Source: Opitutaceae bacterium
GTDB lineage: Bacteria > Verrucomicrobiota > Verrucomicrobiia > Opitutales > Opitutaceae
Assembly: GCA_023269565.1 (NCBI GenBank)
Contig: JAHFTD010000009.1
Span: forward strand, 1-46,493
DNA length: 46,493 nt
Reading direction: 5' to 3'
Shown: piece after piece, positions 1 to 46,493 of the stretch
Layout of the letters: each line of letters starts with the position of its first letter
Position numbering within the stretch: position 1 is the stretch's first letter
Translations under genes and position numbers: made by a program
Notes under the pieces: generated by a model
Database searches by the model: none
The model's input: only the letters and a program-made list of their open reading frames with translations
Told to the model about the DNA's origin: nothing

Positions 1-609
1 GGAACCATAGGTGGCATCGAAGCCCCAGCCAATGTCCTTCCGGAGAATGAGATTGATGACGCCGGCGATGGCATCAGAGCCGTATTGGGCCGAGGCGCCG
101 TCGCGCAGCACCTCGACACGGTCGATGCCGGAGGACGGTATCACGTTGAAATCGGTCGACACCGAGCCGCGGCCAATCGAGCCATTGAGATTGACGAGCG
201 CGCTGGTGTGCCGGCGCTTGCCGTTGATCAGCACCAGCGTCTGGTCGGGCGCGAGACCACGGAGCGTCGCCGGGCGGATGTGGTCCGTGCCGTCCGTGAG
301 TGACGGGCGGGGAAAGTTAAACGACGGCACCATCGCCTGCAGCATCTGGCTGGTTTCGGTATAACCGCCCTTTTCCAGATCGGCCCGCGAAACGACATCG
401 ATCGGCACCGGCGAATCCGTGACCGTGCGGTCGTTGAAGCGTGTGCCGGTGGTGACAAACTTGGCGAGCTCGACGACGTCATCTTTTTTCGCCTCCGGCG
501 CGGCAGGGGCCGCTTGGGCAAAGAGCGAGGTGGACCAAGCGGTGGCAAACAGGACGGCGGTGGCAATGCGCCACTGGCCGCCCCGGGGATCGGGCATTTG
601 TGTGTTCAT
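1..609 (-). CDS. TonB-dependent outer membrane receptor, N-terminal part (truncated by window edge)
   Basis: An open frame runs from an ATG at 609 off the left edge and gives the first 203 residues. A signal peptide (about residues 1-32, ending near SLFAQA) is followed by a TonB-box-like segment, VVELAKFVTTG. The plug domain follows, with typical motifs: TDSPVPIDVVSR, LRGLAPDQTLVLINGKRR, IDRVEVLRDGASAQYGSDA and IAGVINLILRK. Such proteins are 22-strand outer-membrane channels that import large substrates using TonB-ExbBD energy. The barrel lies outside the window, so the substrate cannot be inferred. The gene is divergent from ggt with a 151-base gap. Confidence 0.93.
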   Translation of the reverse strand, partial: MNTQMPDPRGGQWRIATAVLFATAWSTSLFAQAAPAAPEAKKDDVVELAKFVTTGTRFNDRTVTDSPVPIDVVSRADLEKGGYTETSQMLQAMVPSFNFPRPSLTDGTDHIRPATLRGLAPDQTLVLINGKRRHTSALVNLNGSIGRGSVSTDFNVIPSSGIDRVEVLRDGASAQYGSDAIAGVINLILRKDIGWGFDATYGS

Positions 610-760
610 ACAGTTGAAACGTGGAGTGACCGTTTTGGGTTAGGGATGAGGAATGCATATCCAACAACGATGCCAAAACAAGTTTTTATCGGCCGAGGGG
701 CGCCTGCGGTGGCCGTATTTGCGGCTTGTCCGTATTCCGCTGGGAGCGGAAGCTGCCGGC

Positions 761-2506
761 ATGAAAGCTGTTCTCCATTTCTTGCTGCCTCTCTTGGCCG
801 CACTCGTGCTGGCTGCCCCGCTGCCGCTTTGCGCCCAACGCGCCGCCGTCGAGGCCGAGCACGGTCTTGTCGTTTCCTGTAACCACTACGCGTCAGACGC
901 CGGGCTTGAGATCCTGCGCAAGGGCGGCAACGCCGTCGACGCCGCCGTCGCCACCGGCCTCGCGCTGACCGTCACCTTTCCCTTCGCCGGCAATATCGGC
1001 GGCGGCGGCTTCATGATGATCCATCTCGCCGACGGCCGCGACTTGGTCATCGACTACCGCGAGACGGCACCGGCCGCCGCCTCGAAGGATATGTATGTTG
1101 GGCCGGACGGAAAACTCATCAAGGGCGCAGGTTCCTCGACAGAAGGATGGAAGGCCAGCGGCGTCCCCGGTTCCGTCGCCGGTTTCGCCCTCGCCCAGCA
1201 AAAATACGGCTCGGGCAAGGTCACCTGGGCCGAGGTGGTCGAACCCGCACGGCGCCTCGCCGCCGAAGGCCACCTCGTCTCGCAATGGACCGCCGCCAGC
1301 CTCAAACAGTGGGCCAAGCTGCTCGGCCAGTTCGACGAGTCGAAGAAGAATTTTCTGAAGCACGGCGCCTTCTACACTGCCGGCGAAAACTGGGTGCAAG
1401 CCGATCTCGCCGCGACTTTCGCCCGCCTGCAGAAGGTAGGCCCGCGCGAGTTCTACGAGGGCGAGACTGCCCGCCACATCGCCGACGCGATGGCGAAGCA
1501 TGGCGGCAACATCACTCTCGCCGACCTCAAGAGCTACAAGGTCGCCGAACGCACCCCCCTCCGCGGCAAATATCGCGGCTACGAAATCGTCACCATGCCT
1601 CCGCCCTCCTCCGGCGGTATCGCGTTGCTCCAGATGTTCGGCATGCTCGAGCCGTTCGACGTCGCGGCGATGGGCTACAACTCCGCCGCCAAGTATCACC
1701 TCTTTGCCGAAGTGATGAAACGAGCCTTCCGCGACCGCGCTGAATATCTCGGCGACCCCGATTTCATCAAGGTGCCTGTCGCGCAACTGCTCGACCCGGC
1801 CTACATCAAGGGCCGCATGGCCGACTATTCGCCCGCCCACGCCACGTCCGCCACGGCGGTGCAGCCGGGCCTCGGCAAGTTTGTCGCCTCCGTGCCGCAC
1901 GAGTCCACCGAGACCACGCACTTCTCCGTCGTCGACGCCGCCGGCAACGCCGTTGCCAACACCTACACGCTCAACGGCGCCTACGGCTCCGGCGTCACCA
2001 TCCCCGGCACCGGCATCCTCATGAACAACGAAATGGACGACTTCACTTCGCAGGTCGGTTCGGCCAACGCCTACGGCCTCATCCAAGGCGAAGCCAACGC
2101 CATCGCCCCCGGCAAGCGCCCGCTTTCCTCCATGACGCCGAGTTTCGTTCTCAAGGACGGCAAGATCGTCCTCGTCACCGGCTCGCCCGGCGGCCCCACG
2201 ATCATCAACACGGTTTTCCAGATCATCTCCAACGTCATCGACTTCAGTCTGCCCGTCGATCAGGCCGTCGCCGCCCCGCGCATGCACCAGCAGTGGTTGC
2301 CGGACAACATCACCTTCGAGCGCTACAACATCAGCCCGGATACCATCGCCGCCCTCAAGGCGAAAGGGCAGACGATCCGCGAGCGCGCCTCCTACGAAGG
2401 CTGGTCGCAGGGCGACGGCGAGACCATCGCCATCGATCCCAAGACCGGCCTCCGCTACGGTGCCGCCGACCCGCGCCGCCCGGACGCCAAGGCCTCGGGC
2501 TACTGA
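761..2506 (+). CDS. ggt: Gamma-glutamyltransferase (gamma-glutamyltranspeptidase)
   Basis: This 581-residue protein has a signal peptide (residues 1-27, MKAVLHFLLPLL...LCAQ), so it is probably periplasmic. It matches the Ntn-hydrolase family that hydrolyses or transfers the gamma-glutamyl group of glutathione and related amides. Visible motifs are GGNAVDAAVATGLAL, NIGGGGFMMIHL, DYRETAP, PPPSSGGIALLQM, the autoprocessing site TTHFSVVD (nucleophile Thr385 after cleavage), GILMNNEMDDF and PLSSMTPS. Length agrees with bacterial GGT (about 580). An in-frame ATG at 653 would add 36 residues before the signal peptide, so 761 is preferred. Confidence 0.96.
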   Translation: MKAVLHFLLPLLAALVLAAPLPLCAQRAAVEAEHGLVVSCNHYASDAGLEILRKGGNAVDAAVATGLALTVTFPFAGNIGGGGFMMIHLADGRDLVIDYRETAPAAASKDMYVGPDGKLIKGAGSSTEGWKASGVPGSVAGFALAQQKYGSGKVTWAEVVEPARRLAAEGHLVSQWTAASLKQWAKLLGQFDESKKNFLKHGAFYTAGENWVQADLAATFARLQKVGPREFYEGETARHIADAMAKHGGNITLADLKSYKVAERTPLRGKYRGYEIVTMPPPSSGGIALLQMFGMLEPFDVAAMGYNSAAKYHLFAEVMKRAFRDRAEYLGDPDFIKVPVAQLLDPAYIKGRMADYSPAHATSATAVQPGLGKFVASVPHESTETTHFSVVDAAGNAVANTYTLNGAYGSGVTIPGTGILMNNEMDDFTSQVGSANAYGLIQGEANAIAPGKRPLSSMTPSFVLKDGKIVLVTGSPGGPTIINTVFQIISNVIDFSLPVDQAVAAPRMHQQWLPDNITFERYNISPDTIAALKAKGQTIRERASYEGWSQGDGETIAIDPKTGLRYGAADPRRPDAKASGY

Positions 2507-2531
2507 GCCTCACACCGCAAGGGAACTCCGC

Positions 2532-4955
2532 TCACTCGCCGCGCAGGGCGACGACGGGGTTGATGCGGAGGGCGCGCAGAGCAGGCACGAGCATCGCGAT
2601 GAGGCCCGCGCCGCCGAGTGCGAGGAACGTGCCGCCGAATGTCGCAGCATCGTGCGGGTTCACGCCGTAGAGTTCGCTCCCCAGCACACCGCCGGCGAAA
2701 AACGACAACGCGAGCCCAAAGGTCAGCCCAATCCCGAGCTGTGAGCCACCCTGCCGGAAGATCAACCCGAGCACATCCCGCGGCGAAGCGCCCAACGCGA
2801 CGCGCACGCCGATCTCCTGCGTGCGGTGGCTGACGGAGTAGCTCATCACGCCGTAGAGCCCGATGGCCGCGAGGCCAAAGGCCACGATGCCGAACACGCC
2901 GAAGATCCACGCGATAAGTTTTTTGGAAGCGGAGGCTTCGGCGAGCATCTGCGGCACGGTTTGGGCAAAATAGATCGGCAGGTCATCGCGCACTTCACGC
3001 ACGGTTGCGCGCAGCACGGGCGCGAGCAGCGCCGGATTGCCGCCGCGCGTCTTGGCGAAGATGCTCATGCGATCGAGATCCTGGTCGGCCTGCTGATAGG
3101 GGACGTAGGCCTGCGGCGTGACATCGTTGTTGAAGCGGCCCTGCATCGTCTGGCGGAAGACGCCGACGACGGTGATCCAGTTGATCTTCTCGTCCGCCTT
3201 GCCCGCGCCGCGACGGAAGCGCCGGCCGAGCGCGCTCTGGCCGGGCCAGTATTTTTCAGCGAAGTTCGTGCTGATAACGGCGACGCCGGGTGCGTCGGCG
3301 TTGTCGGCTTCGGTGAGCTGGCGGCCCTGCAGGAGCGCGATGCCCATCGTCGGCAAATAGCCGGGCGAAGCCGCCTTGACCGTCGCCACCGGACCGCGCG
3401 TGCCGGCGGGGTCGGGCGCGCGCCCGTCGATGACGACCGGTTCGTGGCCACCGAAAGTCGGCTGCGAATCGACAAGGCCGAAGCCCGCGATCTCCGGCCG
3501 TGCGCGCAGGCGCTGTTCAAGTTGCTGGAAAAACGCGCGCTGCTTGGCGATGCCCTTCGATTCCTGATCGAGCAGCGCGACGCGCCCGTGGAAAATGCCG
3601 GCGGTCTCGAAGCCGAGCGGCGCCGTCTGCATCTTGACGACGGTGCGGGCCATCAGGCCGGAGAGCACGAGCAGCAGGCACGACATTGCGACTTCGCCAA
3701 TGACCATGAGCCGCGAAAAACGGCCGAGACTGAAACCGGTCGAACCGCGCCCGCTGTCCTTGAGCACGGTGTTCAGGTCAGTGCGTGAGGTGCGCAGCGC
3801 GGGATAGAGGCCGGCGAGCAGGCACGTCACCAGGGTGAGCCCGACCGTGTAAAGCAGCGCCGGGCCATCGAGGGCAAAGGTCATCCAGTAGGGCGGCTTG
3901 AGGTCGACGAGGTTGTCGCGGAAAAGCACGACCCCCACCTGCGCGAGGCCGAGACCGAGCAGCGTGCCACCGAGTGCGAGCACGAGACTCTCGGTCAGCA
4001 GCAGGCGCACGATGCGGCCGCGCGCGGCCCCGAGCGCGCTGCGGACAGCGATTTCCTTTTCACGCAACGCCGCGCGGGAGAGCAGGAGGTTGGCCACATT
4101 ACCGCAGGCAATCAGCAGGACAAAAAAGACGGCACCGAGCATGACGCCCAGCAGCAACTTTGTCTCCGGGTCGACGAACGCCTCACGGATTTTCTGCAGC
4201 TGAAAAGTAACTCCCTTGGTTTCGGCGGCATGTTCGGTGGCAAAACGGCGGGTCGTGGTGGTGAGCTCGGCCTGCGCCTGCGCGAGCGTAACACCGGGCT
4301 TCAGCCGGCCGAGGACGAGAATGAAACGATCGTCCCGCTTGTCGGTGCGATGCAGGTCGCGTAACGGATAGAACAGCGCCGCATGCTGGGGAAAACGAAA
4401 CTCCGCCGGGGCGACGCCCACCACGGTGGACCACGCGCCATTGATCTTGAGCTGTGTGCCAATGATGGCGGGATCGGATTTGAAACGGTTTTGCCAGAGC
4501 TGGTGCGAGAGGACTACTGTCGGCGCCGCGTTGGGCCGGTCGTCTTCGGCAGTGAACCAGCGCCCGAGCTCGATGGGCGCCTGCAGGATTAACGGCGTGG
4601 CGGCGGTGAAGCCCGTGCCGTCGACGCGCTCGGGGTCGCCGCCCGGCCCGCTGACGGTGGTGGTGTTATCGGTGTAGGCCCCGAGTTCCCCGCAAGCCTG
4701 CTGCTGCGCCCGGTATTCCGTGAATTCGGTCCAGGAGAGACCGGAGCGGTCGGTCGGGTCGTCGGATCTTTGGGTGACGACAAACACGACCCGTTGCTGC
4801 TCGGGAATGGGCGGGCCGCGCAGCGCGATACCGTCGACGATGGAAAACATCGCGGTGTTGACGCCAATGCCGAGGCCAAGCGTGAGCACGGCAAGAATGA
4901 CGAAGGACGGACTCTTGGCGAGAGACCGGAGCGTGAGACGGAGATCGGTCAGCAT
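2532..4955 (-). CDS. ABC transporter permease of the MacB/FtsX family, ADOP type
   Basis: This 807-residue inner-membrane permease has a duplicated layout: MacB-like periplasmic core plus FtsX helices, repeated once. It opens with MLTDLRLTLRSLAKSPSF and an N-terminal helix (ILAVLTLGLGIGVNTAMFSIVDG). Two FtsX-like modules contain ALREKEIAVRSALGAARGRI and THRTQEIGVRVALGASPRDV. This is the architecture known as acidobacterial duplicated orphan permease. No ATPase lies next to it, as expected for orphans, and its cargo is unknown. It converges on ggt (25-base gap). An in-frame ATG at 4997 would add 14 residues that do not look like the family N-terminus. Confidence 0.9.
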   Translation of the reverse strand: MLTDLRLTLRSLAKSPSFVILAVLTLGLGIGVNTAMFSIVDGIALRGPPIPEQQRVVFVVTQRSDDPTDRSGLSWTEFTEYRAQQQACGELGAYTDNTTTVSGPGGDPERVDGTGFTAATPLILQAPIELGRWFTAEDDRPNAAPTVVLSHQLWQNRFKSDPAIIGTQLKINGAWSTVVGVAPAEFRFPQHAALFYPLRDLHRTDKRDDRFILVLGRLKPGVTLAQAQAELTTTTRRFATEHAAETKGVTFQLQKIREAFVDPETKLLLGVMLGAVFFVLLIACGNVANLLLSRAALREKEIAVRSALGAARGRIVRLLLTESLVLALGGTLLGLGLAQVGVVLFRDNLVDLKPPYWMTFALDGPALLYTVGLTLVTCLLAGLYPALRTSRTDLNTVLKDSGRGSTGFSLGRFSRLMVIGEVAMSCLLLVLSGLMARTVVKMQTAPLGFETAGIFHGRVALLDQESKGIAKQRAFFQQLEQRLRARPEIAGFGLVDSQPTFGGHEPVVIDGRAPDPAGTRGPVATVKAASPGYLPTMGIALLQGRQLTEADNADAPGVAVISTNFAEKYWPGQSALGRRFRRGAGKADEKINWITVVGVFRQTMQGRFNNDVTPQAYVPYQQADQDLDRMSIFAKTRGGNPALLAPVLRATVREVRDDLPIYFAQTVPQMLAEASASKKLIAWIFGVFGIVAFGLAAIGLYGVMSYSVSHRTQEIGVRVALGASPRDVLGLIFRQGGSQLGIGLTFGLALSFFAGGVLGSELYGVNPHDAATFGGTFLALGGAGLIAMLVPALRALRINPVVALRGE

Positions 4956-5024
4956 ATTACATGGGGGTTGAGCCAAGAACCCCCGGTCGCCGGCCAAAGT
5001 CGCAGAAAATTTCCGCCCACCGCC

Positions 5025-5489
5025 TCAGAGCGGTGACAGGCCCACGACGAGTCCGACCATCCCGCCGTAGGCCACGTGCCCGGCGAAATGGCTGAGTCCG
5101 ACCAGCAGGTCCGCCTCCTTGAATTCCTCCAACGGATGCCGGTCGGCCACGACCCAGACGAGCATTAGGCTGACCAGCAGGCCGTGTAGCACCCCGACCC
5201 CGAGTCCGAGCATCAGGGAGAGCGGCAGCCGCGTGTAGCCGAGTGTCACCAGCAACAGGGCATAAACCAGCGCGAACCCGACCGCGGCGGTCGCATGAAC
5301 GACGAGGCCGACGCGGTAGGCGTTGTCGCGCGACTTGCTGAGCAGGCTGCCGAGCGCAAGGATCATGTCGCCCTTGGCCAGTCCCGCGCGCGCGATGAGC
5401 CACATAACCAGTTGCATCGCCACCCCGCCCAAGATGCCCGCCACCAGCGAAGTGCAAAGATATTTCACGAGAAACATTGTCATGCTCAT
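5025..5489 (-). CDS. Hypothetical four-helix membrane protein
   Basis: I do not recognise a family for this 154-residue protein. It has about four hydrophobic helices: LCTSLVAGILGGVAMQLVMW, VGLVVHATAAVGFALVYALLL, LMLGLGVGVLHGLLVSLMLV and HVAYGGMVGLVVGL. Gly residues within the helices suggest tight packing. The charged segment DRHPLEEFKEADL lies between helices 3 and 4. ATG 5489 is chosen because the longer frame (from 5615) would add a non-membrane Pro/Arg-rich leader, and a GGAG lies just upstream. It follows the M28 peptidase on the same strand with a 148-base gap. Confidence 0.72.
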   Translation of the reverse strand: MSMTMFLVKYLCTSLVAGILGGVAMQLVMWLIARAGLAKGDMILALGSLLSKSRDNAYRVGLVVHATAAVGFALVYALLLVTLGYTRLPLSLMLGLGVGVLHGLLVSLMLVWVVADRHPLEEFKEADLLVGLSHFAGHVAYGGMVGLVVGLSPL

Positions 5490-5637
5490 GGGAGGCTCCG
5501 GGGGATGGGGTTGGAGCCGCGGCGCGTTGGCGCCAGCGGCGCGAAAGGCATGGTGCACCGATGGACCGGCGATGGCGATTCTGTTTTTCGCCACCGGCCC
5601 GGTTGGACCTTGCACGATAATTTGTCCAGCGGGACGC

Positions 5638-7275
5638 TTATGGTGCGAAGCGCGCGCCGAAGAAATCGCCCTTATTCCACTGTGGACGCTGCGGCTCGTC
5701 CGTCACCCCTCGCACCACATCGGCGATGAACCGGGTGAAATGCGCGGCGGCGGCATGGTCGAAGGGCAGGCTGAGGTCGTCCGACGGGCGGTGGTAGTGG
5801 AGGCGCCGGAACTCCGCGTTGAGCTCGTGGAGCTTCATGGCTGGATCCACGGGCGTTTCGCCCGGATCCAGATAGATCGCCGGCACGCCCGCCTCGACAA
5901 AGGGATACTGGTCACTGCGCACGAAGATCACCTCCTCGGGGGCGGGATCCGGCCCAAGGGCGAGGCCATGGGCCCGCCCCACCCGCTCCACCACCTTGCC
6001 CAGTGTCGAGTGTTCCGCGCCCCAGGCGATGACATCGCGTGCGGCGCCGAGAAACATCGGCATATCCACGTTGACATTAGCCGCGACCTTTTCCCGAGGC
6101 ACCACCGGATGGCGCGCCAGATGCACGCCCCCGAGCAGACCTTTTTCCTCCCCGGTCAGGGCGGCGAAGAGCACCGTGCGGCGCGGCCGCGGGCCACCGG
6201 CCAGCAGGCGGGCGGCCTCGATGAGGATGGCCGTGCCGGTGGCGTTGTCATAGCGGCCGTTGTAGATATTGTCGCCGTTGATGGCGGGGCCGATGCCGAT
6301 GTGGTCGAGGTGGGCTGTCACTACCACCACTTCCTCGCGGAGCTTCGGATCGGAGCCCGCAAGTCGGCCCAGAACGTTGGCGCTCGCGACCCGCCGAAAG
6401 GTGGATTGCGCCACGAGAGTCGCCGTGCCGGGCAGGGCGAACGCCTGTGGCTTGCCCAGCTTCGCCGCCGCGAAGATTTCCGCCAGCGGTCGCGGCCCGC
6501 CCCCGAGCCAGCGTGCGGCGGCTTCCCGCTGCAGCGTGATGCCGACCTTCAATTCGGGAAACACGTCGAGCGGCCGGCTGGTTTCGTCGACCAGCCGCAT
6601 GGCGGAAAACCGGGTGCCATTAATCCTGATCGCCCACGGCACCCGTGCGTCGTCCTCGGGCGTGAGCACAGTCACGACCCCCACGGCGTGGCACCGCGCC
6701 AGCTCGGCGTATTTCACGGTCGTCTTCGTGTAGTAAGCGCGCTCATCGTGCGGCAGGGTCGGCGGCGCCCCGCTGAGCACCACGGCAATCTTACCGGTCA
6801 AGTCCACGCCGGCGAAATCGTCGTAACCCGAATCCGGGGCGTGCACGCCGTAGCCTACGAACAGCAACGGCGCGGTAACTTCCGCCTTCTCCCCGAACCA
6901 GACGGGATCCGCCACGTAATCCTCGCCGTATTTCAGGGTCTCGGTGACGCCCCCGCGCTCCAGCCGCGCGACCGCGCCCTCGGGCACGCGCGTGGCTTCC
7001 AGGAACTGGATTGCCTGCTGCCAGCCGCCCCGGTCACCCGCGGGCTCCAGGCCGGCAGCCCGGAACTGCGCGGCGACATAGTTGGCCGCCAGCGCGAAGC
7101 CCGGTGAACCTGTCGCGCGGCCCGCCAGCAGATCATCGGCCAGGAATTCGATGTGCGCCCGCACGCCGTCGGCCACTGGCTCCGCGCGTATCGACACCAG
7201 CACGCTGAGCCAAATAGCCAGCGCTCCCGCGCGGCCGATTCTCGCTTGGAAAAATGCTTTAACCATGGCCGGCAA
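5638..7275 (-). CDS. M28-family zinc aminopeptidase with PA domain
   Basis: This 545-residue protein starts with a signal peptide (residues 1-31) and is probably periplasmic or lipid-bilayer-external. A PA-type insert (about 120-300; YDDFAGVDLTGKIAVVLSG) interrupts the fold, and the M28 catalytic domain follows. The di-zinc ligands are visible: His322 (AHLDHIG), Asp343 (YDNATG), catalytic Glu376 with ligand Glu377 (GEEKG), Asp404 (NVDMP) and His495 (YHRPSDD). The family removes N-terminal residues from peptides. A second ATG at 7266 is an equally good start. It is divergent from the gene at 7374. Confidence 0.93.
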   Translation of the reverse strand: MPAMVKAFFQARIGRAGALAIWLSVLVSIRAEPVADGVRAHIEFLADDLLAGRATGSPGFALAANYVAAQFRAAGLEPAGDRGGWQQAIQFLEATRVPEGAVARLERGGVTETLKYGEDYVADPVWFGEKAEVTAPLLFVGYGVHAPDSGYDDFAGVDLTGKIAVVLSGAPPTLPHDERAYYTKTTVKYAELARCHAVGVVTVLTPEDDARVPWAIRINGTRFSAMRLVDETSRPLDVFPELKVGITLQREAAARWLGGGPRPLAEIFAAAKLGKPQAFALPGTATLVAQSTFRRVASANVLGRLAGSDPKLREEVVVVTAHLDHIGIGPAINGDNIYNGRYDNATGTAILIEAARLLAGGPRPRRTVLFAALTGEEKGLLGGVHLARHPVVPREKVAANVNVDMPMFLGAARDVIAWGAEHSTLGKVVERVGRAHGLALGPDPAPEEVIFVRSDQYPFVEAGVPAIYLDPGETPVDPAMKLHELNAEFRRLHYHRPSDDLSLPFDHAAAAHFTRFIADVVRGVTDEPQRPQWNKGDFFGARFAP

Positions 7276-7373
7276 GCCAAGCGAGCGGAGCGGAATTGTC
7301 AGCGCAATAATCCCTGCCGCCCGGCGCCGCCGGTCGGTAACTCGCGCTGGTCTTTTCGGGAAAATGTCATGTC

Positions 7374-7763
7374 ATGGATCTGACCGTCATGAACCCGTTC
7401 GCCCTTCTCGCGCCGCTGTTTCTCGCCTTCGAGCTCTGGCAGCTGGTCGTGAGCGAGCGTTACATGGGCATCCGCCAGATCCGGGCCAACGCCGATCCGC
7501 GCGAGCTGCCGATGAAAAAATCCCTCACGGCATTCTGGAGCATCGGACTCCTCGTCTATCTCGCCTGGATGGCCACGCTGCTGCTCCATCCGCTCGGCCG
7601 CGCGCAGGGCATCGTGCTGCTGCTGACCACGGGGATCGGTTACTCGCTACGCAGCATCAGCGGCCTCAAATGGGTGCTCGTCATCCTCACCTTCGAGGGC
7701 TCCATCCGTGTCGGCATGCTCATCTCGCTCCTCGGCATGACGTGGCGGGCGCTGACGCATTGA
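7374..7763 (+). CDS. Hypothetical small membrane protein
   Basis: This 129-residue protein has three or four hydrophobic segments (FALLAPLFLAFELWQLVV, SIGLLVYLAWMATLLL, IVLLLTTGIGYSL, VGMLISLLGM). I do not recognise the family. The first loop is basic and polar (SERYMGIRQIRANADPREL). A second ATG at 7389 (MNPFALLAP) would give a protein starting directly with the first helix and may be the true start. It lies 98 bases from the divergent M28 gene and 107 bases before the coiled-coil membrane gene. Confidence 0.7.
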   Translation: MDLTVMNPFALLAPLFLAFELWQLVVSERYMGIRQIRANADPRELPMKKSLTAFWSIGLLVYLAWMATLLLHPLGRAQGIVLLLTTGIGYSLRSISGLKWVLVILTFEGSIRVGMLISLLGMTWRALTH

Positions 7764-7870
7764 CCCTGCCCCTCGCGGAGACGGCGCAACCCCTGCCCAA
7801 TCGCCCGGCCCCGGTTTAGCCTTGAGAATACCGCCGCGCCGCACGAAAACTGGCCTCGCGCGGAATCCCC

Positions 7871-9091
7871 ATGAACCTGCCCACCGAACCCCGCCTGCCG
7901 AAGACCCCGTTCATACTCACCGATATTGCGTGCCTGCTGAGCGCCGCCCTCATTGGATTCTACGCCAAGGATCCGTTCGCCCCGGTGCCGTTTGTCAGTG
8001 CCATCGCGCTGGTCGCCGCCGGCGGTATCGCCTTGCTCATTCCCTTCCTCGCCGACTATGCCGCTGACTCCCAGGAGGCGGCACGCGAGCAGCACCACCA
8101 GCTCGAACTGCAGATCAAACGCCTCCACGCCGCCGGCGAAAGCCTCACGCGCGCCGCCGCCCAGATCAAAGCCGTCGAGGAGTCCGTCCACAAGGCCGCC
8201 CACGCCGCCGAGAACCTGCCCTACCGCATGCAGGAAAAGCTCGCCGAGTTCAACGAAGCCCTCGCCGAGCAGGAGGAATCCGACCGCGAGGCACTCGAGC
8301 AGGAGCTGACCGACCTGCGCTCCGCCAACAGCAACCAACTCAAGACAGTCGCCGACAAGATCCACCAGGCCGCCGTGGAGTGGTCGACGCTCGAGGCCGC
8401 CACCCGCAAGCAGCTCGCCGCCGCGCAGGAAGCCGCGGTGAGAATTGAAAAGAAACTCGGCGCCGCCGTCGCGCAGCTCGCTCATGCCGAAAAATCTGCC
8501 CCGACCGCTGCTCACGCACCGGCGGTGGGCGCCGACGCGCCCGCGTCTGGCGGTGAACCACCCACCATGGAAACACCGGTCACCGGTGAATCTCCTGCGT
8601 CCGCCGAAACAGCCACGGCCGAGCCGCCGAAGCCGAAGAAACCCCGCGCCCCGCGCAAACCGAGGCCCGAGGAAGCCGCCCCGCCCACCACCGCGGCTGA
8701 GGAGACCGGGGCCACGGAGCCCATTTCTGAGCCGCCCGCCGCCGACCGCAGCTACGCGTCGACCCTTACCACCTTTCCCGGCGTGCTGAGCGAGGCTTCC
8801 CGCTCCGAATCCACCGAAGCCGCCGCCTCGTCCGACGGGGCCACGCGTCTCCTCGCCACTGCTTATATCGGTATCGGCAACAAGCTCTTCATCCGCGGCG
8901 ACGGCCCGGGCCTGAGCTGGGACCGGGGCGTGCCGATGCAGTTCGTCTCCATCGGCAAGTGGGGTTGGGCCACGCACGACGCCACCGCACCGATCCGCGT
9001 CAAGCTTTTCAAGAACGACGAGACCGCCGCGCTTTCGGGCGAGATCACACTCGAGCCCGGCAAGCACGTCGAGGTCACCGCGCTGTTCTGA
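7871..9091 (+). CDS. Coiled-coil membrane protein with distinctive C-terminal beta-rich domain
   Basis: This 406-residue protein has four visible parts. Two N-terminal helices (LTDIACLLSAALIGFYA and VSAIALVAAGGIALLIPFL) anchor it. A long Glu/Gln/Ala-rich coiled coil spans about residues 60-205. A Pro/Ala/Glu/Thr-rich linker spans about 210-300. The C-terminal globular domain (about 332-406) contains IGIGNKLFIRGDGPGLSWD, FVSIGKWGW and a closing EITLEPGKHVEVTALF. The C-terminus resembles an immunoglobulin-like or carbohydrate-binding beta-sandwich, but this is an impression from the pattern only. No function is assigned. Confidence 0.8.
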   Translation: MNLPTEPRLPKTPFILTDIACLLSAALIGFYAKDPFAPVPFVSAIALVAAGGIALLIPFLADYAADSQEAAREQHHQLELQIKRLHAAGESLTRAAAQIKAVEESVHKAAHAAENLPYRMQEKLAEFNEALAEQEESDREALEQELTDLRSANSNQLKTVADKIHQAAVEWSTLEAATRKQLAAAQEAAVRIEKKLGAAVAQLAHAEKSAPTAAHAPAVGADAPASGGEPPTMETPVTGESPASAETATAEPPKPKKPRAPRKPRPEEAAPPTTAAEETGATEPISEPPAADRSYASTLTTFPGVLSEASRSESTEAAASSDGATRLLATAYIGIGNKLFIRGDGPGLSWDRGVPMQFVSIGKWGWATHDATAPIRVKLFKNDETAALSGEITLEPGKHVEVTALF

Positions 9092-9167
9092 TCCCGGGCG
9101 GACAAAGAAAACTGTAACTCCCGGCCCGAAGCGGTGTCTTTCTGCGGTGGCTGCATGGGCCACGCCT

Positions 9168-9545
9168 ATGACCAAACAACTGAACCCCGCCTTGATTCTT
9201 TCCCTCGGCCTGATCGCGCTTGGCGCGACCACCGGCTGCATTTCCACTACGGAGACGACCTACACCGACGTCGAACGCGCGAGGATTTCCTTCGCCACCG
9301 ACAAGGCCGGCCGCGTCTTCTACGAGGCTCTCGCCCGCGCCCCCGAGGGACGCGGTCGCACCGAAAAACGCACCGAAGTGAACCTGATTCTCGTCGAGGT
9401 TGATCACCGCACGGTGGCCGGCCCCAATAAGCTGTTCAACGAAGCCGTCGCCATTTGTGACACCGACAAGGACGGAGTGATCACCGAGATCGAAGCGGAG
9501 ATCTTCTCCAGCTCCTGGCCGCATCGCTCGCACCGGGATGACTGA
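9168..9545 (+). CDS. Putative lipoprotein with one EF-hand-like loop
   Basis: This 125-residue protein starts with a lipoprotein-like signal (MTKQLNPALILSLGLIALGATTGC; Cys24, with a weak lipobox TTGC). Near the C-terminus, residues 98-109 read DTDKDGVITEIE, a textbook 12-position EF-hand loop with Asp98, Asp100, Asp102, Gly103 and Glu109, so calcium binding is plausible. The middle part (YTDVERARISFATDKAGR, TEKRTEVNLILVEVDHRTVAGPN) is not recognised. The ATG at 9147 would add seven residues before the signal; 9168 fits better. Confidence 0.7.
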   Translation: MTKQLNPALILSLGLIALGATTGCISTTETTYTDVERARISFATDKAGRVFYEALARAPEGRGRTEKRTEVNLILVEVDHRTVAGPNKLFNEAVAICDTDKDGVITEIEAEIFSSSWPHRSHRDD

Positions 9546-9590
9546 GAAAACGCAGACTTGGTTCAGCGACTCCTCCCGACACCCGAACCG

Positions 9591-9794
9591 TTAATAATGC
9601 GGTGGGGGCACGTCTGGCGCATCGGGTATCTCTGCTGCCGTTTCCGCCACGCGGGTGCGCAGCAGGCCGAGCTCGCGGCGGAGTCGCTCCACCTCCTCGG
9701 TGAGTGTCAGCATGGCCTTATCCTGCTCCACCGAATGGCGCTGCAGATGGGCGTAGCGCTCTTCCAATCTCAGCAGTCGTTCCGGTTCGCTCAT
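9591..9794 (-). CDS. slyX: SlyX family protein
   Basis: A short 67-residue helical protein with heptad spacing (LLRLEERYAHLQRHSVEQDKA, LTEEVERLRRELGLLRTRV) and the C-terminal signature PDVPPPHY. SlyX proteins are 65-75 residues and nearly always end in PPPHY, so the family call is firm. The biochemical role of SlyX is not established. The start at 9794 gives MSEPERLLRLEER; the longer frame back to 9929 would run into the divergent phosphodiesterase gene. Confidence 0.88.
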   Translation of the reverse strand: MSEPERLLRLEERYAHLQRHSVEQDKAMLTLTEEVERLRRELGLLRTRVAETAAEIPDAPDVPPPHY

Positions 9795-9850
9795 GCCGGC
9801 AGAATGCGGATTGCCGGCCGCAGCGCAAACCCTAGTGTGCGGCGCAACTG

Positions 9851-11086
9851 ATGAGACGAAACCTTGCCGCCCTTCTGTTGCTCGGAGTCGCCGCAGCGCT
9901 CTCCTCCTGCCACTCGACGCGTTCGGCACCTGCTGGCCCGCTCATCCTGATTTCCATCGACGGCTTTCGCTGGGATTATCTGCAGAAATATGACGCGCCC
10001 ACCCTTCGCCGCCTCGCCGCCGGCGGTGTCCACGCGCAGCGCATGACGCCGAGCTTCCCCACCAAGACCTTTCCCAACCACTACACGCTCGTCACCGGCC
10101 TGCGCCCCGAGCACCACGGCATTGTCAGCAATTGGTTCTACGATCCCGCCTTCGGCGAGACCTTCGGCATGAGCAAGCCCGCGAGCAATCAGGAGGCTCG
10201 CTGGTGGGCCGCGGGCGAGCCGATCTGGATTACCGCGGAGAAGCAGGGATTGCGCAGCGCCTGTTTTTTCTGGCCGGGCTCCGAAGCGGACAACCATGGC
10301 CTCCGGCCCAGCCATTACCGGCCATTCGACATGAAACTCACGTGTGCCGAACGCGTGGACGGTCTCTTGGCGTGGCTTGACCTGCCCGGGGCCGAGCGAC
10401 CGCGTCTGCTCACGCTCTATTTCGACATCGTGGATTCCGCCGGGCACACCTACGGCCCCGACGCGCCCGAGACCCGCGCCGCCATCAAGCAGGCCGACGA
10501 CGCCATCGGGCGGCTGCTCAACGGCCTCGCCCAACGCGGTCTGCGGGACACCGCCAATCTCGTCATCGTCTCCGACCACGGCATGTCGCCGTGCGGCCCC
10601 GACCGCATCATTTTCCTCGAGGACATCCTTGACTCCTCCCAAGTGCAGGTGGAATCCACCGGCCCCAACGGTGGAGTGCGCCCGAAGGACGGCGATGCCA
10701 CGGGTCTAGTCGCGAGCATCCGTGCCAGGCACGCGCCACACGTTCAGGTTTATCTCCGCGAGGAAACGCCCGAACGCCTGCATTACCGTCACAACGACCG
10801 CATCCCGCCGGTCGTGCTGATGGCCGACGACCATTGGAATATAGAGAGCAAGGTTGGCTGGCCCAAGCGCGCCCCCACCTACAACATCGGCTCGCACGGC
10901 TGGGACCCCGCCACGCCCAACATGGGCGCGCTCTTCGTGGCGCACGGCCCGGCCTTCCGCCACGGCGTCGAGTTCGCCGACGTGGAGAACATCCACCTCT
11001 ATAATCTGCTCTGCTCCGTGCTCGGCATCCGACCCGCACCCAACGACGGCGACGACACGCTCGTGCGCCTCGCGCTCAGACGCTGA
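9851..11086 (+). CDS. Nucleotide pyrophosphatase/phosphodiesterase (NPP/ENPP type) lipoprotein
   Basis: This 411-residue alkaline-phosphatase-superfamily enzyme starts with a good lipobox signal (LLLLGVAAALSSC, Cys20). The metal-binding and catalytic set is complete: Asp37 in ISIDGFRWDY, nucleophile Thr73 in FPTKTFPNHYT, the YFDIVDSAGHTYGPD segment, VSDHGM and GSHGWDP. NPP enzymes cleave phosphodiester or pyrophosphate bonds of nucleotides or lipids, here outside the cytoplasm. The exact substrate cannot be read from sequence. It converges on the DUF255 gene, separated by 57 bases holding a palindrome. Confidence 0.93.
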   Translation: MRRNLAALLLLGVAAALSSCHSTRSAPAGPLILISIDGFRWDYLQKYDAPTLRRLAAGGVHAQRMTPSFPTKTFPNHYTLVTGLRPEHHGIVSNWFYDPAFGETFGMSKPASNQEARWWAAGEPIWITAEKQGLRSACFFWPGSEADNHGLRPSHYRPFDMKLTCAERVDGLLAWLDLPGAERPRLLTLYFDIVDSAGHTYGPDAPETRAAIKQADDAIGRLLNGLAQRGLRDTANLVIVSDHGMSPCGPDRIIFLEDILDSSQVQVESTGPNGGVRPKDGDATGLVASIRARHAPHVQVYLREETPERLHYRHNDRIPPVVLMADDHWNIESKVGWPKRAPTYNIGSHGWDPATPNMGALFVAHGPAFRHGVEFADVENIHLYNLLCSVLGIRPAPNDGDDTLVRLALRR

Positions 11087-11105
11087 GATCCACGCCGCCC
11101 ACAGA

Positions 11106-11130
11106 CAATGTCATATAATATATGACATTG
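11106..11130. repeat. 25-base AT-rich perfect palindrome between convergent genes
   Basis: Two 12-base arms (CAATGTCATATA on the left, complemented exactly on the right) flank a single central A. It sits between the stop of the phosphodiesterase gene (11086) and the stop of the DUF255 gene (11144). The arms are AT-rich in a GC-rich setting and no T-tract follows directly, so a normal intrinsic terminator is a poor fit. It may be a transcript-end hairpin for both genes or a protein-binding site. Confidence 0.85.
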
Positions 11131-11143
11131 GCCTGACCGTGTT

Positions 11144-13297
<2,154 letters not shown>

Positions 13298-13389
13298 GCC
13301 GGCAAGTTCGCGCAAAGTCCGCCGGAGGCCAAGCGAATGTTGCGTTGCGCTCCGCCGCGGTTTGCGGCTTTGCCTCTGGGTTTCGCGCC

Positions 13390-14286
13390 ATGCTCTACGC
13401 CTATCTGACCACGATCCTGTTTGCCGCCTCGTCGCTGCTCGCCCAGCGGAGCCAGCAGGCCGTGGGGCCGGCGCGCGCCAATCTCGGCCGGCTGGCACTT
13501 GGTCTGATTCTCCTTGGCGTCTGGGCGCACAGCTTTGGCGGCGGCCTGCGCGGCGCGGCGCTCCCGTCCTTCCTGCTCAGCGGACTGCTGGGCATGGGCG
13601 TAGGCGACATCGCGTTCTTCGCCGCGCTGCCCTTCCTCGGCTCGCGGCTGACGACGACGATGAACCAGTGTCTGAGCGTGCCCGTGGCCATCGCCATCGA
13701 GTGGCTGTGGCTCGGCACGCGGTTGACCGGTGTGCAATTCGGATGCATTGGCGTCGTGCTCGCGGGCATTGTGGTGGCACTCATCCCGACAAGGAAAGAT
13801 CCGCCCAAGGTGCGCGTGCGGCCGGTCGGGGCGTTGCTCGGTTTCATCGCCGCCGTGGGCCAGGGCGCGGGCGCGGTATTCAGCCGGCATGCGTTCGAGG
13901 TGACGGCGGCGGCAGGCGAGCACATTGACGGGTTGACGGCGGCCTACCAGCGCGTGCTAGGTGGCCTGGCGCTCACCCTGCTGTGGTTCGGCGCGAGATT
14001 CTGGCTCGACCGCCGCCGTGGCCGACCGCCGGAGCCGGTGCCGACCGGGCGCGCCCACGGCTGGATTGTGGGGCACACGCTCGCCGGCCCGGTGCTGGGC
14101 ATGACCACGTTCCAGCTTGCACTCGCCAGCGCGCCGAGCGGCCTCGTGCTGCCGATCACGGCGTGCGCCCCGCTGGCCATCATCCCGCTCGCCTACTGGT
14201 TCGAGGGCGAACGGCCTTCCAAGCGCTCGCTCGCTGGCGGCGCGATCGCGGTGGCCGGCGCCGTGGCGCTGGCACTGGCCCGCTGA
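13390..14286 (+). CDS. EamA/DMT-family transporter
   Basis: This 298-residue membrane protein has about ten helices in two EamA repeats, for example [34 protein letters not shown] and [15 protein letters not shown] in the first half. The second half has [38 protein letters not shown] and [21 protein letters not shown] proteins usually export amino acids or metabolites; the substrate is unknown. The start is set at the ATG 13390 ([11 protein letters not shown]), which puts the first helix at the N-terminus; the longer frame adds 71 Arg/Ala-rich residues. ABC-F follows after 49 bases. Confidence 0.88.
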
Positions 14287-14335
14287 GACGGGCATTGACG
14301 GCGGCGCGGCGCGCCGGTTTGCTCGCGGGTTTTCC

Positions 14336-16189
14336 ATGCTGACCCTGGCCGACGTATCCAAGTCCTACGGCACGCGCGAACTCTTCGCCGACGTGTCGCT
14401 GTTCGTTGCGCGCACCGACCGCTACGGCTTGGTCGGCCCCAACGGCGCGGGCAAGACCACGCTGTTTAATCTCATCCTTGGCGAGGAGACGCCCGACGAC
14501 GGCACCATCGAGTGGGAGCGCGGGGCGGACTTCGGCTACCTGCCGCAGGAAAGTGCGCCCGCGGGCGACGAGACCGTGCTGCACATCGCGACCAGCGGTA
14601 AAAAACTCCTGCCGGACGACGACCACCACGACATCGACTGGACGCTCGAGCCGCGCGCCAAGAAAATCCTCGCCGGCCTCGGCTTCCGTGAGAGCGACCA
14701 CAACAAGCCGGCCAAGTCGTTCTCCGGCGGCTGGGTGATGCGCGCGCACCTCGCGCGGCTGCTCGTCGATGAGCCGGCGCTGCTGTTGCTCGACGAGCCG
14801 ACCAACCACCTCGATCTGGAGGCGTTGCTCTGGTTCCAAGACTACCTGACGCGCTACCCCGGCGGGCTGCTCATCATTTCGCACGACCGCGAGTTCCTCA
14901 ACACGCTCTGCACCGGCATCCTCGAGATCCGCGGCGGCACGCTCAACCGCTACACCGGCAACTACGACGATTACCTCAACGAAAAGGATGCCCGCAAGGA
15001 GCAGCAGGCCTCGCTCTTCAAGAACCAGCAGCGCGAGATCGCGCACCTGCAGAAGTTCGTCGATCGTTTCGGCGCCAAAGCCTCGATGGCCTCGCGCGCC
15101 AAATCCAAGGAAAAGCAGATCGAGCGCCTCAAGGATGTGGCAGTCGAGGAGCCGTGGGAGGACCTCAAGCGCATCAATTTCCGTTTCCCGCAGCCGCTGC
15201 GCTCGGGCCTGAAGGTGGTCAAGCTCGCCCAGGTCGAGCAGGCCTACGGTGACCATGTCGTCTACCGCGACCTCAACCTCGAGGCGGAGCGCGGCCAGCG
15301 CACCGTGCTTGTCGGACCGAACGGCGCGGGCAAGTCCACCCTGCTGAAAATCCTCGCCGGCGTAGTGCCCATCCGCGGCGGCACGTGCGAACTGGGCAGC
15401 AACGTCGTGCCCGGCTACTTCGCCCAAAACCGCGCCGACAATCTCAAGACCAACCTCACCGTCCTCGAAAACGTGCTGGAGCTGCGCACGGCCGAGAACC
15501 AGCTGACCGAGCAGCAGGCGCGCGCCGTGCTCGGCGGCTTCCTGTTCCGCAAGGACGACGTCTTCAAGAAGGTCGCAGTGCTCTCCGGCGGTGAGAAATC
15601 GCGCCTCGCGCTCGCCCGCCTGCTCGTCAACCCGCCCAATCTGCTGCTGATGGACGAGCCTACCACGCACCTCGACATCCCGTCGATCGACGCGCTCCTC
15701 CTCGCCCTCAAGCAATACGAGGGCACGTTCATCTTCATCAGCCATGACGTGTATTTCATCCGCCAGCTCGCCTCGACCGTGCTGCACGTGCACAGCGGCC
15801 GGCTGACACCCTATGCGGGCGGCTACGACTATTATCTCGAGAAATCCCGCGCCACCAACGCCCGCGCCGCGCTGACCGCCGGCTTCGCCGACGCGCGCCC
15901 CGTGCAGCAGCCGGCAAACTCCGCGCCGGTGGTAAAGGTGAAGAAAACTCCAACCACCGAGCCGAAAAAAATCCGGATCGAAGTCGGCCGTCTCGAACAG
16001 CGGGTCGCCGAACTGGAGACCAAGCAGAACGAGGTCACCGCCGAGCTCGAAAAACCCGAGACCTACACCCAGCCCGGTCGGGCCCAGCACCTGAACCGCG
16101 AGCTGACCACCGTCGTCGATCAGTTGCAGGCCGCCACCGCGGAATGGGAGGCCGCTGCCACGCGGCTGGGCGAGCTGGAAAAAGGCTGA
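14336..16189 (+). CDS. ABC-F family ATPase (Uup/EttA-like translation factor)
   Basis: This 617-residue soluble protein has two ABC domains and no membrane segment, the ABC-F layout. Domain 1 has GPNGAGKTT, SFSGGWVMR and LLLDEPTNHLD. The interdomain linker (about 225-300) is rich in charged residues (NEKDARKEQQASLFKNQQR). Domain 2 has GPNGAGKST, LSGGEKSRLALARLL and LLMDEPTTHLD. The C-terminus is a coiled coil (RLEQRVAELETKQNEV), as in Uup. These proteins act on the ribosome. The start is MLTLADVSKSYG at 14336; the longer frame overlaps the EamA gene. Confidence 0.93.
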   Translation: MLTLADVSKSYGTRELFADVSLFVARTDRYGLVGPNGAGKTTLFNLILGEETPDDGTIEWERGADFGYLPQESAPAGDETVLHIATSGKKLLPDDDHHDIDWTLEPRAKKILAGLGFRESDHNKPAKSFSGGWVMRAHLARLLVDEPALLLLDEPTNHLDLEALLWFQDYLTRYPGGLLIISHDREFLNTLCTGILEIRGGTLNRYTGNYDDYLNEKDARKEQQASLFKNQQREIAHLQKFVDRFGAKASMASRAKSKEKQIERLKDVAVEEPWEDLKRINFRFPQPLRSGLKVVKLAQVEQAYGDHVVYRDLNLEAERGQRTVLVGPNGAGKSTLLKILAGVVPIRGGTCELGSNVVPGYFAQNRADNLKTNLTVLENVLELRTAENQLTEQQARAVLGGFLFRKDDVFKKVAVLSGGEKSRLALARLLVNPPNLLLMDEPTTHLDIPSIDALLLALKQYEGTFIFISHDVYFIRQLASTVLHVHSGRLTPYAGGYDYYLEKSRATNARAALTAGFADARPVQQPANSAPVVKVKKTPTTEPKKIRIEVGRLEQRVAELETKQNEVTAELEKPETYTQPGRAQHLNRELTTVVDQLQAATAEWEAAATRLGELEKG

Positions 16190-16198
16190 GCCAGGCGG

Positions 16199-16226
16199 TC
16201 AGCCCTGTCGGCTGAACAAGCTTTTT
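16199..16226 (+). terminator. Possible weak intrinsic terminator after ABC-F
   Basis: A six-base-pair stem TCAGCC/GGCTGA with a five-base loop lies ten bases after the ABC-F stop. A run of five T follows at 16222-16226, but six bases separate it from the stem. It is weaker than a standard terminator. Confidence 0.35.
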
Positions 16227-16248
16227 GCGAACAGGAACGGCGCGGCGG

Positions 16249-16665
16249 TCAAGGGTGGTTTGGGCGGCGGGGCCGAGAGGGATTGCCCGCCGCCTCGGCC
16301 AATTGTTTCCCGCGGTGCGTGACCCCCGTTTCGCGCTGCCTGAGCGCCACCACGCGACGCTGCAGGAAGGTGATCTGTTCCTTGTAGAGCAGGCGTTCGT
16401 CGATCATGGCGCGGCGCTCAGCCTCGAGCAGGGCACGGGAGCGCTGGAATTTTCCCCACTCGGCGTCGAGTGCAACCGCCTCGGGGTGCCGGGCGGCGGC
16501 CACGGGGGCAGGGGCATGCGCCACCGACGCGGCGGCCGTCTGGTCGAGCAGCTGGCGGAGTCGCTCCCCGTGTTTGCGGAGATTATTTTCCTTCTCCTGA
16601 AATGCCTTGATGTCGATCTGGAGCTGGGCTTGAAGTCTCGCGCGTTGGGCGGCCTCTTGGAACAC
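16249..16665 (-). CDS. Hypothetical coiled-coil protein
   Basis: This 138-residue protein is rich in Gln, Glu, Arg and Leu with heptad-like spacing. Two helical stretches (LQAQLQIDIKAFQEKENN, and about residues 68-110 with SRALLEAERRAMIDERLLY) are split by an Ala/Pro-rich loop. There is no signal or membrane segment and I do not recognise a family. The frame opens with GTG at 16665 and could extend upstream, so the start is uncertain. The opposite-strand frame here is Gly/Arg-rich and less protein-like. It is convergent with ABC-F. Confidence 0.5.
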   Translation of the reverse strand: MFQEAAQRARLQAQLQIDIKAFQEKENNLRKHGERLRQLLDQTAAASVAHAPAPVAAARHPEAVALDAEWGKFQRSRALLEAERRAMIDERLLYKEQITFLQRRVVALRQRETGVTHRGKQLAEAAGNPSRPRRPNHP

Positions 16666-16776
16666 GGGTGACGTGGTGCCATGAGCTTGTGGGCGGCAGC
16701 CGACTGGAATTGTTGCCGGAACGCCACGGGCGCGACGGGGATTTACCGGTGCTTTACTTTAGGATGCGGAATTTCA

Positions 16777-16796
16777 CGCGGGTTCTCCAACCCGCG
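16777..16796 (-). terminator. Hairpin downstream of natB
   Basis: A perfect eight-base-pair GC-rich stem (CGCGGGTT/AACCCGCG) with a four-base loop starts 28 bases past the natB stop on the natB strand. No U-tract follows, so it may end transcription inefficiently or protect the 3' end of the mRNA. Confidence 0.5.
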
Positions 16797-16823
16797 GAGC
16801 AGGTGCGCTGCGACCTGTGCGCC

Positions 16824-18083
16824 TCAGGCCCGGAACATCACTTCTTCGCGACTAAACATCTTCACGGCAAGAGTGAGTGCGATCGCTGCGTAGAGGCTTG
16901 AAGAGCCGAAGATGATCGCGATGTAATCCCAGTGCCAAACGCCGGAGAGCATCTCCTTGCACACGAGGCTGAGGTTGAGGATCGGCACGAAGGCGAGTTT
17001 CAAGTTGAGGTCGATGCCGGGCAGCATGCCGATGACGGCGGGCATGATGACAACGATCATCATCGGCGCGAGGTAGCTCTGCGCCTCCTTGTAGCTCTTG
17101 GCGAAAAGGGAAATCGTGAACGCGGTCGCCGCGAACAGCACCGCGACCGGAACCACCATCGCGAGCACCCCGAAGAGCCCCAGCGGATCGACAGTGGGCA
17201 TGACTTCCATCGCACCCCTGGCCGCCGCCGCGCCCTGACCGAGCTTCATGGTGGCTCCGCTGCCGGTCATCACCGAGCCGCCGATGAATGCCGTCGTGCC
17301 CATCGAAAGCAACATGAAGACCATGGCGGAGATCGAGCCCGTGAGGACCATCAGGAATTTGCCCAGCACGATGTCGACCCGCGGCACCGGACAGCAAAGC
17401 AGCGTCTCCATGGTGCCGCGTTCTTTCTCGCCGGCAGTAAGATCCATGGCCGGATACATAGCGCCGGTGAAGCACAGGATGATGATCAAATACGGCACCA
17501 GCCCACCGACAATTTCACCGCCGACCTTCTCCGGCGGAGCAACATTCTTGCGCTTCACGTCGAAAGGCTTGAGCAGTGTGTCAGGCAAACCCCGTTCCTT
17601 CAGTCGCGTCTCCGCCGTGTTCTGCCGGAGGTCGGTGAAAAATTTCTCGAGGGCGCGGTAGCCGAGACCCGATTTGATTTCGCCCTCGTAGTAGTAGACC
17701 ATGACGGTCTTCGCCTCGCCGGACTTCAGCGAGTCCTCGAAGCCGGCGGGAATCTCGACGGCAGCGCGGATTTTCTTTTCGCTGATCTGCGCCTTGTAGT
17801 CGGCGCCGGGCACGACGCGGAACATCGGGCGATTCTTTTCCGGGTCGTGCGCGGCCTTGAGGGCGGCGACGATGCCGGGCGAGTCCTCGCCGCCGACAAT
17901 CATGATGGCCGACGCCTCTTCCCGCGCTTTGCTCATGACGGTGCTCATGACCTTGCCGACGCCAAAGACCATCAACGGGATTACGAGCGTGGGAATGATG
18001 ATCATGGACATCAGGGTGCGGCGGTCGCGCAATGAATCCTTCAGTTCCTTGAGATAGATGGTGGAGATGTTGTTCCAGTTCAT
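16824..18083 (-). CDS. natB: ABC-2 type permease, NatB-like
   Basis: This 419-residue permease starts MNWNNISTIYLKELKDSLRDRRTL, the cytoplasmic amphipathic start typical of NatB, followed by helix 1 (MSMIIIPTLVIPLMVFGVG). A large external domain spans about residues 47-200. A cluster of C-terminal helices follows, including GLVPYLIIILCFTGAMYPAM, FLMVLTGSISAMVFMLLSM and YLAPMMIVVIMPAVIGML; the motif GEKERGTMETLLCCPV is characteristic of the family. NatAB in Bacillus exports sodium; other members export other cargo. It follows natA by 12 bases. Confidence 0.88.
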   Translation of the reverse strand: MNWNNISTIYLKELKDSLRDRRTLMSMIIIPTLVIPLMVFGVGKVMSTVMSKAREEASAIMIVGGEDSPGIVAALKAAHDPEKNRPMFRVVPGADYKAQISEKKIRAAVEIPAGFEDSLKSGEAKTVMVYYYEGEIKSGLGYRALEKFFTDLRQNTAETRLKERGLPDTLLKPFDVKRKNVAPPEKVGGEIVGGLVPYLIIILCFTGAMYPAMDLTAGEKERGTMETLLCCPVPRVDIVLGKFLMVLTGSISAMVFMLLSMGTTAFIGGSVMTGSGATMKLGQGAAAARGAMEVMPTVDPLGLFGVLAMVVPVAVLFAATAFTISLFAKSYKEAQSYLAPMMIVVIMPAVIGMLPGIDLNLKLAFVPILNLSLVCKEMLSGVWHWDYIAIIFGSSSLYAAIALTLAVKMFSREEVMFRA

Positions 18084-18095
18084 GGATTGTGTTCC

Positions 18096-18857
18096 TTATT
18101 TTCTCAGCGCTGCGGCCAGGGCCGCCTCCCCGCCGGCGGCCTTCACGAATACTTCCTCCATGTCCTGCTCGGCGTAACGCGTGCGCAGGTCGGGGATGGT
18201 GCCCTCGGCGACCAGCCGGCCGTCATGGATGATACCGACGGTGTCGCAAAGCTTCTCGACCTCGCTCATGATGTGCGTGGAGTAGATGACAGTCTTGCCG
18301 CGATTGCGGCACTCGCGCACGAAGTGAACAATCGCGCGCGCCGTCATGACATCGAGGCCGAGCGTGGGTTCGTCAAAGATCATCACTGCGGGATCGTGGA
18401 TCAGTGTGCGGGCGATGGAAGTCTTCTGCTTCATGCCGGTGGAGAATTTCTCGCAGCGCCGGTCAAGGAATTCACCCATGTCGAGCTCGGCGGAAAGGAC
18501 CTTGATGCGCGCACGGATCGCAGCGGAGTCCATGCCGTTCAGCTGGCCGAAGTAGGCGATCATCTCGCGCGCGGTGAGCCGGCCGTAAAGAGCCGTGCTG
18601 GCGGCGAGGAACCCGACGTGCGTGCGCACCTCGTTGGGTGCCGTGATGACATCGTGCCCGGCAACCGTGGCGGTGCCGCTCGTCGGCTGCAGCAGGGTGG
18701 CGAGCAGGCGGAGCGTGGTCGTCTTGCCCGCGCCGTTGGCGCCGAGCAGGCCATAGATGCGCCCGGGCTGGCAGGAAAAGGACACATCGCTGACGGCCGT
18801 GATGGTGCCGCGCTTCTTGTCCTTGAAAGTCTTGGTGAGGTTTCTGGCTTCGATCAT
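18096..18857 (-). CDS. natA: ABC transporter ATP-binding protein, NatA-like
   Basis: A 253-residue ATPase with a complete motif set: Walker [14 protein letters not shown] (37-49), signature FSTGMKQK (138-145) and Walker [12 protein letters not shown] (159-169). An H-loop is seen in [12 protein letters not shown]. The variant signature STGMKQ rather than SGGQQ is typical of NatA and related ABC-2 exporter ATPases. It is the partner of the permease 12 bases downstream. The C-terminal [18 protein letters not shown] matches the family's usual end, where EEVFV is frequent. Confidence 0.93.
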
Positions 18858-18894
18858 GTTTTCAGTTGTGTGGTGCCGGCGGGGGTCGGCGGAT

Positions 18895-19071
18895 TCAGGC
18901 GCACTTTGTCCGCGAGAGCAGCGCCACGGTGATGCTTCCGCCGATGGCGAGCGCCACGGCGGGCCCGAGCGACTTGCTCATCGCCCAGCCGACGCCGAGG
19001 CCCAGGGCGACGGCGCTGGCAAAGCGTGAGCGGCAAACATAGCCCAACCATTTCGCTGTGGTGGTTTTCAT
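18895..19071 (-). CDS. Small 58-residue membrane protein between the LytTR regulator and natA
   Basis: An ATG frame of 59 codons (19071 to stop 18895) reads MKTTTAKWLGYVCRSRFA, then two hydrophobic stretches, SAVALGLGVGWAM and LGPAVALAIGGSITVALL, ending SRTKCA. It lies 16 bases after the regulator stop and 37 bases before the natA start, on the same strand. The layout (basic start, two Gly-rich helices, short basic tail) suggests a small inner-membrane hairpin. I do not recognise a family. Its fixed place in the operon argues for a real gene; it could be a subunit or modulator of NatAB. Confidence 0.6.
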   Translation of the reverse strand: MKTTTAKWLGYVCRSRFASAVALGLGVGWAMSKSLGPAVALAIGGSITVALLSRTKCA

Positions 19072-19087
19072 AAAATCATTCGGTGGT

Positions 19088-19807
19088 TCACAGACTCATC
19101 TGCTCGCGGAATTCCTGCGCCTGGCGTCGCGAGAGTTCGACCTTCAGGCCACCCTTCAGTCGCACGAGCAGGCCGCCGCTGAACCACGGCTCGATGCCGT
19201 CAACCCATGCGAGATTGATGACCTGCTTGCGGTTGGCGCGGAAGAACGCCTTGGCGTCGAGCCGCTCTTCCATCGCCGTCAGCGAGCGGAAGAGCTGCGG
19301 CTTCTGGTCATCGAAATGCACGCGCGTGTAGTTGCCCTCCGACTCGAGCAGGCGGATGTTCTTCACCGGCACGAACCAGCAGCGGTCGCCCTCGCGCACA
19401 AAGACCTTGTCCTCGTCCGAGAGGCGGCCGGCGGCGACGGGAGCCCCGCCGCCAGCGGGCCGGAGGCGGAGCTTCTCGAGCGCGGCGACGAGGCGGTTGG
19501 GATCAACGGGCTTGAGCAGGTAGTCGAGCGCGTTGAACTCGAAGGCTTTCACGGCAAACTCGTCGTAGGCGGTGGTGAAAATCACCAGCGGCAGCGGCGG
19601 TTCGAGTTTTTCCAGAAGGCTGAAACCGTCGCCGCCGGGCATTTGCACGTCGAGAAAGATGAGCTCGGGCCGGAGCGCGGAGATTTTCTCCTCGGCATCG
19701 GGCACATCCTTGGCCTCGCCCGCGATCTCGATGTCGGCGTGGGCAGCCAGCAACCGGCGGAGCTCGTTGCGCGCGAGGCGCTCGTCGTCGATGAGAAGGA
19801 CTTTCAT
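19088..19807 (-). CDS. LytTR-family response regulator
   Basis: This 239-residue regulator has an N-terminal receiver domain with acidic pair Asp7/Asp8, phosphoacceptor Asp53 (LIFLDVQMPG), Thr in FTTAYDE and Lys in LLKPVD. The C-terminal LytTR DNA-binding domain (about 130-235) has LLESEGNYTRVHF, FFRANRKQVINLAWV and VELSRRQAQEFREQ. These regulators bind direct-repeat sites upstream of targets. The gene overlaps the sensor-kinase gene by four bases and precedes the small membrane gene and natAB, which it probably controls, as LytTR-type NatR does in Bacillus. Confidence 0.94.
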   Translation of the reverse strand: MKVLLIDDERLARNELRRLLAAHADIEIAGEAKDVPDAEEKISALRPELIFLDVQMPGGDGFSLLEKLEPPLPLVIFTTAYDEFAVKAFEFNALDYLLKPVDPNRLVAALEKLRLRPAGGGAPVAAGRLSDEDKVFVREGDRCWFVPVKNIRLLESEGNYTRVHFDDQKPQLFRSLTAMEERLDAKAFFRANRKQVINLAWVDGIEPWFSGGLLVRLKGGLKVELSRRQAQEFREQMSL

Positions 19808-20937
19808 GAGAGCGGAATGCGGACGTCGGCCGTGACGCAGCCGGGCGGCTCGGCAAGCAGGCAGAGCGCGGCGTGGTCGCCGTAGAGGAGTTTGAGGCGC
19901 TCGGAGGCGTTGCGCAGACCGACGCCGGTGGAGGAACCGGCCAGCGCGGCGGAGGCGCTGAGCGGGGCGCCGAGCTCGCCGGGGTTGGCCACGCGGAAAT
20001 GGAGCATTGCCGGCTGGCCGGCCGCGGGCGCGTCGAGATGCGCCGAGATGGCGAGCTCGCCGCCGTCGCGGCGCGGGGAGATGCCGTATTTCACGGCGTT
20101 TTCCACCAGGGTCTGCAGCAGCATCGGCGGGATGGGGAGTGCGCGAACCCCGGGGGCGATGTCCCAGCGGACGCGGAGCCGGTTTTCGTGGCGGATCAGC
20201 TCGAGGGCGAGGTAATCCTCCACGATGCGCAGCTCCTCCTCCAACGGCACCGTCTCCTGCTGACCGGACTGCAGCGAGTAGCGGAGCATGTTGGCGAGGC
20301 GGGTGACGGACTCGCGCGCGCGCGGGGCGTCCTCGTCGATGAGGGCGCGCAGACTGTTGAGGGAGTTGAAGAGGAAGTGCGGGTTGATCTGTGACTTGAG
20401 CGCACGAAGCTCGGCCTCTTTGACACTGTCGGCCAGCCGCAGCCGTTCGATTTCGGAGCGGTTCAGGCGATCAAAAAGGTGGTAGAAAAAATACAGGCAC
20501 AGCCAGCCGATTAGCAGCGTGATACCGTTGATGAAGCTGAAGGTCATCATCAGCCACGGCGGGTATTTGCTCAACCAGGGGCAACGCAGCAGACCGTAGA
20601 CGCAGCCGTAGCCAAGGGCGGTCCAGAGGAACGACTGCACCGTCGCGAGGCCGATGACCCGGGGCACGAGGGTGCGCCATCCCAGCTGCTTCCAGCCCCA
20701 GCGCGTCATGAAGGGTCGGGCATAGTGCGTGAGCAGCAGCCCGATCAGCATCACCATGACAATAATCGCGGCACTCGTGGTCTTGTCCCGTGGCGCCTCC
20801 TTGCTGTCGACGAAAGGCAGGAAGGCGATCTGCACCAGCAGGAACACTGACCATCCGCCCATCTGGCAGATCACATAAAGCCGCTCTTTGGCGCGGGCTA
20901 GCTTGGCGGCGGTGTCCTGCCCTCTGCGGTTCGGCAT
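19804..20937 (-). CDS. LytS/YehU-type sensor histidine kinase
   Basis: This 377-residue kinase has four predicted helices (about residues 22-43, 54-72, 91-117 and 128-152). A short linker follows, then a His_kinase domain with phosphoacceptor His187 in KSQINPHFLFNSLNSLRAL. The HATPase domain has PPMLLQTLVENAVKYGI (N-box) and a G-box near GVGLRNASERL. No separate extracellular sensor domain is visible, so the signal may be sensed in the membrane. The start MPNRRGQDTA at 20937 is chosen; two upstream ATGs would add Arg/Pro-rich leaders. Confidence 0.92.
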   Translation of the reverse strand: MPNRRGQDTAAKLARAKERLYVICQMGGWSVFLLVQIAFLPFVDSKEAPRDKTTSAAIIVMVMLIGLLLTHYARPFMTRWGWKQLGWRTLVPRVIGLATVQSFLWTALGYGCVYGLLRCPWLSKYPPWLMMTFSFINGITLLIGWLCLYFFYHLFDRLNRSEIERLRLADSVKEAELRALKSQINPHFLFNSLNSLRALIDEDAPRARESVTRLANMLRYSLQSGQQETVPLEEELRIVEDYLALELIRHENRLRVRWDIAPGVRALPIPPMLLQTLVENAVKYGISPRRDGGELAISAHLDAPAAGQPAMLHFRVANPGELGAPLSASAALAGSSTGVGLRNASERLKLLYGDHAALCLLAEPPGCVTADVRIPLS

Positions 20938-21179
20938 GGTGGAGCGAACCACAGCCGGGTGGCCGGCGGCAAGCCCGGCGGGCGCCCGGAGGCTGGCTGA
21001 GGGAGGAGGCATGGCGGCAATCTGCCGGCCCCGAGCGCGCGTGGCGCGTCTTTTCTGGACGAACGGCCCAGCGACGGGATGAGTGGGGTGGCCGGCGCCA
21101 AGGTGACGGGAATAAAATTTCCGCGGCGCGAGAAAATTTGGCCTGCATTGCGCCATTCCTCCCCTACACTGCCCGCCTT

Positions 21180-22136
21180 GTGAAACCCCGCGTCGTCGTC
21201 GTCGGCAGCTTTGTGCAGGATCTCGCGTTCTTCGCCAAAGACTTTCCCCGGCCCGGCGAGACGGTCGCCGGCGACTTCCGCACCGGCCCCGGCGGCAAGG
21301 GCTTCAACCAGGCCGTCGCCGCCACGCGCGCGGGCGCCGCCACCTTGTTCATCGGCGCCGTCGGTCACGATGCTTTTGGTGCGGGCGCACGCAAATTCGC
21401 GCACGAAGCCGGCATCAGCACACACTTTGTCGAAAAGAAAAAGGAGGCGACTGGCGCCGCCGTCATCTCGATCAACTCCGCCGGCCAGAACCAGATCATC
21501 GTTTCGCTCGGCGCCAACCTCGCCCTCCACCGGCAGGATATCCCGACCGAACCGCTGCAATCGGCACAGGTGGTGGTCTGCCAGGGCGAGTCCGATTTCC
21601 GCACCGTCGCCCACGTGCTCAAGACCGCGCGCCGCGCCGGAGCCATCACCGTGCTCAACCCCGCGCCCATGCGCGACGATTTCGACCCCACCCTGCTCGT
21701 CCACACCGAGGTGCTGGTGCCCAACGAGACCGAGTTCGCCGTCCTCGCAAACCGCCTGCCGCGAACGGGCGTCCGCGGGTTTACCCGCGAAAAGCTGCTC
21801 CGCCTCTCTTCCGATCGGCTGCATGCGCTCTGCCGCAGCTTCGACGTGCCCGTCGTCATCGTCACGCTCGGCGACCGCGGCTGCTTCGTCTCCCAGCCCG
21901 ACGTCTACCTGCGAGTCAACGCCCACGACGTCGAAGCCGTGGACACCACCGGAGCGGGCGATGCTTTCGTTGGCGGCTTCGCTGCGGGACTGGTGAAGTT
22001 CGGCCGGAACGTCTTCGAGGCCGCGCACTTTGCCAACGCCGTCGCCGCACTCTCCGTCACGCAGCCCGGCACCGCGCTGGCCATGCCCACCGCGCGCGAG
22101 ATCGCGCGCTTCCTGCGCAAGCGCGACCATGCCTGA
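21180..22136 (+). CDS. PfkB-family carbohydrate kinase, ribokinase-like
   Basis: This 318-residue protein starts at GTG 21180 (VKPRVVVVGSFVQDLAFF). PfkB signature 1 is GPGGKGFNQAVAATRAGA, and signature 2 is DTTGAGDAFVGGF with the catalytic Asp in GAGD. NPAPMRDD and VPNETEFAVL are ribokinase-like. The family phosphorylates a sugar hydroxyl with ATP; ribose is a reasonable guess but the substrate is open. An insert around PRTGVRGFTREKLLRLSSD is longer than in E. coli RbsK. The 3' end overlaps the next gene by eight bases, suggesting coupling. Confidence 0.88.
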   Translation: MKPRVVVVGSFVQDLAFFAKDFPRPGETVAGDFRTGPGGKGFNQAVAATRAGAATLFIGAVGHDAFGAGARKFAHEAGISTHFVEKKKEATGAAVISINSAGQNQIIVSLGANLALHRQDIPTEPLQSAQVVVCQGESDFRTVAHVLKTARRAGAITVLNPAPMRDDFDPTLLVHTEVLVPNETEFAVLANRLPRTGVRGFTREKLLRLSSDRLHALCRSFDVPVVIVTLGDRGCFVSQPDVYLRVNAHDVEAVDTTGAGDAFVGGFAAGLVKFGRNVFEAAHFANAVAALSVTQPGTALAMPTAREIARFLRKRDHA

Positions 22137-22629
22137 GAGCGCCAGGTTCCGCGCCAAACTCTACCGCGTCACCCAGGTCCGCTGGGCCGACGTGCCGAAG
22201 TCCGCAGTGGCCGGGTTGAAATTGCCCCCCGCCGCCATGCAGGGCGCCGCGCGCGGCTGGAACGCTCTTCTCCGCTTCAACGGCGACCTCGACCGCGTGA
22301 CGCTGCTCCCGGGCAAACGCGGCTATTGCAAGCTGGCGATCAAGGTCGAGCTGCTTCGCGCCGCCGGCGTCGACGCGGGCGATACCATTGAGTTCACGCT
22401 CGAACCCGACACCGCCTCGCGCGAACCCGAGCTGCCCGAGGAGATGCGCAAGGCCTTCCAAGCCCGGCCGCCGCTCGGGGAATGCTGGCGGAAAGAAAGC
22501 CTCGCCAACCGCCGCCAGGTCGTGCGCTACATCCTGCAGGCGAAAAACCCCGAGGTGCAGGTCAAGCGCACGTGGATCTTCATCGAGCGCCTCGCTGAGA
22601 CCGGCGGCCTGAAGCACCCCGACTACTGA
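22129..22629 (+). CDS. DUF1905 / YdeI-type protein
   Basis: A 166-residue soluble protein. The N-terminal half looks like DUF1905: FRAKLYRVTQVRWADVPKS, then GWNALLRFNGD and LPGKRGYCKLAIKVELLRA, then DAGDTIEFTLEPD. The C-terminal part (about 105-165) looks like the bacteriocin-protection YdeI/OmpD-associated helical motif: PEEMRKAFQ, then RRQVVRYILQAKNPEVQVKR, then RLAETGG. The function is not known. The start at ATG 22129 overlaps the kinase stop; the longer frame lies inside the kinase gene. Confidence 0.82.
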   Translation: MPESARFRAKLYRVTQVRWADVPKSAVAGLKLPPAAMQGAARGWNALLRFNGDLDRVTLLPGKRGYCKLAIKVELLRAAGVDAGDTIEFTLEPDTASREPELPEEMRKAFQARPPLGECWRKESLANRRQVVRYILQAKNPEVQVKRTWIFIERLAETGGLKHPDY

Positions 22630-22834
22630 ACTGCGCACCGGCACGCTGAAGCCGCCCAGAATCGGCGGCGGGCCAGCAAGGCTTCATCCGGCACGCCGGC
22701 GCCATCGCCATTGACCACCCCCACCTGCCACCGCTGGACAAAATCTCCGGGCGCACCGGCAACTTCCATCCCCCGGCCCGGCCGCTGCTGCAGCTAGACC
22801 TCCGCCTCGCCGGCCGGTCGCTGCCAGCCGACGC

Positions 22835-23242
22835 TCAATTATCCGGGATAAACCCGGTGGGCGGCGGATTGCGGAACTTTCCGGCGAAGAACGGCACAAA
22901 CTGCGCCAGCCCGAGCACGCCGAGCAGGAACAGGTCGTCGCGATACGGGCCGCCGAGGAAGATGCCGAGCAACCCGCAACCTTCCGCCAGTGCCAGTCCG
23001 ACGATGAACATCACGAACGCCCTCTGCCTGTCCGTGTAGCGCGGCAGCACGAGCCAGCGGATAACGATACTCAGGAACAGCGGCACGAGCCCGATCAGGT
23101 TGGTCAGCGGATTGGGCGCAGTTGCCAACGGTTGCCCGCGACCGAGGATGAAATAGATCACGCAGAGCCCGCTGATCAGGCCGAACCAGATCGTCCACCA
23201 GACCATCAGCTGCGCGCGGGCACGCTGCTCCTCGGGCGTCAT
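22835..23242 (-). CDS. Hypothetical four-helix membrane protein, last gene of the deoC operon
   Basis: This 135-residue protein has hydrophobic helices LMVWWTIWFGLISGLCVIYFI, LTNLIGLVPLFLSIVIRWLV, AFVMFIVGLALAEGCGLLG and LFLLGVLGLAQFVPFF. I do not recognise a family. It begins only two bases after the stop of the inactive ALDH gene and thus probably belongs to the same transcript. A short GRG and a Pro-rich tail (NPPPTGFIPDN) are the only polar features of note. Confidence 0.75.
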   Translation of the reverse strand: MTPEEQRARAQLMVWWTIWFGLISGLCVIYFILGRGQPLATAPNPLTNLIGLVPLFLSIVIRWLVLPRYTDRQRAFVMFIVGLALAEGCGLLGIFLGGPYRDDLFLLGVLGLAQFVPFFAGKFRNPPPTGFIPDN

Positions 23243-23244
23243 GC

Positions 23245-24126
23245 TCAGGCACCGATGGGGTGCCAGGTGGTCTTGAACTCCACGAAGTCGCGGATCGCGT
23301 AGAGGCTCTGCGCTTTGTCGGAGAACCAGTCAACGGGTTCCTCGGCCTTAGAGAGTTTTACCCGCTTCACGCTCTCGGCGGCGCCGAGCTTGAGCGCCTT
23401 GCGCTCGTCGGCATTGGCGACCCCGGACAGGGCGCGCAGGTGCGTGTGCGTGGCAAAGGTCGGCACGAGTTCCTTGCGGAAACCGGTGAGCAAGTTGACG
23501 ACGCCGCCGGGCAGGTCGCTGGTGGCGAGCATCTCGCCGAGCACGATGGCGGGCCAGGGCCGCGCGGTGGACGCGAGCGCCACGACGGGGTTGCCGCTGG
23601 TGATGGCGGGCGCAAGCAGCGAGACGAGCGCCAGCAGCGGGGCCTCCTCGGGCGCGAGGACGCCAACGATGCCGGTGGGTTCGGTGACGGTGAAGTTGAA
23701 GTGCGGCGAGGCGACGGGGTTCACGTTGCCCAGCACCTGCTCGTATTTGTCGGCCCAACCGGCGTAATGGATGAGGCGGTCGACGGTGGCGGCGATCTCC
23801 CTCGCGGCAGCGGCCCGGCTGGCACCGCCGACCATGAGCGCGTCGGCCAGGTCGGCCTTGCGCGCCTCGATCATTTCGCCGAGCCGGTAGATGATCTGGC
23901 CGCGGTTGTAGGCCGTGCGCCTGGCCCAGCCGGGGCCGGCCTTGGCGGCGGCCTCGACGGCGTTGCGCAGGTCCTTGCGCGTGCACTGCGGGATGTTGGC
24001 GAAGAAATTCCCCGTGGCGTCCTTGAGCGGGTAGGTGCGGCCGCTCTCGGAGCGGATGAACGCGCCGCCGACGTAGACTTTGGGGGTTTTGGTGATGGGA
24101 AGGCGGGACATGGGAAGGAAACTCAA
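23245..24126 (-). CDS. Catalytically inactive, half-length aldehyde dehydrogenase homologue
   Basis: This 293-residue protein is clearly ALDH-like: YVGGAFIRSESGRTYPL, then RKDLRNAVEAAAKAGPGWA, then GWADKYEQVLGNVNPVASPH, then TEPTGIVGVLAPEEAPLLAL and LPGGVVNLLTGF. It is about 200 residues shorter than an active ALDH. The oxyanion Asn motif PWNFP is replaced by APEEAP. The ELGGK glutamate is absent, and the chain ends before the catalytic Cys. The remaining part, a likely NAD-fold and oligomer surface, is well kept. The second half of ALDH16 proteins is inactive in a similar way. It overlaps the POT gene by four bases. Confidence 0.85.
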   Translation of the reverse strand: MSFLPMSRLPITKTPKVYVGGAFIRSESGRTYPLKDATGNFFANIPQCTRKDLRNAVEAAAKAGPGWARRTAYNRGQIIYRLGEMIEARKADLADALMVGGASRAAAAREIAATVDRLIHYAGWADKYEQVLGNVNPVASPHFNFTVTEPTGIVGVLAPEEAPLLALVSLLAPAITSGNPVVALASTARPWPAIVLGEMLATSDLPGGVVNLLTGFRKELVPTFATHTHLRALSGVANADERKALKLGAAESVKRVKLSKAEEPVDWFSDKAQSLYAIRDFVEFKTTWHPIGA

Positions 24127-25472
24127 ACCGCAGGGGCGTCATCCTGGAGGTAGTTGACCTCCTTGTAGCGGATGGCGACGAAGCAGAAGACGATCGCCGC
24201 GCCCATGGAGAGCAGCGCGAAGAAGTTGTAGTAGGCCGCGCCCTGCAGCTTCACGGTGCCGTCGGGGTTGGCGATGAAGTAGTGGACGAAGGCGGTGAAG
24301 AAATTACCGGCGGATACCGAGAGCAGGTAGAGCGCCTGCACGACGGCCTTGAGGTGCTTCGGCGCCTGTGTGTAGGCGAATTCGAGCGCAGTGATCGAAG
24401 TCATCACCTCGCCGGCGGAAAGCAGTGCATAGGCGGGGAGCTGCCAGCCGATGTTGAGCTTCACGCCGCCGTTGAGCTTCGTCTCGATCCACGCGCTGAT
24501 GAGGAACGATACGCCGATGGTGAAGATGCCGAGGCCGATTTTGCGCAGCGGCGTCAGTTTCCAGACGGAGTTGAGCAGCGGGTAGATAACGTATTGGAAC
24601 AGCGGGATGAACGCCAGGATCATGATCGCGTTGACGGCCTGCAGCTGGGACGAGAGCAACTCGAATCCGAACATGTGCCGCTCCATTTTCTCGGCCTGCA
24701 GCACCCACTCGCCGCCGCTCTGATCCCACAGCGACCAGAACACGGCGACAAAGGCGAAGAGGATGGCGAGCCGGCCGAGGGCGGAGAAGGTTTCGCGGTT
24801 GAATGTCGCGTCAATGAAGGATTTCCCCTTCGGCGGCACGTGCACGAACTTGTAGCGGCCCGACCAGAACACGACCGTGGCGAGCAGCATCAGCGCGGCG
24901 GGCACACCGAAGGCGACCCGCGGGCCGAACTTGTCGAGCAGCACCGGCGTGAGCGAGATGGAGAAGAACGAACCGAAGTTGACGGCAAAGTAGAACCAGC
25001 CGAACGCGCGCGACACGAGGTGTCGATTGGTCGCACCGAACTGGTCGCCGACGTTGGAGGAGACGCACGGCTTGATGCCGCCCGCGCCGAGGGCGATCAG
25101 GCCGAGGCCGAGCATGAGGCCGAGACGGGTGTCATCGCCGGCCAGCGCGATGCAACCGATGCAGTAGACGAGCGAGAGCCAGAACACAGTCTTGAACTTG
25201 CCCCAGAAGACGTCGGCGAGAAATGCGCCCATCATCGGGAAAAAATAATTCGACCCGACGAAAACGTGATACCAGCCGTTGGCCTCGTTCTCGTTCATCG
25301 GCGCAAGCGCGCCGGCGCGGTTGCGCAGATACTGCGTCATGTAGACGACGAGGATCGCACGCAGGCCGTAGAAGCAGAACCGCTCGGCGGCCTCGTTGCC
25401 AATGATATAGGGGATGCCCGGGGGCATCGTGTTCATTTTGAGCGGGGCGGTGAGGTATTTGGGATCAGCCAT
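24123..25472 (-). CDS. POT/PTR2-family proton-coupled peptide transporter
   Basis: A 449-residue MFS protein with 12 or more helices. The hallmark ExxER motif is present as E27-A-A-E30-R31 in NEAAERFCFYG. The PTR2-like segments GLGLIALGAGGIKPCVSSNVG, with FGWFYFAVNFGSFF and FWSLWDQSGGEW, are also seen. POT transporters take up di- and tripeptides with protons; some members move other substrates. The gene sits between the active and the inactive ALDH genes and overlaps the latter by four bases, an unusual place for a peptide transporter. Confidence 0.93.
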   Translation of the reverse strand: MADPKYLTAPLKMNTMPPGIPYIIGNEAAERFCFYGLRAILVVYMTQYLRNRAGALAPMNENEANGWYHVFVGSNYFFPMMGAFLADVFWGKFKTVFWLSLVYCIGCIALAGDDTRLGLMLGLGLIALGAGGIKPCVSSNVGDQFGATNRHLVSRAFGWFYFAVNFGSFFSISLTPVLLDKFGPRVAFGVPAALMLLATVVFWSGRYKFVHVPPKGKSFIDATFNRETFSALGRLAILFAFVAVFWSLWDQSGGEWVLQAEKMERHMFGFELLSSQLQAVNAIMILAFIPLFQYVIYPLLNSVWKLTPLRKIGLGIFTIGVSFLISAWIETKLNGGVKLNIGWQLPAYALLSAGEVMTSITALEFAYTQAPKHLKAVVQALYLLSVSAGNFFTAFVHYFIANPDGTVKLQGAAYYNFFALLSMGAAIVFCFVAIRYKEVNYLQDDAPAV

Positions 25473-25496
25473 GGGGATGATTTTTCGGAGAGAAAA

Positions 25497-27011
25497 TCAG
25501 ACGAGCTGGCAGTAATCGAGCAGGCCCTGGCGGCCACCTTCGCGGCCGAAACCACTCTCCTTGTAGCCGCCGAACGGCGACGCGGGATCGAACTTGTTGT
25601 AGGTGTTGGCCCAGACGACGCCCGCCTTGAGCTCGGTGGACATCTTGAGGATGCGCGACCCCTTGTCGGTCCACACGCCGGCGCTGAGGCCGTAGGCGGT
25701 GTTGTTGGCTTTCTCGATGGCCTCGTCGACGGTGCGGAACGTGAGCACGCTGAGCACGGGGCCGAAGATTTCCTCGCGGGCGATGCGGTGACTCATCGAA
25801 ACCCCGGAGAAGATGGTCGGGCGGAAATAGTAGCCGCGCAGCGGGAGCTTGCAGGCGGGCTGGAACATCTCCGCGCCCTCCTTCACGCCGGAGTTCACCA
25901 ACTCGGTGATCTTGCCGAGCTGCTCCTTCGAGTTGATGGCTCCGATGTCGGTGTTCTTGTCGAGCGGGTCGCCGAGCCGGAGGACGCGGACGCGGTTTTT
26001 CAGTTTGGCGAGGAATTCCTTGGCGATGGGCTCATGCACGAGCAGGCGCGAACCGGCGCAGCAGACGTGGCCCTGGTTGAAGAAGATGCCGTTCACCACG
26101 CCTTCCACGGCCTGGTTGATGGGCGCGTCGTCGAACACGATGTTGGCCGCCTTGCCACCGAGCTCCATCGTCATCTTCTTGTCCGTGCCGGCAAGCGAGC
26201 GCATGATAATCTTGCCGACTTCGGTCGAGCCGGTGAAGGCGACCTTGGCCGCGATCGGGTGGCTCATGACCGCCGCGCCGGTGTCGCCGAAGCCGGTGAC
26301 GATGTTGACGACACCCGGCGGCAGGCCGGCGTCCTGGAAAATTTCCGCCAGCTTCAGCGCCGTGATGCTGGTCGTTTCAGCGGGTTTGATGACGATGCAG
26401 TTGCCCATCGCCAGCGCGGGGGCGAGCTTCCAGGCGAGCATGAGCAGCGGAAAGTTCCACGGGATGACCTGGCCGACGACGCCGAGCGGCGCGACGCGAC
26501 GGCCGGGCGCCACGTAGTCGAGCTTGTCGGCCCAGCCGGCGTGGTAGAAAAAGTGTGCCGCGGCCATCGGCACGTCGAAGTCGCGCGACTCCTTGATGGG
26601 CTTGCCGCCGTCCATTGTCTCGGCGACGGCGAACTCGCGGGCGCGGTCTTGCAGCAGGCGGGCGATGCGGTAGATGTATTTGGCGCGCTCCTTGCCGGGC
26701 ATCCGGCCCCACACGGTGTCGAAGGCCTTGCGCGCGGCCTGGTAGGCGGCATCGACATCGGCGGCGCCGGCGTGCGCGATCTCAGCGAGCTTCTGCTCGT
26801 TGGCCGGGTTGATGGAGTCGAAATATTTTCCGCTTTGCGGCGCGATGAATCGGCCGCCGATGAACAGATCGTAACGGGCCTTCAGTTTCGGGTCGGCCGT
26901 CTCGGGAGCGGGATCGAACTCCCAGAGGTCGCCGAAGATGAGCTCGGGCAGCGGGCGGCCGTGGTGGCGGGAGGTCGGGCGGGTGGGTTTCTTCTCGGTG
27001 AGCGTGGGCAT
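25497..27011 (-). CDS. Aldehyde dehydrogenase (active, full length)
   Basis: This 504-residue NAD(P)-dependent aldehyde dehydrogenase has all key residues: Asn186 of PWNFP, Lys209 in VIKPAE, the Rossmann FTGSTEVG, Glu283 in MELGGK and nucleophile Cys317 in NQGHVCCAGSR. EIFGPVLSVLTF and PFGGYKESGFGRE also match. The first 40 residues (EKKPTRPTSRHHGRPLP...) form an extension before the usual start of the fold; ATG 27011 is chosen because it is the first in the frame after the zinc-ribbon gene. Next to deoC it may oxidise acetaldehyde or a related deoxyribose-derived aldehyde. Confidence 0.95.
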   Translation of the reverse strand: MPTLTEKKPTRPTSRHHGRPLPELIFGDLWEFDPAPETADPKLKARYDLFIGGRFIAPQSGKYFDSINPANEQKLAEIAHAGAADVDAAYQAARKAFDTVWGRMPGKERAKYIYRIARLLQDRAREFAVAETMDGGKPIKESRDFDVPMAAAHFFYHAGWADKLDYVAPGRRVAPLGVVGQVIPWNFPLLMLAWKLAPALAMGNCIVIKPAETTSITALKLAEIFQDAGLPPGVVNIVTGFGDTGAAVMSHPIAAKVAFTGSTEVGKIIMRSLAGTDKKMTMELGGKAANIVFDDAPINQAVEGVVNGIFFNQGHVCCAGSRLLVHEPIAKEFLAKLKNRVRVLRLGDPLDKNTDIGAINSKEQLGKITELVNSGVKEGAEMFQPACKLPLRGYYFRPTIFSGVSMSHRIAREEIFGPVLSVLTFRTVDEAIEKANNTAYGLSAGVWTDKGSRILKMSTELKAGVVWANTYNKFDPASPFGGYKESGFGREGGRQGLLDYCQLV

Positions 27012-27031
27012 GGCGGGAATCGGTTGAGGCG

Positions 27032-27295
27032 TTAGCGGGCGGCGGACCAGCGTTCGAGCCTGGGGATGCCGCGGGTGAAGAAACCGGTGAGGAATTTCGG
27101 AAACCCTATCCCGATCATCTTGTCGCGCACACGTTCCTGCATCTGTGCAGCGGTGAGGTCGGGCAGGGTGAACCTGCCGCCGATGTAGCAGTGACTGCAG
27201 AATTTCGCACTGCGGTTTAGATCCGCTTCGGTCCCGCGATCCTCGGCGCGCTTCATCGGCATGCCGCAACTCTGGCAGTTCCTATAGGTTTTCAT
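27032..27295 (-). CDS. Small zinc-ribbon protein
   Basis: This 87-residue protein begins MKTYRNCQSCGMPMKRAED, with one CxxC pair, followed by the second pair FCSHCYIGGRF. Together they make a four-Cys zinc ribbon. The region from LPDLTAAQMQERVRDKMIG to the end is helical with a RGIPRLERW tail. It belongs to the small zinc-ribbon family seen in many bacteria; no function is settled. The ATG at 27295 gives a clean start; the track back to 27331 would overlap deoC's end. It sits between deoC and the ALDH with 13- and 20-base gaps. Confidence 0.85.
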   Translation of the reverse strand: MKTYRNCQSCGMPMKRAEDRGTEADLNRSAKFCSHCYIGGRFTLPDLTAAQMQERVRDKMIGIGFPKFLTGFFTRGIPRLERWSAAR

Positions 27296-27308
27296 GTCGT
27301 GGCAGTGC

Positions 27309-28247
27309 TCAATAGCTTTCCGCGGCCTCACTAAAGTAATAGGGGGCTTGGTAGGCGCCGCTCTTCTCCTTCTCGATCTGGCGAAGCAGGTCGTTGAGGA
27401 GCGAGGAGGCGCCGAAGCGGTAACGGGTGTTGTTAAGCCAGTCGTCGCCGAGCGTCTCCTTCACGGCGATGAGGAATTGCAGCGCCTGCTTGGCCGTGCG
27501 GATGCCGCCGGCGGGCTTCAGCGCGATGGGCGTGCCGGTGTCGAGGTAGAAGTCGCGGATGGCCTCGAGCATCACCTGGTTGTTGCCGAGGGTGGCATTG
27601 AGCGTGGTCTTGCCCGTGCTGGTCTTGATGAAATCGCCGGACTGCAGCATGCGCATGGCGAGGAAGGACGCCGCGCGGATGTTGTCGTAGGTCTCGAGCT
27701 CGCTGACCTCGAGGATGACCTTGAGCGTGGTGGCGCCGCAAGCGTCGCGCACGGCGGCGATTTCGTCCTGCGCCAACTGAAACTCGCCCGCGAGGAACGC
27801 GCCGCGGTTGATGACCATGTCGATCTCGTCGGCGCCGTCGGCCACGGCGGCCTTGACCTCGGCGAGTCGCGTGCGGAGCGGCGCCTGGCCGGCCGGAAAG
27901 GCGGTGGCGACCGACGCGATGCGGACGGCCGTATCCTCGCCGAGCGCGCGCCGGGCGTGCCTGACCATGGAAGGATAGACGCAGACGGCGGCGACTTGCG
28001 GGATGTCGAGGTCGTCGTGCGGGCGCAGGGCCTTCTGGCAGAGCGACTCGACCTTGCCGGGCGTATCCTTGCCCTCGAGCGTGGTGAGGTCGACCATCGT
28101 GACGGCCAGCTTGAGGCCCCAGACCTTCGAGCCTTTCTTGATGCTGCGGGTGGCGAACTTCGCCACGCGCTCTTCCATGCCCACGTAATCGACCGTGCCG
28201 ATTTCGCTGAACAAACGCCGAAAAGCGGCTTGTCCTGAGAATGCCAT
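27309..28247 (-). CDS. deoC: Deoxyribose-phosphate aldolase
   Basis: This 312-residue class I aldolase splits 2-deoxyribose-5-phosphate into glyceraldehyde-3-phosphate and acetaldehyde. The Schiff-base lysine is Lys208 in SGDFIKTSTGK. The second active-site lysine is Lys244 in ALKPAGGIRT, and Asp143 lies in DEIDMVINRGA. VILEVSEL and VAAVCVYPSM also fit. The protein has an N-terminal extension of about 40 residues relative to E. coli DeoC, as in longer bacterial homologues. It is the first gene of the six-gene minus-strand operon and 102 bases from the divergent yciA. Confidence 0.95.
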   Translation of the reverse strand: MAFSGQAAFRRLFSEIGTVDYVGMEERVAKFATRSIKKGSKVWGLKLAVTMVDLTTLEGKDTPGKVESLCQKALRPHDDLDIPQVAAVCVYPSMVRHARRALGEDTAVRIASVATAFPAGQAPLRTRLAEVKAAVADGADEIDMVINRGAFLAGEFQLAQDEIAAVRDACGATTLKVILEVSELETYDNIRAASFLAMRMLQSGDFIKTSTGKTTLNATLGNNQVMLEAIRDFYLDTGTPIALKPAGGIRTAKQALQFLIAVKETLGDDWLNNTRYRFGASSLLNDLLRQIEKEKSGAYQAPYYFSEAAESY

Positions 28248-28349
28248 GAGGGCGGGACTATCCCGGCAATCAGCCCCGAAAACAATGTCAAAGTCGGCAG
28301 GGCGCGCCGCGCTTGCCTCCGGGCGCCCGGGCTCTAGCCTGCACCTGCC

Positions 28350-28748
28350 ATGAGCGAAACCCCCACTCCTGCAGCTCCGCACGGCGAACTTGTCATCCGC
28401 ACCATCGCGATGCCGGCCGACACCAACCCCGCGGGCGACATCTTCGGCGGCTGGATGCTGACCCAGATGGATCTCGGTGCCGCCATCATCGCCAAGAATC
28501 TCTCCCGCAGTCGCGTCACCACGGTGGCGGTCGACGGGATGGCGTTTCTCAACCCGGTCTACGTCGGCGACATCGTCAACTGCTACGCCACGGTGGTGAA
28601 GGTCGGCCGCACCTCGATGCGGATCGACGTCGAGGCCTGGGTGCAGCGCGGCAAGGACGGCACATTCCTGCGCGTCACCGAAGGTGTCTTCACCTACGTC
28701 GCCATCAACGAGCACGGCCGCCCCCACCCCGTGCACCGCGACCGATGA
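28350..28748 (+). CDS. yciA: Acyl-CoA thioesterase, YciA type
   Basis: A 132-residue hotdog-fold thioesterase. The hallmark segment is PADTNPAGDIFGGWMLTQMD, containing the Asn-Pro-x-Gly-Asp-Ile-Phe-Gly-Gly core. TTVAVDGMAFLNPVYVGDI and YVAINEHGRPHPV also match YciA. The family hydrolyses acyl-CoA with wide chain-length range. The last bases overlap the start of the next gene (ATGA), so the two are translated from one transcript. Confidence 0.93.
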   Translation: MSETPTPAAPHGELVIRTIAMPADTNPAGDIFGGWMLTQMDLGAAIIAKNLSRSRVTTVAVDGMAFLNPVYVGDIVNCYATVVKVGRTSMRIDVEAWVQRGKDGTFLRVTEGVFTYVAINEHGRPHPVHRDR

Positions 28749-29227
28749 AATTTTCGCCCCCCGGCCTGCTTCTTGCCGTCCTCGTGGCGCTCGCAGTGCC
28801 GGCCCGTGCCGATAGCGTGCGGTTCAGCGATGCCCTGAAGGCCTCGATCCTTCGCGTGGAGGAAACCCGCCTCTATGCGATGCTCCAGCCCGACGTTCCC
28901 GCGCTCGGCGATCTACTGACCGACGACTGCCTCTATGTGCATTCCACCGGCGGCACGCAGACCAAGCTCCAGCTGCTGGCCGCGCTCGGCGACGGCTCCC
29001 TCCACTACACCGACGTCCGGCTGCTCGCCCCGCCAATCGTCCGCCTTTTCGGCTCCGGCACCGCCGTGCTCACCGCCCAGGTGCACATCGAGGGCGAGAT
29101 GAAGGGTCGCAGCCGTCTTAGCTCAAACCTCACCTACACCTGCGTCTACGTCGAGCAAGAGGCCCGGTGGCGGCTGGCGTCCTACCAATCCACCACGCTG
29201 CCACCACCGATACCGGCGCCCAAGTGA
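28745..29227 (+). CDS. Secreted NTF2-like (DUF4440-type) protein
   Basis: This 160-residue protein has a signal peptide (MKFSPPGLLLAVLVALAVPARA). The rest looks like an SnoaL/DUF4440 fold: VEETRLYAMLQPDVPALGDLL, then DDCLYVHSTGGTQTKLQLL, then GSGTAVLTAQVHIEG, and a strand ending ARWRLASYQSTTL. Such proteins are small cone-shaped domains of very varied roles, so no specific function is given. It overlaps the yciA stop by four bases. Confidence 0.8.
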   Translation: MKFSPPGLLLAVLVALAVPARADSVRFSDALKASILRVEETRLYAMLQPDVPALGDLLTDDCLYVHSTGGTQTKLQLLAALGDGSLHYTDVRLLAPPIVRLFGSGTAVLTAQVHIEGEMKGRSRLSSNLTYTCVYVEQEARWRLASYQSTTLPPPIPAPK

Positions 29228-29264
29228 CACGCGGACTGCGCAGGGGAGAAACATCCGCCACTGC

Positions 29265-30227
29265 GTGGCGCCCGGTTTGACAGCCCGGATTCGTTGCGGC
29301 GATGCTGGCCCCTTGTCCTCCGACCTCCACCACCACGACTCGCGCGGCGCCCTCGCCGCCGCGGGTGCTTTCCTGTTCTGGGGCATCGTGCCCGTCTACT
29401 GGAAGCAAATGCAGGCGATTTCGCCCTTCGAGCTCATCGCGCATCGCTGCACCTGGTCGCTGATTTTCCTGCTCGGCGTGCTGGCCCTGCAACGGGACTT
29501 CGGGACGCTGCGCCCGGCGTTTACCATTCCACGGATTTTCTGGCTGAACTGCCTGAGCAGCGTGCTCCTCGCCGCCAACTGGACCATCTACGTCTGGGCG
29601 GTGAACTCGGGGCATATCATCGAGTCCAGCCTCGGCTATTTCCTCACGCCGTTGTGCAACGTCGCCTTTGGCTACCTGTTCCTGCACGAGCGGCTGCGCC
29701 GGCTGCAATGGATCGCCATCGGCTGCGCCGGTGTCGGCGTGGGCTTCCTGCTGCTGGGCGTCGGCCATGTGCCGTGGATCGCGCTGTCCCTCGCGACCAC
29801 CTGGGCCAGCTACGGTATCCTGAAGAAAAAATCCTCCCTCGGCTCGTTGGCCGGGCTGACGGTTGAGACCATTGTGCTGCTGCCACTGGCCGCGGCCTTC
29901 CTCTTGTGGCGCGCGCACACTGGCGAGGGTGCGCTGGGGCGCGTGAACCCGCTGCTGCACGTCTACGTGCTCAGCGTGGGAATTGTTACCGCCATCCCGC
30001 TGCTGCTGTTTGCCTACGGGGCGCGACGCATCCGGCTGACCACGCTCGGCCTGCTGCAATACCTCTCGCCGTCGGTGCAGTTTCTCATCGGCCTGTTCGT
30101 CTATCACGAGCCATTCGATTCCAGCCGCTTCCTGGCCTACGCGCTCATCTGGGCGGGTCTGATCCTTTACTCGACCGACAGTTTTCTCGCCCAGCGCGAT
30201 CCGACGGGCAGACCGGCGGCCGGTTGA
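29265..30227 (+). CDS. rarD: RarD-family EamA transporter
   Basis: A DMT-family membrane protein with ten helices. RarD-typical motifs are AFLFWGIVPVYWKQMQAIS, ELIAHRCTWSLIFL, NWTIYVWAVNSGHIIESSLG, YFLTPLCNVAFGYLFLHE, LATTWASYGILKK and LQYLSPSVQFLIGLFVYHE. The family is annotated as chloramphenicol-sensitive but its true substrate is not known. The frame opens with GTG 29265 (320 residues). A TTG at 29313 would remove 16 residues and put the first helix closer to the start, so the start is uncertain. It converges on the FKBP gene with a 3-base gap. Confidence 0.88.
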   Translation: MAPGLTARIRCGDAGPLSSDLHHHDSRGALAAAGAFLFWGIVPVYWKQMQAISPFELIAHRCTWSLIFLLGVLALQRDFGTLRPAFTIPRIFWLNCLSSVLLAANWTIYVWAVNSGHIIESSLGYFLTPLCNVAFGYLFLHERLRRLQWIAIGCAGVGVGFLLLGVGHVPWIALSLATTWASYGILKKKSSLGSLAGLTVETIVLLPLAAAFLLWRAHTGEGALGRVNPLLHVYVLSVGIVTAIPLLLFAYGARRIRLTTLGLLQYLSPSVQFLIGLFVYHEPFDSSRFLAYALIWAGLILYSTDSFLAQRDPTGRPAAG

Positions 30228-30230
30228 GCG

Positions 30231-30710
30231 CTATTGCTTGCCGCAATCGAGCAGCTCGATCTCGAACACCAAGGTGGCGCGCTGTGGGATGGCCGGAGGG
30301 CGGCCGCGCGTGCCGTAACCGAGTTCGTAGGGGACGATGATGAGCCATTTGTCGCCGCGGTGCATTTTCTGCAGCACCTCGTCCCATGCCGGGATCAGCT
30401 CCTCGCGGACCACGCGCGCGCGGAACGGCTGCGCGGGGTCAAGGGCCTGGTCGAAAACTTTGCCGTTGAGCAGCTCGCCCTTGAAGAGCACGGAGACGAT
30501 CATGCCCGGCTGGGGTATGGCGCCTTTTCGGTCGCCCTCCTTGAGCACGATATAACGGATACTGGTGGCGGTGCGCTTGGCTTCGGGCCATCTTTGCTCG
30601 ATGATTTCCAGGTCCTCCATCGGGAACCGTTCGCGCTGGGCGTGCAGCGGCCCGACGGAAAGTAATACGACGGCGAGACAAAGGATGGTTTGGCGGAAGG
30701 TCAGATTCAC
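30231..30710 (-). CDS. FKBP-type peptidyl-prolyl isomerase, secreted
   Basis: A 159-residue protein starting at GTG 30710, two bases after the dacA stop. A signal peptide (QTILCLAVVLLSVGPLHAQ) is followed by a short helical part and an FKBP domain. The latter has ATSIRYIVLKEGD, PGMIVSVLFKGELLNGKVFD, FRARVVREELIPAWDEVLQKM, GDKWLIIVPYELGYGTRG and LVFEIELLD. The likely role is periplasmic protein folding. The usual active-site Tyr in VxVHYxG is replaced by Phe (VLFKGEL), which may lower isomerase activity. Confidence 0.9.
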   Translation of the reverse strand: MNLTFRQTILCLAVVLLSVGPLHAQRERFPMEDLEIIEQRWPEAKRTATSIRYIVLKEGDRKGAIPQPGMIVSVLFKGELLNGKVFDQALDPAQPFRARVVREELIPAWDEVLQKMHRGDKWLIIVPYELGYGTRGRPPAIPQRATLVFEIELLDCGKQ

Positions 30711-30712
30711 GG

Positions 30713-31723
30713 TTATTTCCCGGGCGGGATAACGCGGAAGGTCACCACCGGTTCCACGGGCGTCGACTTGTCGGTGGTCACCGTCGGGACGGTTTCGACT
30801 CTGGGCGCGGCTTTGTCGGAAGACGATCCATGATTGTTGATCGCGGTGCCACCGGTTTTGACAACTGTCGGGGCGGGCAGCGCGGCAAAACCGCGTTCAA
30901 CGAGCTCGGCCACCTTGAAGTCCCGCGTTTTCGAGTCGGGGCTGCCCATGGTGACGACGATGACGCGGCGACCGCTGCGCTCAGCAGTGGCGGAGAGGCA
31001 GAAACTGGCGCCGCTGGTGTAGCCGGTCTTGAGGCCATCAAGCCCCGCGACCTTGCCGAGGAGATGATTGTGGTTGTTCATCATTACGGGACCAGTGGGG
31101 CGACCGGTGCCGAAGGGACGCGAGCGGATCGAGGTGTATTTGGTGACATCGGTTTCGCGCAGCAGATACCGGCACAAGAGGGAGCAATCGCGCGGCGTGC
31201 TGAGGTCGCCCTCGTCGGTGCGCCGGCTGCGAGGCGGCAAGCCATGCGGGGTGCGGAAGGTGGTGCGGGTCATGCCGAGCTCGCGGGCCTTGGCATTCAT
31301 CAGCTCGACAAACGCCGCGGGCGAACCTGCGGCGGTGCGGGCCAGCGCGTGCGCGGCGTCGTTGGCCGACTGGATCATCATCGCGTAGATGAGTTCCTCG
31401 ACCGGAAAGATCTCATTCTCTTTCAACCACACCTGGGTGCCGCCAATCTTTGAGTCCACCGAGGTAACGGTCACCAGGGTGTCCAGCTTCAACGCGCCGC
31501 TGGCGAGTTGGTCGTGGAGCACGGCGAAGGTCATCAGTTTCGCCATGCTGGCGGGCGGGCTCAGGACGTCGGCGTTGTCCTCTAACAACACCAGGCCGGT
31601 TTCGGCGTCGGTGACGATCGCGCCGAGGTAGGCGGTAACGGGAGGTTTCGTCCGGGCGTGCGCGGCGCGGGCGGTCGTAAGAAGCAGGGAGGTGGCAGCG
31701 AGGAAGCAGCAGAACTTCGTCAT
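30713..31723 (-). CDS. dacA: D-alanyl-D-alanine carboxypeptidase (S11, DacA/PBP5-like)
   Basis: A 336-residue serine carboxypeptidase with a signal peptide (CFLAATSLLLTTARAAHA). The penicillin-binding motifs are complete: S59-M-A-K62, S119-A-N121 and KTG in GLKTGYTSGASFC. These enzymes trim the terminal D-Ala of cell-wall pentapeptides. After the catalytic part (to about residue 270) a Pro/Thr/Ser-rich tail replaces the usual C-terminal beta-domain and amphipathic anchor of PBP5. The FKBP gene follows after two bases, so the pair is probably co-transcribed. Confidence 0.94.
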   Translation of the reverse strand: MTKFCCFLAATSLLLTTARAAHARTKPPVTAYLGAIVTDAETGLVLLEDNADVLSPPASMAKLMTFAVLHDQLASGALKLDTLVTVTSVDSKIGGTQVWLKENEIFPVEELIYAMMIQSANDAAHALARTAAGSPAAFVELMNAKARELGMTRTTFRTPHGLPPRSRRTDEGDLSTPRDCSLLCRYLLRETDVTKYTSIRSRPFGTGRPTGPVMMNNHNHLLGKVAGLDGLKTGYTSGASFCLSATAERSGRRVIVVTMGSPDSKTRDFKVAELVERGFAALPAPTVVKTGGTAINNHGSSSDKAAPRVETVPTVTTDKSTPVEPVVTFRVIPPGK

Positions 31724-31771
31724 GAAAAAGGGAAGGCGCCCAAGCCAGCGGCGCGCCGGGCGCGTGGCAAA

Positions 31772-32386
31772 TCAATTTGTGCCGCGGACCGCTGGATGTG
31801 CCGCCACGAGCGCGAGCGCGCGGCTCAGGAGCGTTTTGCCGGGCTCCATCCGGTGCCACGGCGAGGCGCCGGAGGGATGTGGGAGCGGGATGCAGTCGGC
31901 CGTATGGCCGTGGTGGATGATGACGAATTTTTTCCCGATGAGGTTGTTGAGCGGTGCGGCGGGAAGGAATTGCGTGATGGCGAGCTTGCCCACGGGCAGC
32001 ACGAGCTGCGGGCGGAGCAGTTCGAACTCGGCGGCAAGCCAGCGCGCGCAGTTGGCGATCTCGTCGGCGGCCGGCACTCGGTCGCCGCCCGTTTTCTTCT
32101 TGCCCGGGAAGCAGCGGCAGACCGCGGCGAAGTAGATGCGGTTGCGGGTCTCGTCCTCCATCCAGCCGAGCGATTCTTGGAGCCACTTGAAGAGCGTCCG
32201 GCCCGCCGTCCATGCAAAAGGCCGGCCGAACTTCGGTTCCCTGGCGCCTGGCGCCTGGCCGACGAGCAGAATGCGGCTGACCACGGGCCGGCCGGTGACG
32301 ACTGGCCGGTGCATCCGTGGGCACAGCGCGCAGCCGCGGAGTCGGGCGAGGTGTTCTTCAACGGCAGCAGTTGTGGCGCGGCTCAT
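31772..32386 (-). CDS. Uracil-DNA glycosylase superfamily protein (family 4-like)
   Basis: A 204-residue protein with Cys19/Cys22 (CALC), Cys92 and Cys113, matching the four-Cys iron-sulfur set of family 4 UDGs. Motif 1 is GQAPGAREPKFGRPF where classical members have GEAPG followed by ED. The end motif is PHPSGASPW in place of HPSxxLR. These changes put it in a divergent subfamily; uracil excision is plausible but not certain. The gene is 48 bases before dacA. Confidence 0.82.
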   Translation of the reverse strand: MSRATTAAVEEHLARLRGCALCPRMHRPVVTGRPVVSRILLVGQAPGAREPKFGRPFAWTAGRTLFKWLQESLGWMEDETRNRIYFAAVCRCFPGKKKTGGDRVPAADEIANCARWLAAEFELLRPQLVLPVGKLAITQFLPAAPLNNLIGKKFVIIHHGHTADCIPLPHPSGASPWHRMEPGKTLLSRALALVAAHPAVRGTN

Positions 32387-32423
32387 GTGTTGCGATGCTG
32401 GCGGTATGCGGCGATCGCGGGCA

Positions 32424-32455
32424 AGAAAAAGGGCGGGCCCATAAAGGGTCCGCCC
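32424..32455 (-). terminator. Intrinsic terminator of the RRM gene
   Basis: On the minus strand a ten-base stem (GGGCGGACCC / GGGCCCGCCC, one G-T pair) with a five-base loop is followed directly by five T (32426-32430). It lies 30 bases after the stop of the RRM gene and just before the UDG gene. Confidence 0.85.
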
Positions 32456-32484
32456 GAAGCGAAAGTTGTCTGGTAAGAGACCGC

Positions 32485-32883
32485 TTAGTAGCGACGATCG
32501 CCGCCACGGCCGCCGCCGCCGTAGCCACCGCGACCACCACCACCGCCGCCGTAGCCGCCGCGACCGCCGCCGCCGCCGTAGCCGCCGCGACCACCGCCGC
32601 CGCCGCCACCGCCGAAGCCGCCGGAGCGCTCTTCCTTGGGACGGGCCTCGTTGACCGTGAGGGCACGGCCGGCGAGTTCAACGCCGTTGACCTTCTCGAT
32701 CGCGAGCTTGGCCTCTTCAGGCGTGCCCATGGTGACGAACGCGAAGCCACGGGGGCGGCCGGTCATCTTGTCCATGGCGACGTAGATGTCGGTGACTGCG
32801 CCGAACTGTTCGAAGTGCGCCCGGAGGTCGCCCTCGGACGTGTCGAAGGACAGATTGCCGACGTATAGTTTGGAGTTACTCAT
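32485..32883 (-). CDS. RNA-binding protein with one RRM and a Gly-rich tail
   Basis: A 132-residue protein. The RRM domain (residues 4-82) has RNP2 LYVGNL (6-11) and RNP1 RGFAFVTM (45-52). The tail (87-132) is built of GGYGGGGGR-like repeats with few other residues and ends GGDRRY. This is the domain plan of cyanobacterial Rbp proteins and plant GRPs, linked to RNA binding in cold. Here it has its own terminator and a 197-base upstream gap, so it is likely a single-gene transcript. Confidence 0.94.
32488..32625 (-). repeat. Low-complexity Gly-repeat coding region
   Basis: Imperfect tandem units such as CCGCCGCGACC and CGCCGCCGTAG encode the RGGYGGGGG-type tail of the RRM protein. The repeats are coding and not a CRISPR or intergenic array. 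Confidence 0.85.
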
Positions 32884-33080
32884 GTGATGTTTCGTAGAGT
32901 CACGATCCGCTGCCAGTCCGTTCCCACTGTGGGTTTCGAAATCATCACTTAAGCCAAACGCTCAGCCAACGACTCACCAGATGCTGTCATCTAAATACGC
33001 TATCTCTTACGATGCTGCACGAACGCACGGCGACCGGGCATTGGCAATGGAAATCGCCCGGGCCGCTGCGCCGCAGGGGC

Positions 33081-33578
33081 TTAAATGCTATATTTCCGGC
33101 GGATTGCCTCGGGAATCCGCACGGCCCGGCTGGTTTGCAGCGAGACGAGCACGTAATCGAACCAGCCGATGCATACAGACTTGCGGCCGGCTTTGCGCTC
33201 GATCTCGAACTGCACCTTCACCCCAATAAGCGTGAATTTCTCGATCCAAGTGCGCACAACAAACCGATCACCGAGTGCCAGCGGACTTTTGAAGTTCAGG
33301 TGAGCCGTCGCCATGAACCAGCCGTAGCCCATCTGCTGAAATTCCGCCATCGGCATCCTGTAGCAGCGCTCCATCTGGTCGAAGCGCGCCGCCAGCACAT
33401 AGTCCATGTAGCGGCTGCTGTGCACGTGCTGATACATGTCGATGTCATCGGGCCTCACCTGCAGCTCAGTCTCGAACTTGGAATAGACCAGCTCCGGGTC
33501 GACGCTGCGGTCCGGCACGGAGGACGGCGGGTTATCGTTCAAGGCGGAGAGTGCGGCACGCTGGCGCCTCTGCGTCAA
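33081..33578 (-). CDS. 4HBT-type hotdog thioesterase
   Basis: A hotdog-fold protein. Key motif: FETELQVRPDDIDMYQHVHSS, followed by RYMDYVLAARFDQMERCY, then AHLNFKSPLALGDRFVVRTW and GVKVQFEIERK. The His-Val-His variant replaces the usual Asp-x-x-x-His-x-x-N of 4HBT/YbgC enzymes, with Asp45-type acid in DDIDMYQHV. The longest frame opens with TTG 33578 (165 residues), and GTG 33518 is another possible start. The true start is uncertain, since the first about 25 residues are outside the usual family start. Confidence 0.85.
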   Translation of the reverse strand: MTQRRQRAALSALNDNPPSSVPDRSVDPELVYSKFETELQVRPDDIDMYQHVHSSRYMDYVLAARFDQMERCYRMPMAEFQQMGYGWFMATAHLNFKSPLALGDRFVVRTWIEKFTLIGVKVQFEIERKAGRKSVCIGWFDYVLVSLQTSRAVRIPEAIRRKYSI

Positions 33579-33631
33579 AAGAAATGGCGGCGGGCTTCCC
33601 GAACCCAGAAACCCAAATTAAATCGGGCGTC

Positions 33632-34153
33632 TCAGCCGTCCTTAAACTCCCGCGACAGCCAGGAACGGAGCATTTCTTTGTCGTAACGAAGCGGATCCCA
33701 GGTGGGCAGCCCTGTCGTCATCTGATAACCGAGCTGTCGCAATTCGCGTTTGCCTCCGGTTACTACTTTCCCGTCAGGCCCGGTGAGTTGGAATTCGAGT
33801 TTCATTGCCGGCGGGTAGATCTCCTTGAGAATGCGGATGTGATCGAAATCGGGCCCGTGCCACGGTTCGAACGCCCCGGCCAGATCGATATCAGTGATGC
33901 GCACGGTCAGGTGTTGCCCGGGTTTTAGGTAGTTGCGGCCGGCATGCTGGAGATACTCGCATAGTTCCTTGAGCAGTTGTCCGCTGGGCTGATCCCAAGT
34001 GGAACTATTCTCACTGATGTCAGTGTATTTCTCCGGTTCGACAAATAAGACCTCGATATGCGACTCGGTGGCATTCATCGGGGCGGCTAACGCGACCTGA
34101 TATACTGCCAACGCCAGAAGCCCCAACAGTGCCATGCGGGATAAAGCAGCCAT
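33632..34153 (-). CDS. DUF3016 family secreted protein
   Basis: A 173-residue protein with a signal peptide (MALLGLLALAVYQVALAAP). The rest matches the DUF3016 pattern: VLFVEPEKYTDISE, then LLKELCEYLQHAGRNYLKPG, then TVRITDIDLAGAFEPWHG, then HIRILKEIYPPAMKLEFQLT and a closing RELRQLGY. Function unknown. It is divergent from the tetR gene and shares with it a lower GC content than most of the window. Confidence 0.85.
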   Translation of the reverse strand: MAALSRMALLGLLALAVYQVALAAPMNATESHIEVLFVEPEKYTDISENSSTWDQPSGQLLKELCEYLQHAGRNYLKPGQHLTVRITDIDLAGAFEPWHGPDFDHIRILKEIYPPAMKLEFQLTGPDGKVVTGGKRELRQLGYQMTTGLPTWDPLRYDKEMLRSWLSREFKDG

Positions 34154-34224
34154 GCGCTGAAGTTAGCCGTCTCACCCTGGAGCGCAATTTTTTGTTTATC
34201 AGAATACTCTTGCGAAATTTAATA

Positions 34225-34243
34225 CAATCGTTTCATACATTTG
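34225..34243. promoter_or_regulatory. Candidate TetR operator
   Basis: A 19-base imperfect dyad (CAA..GT.T.A.AC..TTG, centre 34234) lies 8 bases before the tetR start. It falls inside two adjacent 13-base direct repeats (ATACAATCGTTTC and ATACATTTGTTTG, 10 of 13 equal; 34222-34247). TetR family genes are often self-repressed from such sites. The assignment is inferred from position and symmetry only. Confidence 0.4.
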
Positions 34244-34251
34244 TTTGAGTT

Positions 34252-34899
34252 ATGAAAAGCATCGTTAAAGATCTGACTCATGAGCGTATCTTAAACGCTG
34301 CAGAAAGCTTGTTTGCACTGCACGGCTATGACGGTGCCACCATGCGGCAAATAACCGAGAAAGCCGCGGTCAACCTAAGTGCCGTCAACTATCACTTTGA
34401 CACGAAGGAAAAACTCTACGCCGAGACTTTCACGCGGATAATCCGCCCGCTCAATGCTGAGAGACTGACCATACTGACTCAGGCCGAGCTACTGGCGGGA
34501 GACCATCCTGTGCCACTGCCGGCGATCCTTGAAAGTTTCATCCGCCCGACCTTTATGCTCGCGGCAGGACGCCCGCAGTTCCTCGCTCTCATGAGTCGGA
34601 ATTTTTCTGCCCCGCCACCTTTCATGCGGGAAATCATGGCGGCGGAATTTAGCGCCATCTCCCAGCGCTACATCCGGGCTCTGCAGCACGCGCTGCCCGG
34701 CGTTCCCCCCATGGAACTTTTCTGGCGGATGTTCTACACTGTGGGTGCCTTGCTTTTCACTGCCGCGCACCGGGAGACCATGGCGCTGCTCTCCCATGGC
34801 GCGATCCAGTCACCTGATACCGAGAGCATCATCCGCCGCCTGGTCGACTACGCCTCTGCCGCCATGTGCGCACCTCGCCGTGAGCCGGCCATGTCCTGA
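34252..34899 (+). CDS. TetR-family transcriptional regulator
   Basis: A 215-residue regulator. The N-terminal HTH (about residues 9-55) has RILNAAESLFALHGYDGATM, then RQITEKAAVNLSAVNYHF, then DTKEKLYAETFTR. The C-terminal ligand domain is of the CecR/YbiH-like type (PFMREIMAAEFSAISQRYI, ELFWRMFYTVGALLF). It starts 41 bases before the export cassette, so it is probably the local repressor of that cassette. Its codons are less GC-biased than those of the neighbours, mainly in the first 100 bases. Confidence 0.92.
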   Translation: MKSIVKDLTHERILNAAESLFALHGYDGATMRQITEKAAVNLSAVNYHFDTKEKLYAETFTRIIRPLNAERLTILTQAELLAGDHPVPLPAILESFIRPTFMLAAGRPQFLALMSRNFSAPPPFMREIMAAEFSAISQRYIRALQHALPGVPPMELFWRMFYTVGALLFTAAHRETMALLSHGAIQSPDTESIIRRLVDYASAAMCAPRREPAMS

Positions 34900-34939
34900 T
34901 TTTCCCAGCAGCTACCGCACTTTTATCCTATTCTTCTCC

Positions 34940-36079
34940 ATGTATCGCCTCGCGCTCAAGATGCTATTCGGCGACCACGCCAAATACCTCATGCTGATCA
35001 GCGGCATCACTTTTTCTACGCTGCTGATGGCGCAGGGCGCGTCGTTGTTCTGCGGCATCATGTCCTGGACCTTCGCCACCCTGCGCAATTCCCGCGCGGC
35101 GATCTGGGTCGCCGACCCCAAAGTTGAGCAGGTCAACGACACCAAGCCGCTGCGCGACACCGACGTGAACCGCGTCCGCTCGGTCCGCAACGTAGCGTGG
35201 GCCGCGCCGCTTTTCAGCAGCACTATCCAGGCCCGCCTGCTCGACGGCTCATTCAAGCTCATCCAACTCGTCGGTATCGACGCCACCACTTTCGCCGGTG
35301 CGCCCGCAAAAATGCTCCGTGGTCGGCTCGAGGACCTCCGGCTGCCCAACACCGTCATCATCGACGACCTTGGCGTCGAGCGCCTGAGCGAGGGCCGGTC
35401 TAGGCCCATCGACGTCGGCGACGTTTTTGAGATCAACGACCGCGAGGCGCGCATCGTCGGCATCTGCCGCGCCTACCGCTCGTTTTTCGGCGGGCCCTAC
35501 GTCTACACCACCTACGACCGCGCCGTCCAATACGCGCCTACCCAGCGCAAGATGCTCAGCTTCATCCTTGCCGCCCCCCAGCCCGGCCGCGACCCGCATG
35601 CCGTCGCGCACGAGATCGAGCGTGAGACCGGCCTGCGCGCCTTTACCGAGAGCGAGTTCATCTGGTCCACGATGTGGTGGTATGTGAAGAACACCGGTAT
35701 CCCCTTCAATGTCGGCACGCTCGTGCTGCTCGGCTTCATCGTCGGCACGGTCATCTCTGGCCAGACCTTCTACGCCTTCGTCCATGAGAACACGCGCAAT
35801 CTTGGTGCGCTGAAGGCCATGGGCGCCAGCACGTGGAAACTCTGCTCCATGCTCATCCTGCAATCGCTGGCAGTCGGATTTATTGGCTACGGTGTCGGCA
35901 TCGGCGCGGTGGCGTTGCTGGGCAACTTTCTGCTCGGTCTGGGCAAGGTGCCATTCCTGCTGCTCTGGCAGATCCCCGTCATCGTCGGCGTCGCGGTGTT
36001 CTTCATCTGCGCCATCTCTGCCGTGCTCGGCATCCTGCGCATTGCCCGGCTCGAGCCGGCCATAGTCTTCCGCGGTTGA
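34940..36079 (+). CDS. ABC transporter permease, FtsX/DevC-like
   Basis: A 379-residue permease. The N-terminal helix is at about residues 17-38 (YLMLISGITFSTLLMAQGAS). A periplasmic domain follows to about 245, then three FtsX helices (VGTLVLLGFIVGTVISGQTF, LILQSLAVGFIGYGVGIGAVA and IPVIVGVAVFFICAISAV). The family motif NTRNLGALKAMGAS sits between the first two. Start MYRLALKMLFGD at 34940 fits MacB/DevC N-termini. It works with the ATPase and MFP genes downstream. Confidence 0.92.
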   Translation: MYRLALKMLFGDHAKYLMLISGITFSTLLMAQGASLFCGIMSWTFATLRNSRAAIWVADPKVEQVNDTKPLRDTDVNRVRSVRNVAWAAPLFSSTIQARLLDGSFKLIQLVGIDATTFAGAPAKMLRGRLEDLRLPNTVIIDDLGVERLSEGRSRPIDVGDVFEINDREARIVGICRAYRSFFGGPYVYTTYDRAVQYAPTQRKMLSFILAAPQPGRDPHAVAHEIERETGLRAFTESEFIWSTMWWYVKNTGIPFNVGTLVLLGFIVGTVISGQTFYAFVHENTRNLGALKAMGASTWKLCSMLILQSLAVGFIGYGVGIGAVALLGNFLLGLGKVPFLLLWQIPVIVGVAVFFICAISAVLGILRIARLEPAIVFRG

Positions 36080-36083
36080 ACCC

Positions 36084-36557
36084 ATGACCCTCATTACCCA
36101 ACCGAAAGCGGCCCCCGGCGTCATCGCGCGCCCCCCGTTGCTTTTCCTCGGCGCCCTGCTGGCCGGCTTTGCACTCGGCCCGGTCCTGCCACCGCCTGCT
36201 CTCAACCCATTCGGGCGGGCGACAGGGGGAGTTCTGATTGTCGCCGCGCTCACTCTGGCCGGTTGGGCAATCGCCACGATGCGCCGCGCTGACACGCCAG
36301 TGCCGACCTGGCAGCCGACGCGCCGGCTCGTGACGTCCGGCCCCTATCGCATCACGCGCAACCCGATCTACCTCGGACTCCTCTTGCTCCACGCGGGTCT
36401 CGGCCTCGCTTCGAACGCCACTGGCGTGCTCGCAACCCTCGTCCCCCTCGCCGCTCTGCTCCACTGGGGCGTCATCCTCCGCGAGGAACGATATCTCACC
36501 CGTCTGTTCCCCGACGAATACTCAGCTTACCGCCAGCAAGTCCGCCGCTGGCTCTGA
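36084..36557 (+). CDS. ICMT/PEMT-type integral membrane methyltransferase
   Basis: A 157-residue membrane protein. Three or four helices (LLFLGALLAGFALGPVL, GGVLIVAALTLAGWAIATM, GLLLLHAGLGLASNATGV, ATLVPLAALLHWGVI) and the family end pattern are visible: LVTSGPYRITRNPIYLGLL, then REERYLTRLFPDEYSAYRQQV. The R-N-P-x-Y and E-E-x-x-L signature is that of isoprenylcysteine O-methyltransferase-like and phospholipid methyltransferase enzymes, which use S-adenosylmethionine. It is inserted between permease (4-base gap) and ATPase (2-base gap) genes. Confidence 0.88.
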   Translation: MTLITQPKAAPGVIARPPLLFLGALLAGFALGPVLPPPALNPFGRATGGVLIVAALTLAGWAIATMRRADTPVPTWQPTRRLVTSGPYRITRNPIYLGLLLLHAGLGLASNATGVLATLVPLAALLHWGVILREERYLTRLFPDEYSAYRQQVRRWL

Positions 36558-36559
36558 CC

Positions 36560-37318
36560 ATGGTTGCCCCCGCTCCCACTCATTTCACACCCTCCCGCGC
36601 CCCCCTCGCGGTCGTGCTTAAGGGCCTCGACAAATCCTTCGGCGAGGGTGATTCGCGCACGCACGTGCTCAAGCACACGCAGTTCGACGCGCGCCTCGGC
36701 GAACTGCTCATGCTCGTCGGGCCCTCCGGCTGCGGCAAGACCACGCTCCTCTCCATCCTCGCCGGCACGCTCGTCGCCGACGGCGGCGAGATCAACGTCC
36801 TCGGCTACCGCCTGCACGAGATGAAATCCGGCCCGATTACGAAATTCCGCTCGAACCACATCGGCTTCATTTTCCAGCAATTCAACCTCATCCCCACCCT
36901 CACTGTCGCCGAGAACGTCTCCGTGCCCCTTCTCATCCAGGGCGTCAGCGTGACCAAGGCCGAAAAAAAGGCCCGCGAACTCCTCGCCGTCGTCGGCATA
37001 CCGGAAAAAGCCGACGACCGCCCGGTGAAGCTTTCCGGCGGCCAGCAGCAGCGCGTCGCCATCGCCCGCGCCCTGGTGCACGAGCCCCCGCTCCTCGTCT
37101 GCGACGAGCCCACCTCCGCCCTCGACTCCGAGAACGGCCAGCACGTCATGGAAATACTCCGCACCATCGCGCGGCAGGAGACGCGCACCGTCATTGTCGT
37201 CACCCATGACCCCCGCATCTACAAATTCGCCGACCGCATGGCCGAGATGGAGGACGGCCGCATTCTCCGCGTTCTCCAGTCTCCGGCCGAGATCGCCGCC
37301 GCGCATATTAATTTCTGA
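36560..37318 (+). CDS. ABC transporter ATPase, MacB/LolD/DevA type
   Basis: A 252-residue ATPase with Walker A GPSGCGKTTLL (54-64), a Q-loop in FIFQQFNLIPTLTV and signature LSGGQQQRVAIARAL. Walker B is LLVCDEPTSALD and the H-loop is in VVVTHDPRIY. The GFIFQQFNLIPTLT segment is typical of the MacB/LolD/DevA group, which pairs with FtsX-fold permeases. It sits in the same operon with such a permease and an MFP. An N-terminal extension of about 15 residues before AVVLKGLDKSFG is Pro-rich. Confidence 0.94.
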   Translation: MVAPAPTHFTPSRAPLAVVLKGLDKSFGEGDSRTHVLKHTQFDARLGELLMLVGPSGCGKTTLLSILAGTLVADGGEINVLGYRLHEMKSGPITKFRSNHIGFIFQQFNLIPTLTVAENVSVPLLIQGVSVTKAEKKARELLAVVGIPEKADDRPVKLSGGQQQRVAIARALVHEPPLLVCDEPTSALDSENGQHVMEILRTIARQETRTVIVVTHDPRIYKFADRMAEMEDGRILRVLQSPAEIAAAHINF

Positions 37319-37338
37319 ACCCCCAACCTCCGCCTGCC

Positions 37339-38235
37339 ATGATCCTCTTCCGCAAAATCTCCTTCTGGCTCGCCCTCGCCGGCATCGCCGCGGCCGGCAG
37401 CCTCGTCCTCCGCCTCCGCGCCGGTCTCACCGAGGCCATCATGCCGCCGCCCGTCGCCCCACCGTCCAAGCCCTTCGCCTCCGGCATCGCCGCCTCCGGC
37501 ATCGTCGAAGCCCGCCGTGAGAACACTCTCATCGGCGTGCCCGTGCCCGGACTCGTGACCACGGTTCACGTCAAGGTCTGGGATCGCGTCGAGGCCGGCG
37601 CCCCGCTACTCCAGCTCGACGACCGCGATCTCCGCGCCTCGCTCCCCACCCAGCAGGCCGGCGTTGCCGTTGCCGAGGCCGTCTTGCAAAAAGCCCGCAC
37701 GCCTCTCGCCCGCATTCAGGAACTCCACAAGACGGGCGTCGTCACCGAGGACGAACTCGACGCCCGCCGCAACGACGTCGCCGTCGCCGCGGCGCAGCTC
37801 GCCGCCGCTCGCGCCGCCGTGGCCCAGACCGAGACGCTCCTCGCGCGGCTCACTGTCCGCGCACCCATCGCCGGGACCGTGCTGCAGGTCAACGTCCGTG
37901 CCGGCGAATACATCGGCACCATCGGCAGCACCGTGCCGCCACTCGTCCTCGGCAATATCGACGAGGTTCAGGTGCGCGCCGACGTCGACGAGCAGATCGC
38001 CCCGCGCATCAAGCCCGGCAAACGCGCCCTCGGTTACCTCAAGGGCGACACCCAGCACCCCATCCCGATGGAATTCGTGCGCATCGAGCCGTTCGTCATC
38101 CCCAAACGCTCGCTCACCGGCGCCAGCACCGAGCGCGTCGACACACGTGTGCTGCAGGTCATCTTCGCCTTCCCCAGCCAGCCCGGCCGCCCGGTCTACG
38201 TCGGCCAGCAGATGGATCTCTACATCGAGGATTAG
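37339..38235 (+). CDS. HlyD/DevB-type membrane-fusion protein
   Basis: A 298-residue periplasmic adaptor. An N-terminal helix (FWLALAGIAAAGSLVLRL) is followed by a split lipoyl-like domain (ASGIVEARRENTLIGVPVPG and LTVRAPIAGTVLQVNVRAGE). An Ala-rich coiled-coil hairpin spans about residues 95-170. A beta-barrel follows (VQVRADVDEQIAPRIKPG) and the C-terminus has VFAFPSQPGR-like and VYVGQQMDLYI features. The hairpin is short compared with TolC-docking MFPs. It completes the export cassette. No outer-membrane TolC is present in the window. Confidence 0.9.
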   Translation: MILFRKISFWLALAGIAAAGSLVLRLRAGLTEAIMPPPVAPPSKPFASGIAASGIVEARRENTLIGVPVPGLVTTVHVKVWDRVEAGAPLLQLDDRDLRASLPTQQAGVAVAEAVLQKARTPLARIQELHKTGVVTEDELDARRNDVAVAAAQLAAARAAVAQTETLLARLTVRAPIAGTVLQVNVRAGEYIGTIGSTVPPLVLGNIDEVQVRADVDEQIAPRIKPGKRALGYLKGDTQHPIPMEFVRIEPFVIPKRSLTGASTERVDTRVLQVIFAFPSQPGRPVYVGQQMDLYIED

Positions 38236-38250
38236 CCGGCGTTGCGCCGG
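38236..38250 (+). other. GC-rich hairpin right after the MFP gene
   Basis: A perfect six-base-pair stem CCGGCG/CGCCGG with a three-base loop begins at the first base after the MFP stop codon. There is no T-tract, so it is a weak candidate for transcript-end function. Confidence 0.35.
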
Positions 38251-38570
38251 GTCGTGCCCCAACTGATATTGTCCGCTTCTGCTTGCACTCGGCGGCAATC
38301 TGCATGTCCTCCGCTGCTCGCGCGGAACCCTGACCCGGCTCCGTGCTCCCACACCAAGCATGATCGCCTCCGCCGTAGTTCTCCTGCTGCTCAGCCTGCT
38401 CGTTGCCACCGAGCCCGACCACCACTCGGGTCCGGTCGGATCTGCGCAGCCGGATGATGTCGCCCCGCAGCATCCCGGACTCCCGGCCGCGGCGGATCGC
38501 CCCGCCGAGCAACACCACCGCGCCGCTTGAGCCGAGCCCGAGCTTGCCTGCCCGCGGGCTTTGCCCTGCG
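38251..38570. other. Gene-poor gap between the export cassette and the MFS gene
   Basis: This 320-base stretch has no recognised gene. The best candidate is a 56-codon frame (38360-38530, plus): MIASAVVLLLLSLLVATEPD starts like a signal peptide but the rest is His/Pro/Ala-rich without family traits. A minus-strand frame in the same place is Gly/Arg-rich. Neither has a ribosome-binding site. I see no terminator, promoter or RNA motif I could defend. Confidence 0.4.
38360..38530 (+). CDS. Possible micropeptide with signal-like start
   Basis: A 56-residue ATG frame: hydrophobic residues 4-16 (SAVVLLLLSLLVA) and then a His/Asp/Pro/Ala-rich tail (EPDHHSGPVGSAQPDDVAP...). Only position and the hydrophobic start support it. 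It lies 41 bases before the MFS start. It may well be chance. Confidence 0.2.
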   Translation: MIASAVVLLLLSLLVATEPDHHSGPVGSAQPDDVAPQHPGLPAAADRPAEQHHRAA

Positions 38571-39806
38571 ATGGAAATTCCGCCGGTGAAGAACCCCCCG
38601 AAAATCCTCCGCGCCCTTTCGTCGCGCAACTACCGCCTCTATTTCTCCGGCCAGTGCGTGTCGCTCATCGGCAACTGGATGACCTCCACTGCGGCGCTCT
38701 GGCTGGTCTACCATCTTTCGGGCAGCCCGTTCTACGTCGGCCTCATCGGCTTCGCCAACCAGATCCCGGTGCTCCTGCTCTCGCCCTTCGCCGGCGTGTG
38801 GGTTGACCGGCTCGACCGGCGCCGCCTCGTGCTGGCCACGCAGGCGCTGGCCATGCTGCAGTCGCTGGCGCTCGCCGCGCTCGCCCTTACCGGCCACATC
38901 ACCGTCGGCTGGATTGTCGGGCTCTGCCTGTTCCAGGGCTTCGTCAACGCCATCGACTGGCCGCTGCGCCAGTCGCTCACCATCGAGATGGTCGAGGACC
39001 GCGCCGACCTCCAGAACGTCATCGCGCTGAACTCGGTCACGTTCAACCTCGCCCGCATGATCGGGCCGGTCATCGCGGGCTTTGTCATCGCCGGCCTCGG
39101 CCCGGGCGTATGCTTCCTGGTCGACGGCGTCAGCTTCCTCGCCGTGCTCGGCGCGCTGCTCGCCATGCGCTTCGCCCCGCATGTGCCCCGGGAGGAGGAA
39201 ACGCACCCGCTGGCGGATCTGCGCGAGGGCATCCACTACGCCTACACGCACGACCGCATCCGCACCGTATTGCTGCTGATGCCCGTCATCGCAATGTTCG
39301 GCTTTGCTCACTCGGTCCTCTGCCCGGTGTTCGCGAGCGATATTTTCCACGGCGACGCCCGCATTTACGGCCTGATGCTCTCGTTCACGGGTGTCGGCGC
39401 GGTGCTGGCGGGCCTCTACCTCGGCATGCGCACATCGCCGGCGGGGCTCGGCGGGGTGCTCGTCCGCGGCGCCGTGCTCGGCGGAGTCGGGCTCGCCGCG
39501 TTCGCCTACAGCCGCTCGCTGCCGTTCTCGCTTTTCACCCTGATGATGGCCGGCGCCGGCGGCGTGCTCTGCATGGCCGGCGGCAACACGCTCGTGCAAA
39601 CCCACGTGACGGACGACAAGCGCGGTCGGGTCATGAGCCTCTTCACCATGGGCCAGGGCATGTATCCGGTGGGCAGCCTGCTCATCGGCATCGCCGCCAC
39701 CGCTTTCGGTGCGCCGCTCGCCATGCTCGCCTGCGGCCTCATCTGCCTTGTCGCCGCTCAGGTCTTCTCGCGCAAGTGGCGACAACTGGCGCCGGTTCGC
39801 TCCTGA
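38571..39806 (+). CDS. MFS transporter, EntS/MFS_3 type
   Basis: A 411-residue membrane protein with 12 helices. The N-terminal LSSRNYRLYFSGQCVSLIGNW and TAALWLVYHLSGSPFYVGL are characteristic of the EntS-like group. The MFS loop motif is seen as PFAGVWVDRLDRRRLVLATQ. IDWPLRQSLTIEMVEDRADLQN and NSVTFNLARMIGPVIAGFVI also match the group. The members export siderophores or drugs; the cargo is unknown. ATG 38571 is chosen; the frame before it is Arg/Pro-rich. Confidence 0.92.
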   Translation: MEIPPVKNPPKILRALSSRNYRLYFSGQCVSLIGNWMTSTAALWLVYHLSGSPFYVGLIGFANQIPVLLLSPFAGVWVDRLDRRRLVLATQALAMLQSLALAALALTGHITVGWIVGLCLFQGFVNAIDWPLRQSLTIEMVEDRADLQNVIALNSVTFNLARMIGPVIAGFVIAGLGPGVCFLVDGVSFLAVLGALLAMRFAPHVPREEETHPLADLREGIHYAYTHDRIRTVLLLMPVIAMFGFAHSVLCPVFASDIFHGDARIYGLMLSFTGVGAVLAGLYLGMRTSPAGLGGVLVRGAVLGGVGLAAFAYSRSLPFSLFTLMMAGAGGVLCMAGGNTLVQTHVTDDKRGRVMSLFTMGQGMYPVGSLLIGIAATAFGAPLAMLACGLICLVAAQVFSRKWRQLAPVRS

Positions 39807-39839
39807 CGCCCGGGGTTAAGCCGCCGCGTCCGAACGCGT

Positions 39840-40373
39840 TCAGAGCAGCTGCCTGACCAGCGCCTCGTATTCGGCGTGCGGCATCATCCCAACCTTGTTG
39901 TGCCGGAGGTTGCCGTCGCGGTCGATCAGGAAGGTCGTGGGAATGGCGTCGAAGCCGCCGAAGGCCTCCTGCACGGCGTCGTCCGCCATGCCGACGGTGT
40001 AGTTCATGCCGTTCTCCGTGACGAATTTCTTCACGTGCTCCGGCCCCTTCCGGTCGACGGACAGGCCGACGATAACCAGGCCGTCCGGGCCGTATTTTTT
40101 CTGCAGCTCGATGTAGCCAGGGATCTCGGCGACGCAGGGCCCGCACCAAGTGGCCCAAAAATCCACCACCACCACCTTGCCCTTCAGCGCGGCGGAGGAA
40201 ACCTCGCGGCCGCCGAGGTCTTTCAAATTCCAAATGGGCGCCTTGCCCAAGACGGGCAGCGCGGCCGTCGTGGCGGGCGTGATGGGCGCAGCGGCCTTGG
40301 GCTGGCACGCCGGCGTGTGAGCCAGAAGGGTCGCAGCCAGCATGGCGAACAGGAGTCGGGAAAAAGGTTTCAT
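39840..40373 (-). CDS. TlpA/ResA-like thioredoxin protein
   Basis: A 177-residue protein with an N-terminal signal (RLLFAMLAATLLAHTPAC, possible but weak lipobox at Cys23). The thioredoxin fold has the site W76-C77-G-P-C80 in VVVDFWATWCGPC, the cis-Pro region IPTTFLIDRDGN, and the TlpA-type inserts (VIVGLSVDRKGPEHVKKFV). Such proteins reduce disulfides in the periplasm, for example during cytochrome c maturation, but nothing nearby fixes the partner. It follows lysR on the same strand with a 71-base gap. Confidence 0.93.
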   Translation of the reverse strand: MKPFSRLLFAMLAATLLAHTPACQPKAAAPITPATTAALPVLGKAPIWNLKDLGGREVSSAALKGKVVVVDFWATWCGPCVAEIPGYIELQKKYGPDGLVIVGLSVDRKGPEHVKKFVTENGMNYTVGMADDAVQEAFGGFDAIPTTFLIDRDGNLRHNKVGMMPHAEYEALVRQLL

Positions 40374-40444
40374 GGCAGGTTCTGGGAGACAGAGGCGGCG
40401 GCGGGTGGATTTGTTCCCGGTAAAAAATCCGCCGGCGCCCCAAC

Positions 40445-41344
40445 TCAGACCTGCTTGGGTTCGGTGATTTCGACGCTCAGCGTCTCGATGAATTTTCTCA
40501 TCGCGGGCGTCAGCACCCGGCCCTTGCGGTGGAGGATGGCGAGCGGGCGGGAAAATTCCTTCCCCTTGAACGGGATGGCGACGAGCGTGCCCTGCCGGAT
40601 CTCCTGCTGCACGGTGGCGCCGGGCACGATGGCAATGCCGTGGTCGATCTCGACAGCGCGCTTCACTGTCTCGATGTTGTCGAATTCCATGACGGGCGTG
40701 ATCTCGAGCTTGTAGTCGCGGAAGATCTGGTCGACCGCCTTGCGCGTCGGAATGTCGGGGTCGAAGCCGATGAAGCGGTGGCCGGCGAGCGTCTTCATGT
40801 CCACCTCGGCGACCTTGGCCAGCGGGTGGTTCGGATGGGTGATGAGGACGAGGCGGTCGTTGCGGAACGGGATCATCTCGATCTGCCGCAACTTCTGCGG
40901 GAAGGCGACCAGCCCGAAGTCGACTGAGTTGTGCAGGATGTCCTCGTAGACCAGGTTGGAACGGCGGTATTCGACGCGCACGTTGACCGAGGGAAAGTCG
41001 TGCAGGAATTTCTTGATGTAGAGTGGCAGCTCGTGCAGGCCGATCGAGTAGATCGTGGAGAGGCGGATTGTCCCGCTGATGACCTTCTTCATCTCCTGCA
41101 GTTCGCTCTCCAATTTCTCGTAGACATGCAGGATTTCCTTCGCCGCGTCGTAAATCCGCTGGCCTTCGCGCGTCAGGTTGAACTGCTTCTGGCTGCGATC
41201 GATCATCAGCGTCTTGAAGTTGCGCTCCATCGAGCGCGCCTGCTGGCTGACCGCCGACTGGGTGATGCCGTTCAGCTTGGCCGCTTTCGAAAAACTTTTG
41301 GTCTCAACGAGGTCGGCGAAGATTTTGAAGTTCTCGATTTGCAT
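40445..41344 (-). CDS. LysR-family transcriptional regulator
   Basis: A 299-residue regulator. The HTH (1-60) reads MQIENFKIFADLVETKSFSK, then AAKLNGITQSAVSQQARSME, and the substrate-binding domain starts near residue 90 (GTIRLSTIYSIGLHELPLYI). The effector domain keeps the CysB/CbbR-like style (NHPLAKVAEVDM, FDNIETVKRAVEIDHGIAIV). Start 41344 gives the family N-terminus; the longer frame adds 15 residues. It is divergent from yggS, with a candidate LysR box in the 69-base gap. Effector and targets are unknown. Confidence 0.92.
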   Translation of the reverse strand: MQIENFKIFADLVETKSFSKAAKLNGITQSAVSQQARSMERNFKTLMIDRSQKQFNLTREGQRIYDAAKEILHVYEKLESELQEMKKVISGTIRLSTIYSIGLHELPLYIKKFLHDFPSVNVRVEYRRSNLVYEDILHNSVDFGLVAFPQKLRQIEMIPFRNDRLVLITHPNHPLAKVAEVDMKTLAGHRFIGFDPDIPTRKAVDQIFRDYKLEITPVMEFDNIETVKRAVEIDHGIAIVPGATVQQEIRQGTLVAIPFKGKEFSRPLAILHRKGRVLTPAMRKFIETLSVEITEPKQV

Positions 41345-41368
41345 GGCTGCCTCTGGTGAAAATTTACT

Positions 41369-41383
41369 ATAAAGGCCCCTAAT
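41369..41383. promoter_or_regulatory. Candidate LysR-type box between lysR and yggS
   Basis: The 15-base site ATAAAGGCCCCTAAT has the LysR T-N11-A form (T41370 to A41382) and dyad symmetry at AT.A.GG.CC.T.AT. It lies 24 bases from the lysR start and 30 from the yggS start. Autoregulation from such a site is usual for LysR proteins. Inferred from pattern and place only. Confidence 0.45.
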
Positions 41384-41413
41384 CTGCAATCCACCCTAAA
41401 AGCGCCCCCATAG

Positions 41414-42109
41414 ATGTTTATTGACTACGAGACTTTCCGCCTCAGGGCCGATGCTCTCCGGGAACACATCGCCGCCGCCTGCCGCGCCAGCGGACGCGCC
41501 CCCGGCGAAGTCACCCTGCTGCCCGTGACCAAGACCCACCCGCCGGCGGCGGCGGAATACGCCGCGCGCTACGGGCTCGCCGCCGTCGGTGAAAGTCGCG
41601 TGCAGGAGGCCGTCGAAAAGCAGTCGCTGGCCGCGGCCAAAGTCGGCTGGGAGCTGATCGGCCATCTGCAGTCCAACAAGGCCCGGCTCGCCGCCGCCGG
41701 CTTCAATCGCATCCAGAGCGTCGACAGCGCGAAGCTGCTCCTGCAACTGGATCGCGCCGCCGGCGAACTCGGTAAAAAACTACCCGTCCTGCTCCAGCTC
41801 AACGCCGGAGACGATCCGGCGAAGTTCGGCGCCGAGCCCGCGGACGCGCCGCACCTGCTGGAGGTCGCGCTCGGCCTGCTTCATCTCCAAGTCGACGGGC
41901 TCATGACCATCGCGCCGCTTTCCGGCGATCCTGCCGTCGCCCGCCGCACCTTTGCCCGGCTCCGCGCCATTCGCGACGAACTCTCCACCCGCACCGGCAC
42001 TCCCTTGCGCGTGCTGTCGATGGGCATGTCGGGCGATCTTGAGTCCGCGATCGCCGAAGGCAGCACGCTCGTGCGTGTCGGCACCGCGCTGTTCGGTCCA
42101 CGCGGCTGA
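41414..42109 (+). CDS. yggS: YggS/PLPBP-family pyridoxal-phosphate homeostasis protein
   Basis: A 231-residue alanine-racemase-fold protein. The PLP lysine is Lys40 in LLPVTKTHPPA. Further signatures are YGLAAVGESRVQEAVEKQ, WELIGHLQSNKARL, IQSVDSAKL and LSMGMSGDLESAIAEGSTLV with RVGTALFG. It controls vitamin B6 levels and has no known catalytic reaction. It is the first gene of yggS - sirB1 - aroE - pilD, all plus, with gaps of 55 and 50 bases and an overlap at aroE/pilD. Confidence 0.95.
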   Translation: MFIDYETFRLRADALREHIAAACRASGRAPGEVTLLPVTKTHPPAAAEYAARYGLAAVGESRVQEAVEKQSLAAAKVGWELIGHLQSNKARLAAAGFNRIQSVDSAKLLLQLDRAAGELGKKLPVLLQLNAGDDPAKFGAEPADAPHLLEVALGLLHLQVDGLMTIAPLSGDPAVARRTFARLRAIRDELSTRTGTPLRVLSMGMSGDLESAIAEGSTLVRVGTALFGPRG

Positions 42110-42164
42110 GCGTCGGGTATTTTTCCGCGTTGCCACCATCCGCCGGCGCGCTTGGCTGTGAGCC

Positions 42165-43034
42165 GTGGAAACCACCCCGCTTACGGCCGCGCAGCGGCAG
42201 GCTTTGGCCAGCCTGCTCGACGATCCAGCGCCGGCCGTCCGCCAGGCACTCCTCGCGCAGTTCACGCGGCTCGGCCCCGAGGGCACGGGGCTGCTCTGCG
42301 AGCTGGCCCGCGGCCCCAACCGCCCGCTTGCGCACGAGGCCTCCTGGTTTCTGCGCGAGCTCAAGTGCAGTGACCCGGTGGCGGATTTCCGCACCTTCAT
42401 CCGCTCTCTCAACTATGAACTGGAGTCCGGCGCGCTCCTCCTGGCCCGCACGGTCAATCCCGACCTCAATGTCGGCGCCTGCTGCGAGCTGCTGGACCGG
42501 ATGGCCGCGCGCGTCCGCGCGCTGCTCGTCGCCACCGCCACCCCGCGCGAACAATGCCGCGCGCTCAACCGCGTGCTGTTCGAGGAATACGGTTTCCACG
42601 GCAACGAGGAGCACTACACCGATCCGCGCAACAGCTTCCTCGACCAGGTGCTCGCACGCCGGACCGGGCTGCCCGTCTCGCTGGCCATCGTCTACCTGCT
42701 GGTCGCGGAACGCGCCGGCGTGGCACTCGAACCCGTCGGTGCACCCGGCCGCTTCCTCGTCGGCTGCTACCTCGAGGCCGAGCCGTTCTTCATCGACGTA
42801 TACAACAGCGGCGAGCTGCTCAGCGCCGGCGCCGTCTTCGCCCTGCTGCGCGCGGCCGACCTGAACCCGCAGGTCAGCGACCTCGCCCCCACGCCCGTCC
42901 GCGAGGTCGTCTGCCGCTGCTGCCGCAACCTCGTGAATCATTACGCCGCCGAGCGGGACGCGGAGCTGGCCCGGTTGTTTGCCAGTTTTGTGGCCGAATT
43001 CGAAGCGGTGCACACGCGCCACGCCCAGCCTTGA
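42165..43034 (+). CDS. SirB1/transglutaminase-like family protein
   Basis: A 289-residue protein starting at GTG 42165. The N-terminal part (1-75) looks like a helical repeat (LLDDPAPAVRQALLAQFTRL). The SirB1 part (about 85-280) has ALNRVLFEEYGFHGNEEHY, then DPRNSFLDQVLARRTGLPVS, then LAIVYLLVAERAGVALEPVG and APGRFLVGCYL. The YFIDVY-like FFIDVYNSGELLS follows. The usual active-site Cys of transglutaminases is not obvious, so enzymatic activity is doubtful. Function in bacteria is unknown; a heat-repeat front end is a usual feature. Confidence 0.87.
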   Translation: METTPLTAAQRQALASLLDDPAPAVRQALLAQFTRLGPEGTGLLCELARGPNRPLAHEASWFLRELKCSDPVADFRTFIRSLNYELESGALLLARTVNPDLNVGACCELLDRMAARVRALLVATATPREQCRALNRVLFEEYGFHGNEEHYTDPRNSFLDQVLARRTGLPVSLAIVYLLVAERAGVALEPVGAPGRFLVGCYLEAEPFFIDVYNSGELLSAGAVFALLRAADLNPQVSDLAPTPVREVVCRCCRNLVNHYAAERDAELARLFASFVAEFEAVHTRHAQP

Positions 43035-43084
43035 ACCTCGCCCCGCTCCCGCCGCCGGCGCCCGACTTGCTCCACTCTCCGCCC

Positions 43085-44002
43085 ATGCGCGACCCGAAGG
43101 AGCCAATCCACACGTTTGCCGATCTTGAGCACTGGCCGCACGCAGGCGTCGCGCTCGGCATCCTCGGCCATCCCATCGCCCACTCGCTCAGCCCGGCCAT
43201 TCAAAACGCCGCCCTGGCCGCGCTGGCCCGCTCCGATCCGCGCTTCGAAGGCTGGCGTTATTTCAAATTCGACATCGCCCCGGCCGAACTGCCTCGCGCG
43301 CTCGACCGGCTCCACCAGCTCGGCTTTCGCGGCCTCAACCTCACGGTGCCGCACAAGGCGGCCGCCGTCGCCCACCTGGCCGCGGCCGATGCGTTCGTGC
43401 ACGCCGCCGGCGCCGCCAACACCCTGCTGCGCACCGACGCCGGTTGGCGCGGCGCCAATACCGATGGTCCCGGCCTTTCCGCCGCGCTGCGACAGGACCC
43501 CGGCCTCGAGCTCGCGGGCGCGCACGTTATTCTGCTCGGTGCGGGCGGCGCCGCGCGTGCCGCGGCCGTCGAGTGCCTGCGCCAGCACTGCGCCGCACTT
43601 TGGATCGGCAACCGTTCGCACGAGCGGCTCGATGCCCTGGTTGGTAATCTGGAAAATTTTGCCGCCGGCATCCCGCTGCATTCTTTCGCGCTTGGCCAGC
43701 CGCCGAGCGACCTGCCCGCCGGTGCCATCTTGATCAACGCGACTGCCGCCGGACTCGACCCCCGCGACCCGGCACCGGTGGACTTGCGCCTCCTGCCCAG
43801 ACCGGCTGGTGTGTTCGACATGACCTACGGACCGACCCCGACTGCGCTGCTGCGCACCGCCACGGATCTAGGCATCCCGCGGGCGGACGGCGTATCGATG
43901 CTCGTGCACCAAGGCGCGCGCGCCTTCGAATTGTGGACCGGTGTCGCTGCGCCCCTTGCGGTGATGTCCGCTGCCGCCCGATCAGCCCTCAGCCATGACT
44001 GA
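43085..44002 (+). CDS. aroE: Shikimate dehydrogenase
   Basis: A 305-residue NADPH-dependent enzyme of the shikimate pathway that reduces 3-dehydroshikimate. Substrate-binding motif: LGHPIAHSLSPAIQNAAL, with catalytic Lys in GLNLTVPHKAA. Asp of the pair is in GANTDGPGL. The cofactor loop is VILLGAGGAARAAAVECL with basic IGNRSHERL. The end has FDMTYGPTPTALL and DGVSMLVHQGARAFELWTG. ATG 43085 is used; a longer frame lies in sirB1. The protein is about 30 residues longer than E. coli AroE, mostly at the N-terminus. Confidence 0.95.
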   Translation: MRDPKEPIHTFADLEHWPHAGVALGILGHPIAHSLSPAIQNAALAALARSDPRFEGWRYFKFDIAPAELPRALDRLHQLGFRGLNLTVPHKAAAVAHLAAADAFVHAAGAANTLLRTDAGWRGANTDGPGLSAALRQDPGLELAGAHVILLGAGGAARAAAVECLRQHCAALWIGNRSHERLDALVGNLENFAAGIPLHSFALGQPPSDLPAGAILINATAAGLDPRDPAPVDLRLLPRPAGVFDMTYGPTPTALLRTATDLGIPRADGVSMLVHQGARAFELWTGVAAPLAVMSAAARSALSHD

Positions 44003-44912
44003 GATGGACTGGATCAACGATGTCTCCGCCGCCGCGCCGTGGTTTTTCCCGGTGTTCTTTTTCGTGATCGGCGCCTGTGTCGGCAGTTTCCTCAACGTCT
44101 GCATCCACCGGCTGCCGAAGGGCGAATCGGTCATCACACCGCGCTCGCACTGCGCGTGCGGGGCGCCGATTGCGTGGCGCGACAACATCCCGGTCCTCAG
44201 CTGGCTGCTGCTGCGCGGGCGGGCGCGGTGCTGCGGCCGGCCGTTCAGTTTCCGCTATGCGTTTGTCGAACTGCTGACGGCGGCGCTGTTCCTCGCGTGC
44301 TGGCTGCTGTTCCCGCCGGGCAAGGCCGTCGCCGGCATGGTGCTGTGCGCGGGGGTGATCGGCGCAACCTTCATCGACCTCGACCACATGATCATCCCCG
44401 ATGCGTTCACGGTCTGGGGCGGGGCGCTGGGCGTGCTGCTTTCCCTGCTGCTGCCGTCGCTGCATGGACAGGGACACGAATATTTTGTCATCGCGAGCCT
44501 GCGGGCCGGCCTCGCGTCAGTGCTCGGCCTGCTTGTCGGCTCCGGGATCGTGCTGTGGATCGCGCTGCTGGCCGAAGCGGTGCTGAAAAAGGAGGCGATG
44601 GGTTTCGGCGACGTGAAATTTCTCGGGGCCATCGGTGCGTTCATCGGGTGGAAGGGCGCGGTCTTCGCCATGTTCGGCGGAGCCATGTTCGGTTGCGGCT
44701 GGTTTGTGTTCGCCCTGCTCTGGCAGAAGGTGGCGGGCCGGCCGGCGCCGGTCATGCCCAAGGTCGAGACGCCCGAGGGCGAGCCGGCCGACCTCGGCCT
44801 GGGCGTGCATGTGTCCTTCGGCCCGATGCTGGCCGCGGGCGCGCTGTCGTATTTTTTTGTGCTGCGCCAGCCGGTCGATGCTTACTTCGTCAGCCTGGCC
44901 GGACTGTTTTAA
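43995..44912 (+). CDS. pilD: Prepilin peptidase/N-methyltransferase (type IV)
   Basis: A 305-residue inner-membrane aspartyl protease. The N-terminal GACVGSFLNVCIHRLPKGES and NIPVLSWLLLRGRARCCGRPF are typical. The catalytic aspartates are Asp128 (FIDLDHMIIPD) and Asp206 (GFGDVKFLGAIGAFIGW). The zinc cysteines are oddly spaced: Cys53/Cys55 (HCACG) and Cys79/Cys80 (RCCG) where PilD has CxxC twice. It cleaves and methylates type IV prepilins. The start overlaps aroE by eight bases; ATG 44004 is a close second choice. The window has no pilin genes. Confidence 0.93.
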   Translation: MTEMDWINDVSAAAPWFFPVFFFVIGACVGSFLNVCIHRLPKGESVITPRSHCACGAPIAWRDNIPVLSWLLLRGRARCCGRPFSFRYAFVELLTAALFLACWLLFPPGKAVAGMVLCAGVIGATFIDLDHMIIPDAFTVWGGALGVLLSLLLPSLHGQGHEYFVIASLRAGLASVLGLLVGSGIVLWIALLAEAVLKKEAMGFGDVKFLGAIGAFIGWKGAVFAMFGGAMFGCGWFVFALLWQKVAGRPAPVMPKVETPEGEPADLGLGVHVSFGPMLAAGALSYFFVLRQPVDAYFVSLAGLF

Positions 44913-45815
44913 TCAGACCGCGCGCACGATTTGCAACTCCGGTGCTTTCCCGGGAGCAAACGCCAACCCAGCGGTGGAAACGAGCGCGGCCAGACCCAGC
45001 ATCGCCAGGGCGACAAAGCCGTCGCCATCGCGCGCCGCCGAGCGGATCTCACCCGCGCGCGCGGCATTTTGGTAAACGAGCGTCAACCGTGCAGGCGGCG
45101 GCCCTGCGCCGCGCACGAGATGCAGCCGTCGACGGATCCGGCCGAGATTTTTCAGGCGCGACATGACCTCCTGCCCGAGGTAGCAGCCCTTGGTGTAGGA
45201 AATCGCGGTGACCTCGAACCCGCCTTCATTCGGCAAGTCATCCGGGCCGATGTCGCCCGGCACGACCGGGAGGCCGGCGGCGATGCGCGCGCCCTCCGCC
45301 TCCTCATCCGTAACCGTGAAAGCTCCCATTGCGCTGAGGCCAGCGCGCAGGGCATCCAGTTCACCGCGCGGCAGCAGCACGCCGTGGTTTGCCTCCGCGG
45401 TGTAGCGTCCCGAAAAAATCAGCCGGCCCGCGTGGTGAATGAATGTCCCGACCGCCGGCGGTCCGCCGGCCAGTTGCTGCAGATATTCAACCGTGCCTTC
45501 GGCCCAAAGCTTCACTGCCGACCAGTTGCCCGTTTCATCCACCACCGTCACTTCGTCGGCCACGATATAATCCTCGATGCGCCGGCGCAGCGTTTCGCTG
45601 GGAGTGTGCTGGCTCACCGCTAAAAACTCAGCAGCCGCCAGCCGCAGCACCGTGCTGTCGCCCACCACCCGGCCCTTTTGGTTGAGCCAGAGCCCGTAAA
45701 CGGCCCGGCCCGGCGGATGATTGAGGTCATTGGTGAATTGACCCTGCAGGAACGTATAAGCATCGGGCCCGCTGACGCGCACCACGGCTGATGGATTGTG
45801 ATAATGGCTTTTCAT
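44913..45815 (-). CDS. ygfZ: YgfZ/GcvT-like folate-binding iron-sulfur-cluster protein
   Basis: A 300-residue protein. The motif KGCYLGQEVMSRLKNLGRIR with Cys211 is the YgfZ signature. VRVSGPDAYTFLQGQFTNDL at the start and LWLNQKGRVVGDSTVLRL also fit. YgfZ binds folate and helps repair or assemble Fe-S clusters in enzymes. It lacks the residues of the glycine cleavage T-protein. The gene ends directly beside the pilD stop, tail to tail. Confidence 0.94.
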   Translation of the reverse strand: MKSHYHNPSAVVRVSGPDAYTFLQGQFTNDLNHPPGRAVYGLWLNQKGRVVGDSTVLRLAAAEFLAVSQHTPSETLRRRIEDYIVADEVTVVDETGNWSAVKLWAEGTVEYLQQLAGGPPAVGTFIHHAGRLIFSGRYTAEANHGVLLPRGELDALRAGLSAMGAFTVTDEEAEGARIAAGLPVVPGDIGPDDLPNEGGFEVTAISYTKGCYLGQEVMSRLKNLGRIRRRLHLVRGAGPPPARLTLVYQNAARAGEIRSAARDGDGFVALAMLGLAALVSTAGLAFAPGKAPELQIVRAV

Positions 45816-45954
45816 CAGCCGTTTAGGCCGCCGCTTCGCGCCGGATTTCGTCGTTTGCGCTTCCCGTATGGCAAGGTGACATGATTAGGGCGCCCTGCGG
45901 CAGTTGACGAACGCTCGGAACAAACTACCGGTGAAGCAATCCAACTTTTCGCTT

Positions 45955-45975
45955 CTCCCGCCTAGCGGGAGTTTT
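45955..45975 (+). terminator. Intrinsic terminator 1 upstream of mdh
   Basis: A perfect seven-base-pair stem CTCCCGC/GCGGGAG with a three-base loop is followed by TTTT and then GGGG. No plus-strand gene precedes it, so it must serve an unseen RNA or the mdh leader. Confidence 0.7.
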
Positions 45976-45995
45976 GGGGTAACTAAGAAAGCAAT

Positions 45996-46033
45996 GGCGG
46001 GTCGCTTAGGGGTAGGCGACCCGCCTTTTCTTT
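45996..46033 (+). terminator. Intrinsic terminator 2 upstream of mdh
   Basis: A perfect ten-base-pair stem GGCGGGTCGC/GCGACCCGCC with a ten-base loop is followed by TTTTCTTT. This is the strongest terminator of the window. It lies 125 bases before mdh and 20 bases past terminator 1. Confidence 0.85.
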
Positions 46034-46092
46034 GTCCGGATTGGATCCGCCGGCGACAAGGTGCGATTTATCCGCGCCATTCACCCGTCTAA

Positions 46093-46493
<401 letters not shown>

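Follow-up and report, generated by a model that had tools for sequence, protein, structure and literature searches.

In Bacillus subtilis, the two-component pair NatK-NatR is reported to regulate natAB (Ogura 2007, cited in PMC3498285), the Bacillus operon is named natAB-yccK (PMC3498285), and the extracellular domain of NatAB consists of five strands with helices (PMC11466899). A second relevant precedent is the LytTR Regulatory Systems (LRS), in which the gene for a LytTR regulator is followed by that for a membrane inhibitor. The examples from Streptococcus mutans comprise HdrRM, BrsRM, SMU_433/434 and SMU_1070c/1069c; two cases are linked to ABC transporter genes, and the systems are autoregulated via direct repeats located just upstream of the -35 element (PMC6193735).

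A locus that shares elements with both is found in a 46,493-nucleotide stretch from an Opitutaceae bacterium (hereafter the window). Five genes lie in one compact minus-strand row, all at the coordinates given in the initial annotation, and Pfam matches bear out its proposal that a dedicated LytTR two-component system is placed ahead of ABC-2 exporter genes. The kinase and regulator genes overlap by 4 nt, followed by gaps of 16 nt (regulator-sp58), 37 nt (sp58-natA) and 12 nt (natA-natB).

21057..21086, minus strand: predicted tandem operator, CCRYTCRTCC direct repeats ahead of the kinase gene
19804..20937, minus strand: sensor histidine kinase, PF06580 type (Pfam His_kinase, 9.5e-28), with a membrane N-terminus and H-box NPHF
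19088..19807, minus strand: response regulator, receiver and LytTR DNA-binding domain (Pfam Response_reg and LytTR)
18895..19071, minus strand: sp58, 58-residue two-helix membrane protein (homologues in the same gap, purifying selection, structure model)
18096..18857, minus strand: natA, ABC-2 exporter ATPase, NatA/DrrA/ABCA-like (Pfam ABC_tran, 9.1e-31)
16824..18083, minus strand: natB, ABC-2 permease, NatB-like (Pfam ABC2_membrane_3, 5.5e-30)
16249..16665, minus strand: coiled-coil gene, 158 nt past natB, with similar frames downstream in related rows

The predicted upstream tandem operator and the downstream coiled-coil gene were both absent from the earlier reading.

Comparison with NatAB and LytTR Regulatory Systems

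A scan of named genomes finds the genes in the order kinase-regulator-natA in 37 of 38 Opitutaceae rows, and natB in 35 of the 38, its absences falling on short contigs. The core of the operon is four genes, encoding the kinase, the LytTR regulator, the NatA-like ATPase and the NatB-like permease, with sp58 as an optional member. The signaling pair consists of a PF06580 kinase beside a receiver and LytTR regulator that carries the phosphorylation residues, with D7, D8, D53, T79 and K99 invariant across 14 orthologues. A 19-residue Kyte-Doolittle scan places three hydrophobic peaks ahead of the kinase part; an alternative start at an upstream ATG (21156) would give a 450-aa kinase, in which case the operator would fall inside the gene.

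The exporter pairs an ABC-2 ATPase, whose best matches among solved structures are ABCA transporters, with a permease built of a TM helix, a large extracellular alpha/beta domain and further TM helices. The natB model (pLDDT 75) has five strands within residues 58-180, so that its predicted extracellular domain resembles the five-stranded domain described for NatAB (PMC11466899). Neither protein matches a curated model above its cut-off, as the best NCBIfam models are the drrA-type ATPase model TIGR01188 for natA (240 bits, cut-off 312) and the ABC_perm_CPBP permease model NF041647 for natB (406 bits, cut-off 435), and no NatA or NatB model is among the NCBIfam matches listed. NF041647 describes an ABC transporter permease/CPBP protease, and natB residues 2-418 align to profile positions 1-400 of 636, a match that covers the permease part alone; the nearest plasmid-borne natB relative (28.7%) is likewise annotated as permease/CPBP protease. 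Judged by sequence, 'NatAB' is here a class label only, the names NatA and NatB being broad.

The initial annotation had likened the locus to NatK-NatR, which it took to be of LytTR type as well, and saw a regulatory logic seemingly shared with a very distant phylum. The comparison holds as an analogy, in that both systems combine a two-component pair with an ABC-2 exporter; the assignment of NatR to the LytTR proteins was not confirmed by the literature search. Unlike the B. subtilis system, the present operon contains an extra small protein and belongs to a different phylum, and sodium export is not implied for it.

With LRS, as described in PMC6193735, the operon shares the succession of a LytTR regulator gene and a gene for a small membrane protein, sp58 starting directly downstream, 16 nt past the regulator stop; a link to ABC transporters (in two LRS); and direct repeats upstream, here as a predicted operator. 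In contrast to the present operon, LRS regulators in that account lack a receiver and have no kinase. The presence of a receiver in our regulator, and of a kinase gene preceding it, sets the locus apart from LRS proper. The described LRS membrane proteins also carry other domains (DUF2154 in HdrM), whereas neither Pfam nor NCBIfam has a model that sp58 matches.

A predicted operator and a probable regulon

The LytTR tandem operators of AgrA, YpdB and BtsR are pairs of short direct repeats, spaced by roughly two turns of the DNA helix. Here the half-site, derived from the present sequences, is CCRYTCRTCC in direct repeats with a period of 20-21, and in the window it takes the form CCACTCATCC (21077-21086) - N10 - CCGTTCGTCC (21057-21066) on the minus strand, approximately 120-150 nt before the kinase ATG. 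The element has 0 mismatches and is the sole match in the window at up to 3 mismatches, where 0.21 are expected by chance on average. A similar repeat pair is found in all 42 upstream rows (41 distinct loci), with a spacing of 20 or 21 in 41 of them, and 40 of the 42 score at least 17 of 20 as compared with 27 of 840 shuffles; these counts are partly circular, because the 42 rows also supplied the pattern.

The distribution of the element before MacA-type efflux genes is not subject to this circularity. Of 15 genomes that have the regulator, 12 carry the element there, as compared with 1 of 15 that do not (Fisher p 1.2e-4), and a coding-region control gave 0 of 23; the test used 30 of 33 macA matches, leaving out three (G043, G047 and G008, all without the regulator) that had no locus. 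The element was not found before the window's own macA. In one genome (G030), a kinase-regulator pair without such a natAB beside it adjoins macA-macB genes divergently. Across 14 genomes, period-20 matches number 61 as compared with 25 for a reversed-pattern control, while period-21 matches show no excess (77 vs 298). The repeats are present and co-occur with the regulator. Given the predicted operator before the operon and the same element before macA in most genomes with the regulator, the kinase-regulator pair probably governs a regulon of exporters that includes its own operon. An exact repeat also precedes an M48 protease gene in the window's genome; it is found before only one of the four M48 homologues examined and is therefore not conserved, and this gene was rejected as a regulon member.

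Conservation and predicted fold of sp58

Membrane proteins of this size readily escape notice, and the partner is known for only a few of them. Of 94 Opitutaceae operons, 30 have an intact sp58 homologue in the gap between regulator and natA (profile E < 1e-6; 13 built into the profile, 17 outside it), and the frame is thus conserved in homologous operons, the point on which the initial annotation had staked its reading. The 94 junctions leave out L107, L262, L312 and L313 (stretch without natA) and L237 (a duplicate), and the loci fetched do not include G064 and G177, which lie at contig ends, or regulators of less than ~63% identity. The 30 homologues score 26.5-87.4 bits against a best of 11.7 bits among 3000 composition-shuffled copies, and none of 200 antisense gap frames matches the profile at E <= 1e-3.

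In 8 close pairs, the coding-frame pN/pS is 0.14-0.46 and codon position 3 is the one that changes most often (8/8); the sense frame has the lowest pN/pS of the six frames in 7 of the 8, while in the closest pair an antisense frame falls below it. Taken together, the 435 pairs, most of them diverged, give a median of just 0.85, and pN is below pS in 365. Judged from these substitution patterns, sp58 is under purifying selection, and a chance frame is rejected by the pN/pS pairs together with the shuffled and antisense controls. Frame length lends no support, because a 65-codon frame overlaps sp58 inside the same 230-nt gap. We conclude that sp58 is, with high probability, a genuine gene.

As the initial annotation proposed, the product is a small membrane protein with two helices, additional to the exporter and its two-component system. 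Pfam and NCBIfam contain no model that covers it. The structure model (helices 4-35 and 38-55, mean pLDDT 64.9) predicts, with moderate confidence, a two-helix hairpin, the ends of which are basic on average. Identity with the Pfam 2TM domain (PF13239) was rejected, as none of 5 family members reaches the gathering score and the best E value, 0.25, belongs to a member other than the window's; identity with ATP synthase c was likewise rejected, a paralogue scoring 19.4 bits against a cut-off of 24. We read both weak matches as shared glycine-rich helix composition. Searches of the open-access literature on LytTR in Opitut-, on Verrucomicrobia small membrane proteins and on LytTR with MacAB found nothing on the present system.

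Candidate roles for sp58

An intact sp58 is missing from 64 of the 94 operons by profile search of the regulator-natA gap, one of which holds a broken copy, and the closest natB relative (84%) belongs to an operon without it. The system therefore works without sp58, which is not an obligate exporter subunit. The earlier reading had suggested a new subunit or sensor; sp58 may tune the sensor or the pump.

Two genomes encode a related LytTR pair without natAB in the order kinase - hairpin - DUF7010 protein - hairpin - regulator, although these loci were fetched on account of their hairpin matches. The hairpin occurs in 0 of 14 natAB loci without a neighboring kinase match, which together with the natAB-less pairs suggests a link to the two-component pair more than to NatAB. 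Against such a link, none of 10 other LytTR pairs carries the hairpin, nor does any of 42 Bacteroidota/Ignavibacteria relatives, beside which no small membrane frame resembles sp58. We propose, at about an even chance and by analogy with LRS membrane inhibitors, that sp58 modulates the kinase-regulator pair. The membrane-bound kinase would sense an envelope signal and phosphorylate the regulator, which would bind the CCRYTCRTCC tandem ahead of its own operon and, in the majority of genomes tested, the one ahead of a MacA-type efflux operon, raising exporter synthesis; sp58, made from the same transcript, would act on the pair from the membrane, in the simplest case as a feedback inhibitor or tether, dispensable and of the LRS kind. 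If so, it would form a bridge between two-component systems and LRS. Its role is directly testable, given obvious partners, a predicted operator and regulon, and natural comparisons with and without it in close relatives. Tentatively, sp58 could found a family of glycine-rich two-helix LytTR two-component modulators, an LRS-like inhibitor added to a full pair and exchanged, lost or replaced at one Opitutaceae junction, within a system running a conserved NatAB-like and MacA-type efflux regulon.

The main rival to modulation of the kinase-regulator pair, which we consider rather unlikely, is that sp58 serves the NatAB-like exporter as an accessory subunit, its hairpin packing on NatB to stabilize NatB or adjust transport and being dispensable in many species. 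Such a role would fit the position of sp58 directly before natA, where 29 of the 30 best matches in 252 genomes sit (the broken copy among them). Both natAB-less loci also contain the multi-helix membrane protein DUF7010, and a hairpin on a 3-kb contig without a kinase (G205) lies near a weakly DUF7010-like gene, so the partner could each time be a larger membrane protein. The kinase-less natAB loci, the natAB-less pairs with hairpins and the 84% natB relative all weigh against this role.

Improbable, in our view, is a generic or unrelated membrane role (a stress hairpin or mild membrane toxin), with sp58 merely carried in an insertion-tolerant gap. The gap is indeed an insertion site, holding a dispersed repeat in G027 and G003 (15 and 39 matches) and a frame of what we take to be the GxxExxY-like kind in L132 and L158, and the tree needs 22 changes of sp58 presence, of which starred branches force at least 12; since 32 of 500 label shuffles need as few changes, presence is barely clustered; purifying selection and the almost exclusive location in this operon type speak against such a role.

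Class II bacteriocin regulation resembles the combination of a LytTR pair, a small glycine-rich peptide and an ABC exporter, and sp58 might by that likeness be a bacteriocin or autoinducer exported by NatAB and sensed by the kinase. The sp58 type does differ between near relatives, as the window's is closest to those of L243, L100 and L278, all in other clades, while its tree neighbors have a different type (L314) or none (L098). The double-helix hairpin with ends basic on average and no recognized leader, the lack of a recognized C39-type exporter, the plain ATPase NatA, and the majority of operons lacking sp58 make this quite improbable. Scarcely credible is that the frame is no gene, for which the longer overlapping frame could be cited as a chance overlap along with a Shine-Dalgarno judged weak by eye; homology, selection and position speak against it, as do the shuffled and antisense controls.

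A class-wide search of 384 genomes (E <= 1e-5) matched 13, 11 of them of the same family; of the two outside it, the G578 match was rejected because a repeat is translated there in the wrong frame, and among the listed frames of G543 no regulator or exporter gene was recognized. In G034 the hairpin is solitary, with neither neighbor recognized. At the other end of the operon, the coiled-coil gene is possibly the last operon gene: single-linkage clustering places a similar frame downstream in 38 of 44 rows, and the window's own frame directly matches that of L128 (40% over 133 residues), bringing the total to 39 of 44, of which two (L100 and L134) are one locus.

Organization of the exporter operon

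Along the minus strand from 20937 to 16824, genes for a kinase (PF06580) and for a regulator with receiver and LytTR domains are followed by a frame of 58 codons and then by the genes of an ABC ATPase (natA) and an ABC-2 permease (natB). The initial annotation had read this arrangement correctly; gene calls and domain matches agree with it. Kinase and regulator genes overlap by 4 nt, and the subsequent intergenic gaps are 16, 37 and 12 nt. Relatives carrying the operon in the named-genome collection are Opitutaceae/Opitutia records. With the regulator as query, the named genomes yielded 80 loci, comprising 38 Opitutaceae-like ones and 42 from Bacteroidota/Ignavibacteria and similar groups; natA lies 3' of the regulator in 37/38 and natB in 35/38 of the former, the three misses being on short contigs, while natA follows the regulator in 0/42 of the latter, though kinase and regulator are present there.

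The NatB model (pLDDT 75) comprises one helix, an extracellular α/β domain with five strands and then more helices, a predicted layout resembling that of Bacillus NatAB as described in PMC11466899. The top Foldseek matches to this model are ABC-2 type exporters, with modest similarity (best query TM-score 0.46). A further gene lies downstream of natB, and a similar frame is found in 39/44 rows:

16249-16665, minus strand, coiled-coil protein gene

At one locus (L094) the coiled-coil protein is longer and has an N-terminal receiver-like domain, matched at 29.6 bits, slightly below the cut-off.

The 58-codon frame and its history

Among 94 regulator-natA junctions inspected, all in one family (252 genomes searched), 30 carry an intact homologue of the 58-codon frame and 64 do not, including one (G081) in which a recognisable copy is broken by an in-frame stop. 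Junctions bearing the frame measure at least 153 nt, and most that lack it fall below 165 nt. The search profile was built with 13 of the 30 homologues, leaving 17 outside it, and controls on the search were clean. In eight close pairs the coding-frame pN/pS is 0.14-0.46, with codon position 3 changing most in 8/8, and dN/dS is 0.10-0.64 in the best 22 pairs; across all 435 pairs, mostly saturated, pN is below pS in 365 (median ratio 0.85), so that selection is clear in near relatives and indistinct in far ones. The frame is very probably a gene, judged from its conservation; this part of the initial annotation stands, and one role that it raised, that of a NatAB subunit, is not established.

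The modelled product has helices at residues 4-35 and 38-55 with a break at Gly-Pro, and its mean pLDDT of 64.9 and pTM of 0.31 make a two-helix hairpin plausible, not certain. Mean net charge is approximately +1.9 at each end (rough split), which, via the positive-inside rule, suggests that both termini are cytoplasmic. A cysteine, typically near one protein end, occurs in 25/30 hairpins.

On a tree of regulator plus NatA, presence of the small gene requires 22 changes; starred branches dictate at least 12 of these, and the gene shows hardly any clustering (32/500 shuffles equally low). The window's copy is most like those of L243, L100 and L278, which belong to other clades; of its tree neighbours, L314 has a different type and L098 has none. 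This pattern fits repeated loss plus exchange or old duplication, and does not separate these processes. In G027 and G003 a dispersed repeat lies within the regulator-natA gap, matching 15 times in the former genome and 39 times in the latter. The dispersed gap repeat (L098 3647-3737; L097 gap) is palindromic-looking. In L132 and L158 the gap holds an inserted frame of ~130 residues, which we take to resemble a GxxExxY protein.

Role of the hairpin

Of the best 30 profile matches in the 252 genomes, 29 lie between regulator and natA (the broken G081 copy among them) and one, in G172, beside another LytTR regulator; G095 provides a second such case. Neither has natAB, and both loci were selected because they had matches:

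L317 (G172), second LytTR pair: kinase - hairpin - DUF7010 membrane protein - hairpin - regulator
L318 (G095), second LytTR pair: same gene order

G034 and G205 each have a solitary relative. The hairpin was found in 0/10 other LytTR pairs and at 0/14 natAB loci lacking a kinase match nearby. Because it accompanies LytTR pairs without natAB and is absent from natAB without the kinase-regulator pair, we favour, at roughly even odds, a hairpin that would modulate the kinase-regulator pair over a NatB subunit, which seems rather unlikely. Modulation would also have a precedent by analogy in the LytTR Regulatory Systems, where a membrane inhibitor gene follows the regulator and ABC transporter genes are linked in two systems (PMC6193735); the likeness lies in a membrane protein gene after a LytTR regulator with linked ABC transporter genes. 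The main weakness of the modulation reading is that the natAB-less cases number only two, were match-selected and each contain another membrane protein.

Predicted operator and regulon

The predicted operator, a link to macA (a MacA-type efflux gene) and the coiled-coil gene downstream of natB go beyond the initial annotation. K-mers enriched 5' of the kinase gene assemble into two CCRYTCRTCC copies, present as an exact pair in the window:

21057-21086, candidate operator

The repeat pair occurs in 42/42 upstream rows (41 distinct loci), a count that is partly circular because the half-site was derived from the same rows. Spacing, constrained only to 19-23, is 20 in 24 rows, 21 in 17 and 23 in one, and the pair scores at least 17 in 40/42 rows versus 27/840 shuffled sequences.

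Genome-wide, period-20 matches with up to two mismatches number 61 versus 25 in the reversed control (14 genomes), and period-21 matches show no excess (77 versus 298; 14 genomes). Several genome-wide matches precede an HlyD/MacA-type gene (PF16576). An operator-like element, spacing 20 or 21, lies upstream of macA in 12/15 genomes with the regulator and 1/15 without (30 upstream regions, p = 1.2e-4, uncorrected for kinship), and 0/23 coding-region controls reached the macA element score; the three regulator-bearing genomes that lack the element are G025, G027 and the one to which the window belongs. In G030 the kinase-regulator pair is divergent from, and adjoins, macA and an ABC ATPase gene. 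This arrangement and the co-occurrence of the element make it likely that the regulator controls exporters generally.

In the window's genome, an exact operator-like repeat (L347, G000 C15:11294-11323) directly precedes an M48 (CAAX-type) protease gene, as found for only 1/4 homologues. Exact period-21 repeats directly follow phosphodiesterase-like genes in two genera (L351 in G025, L355 in G142).
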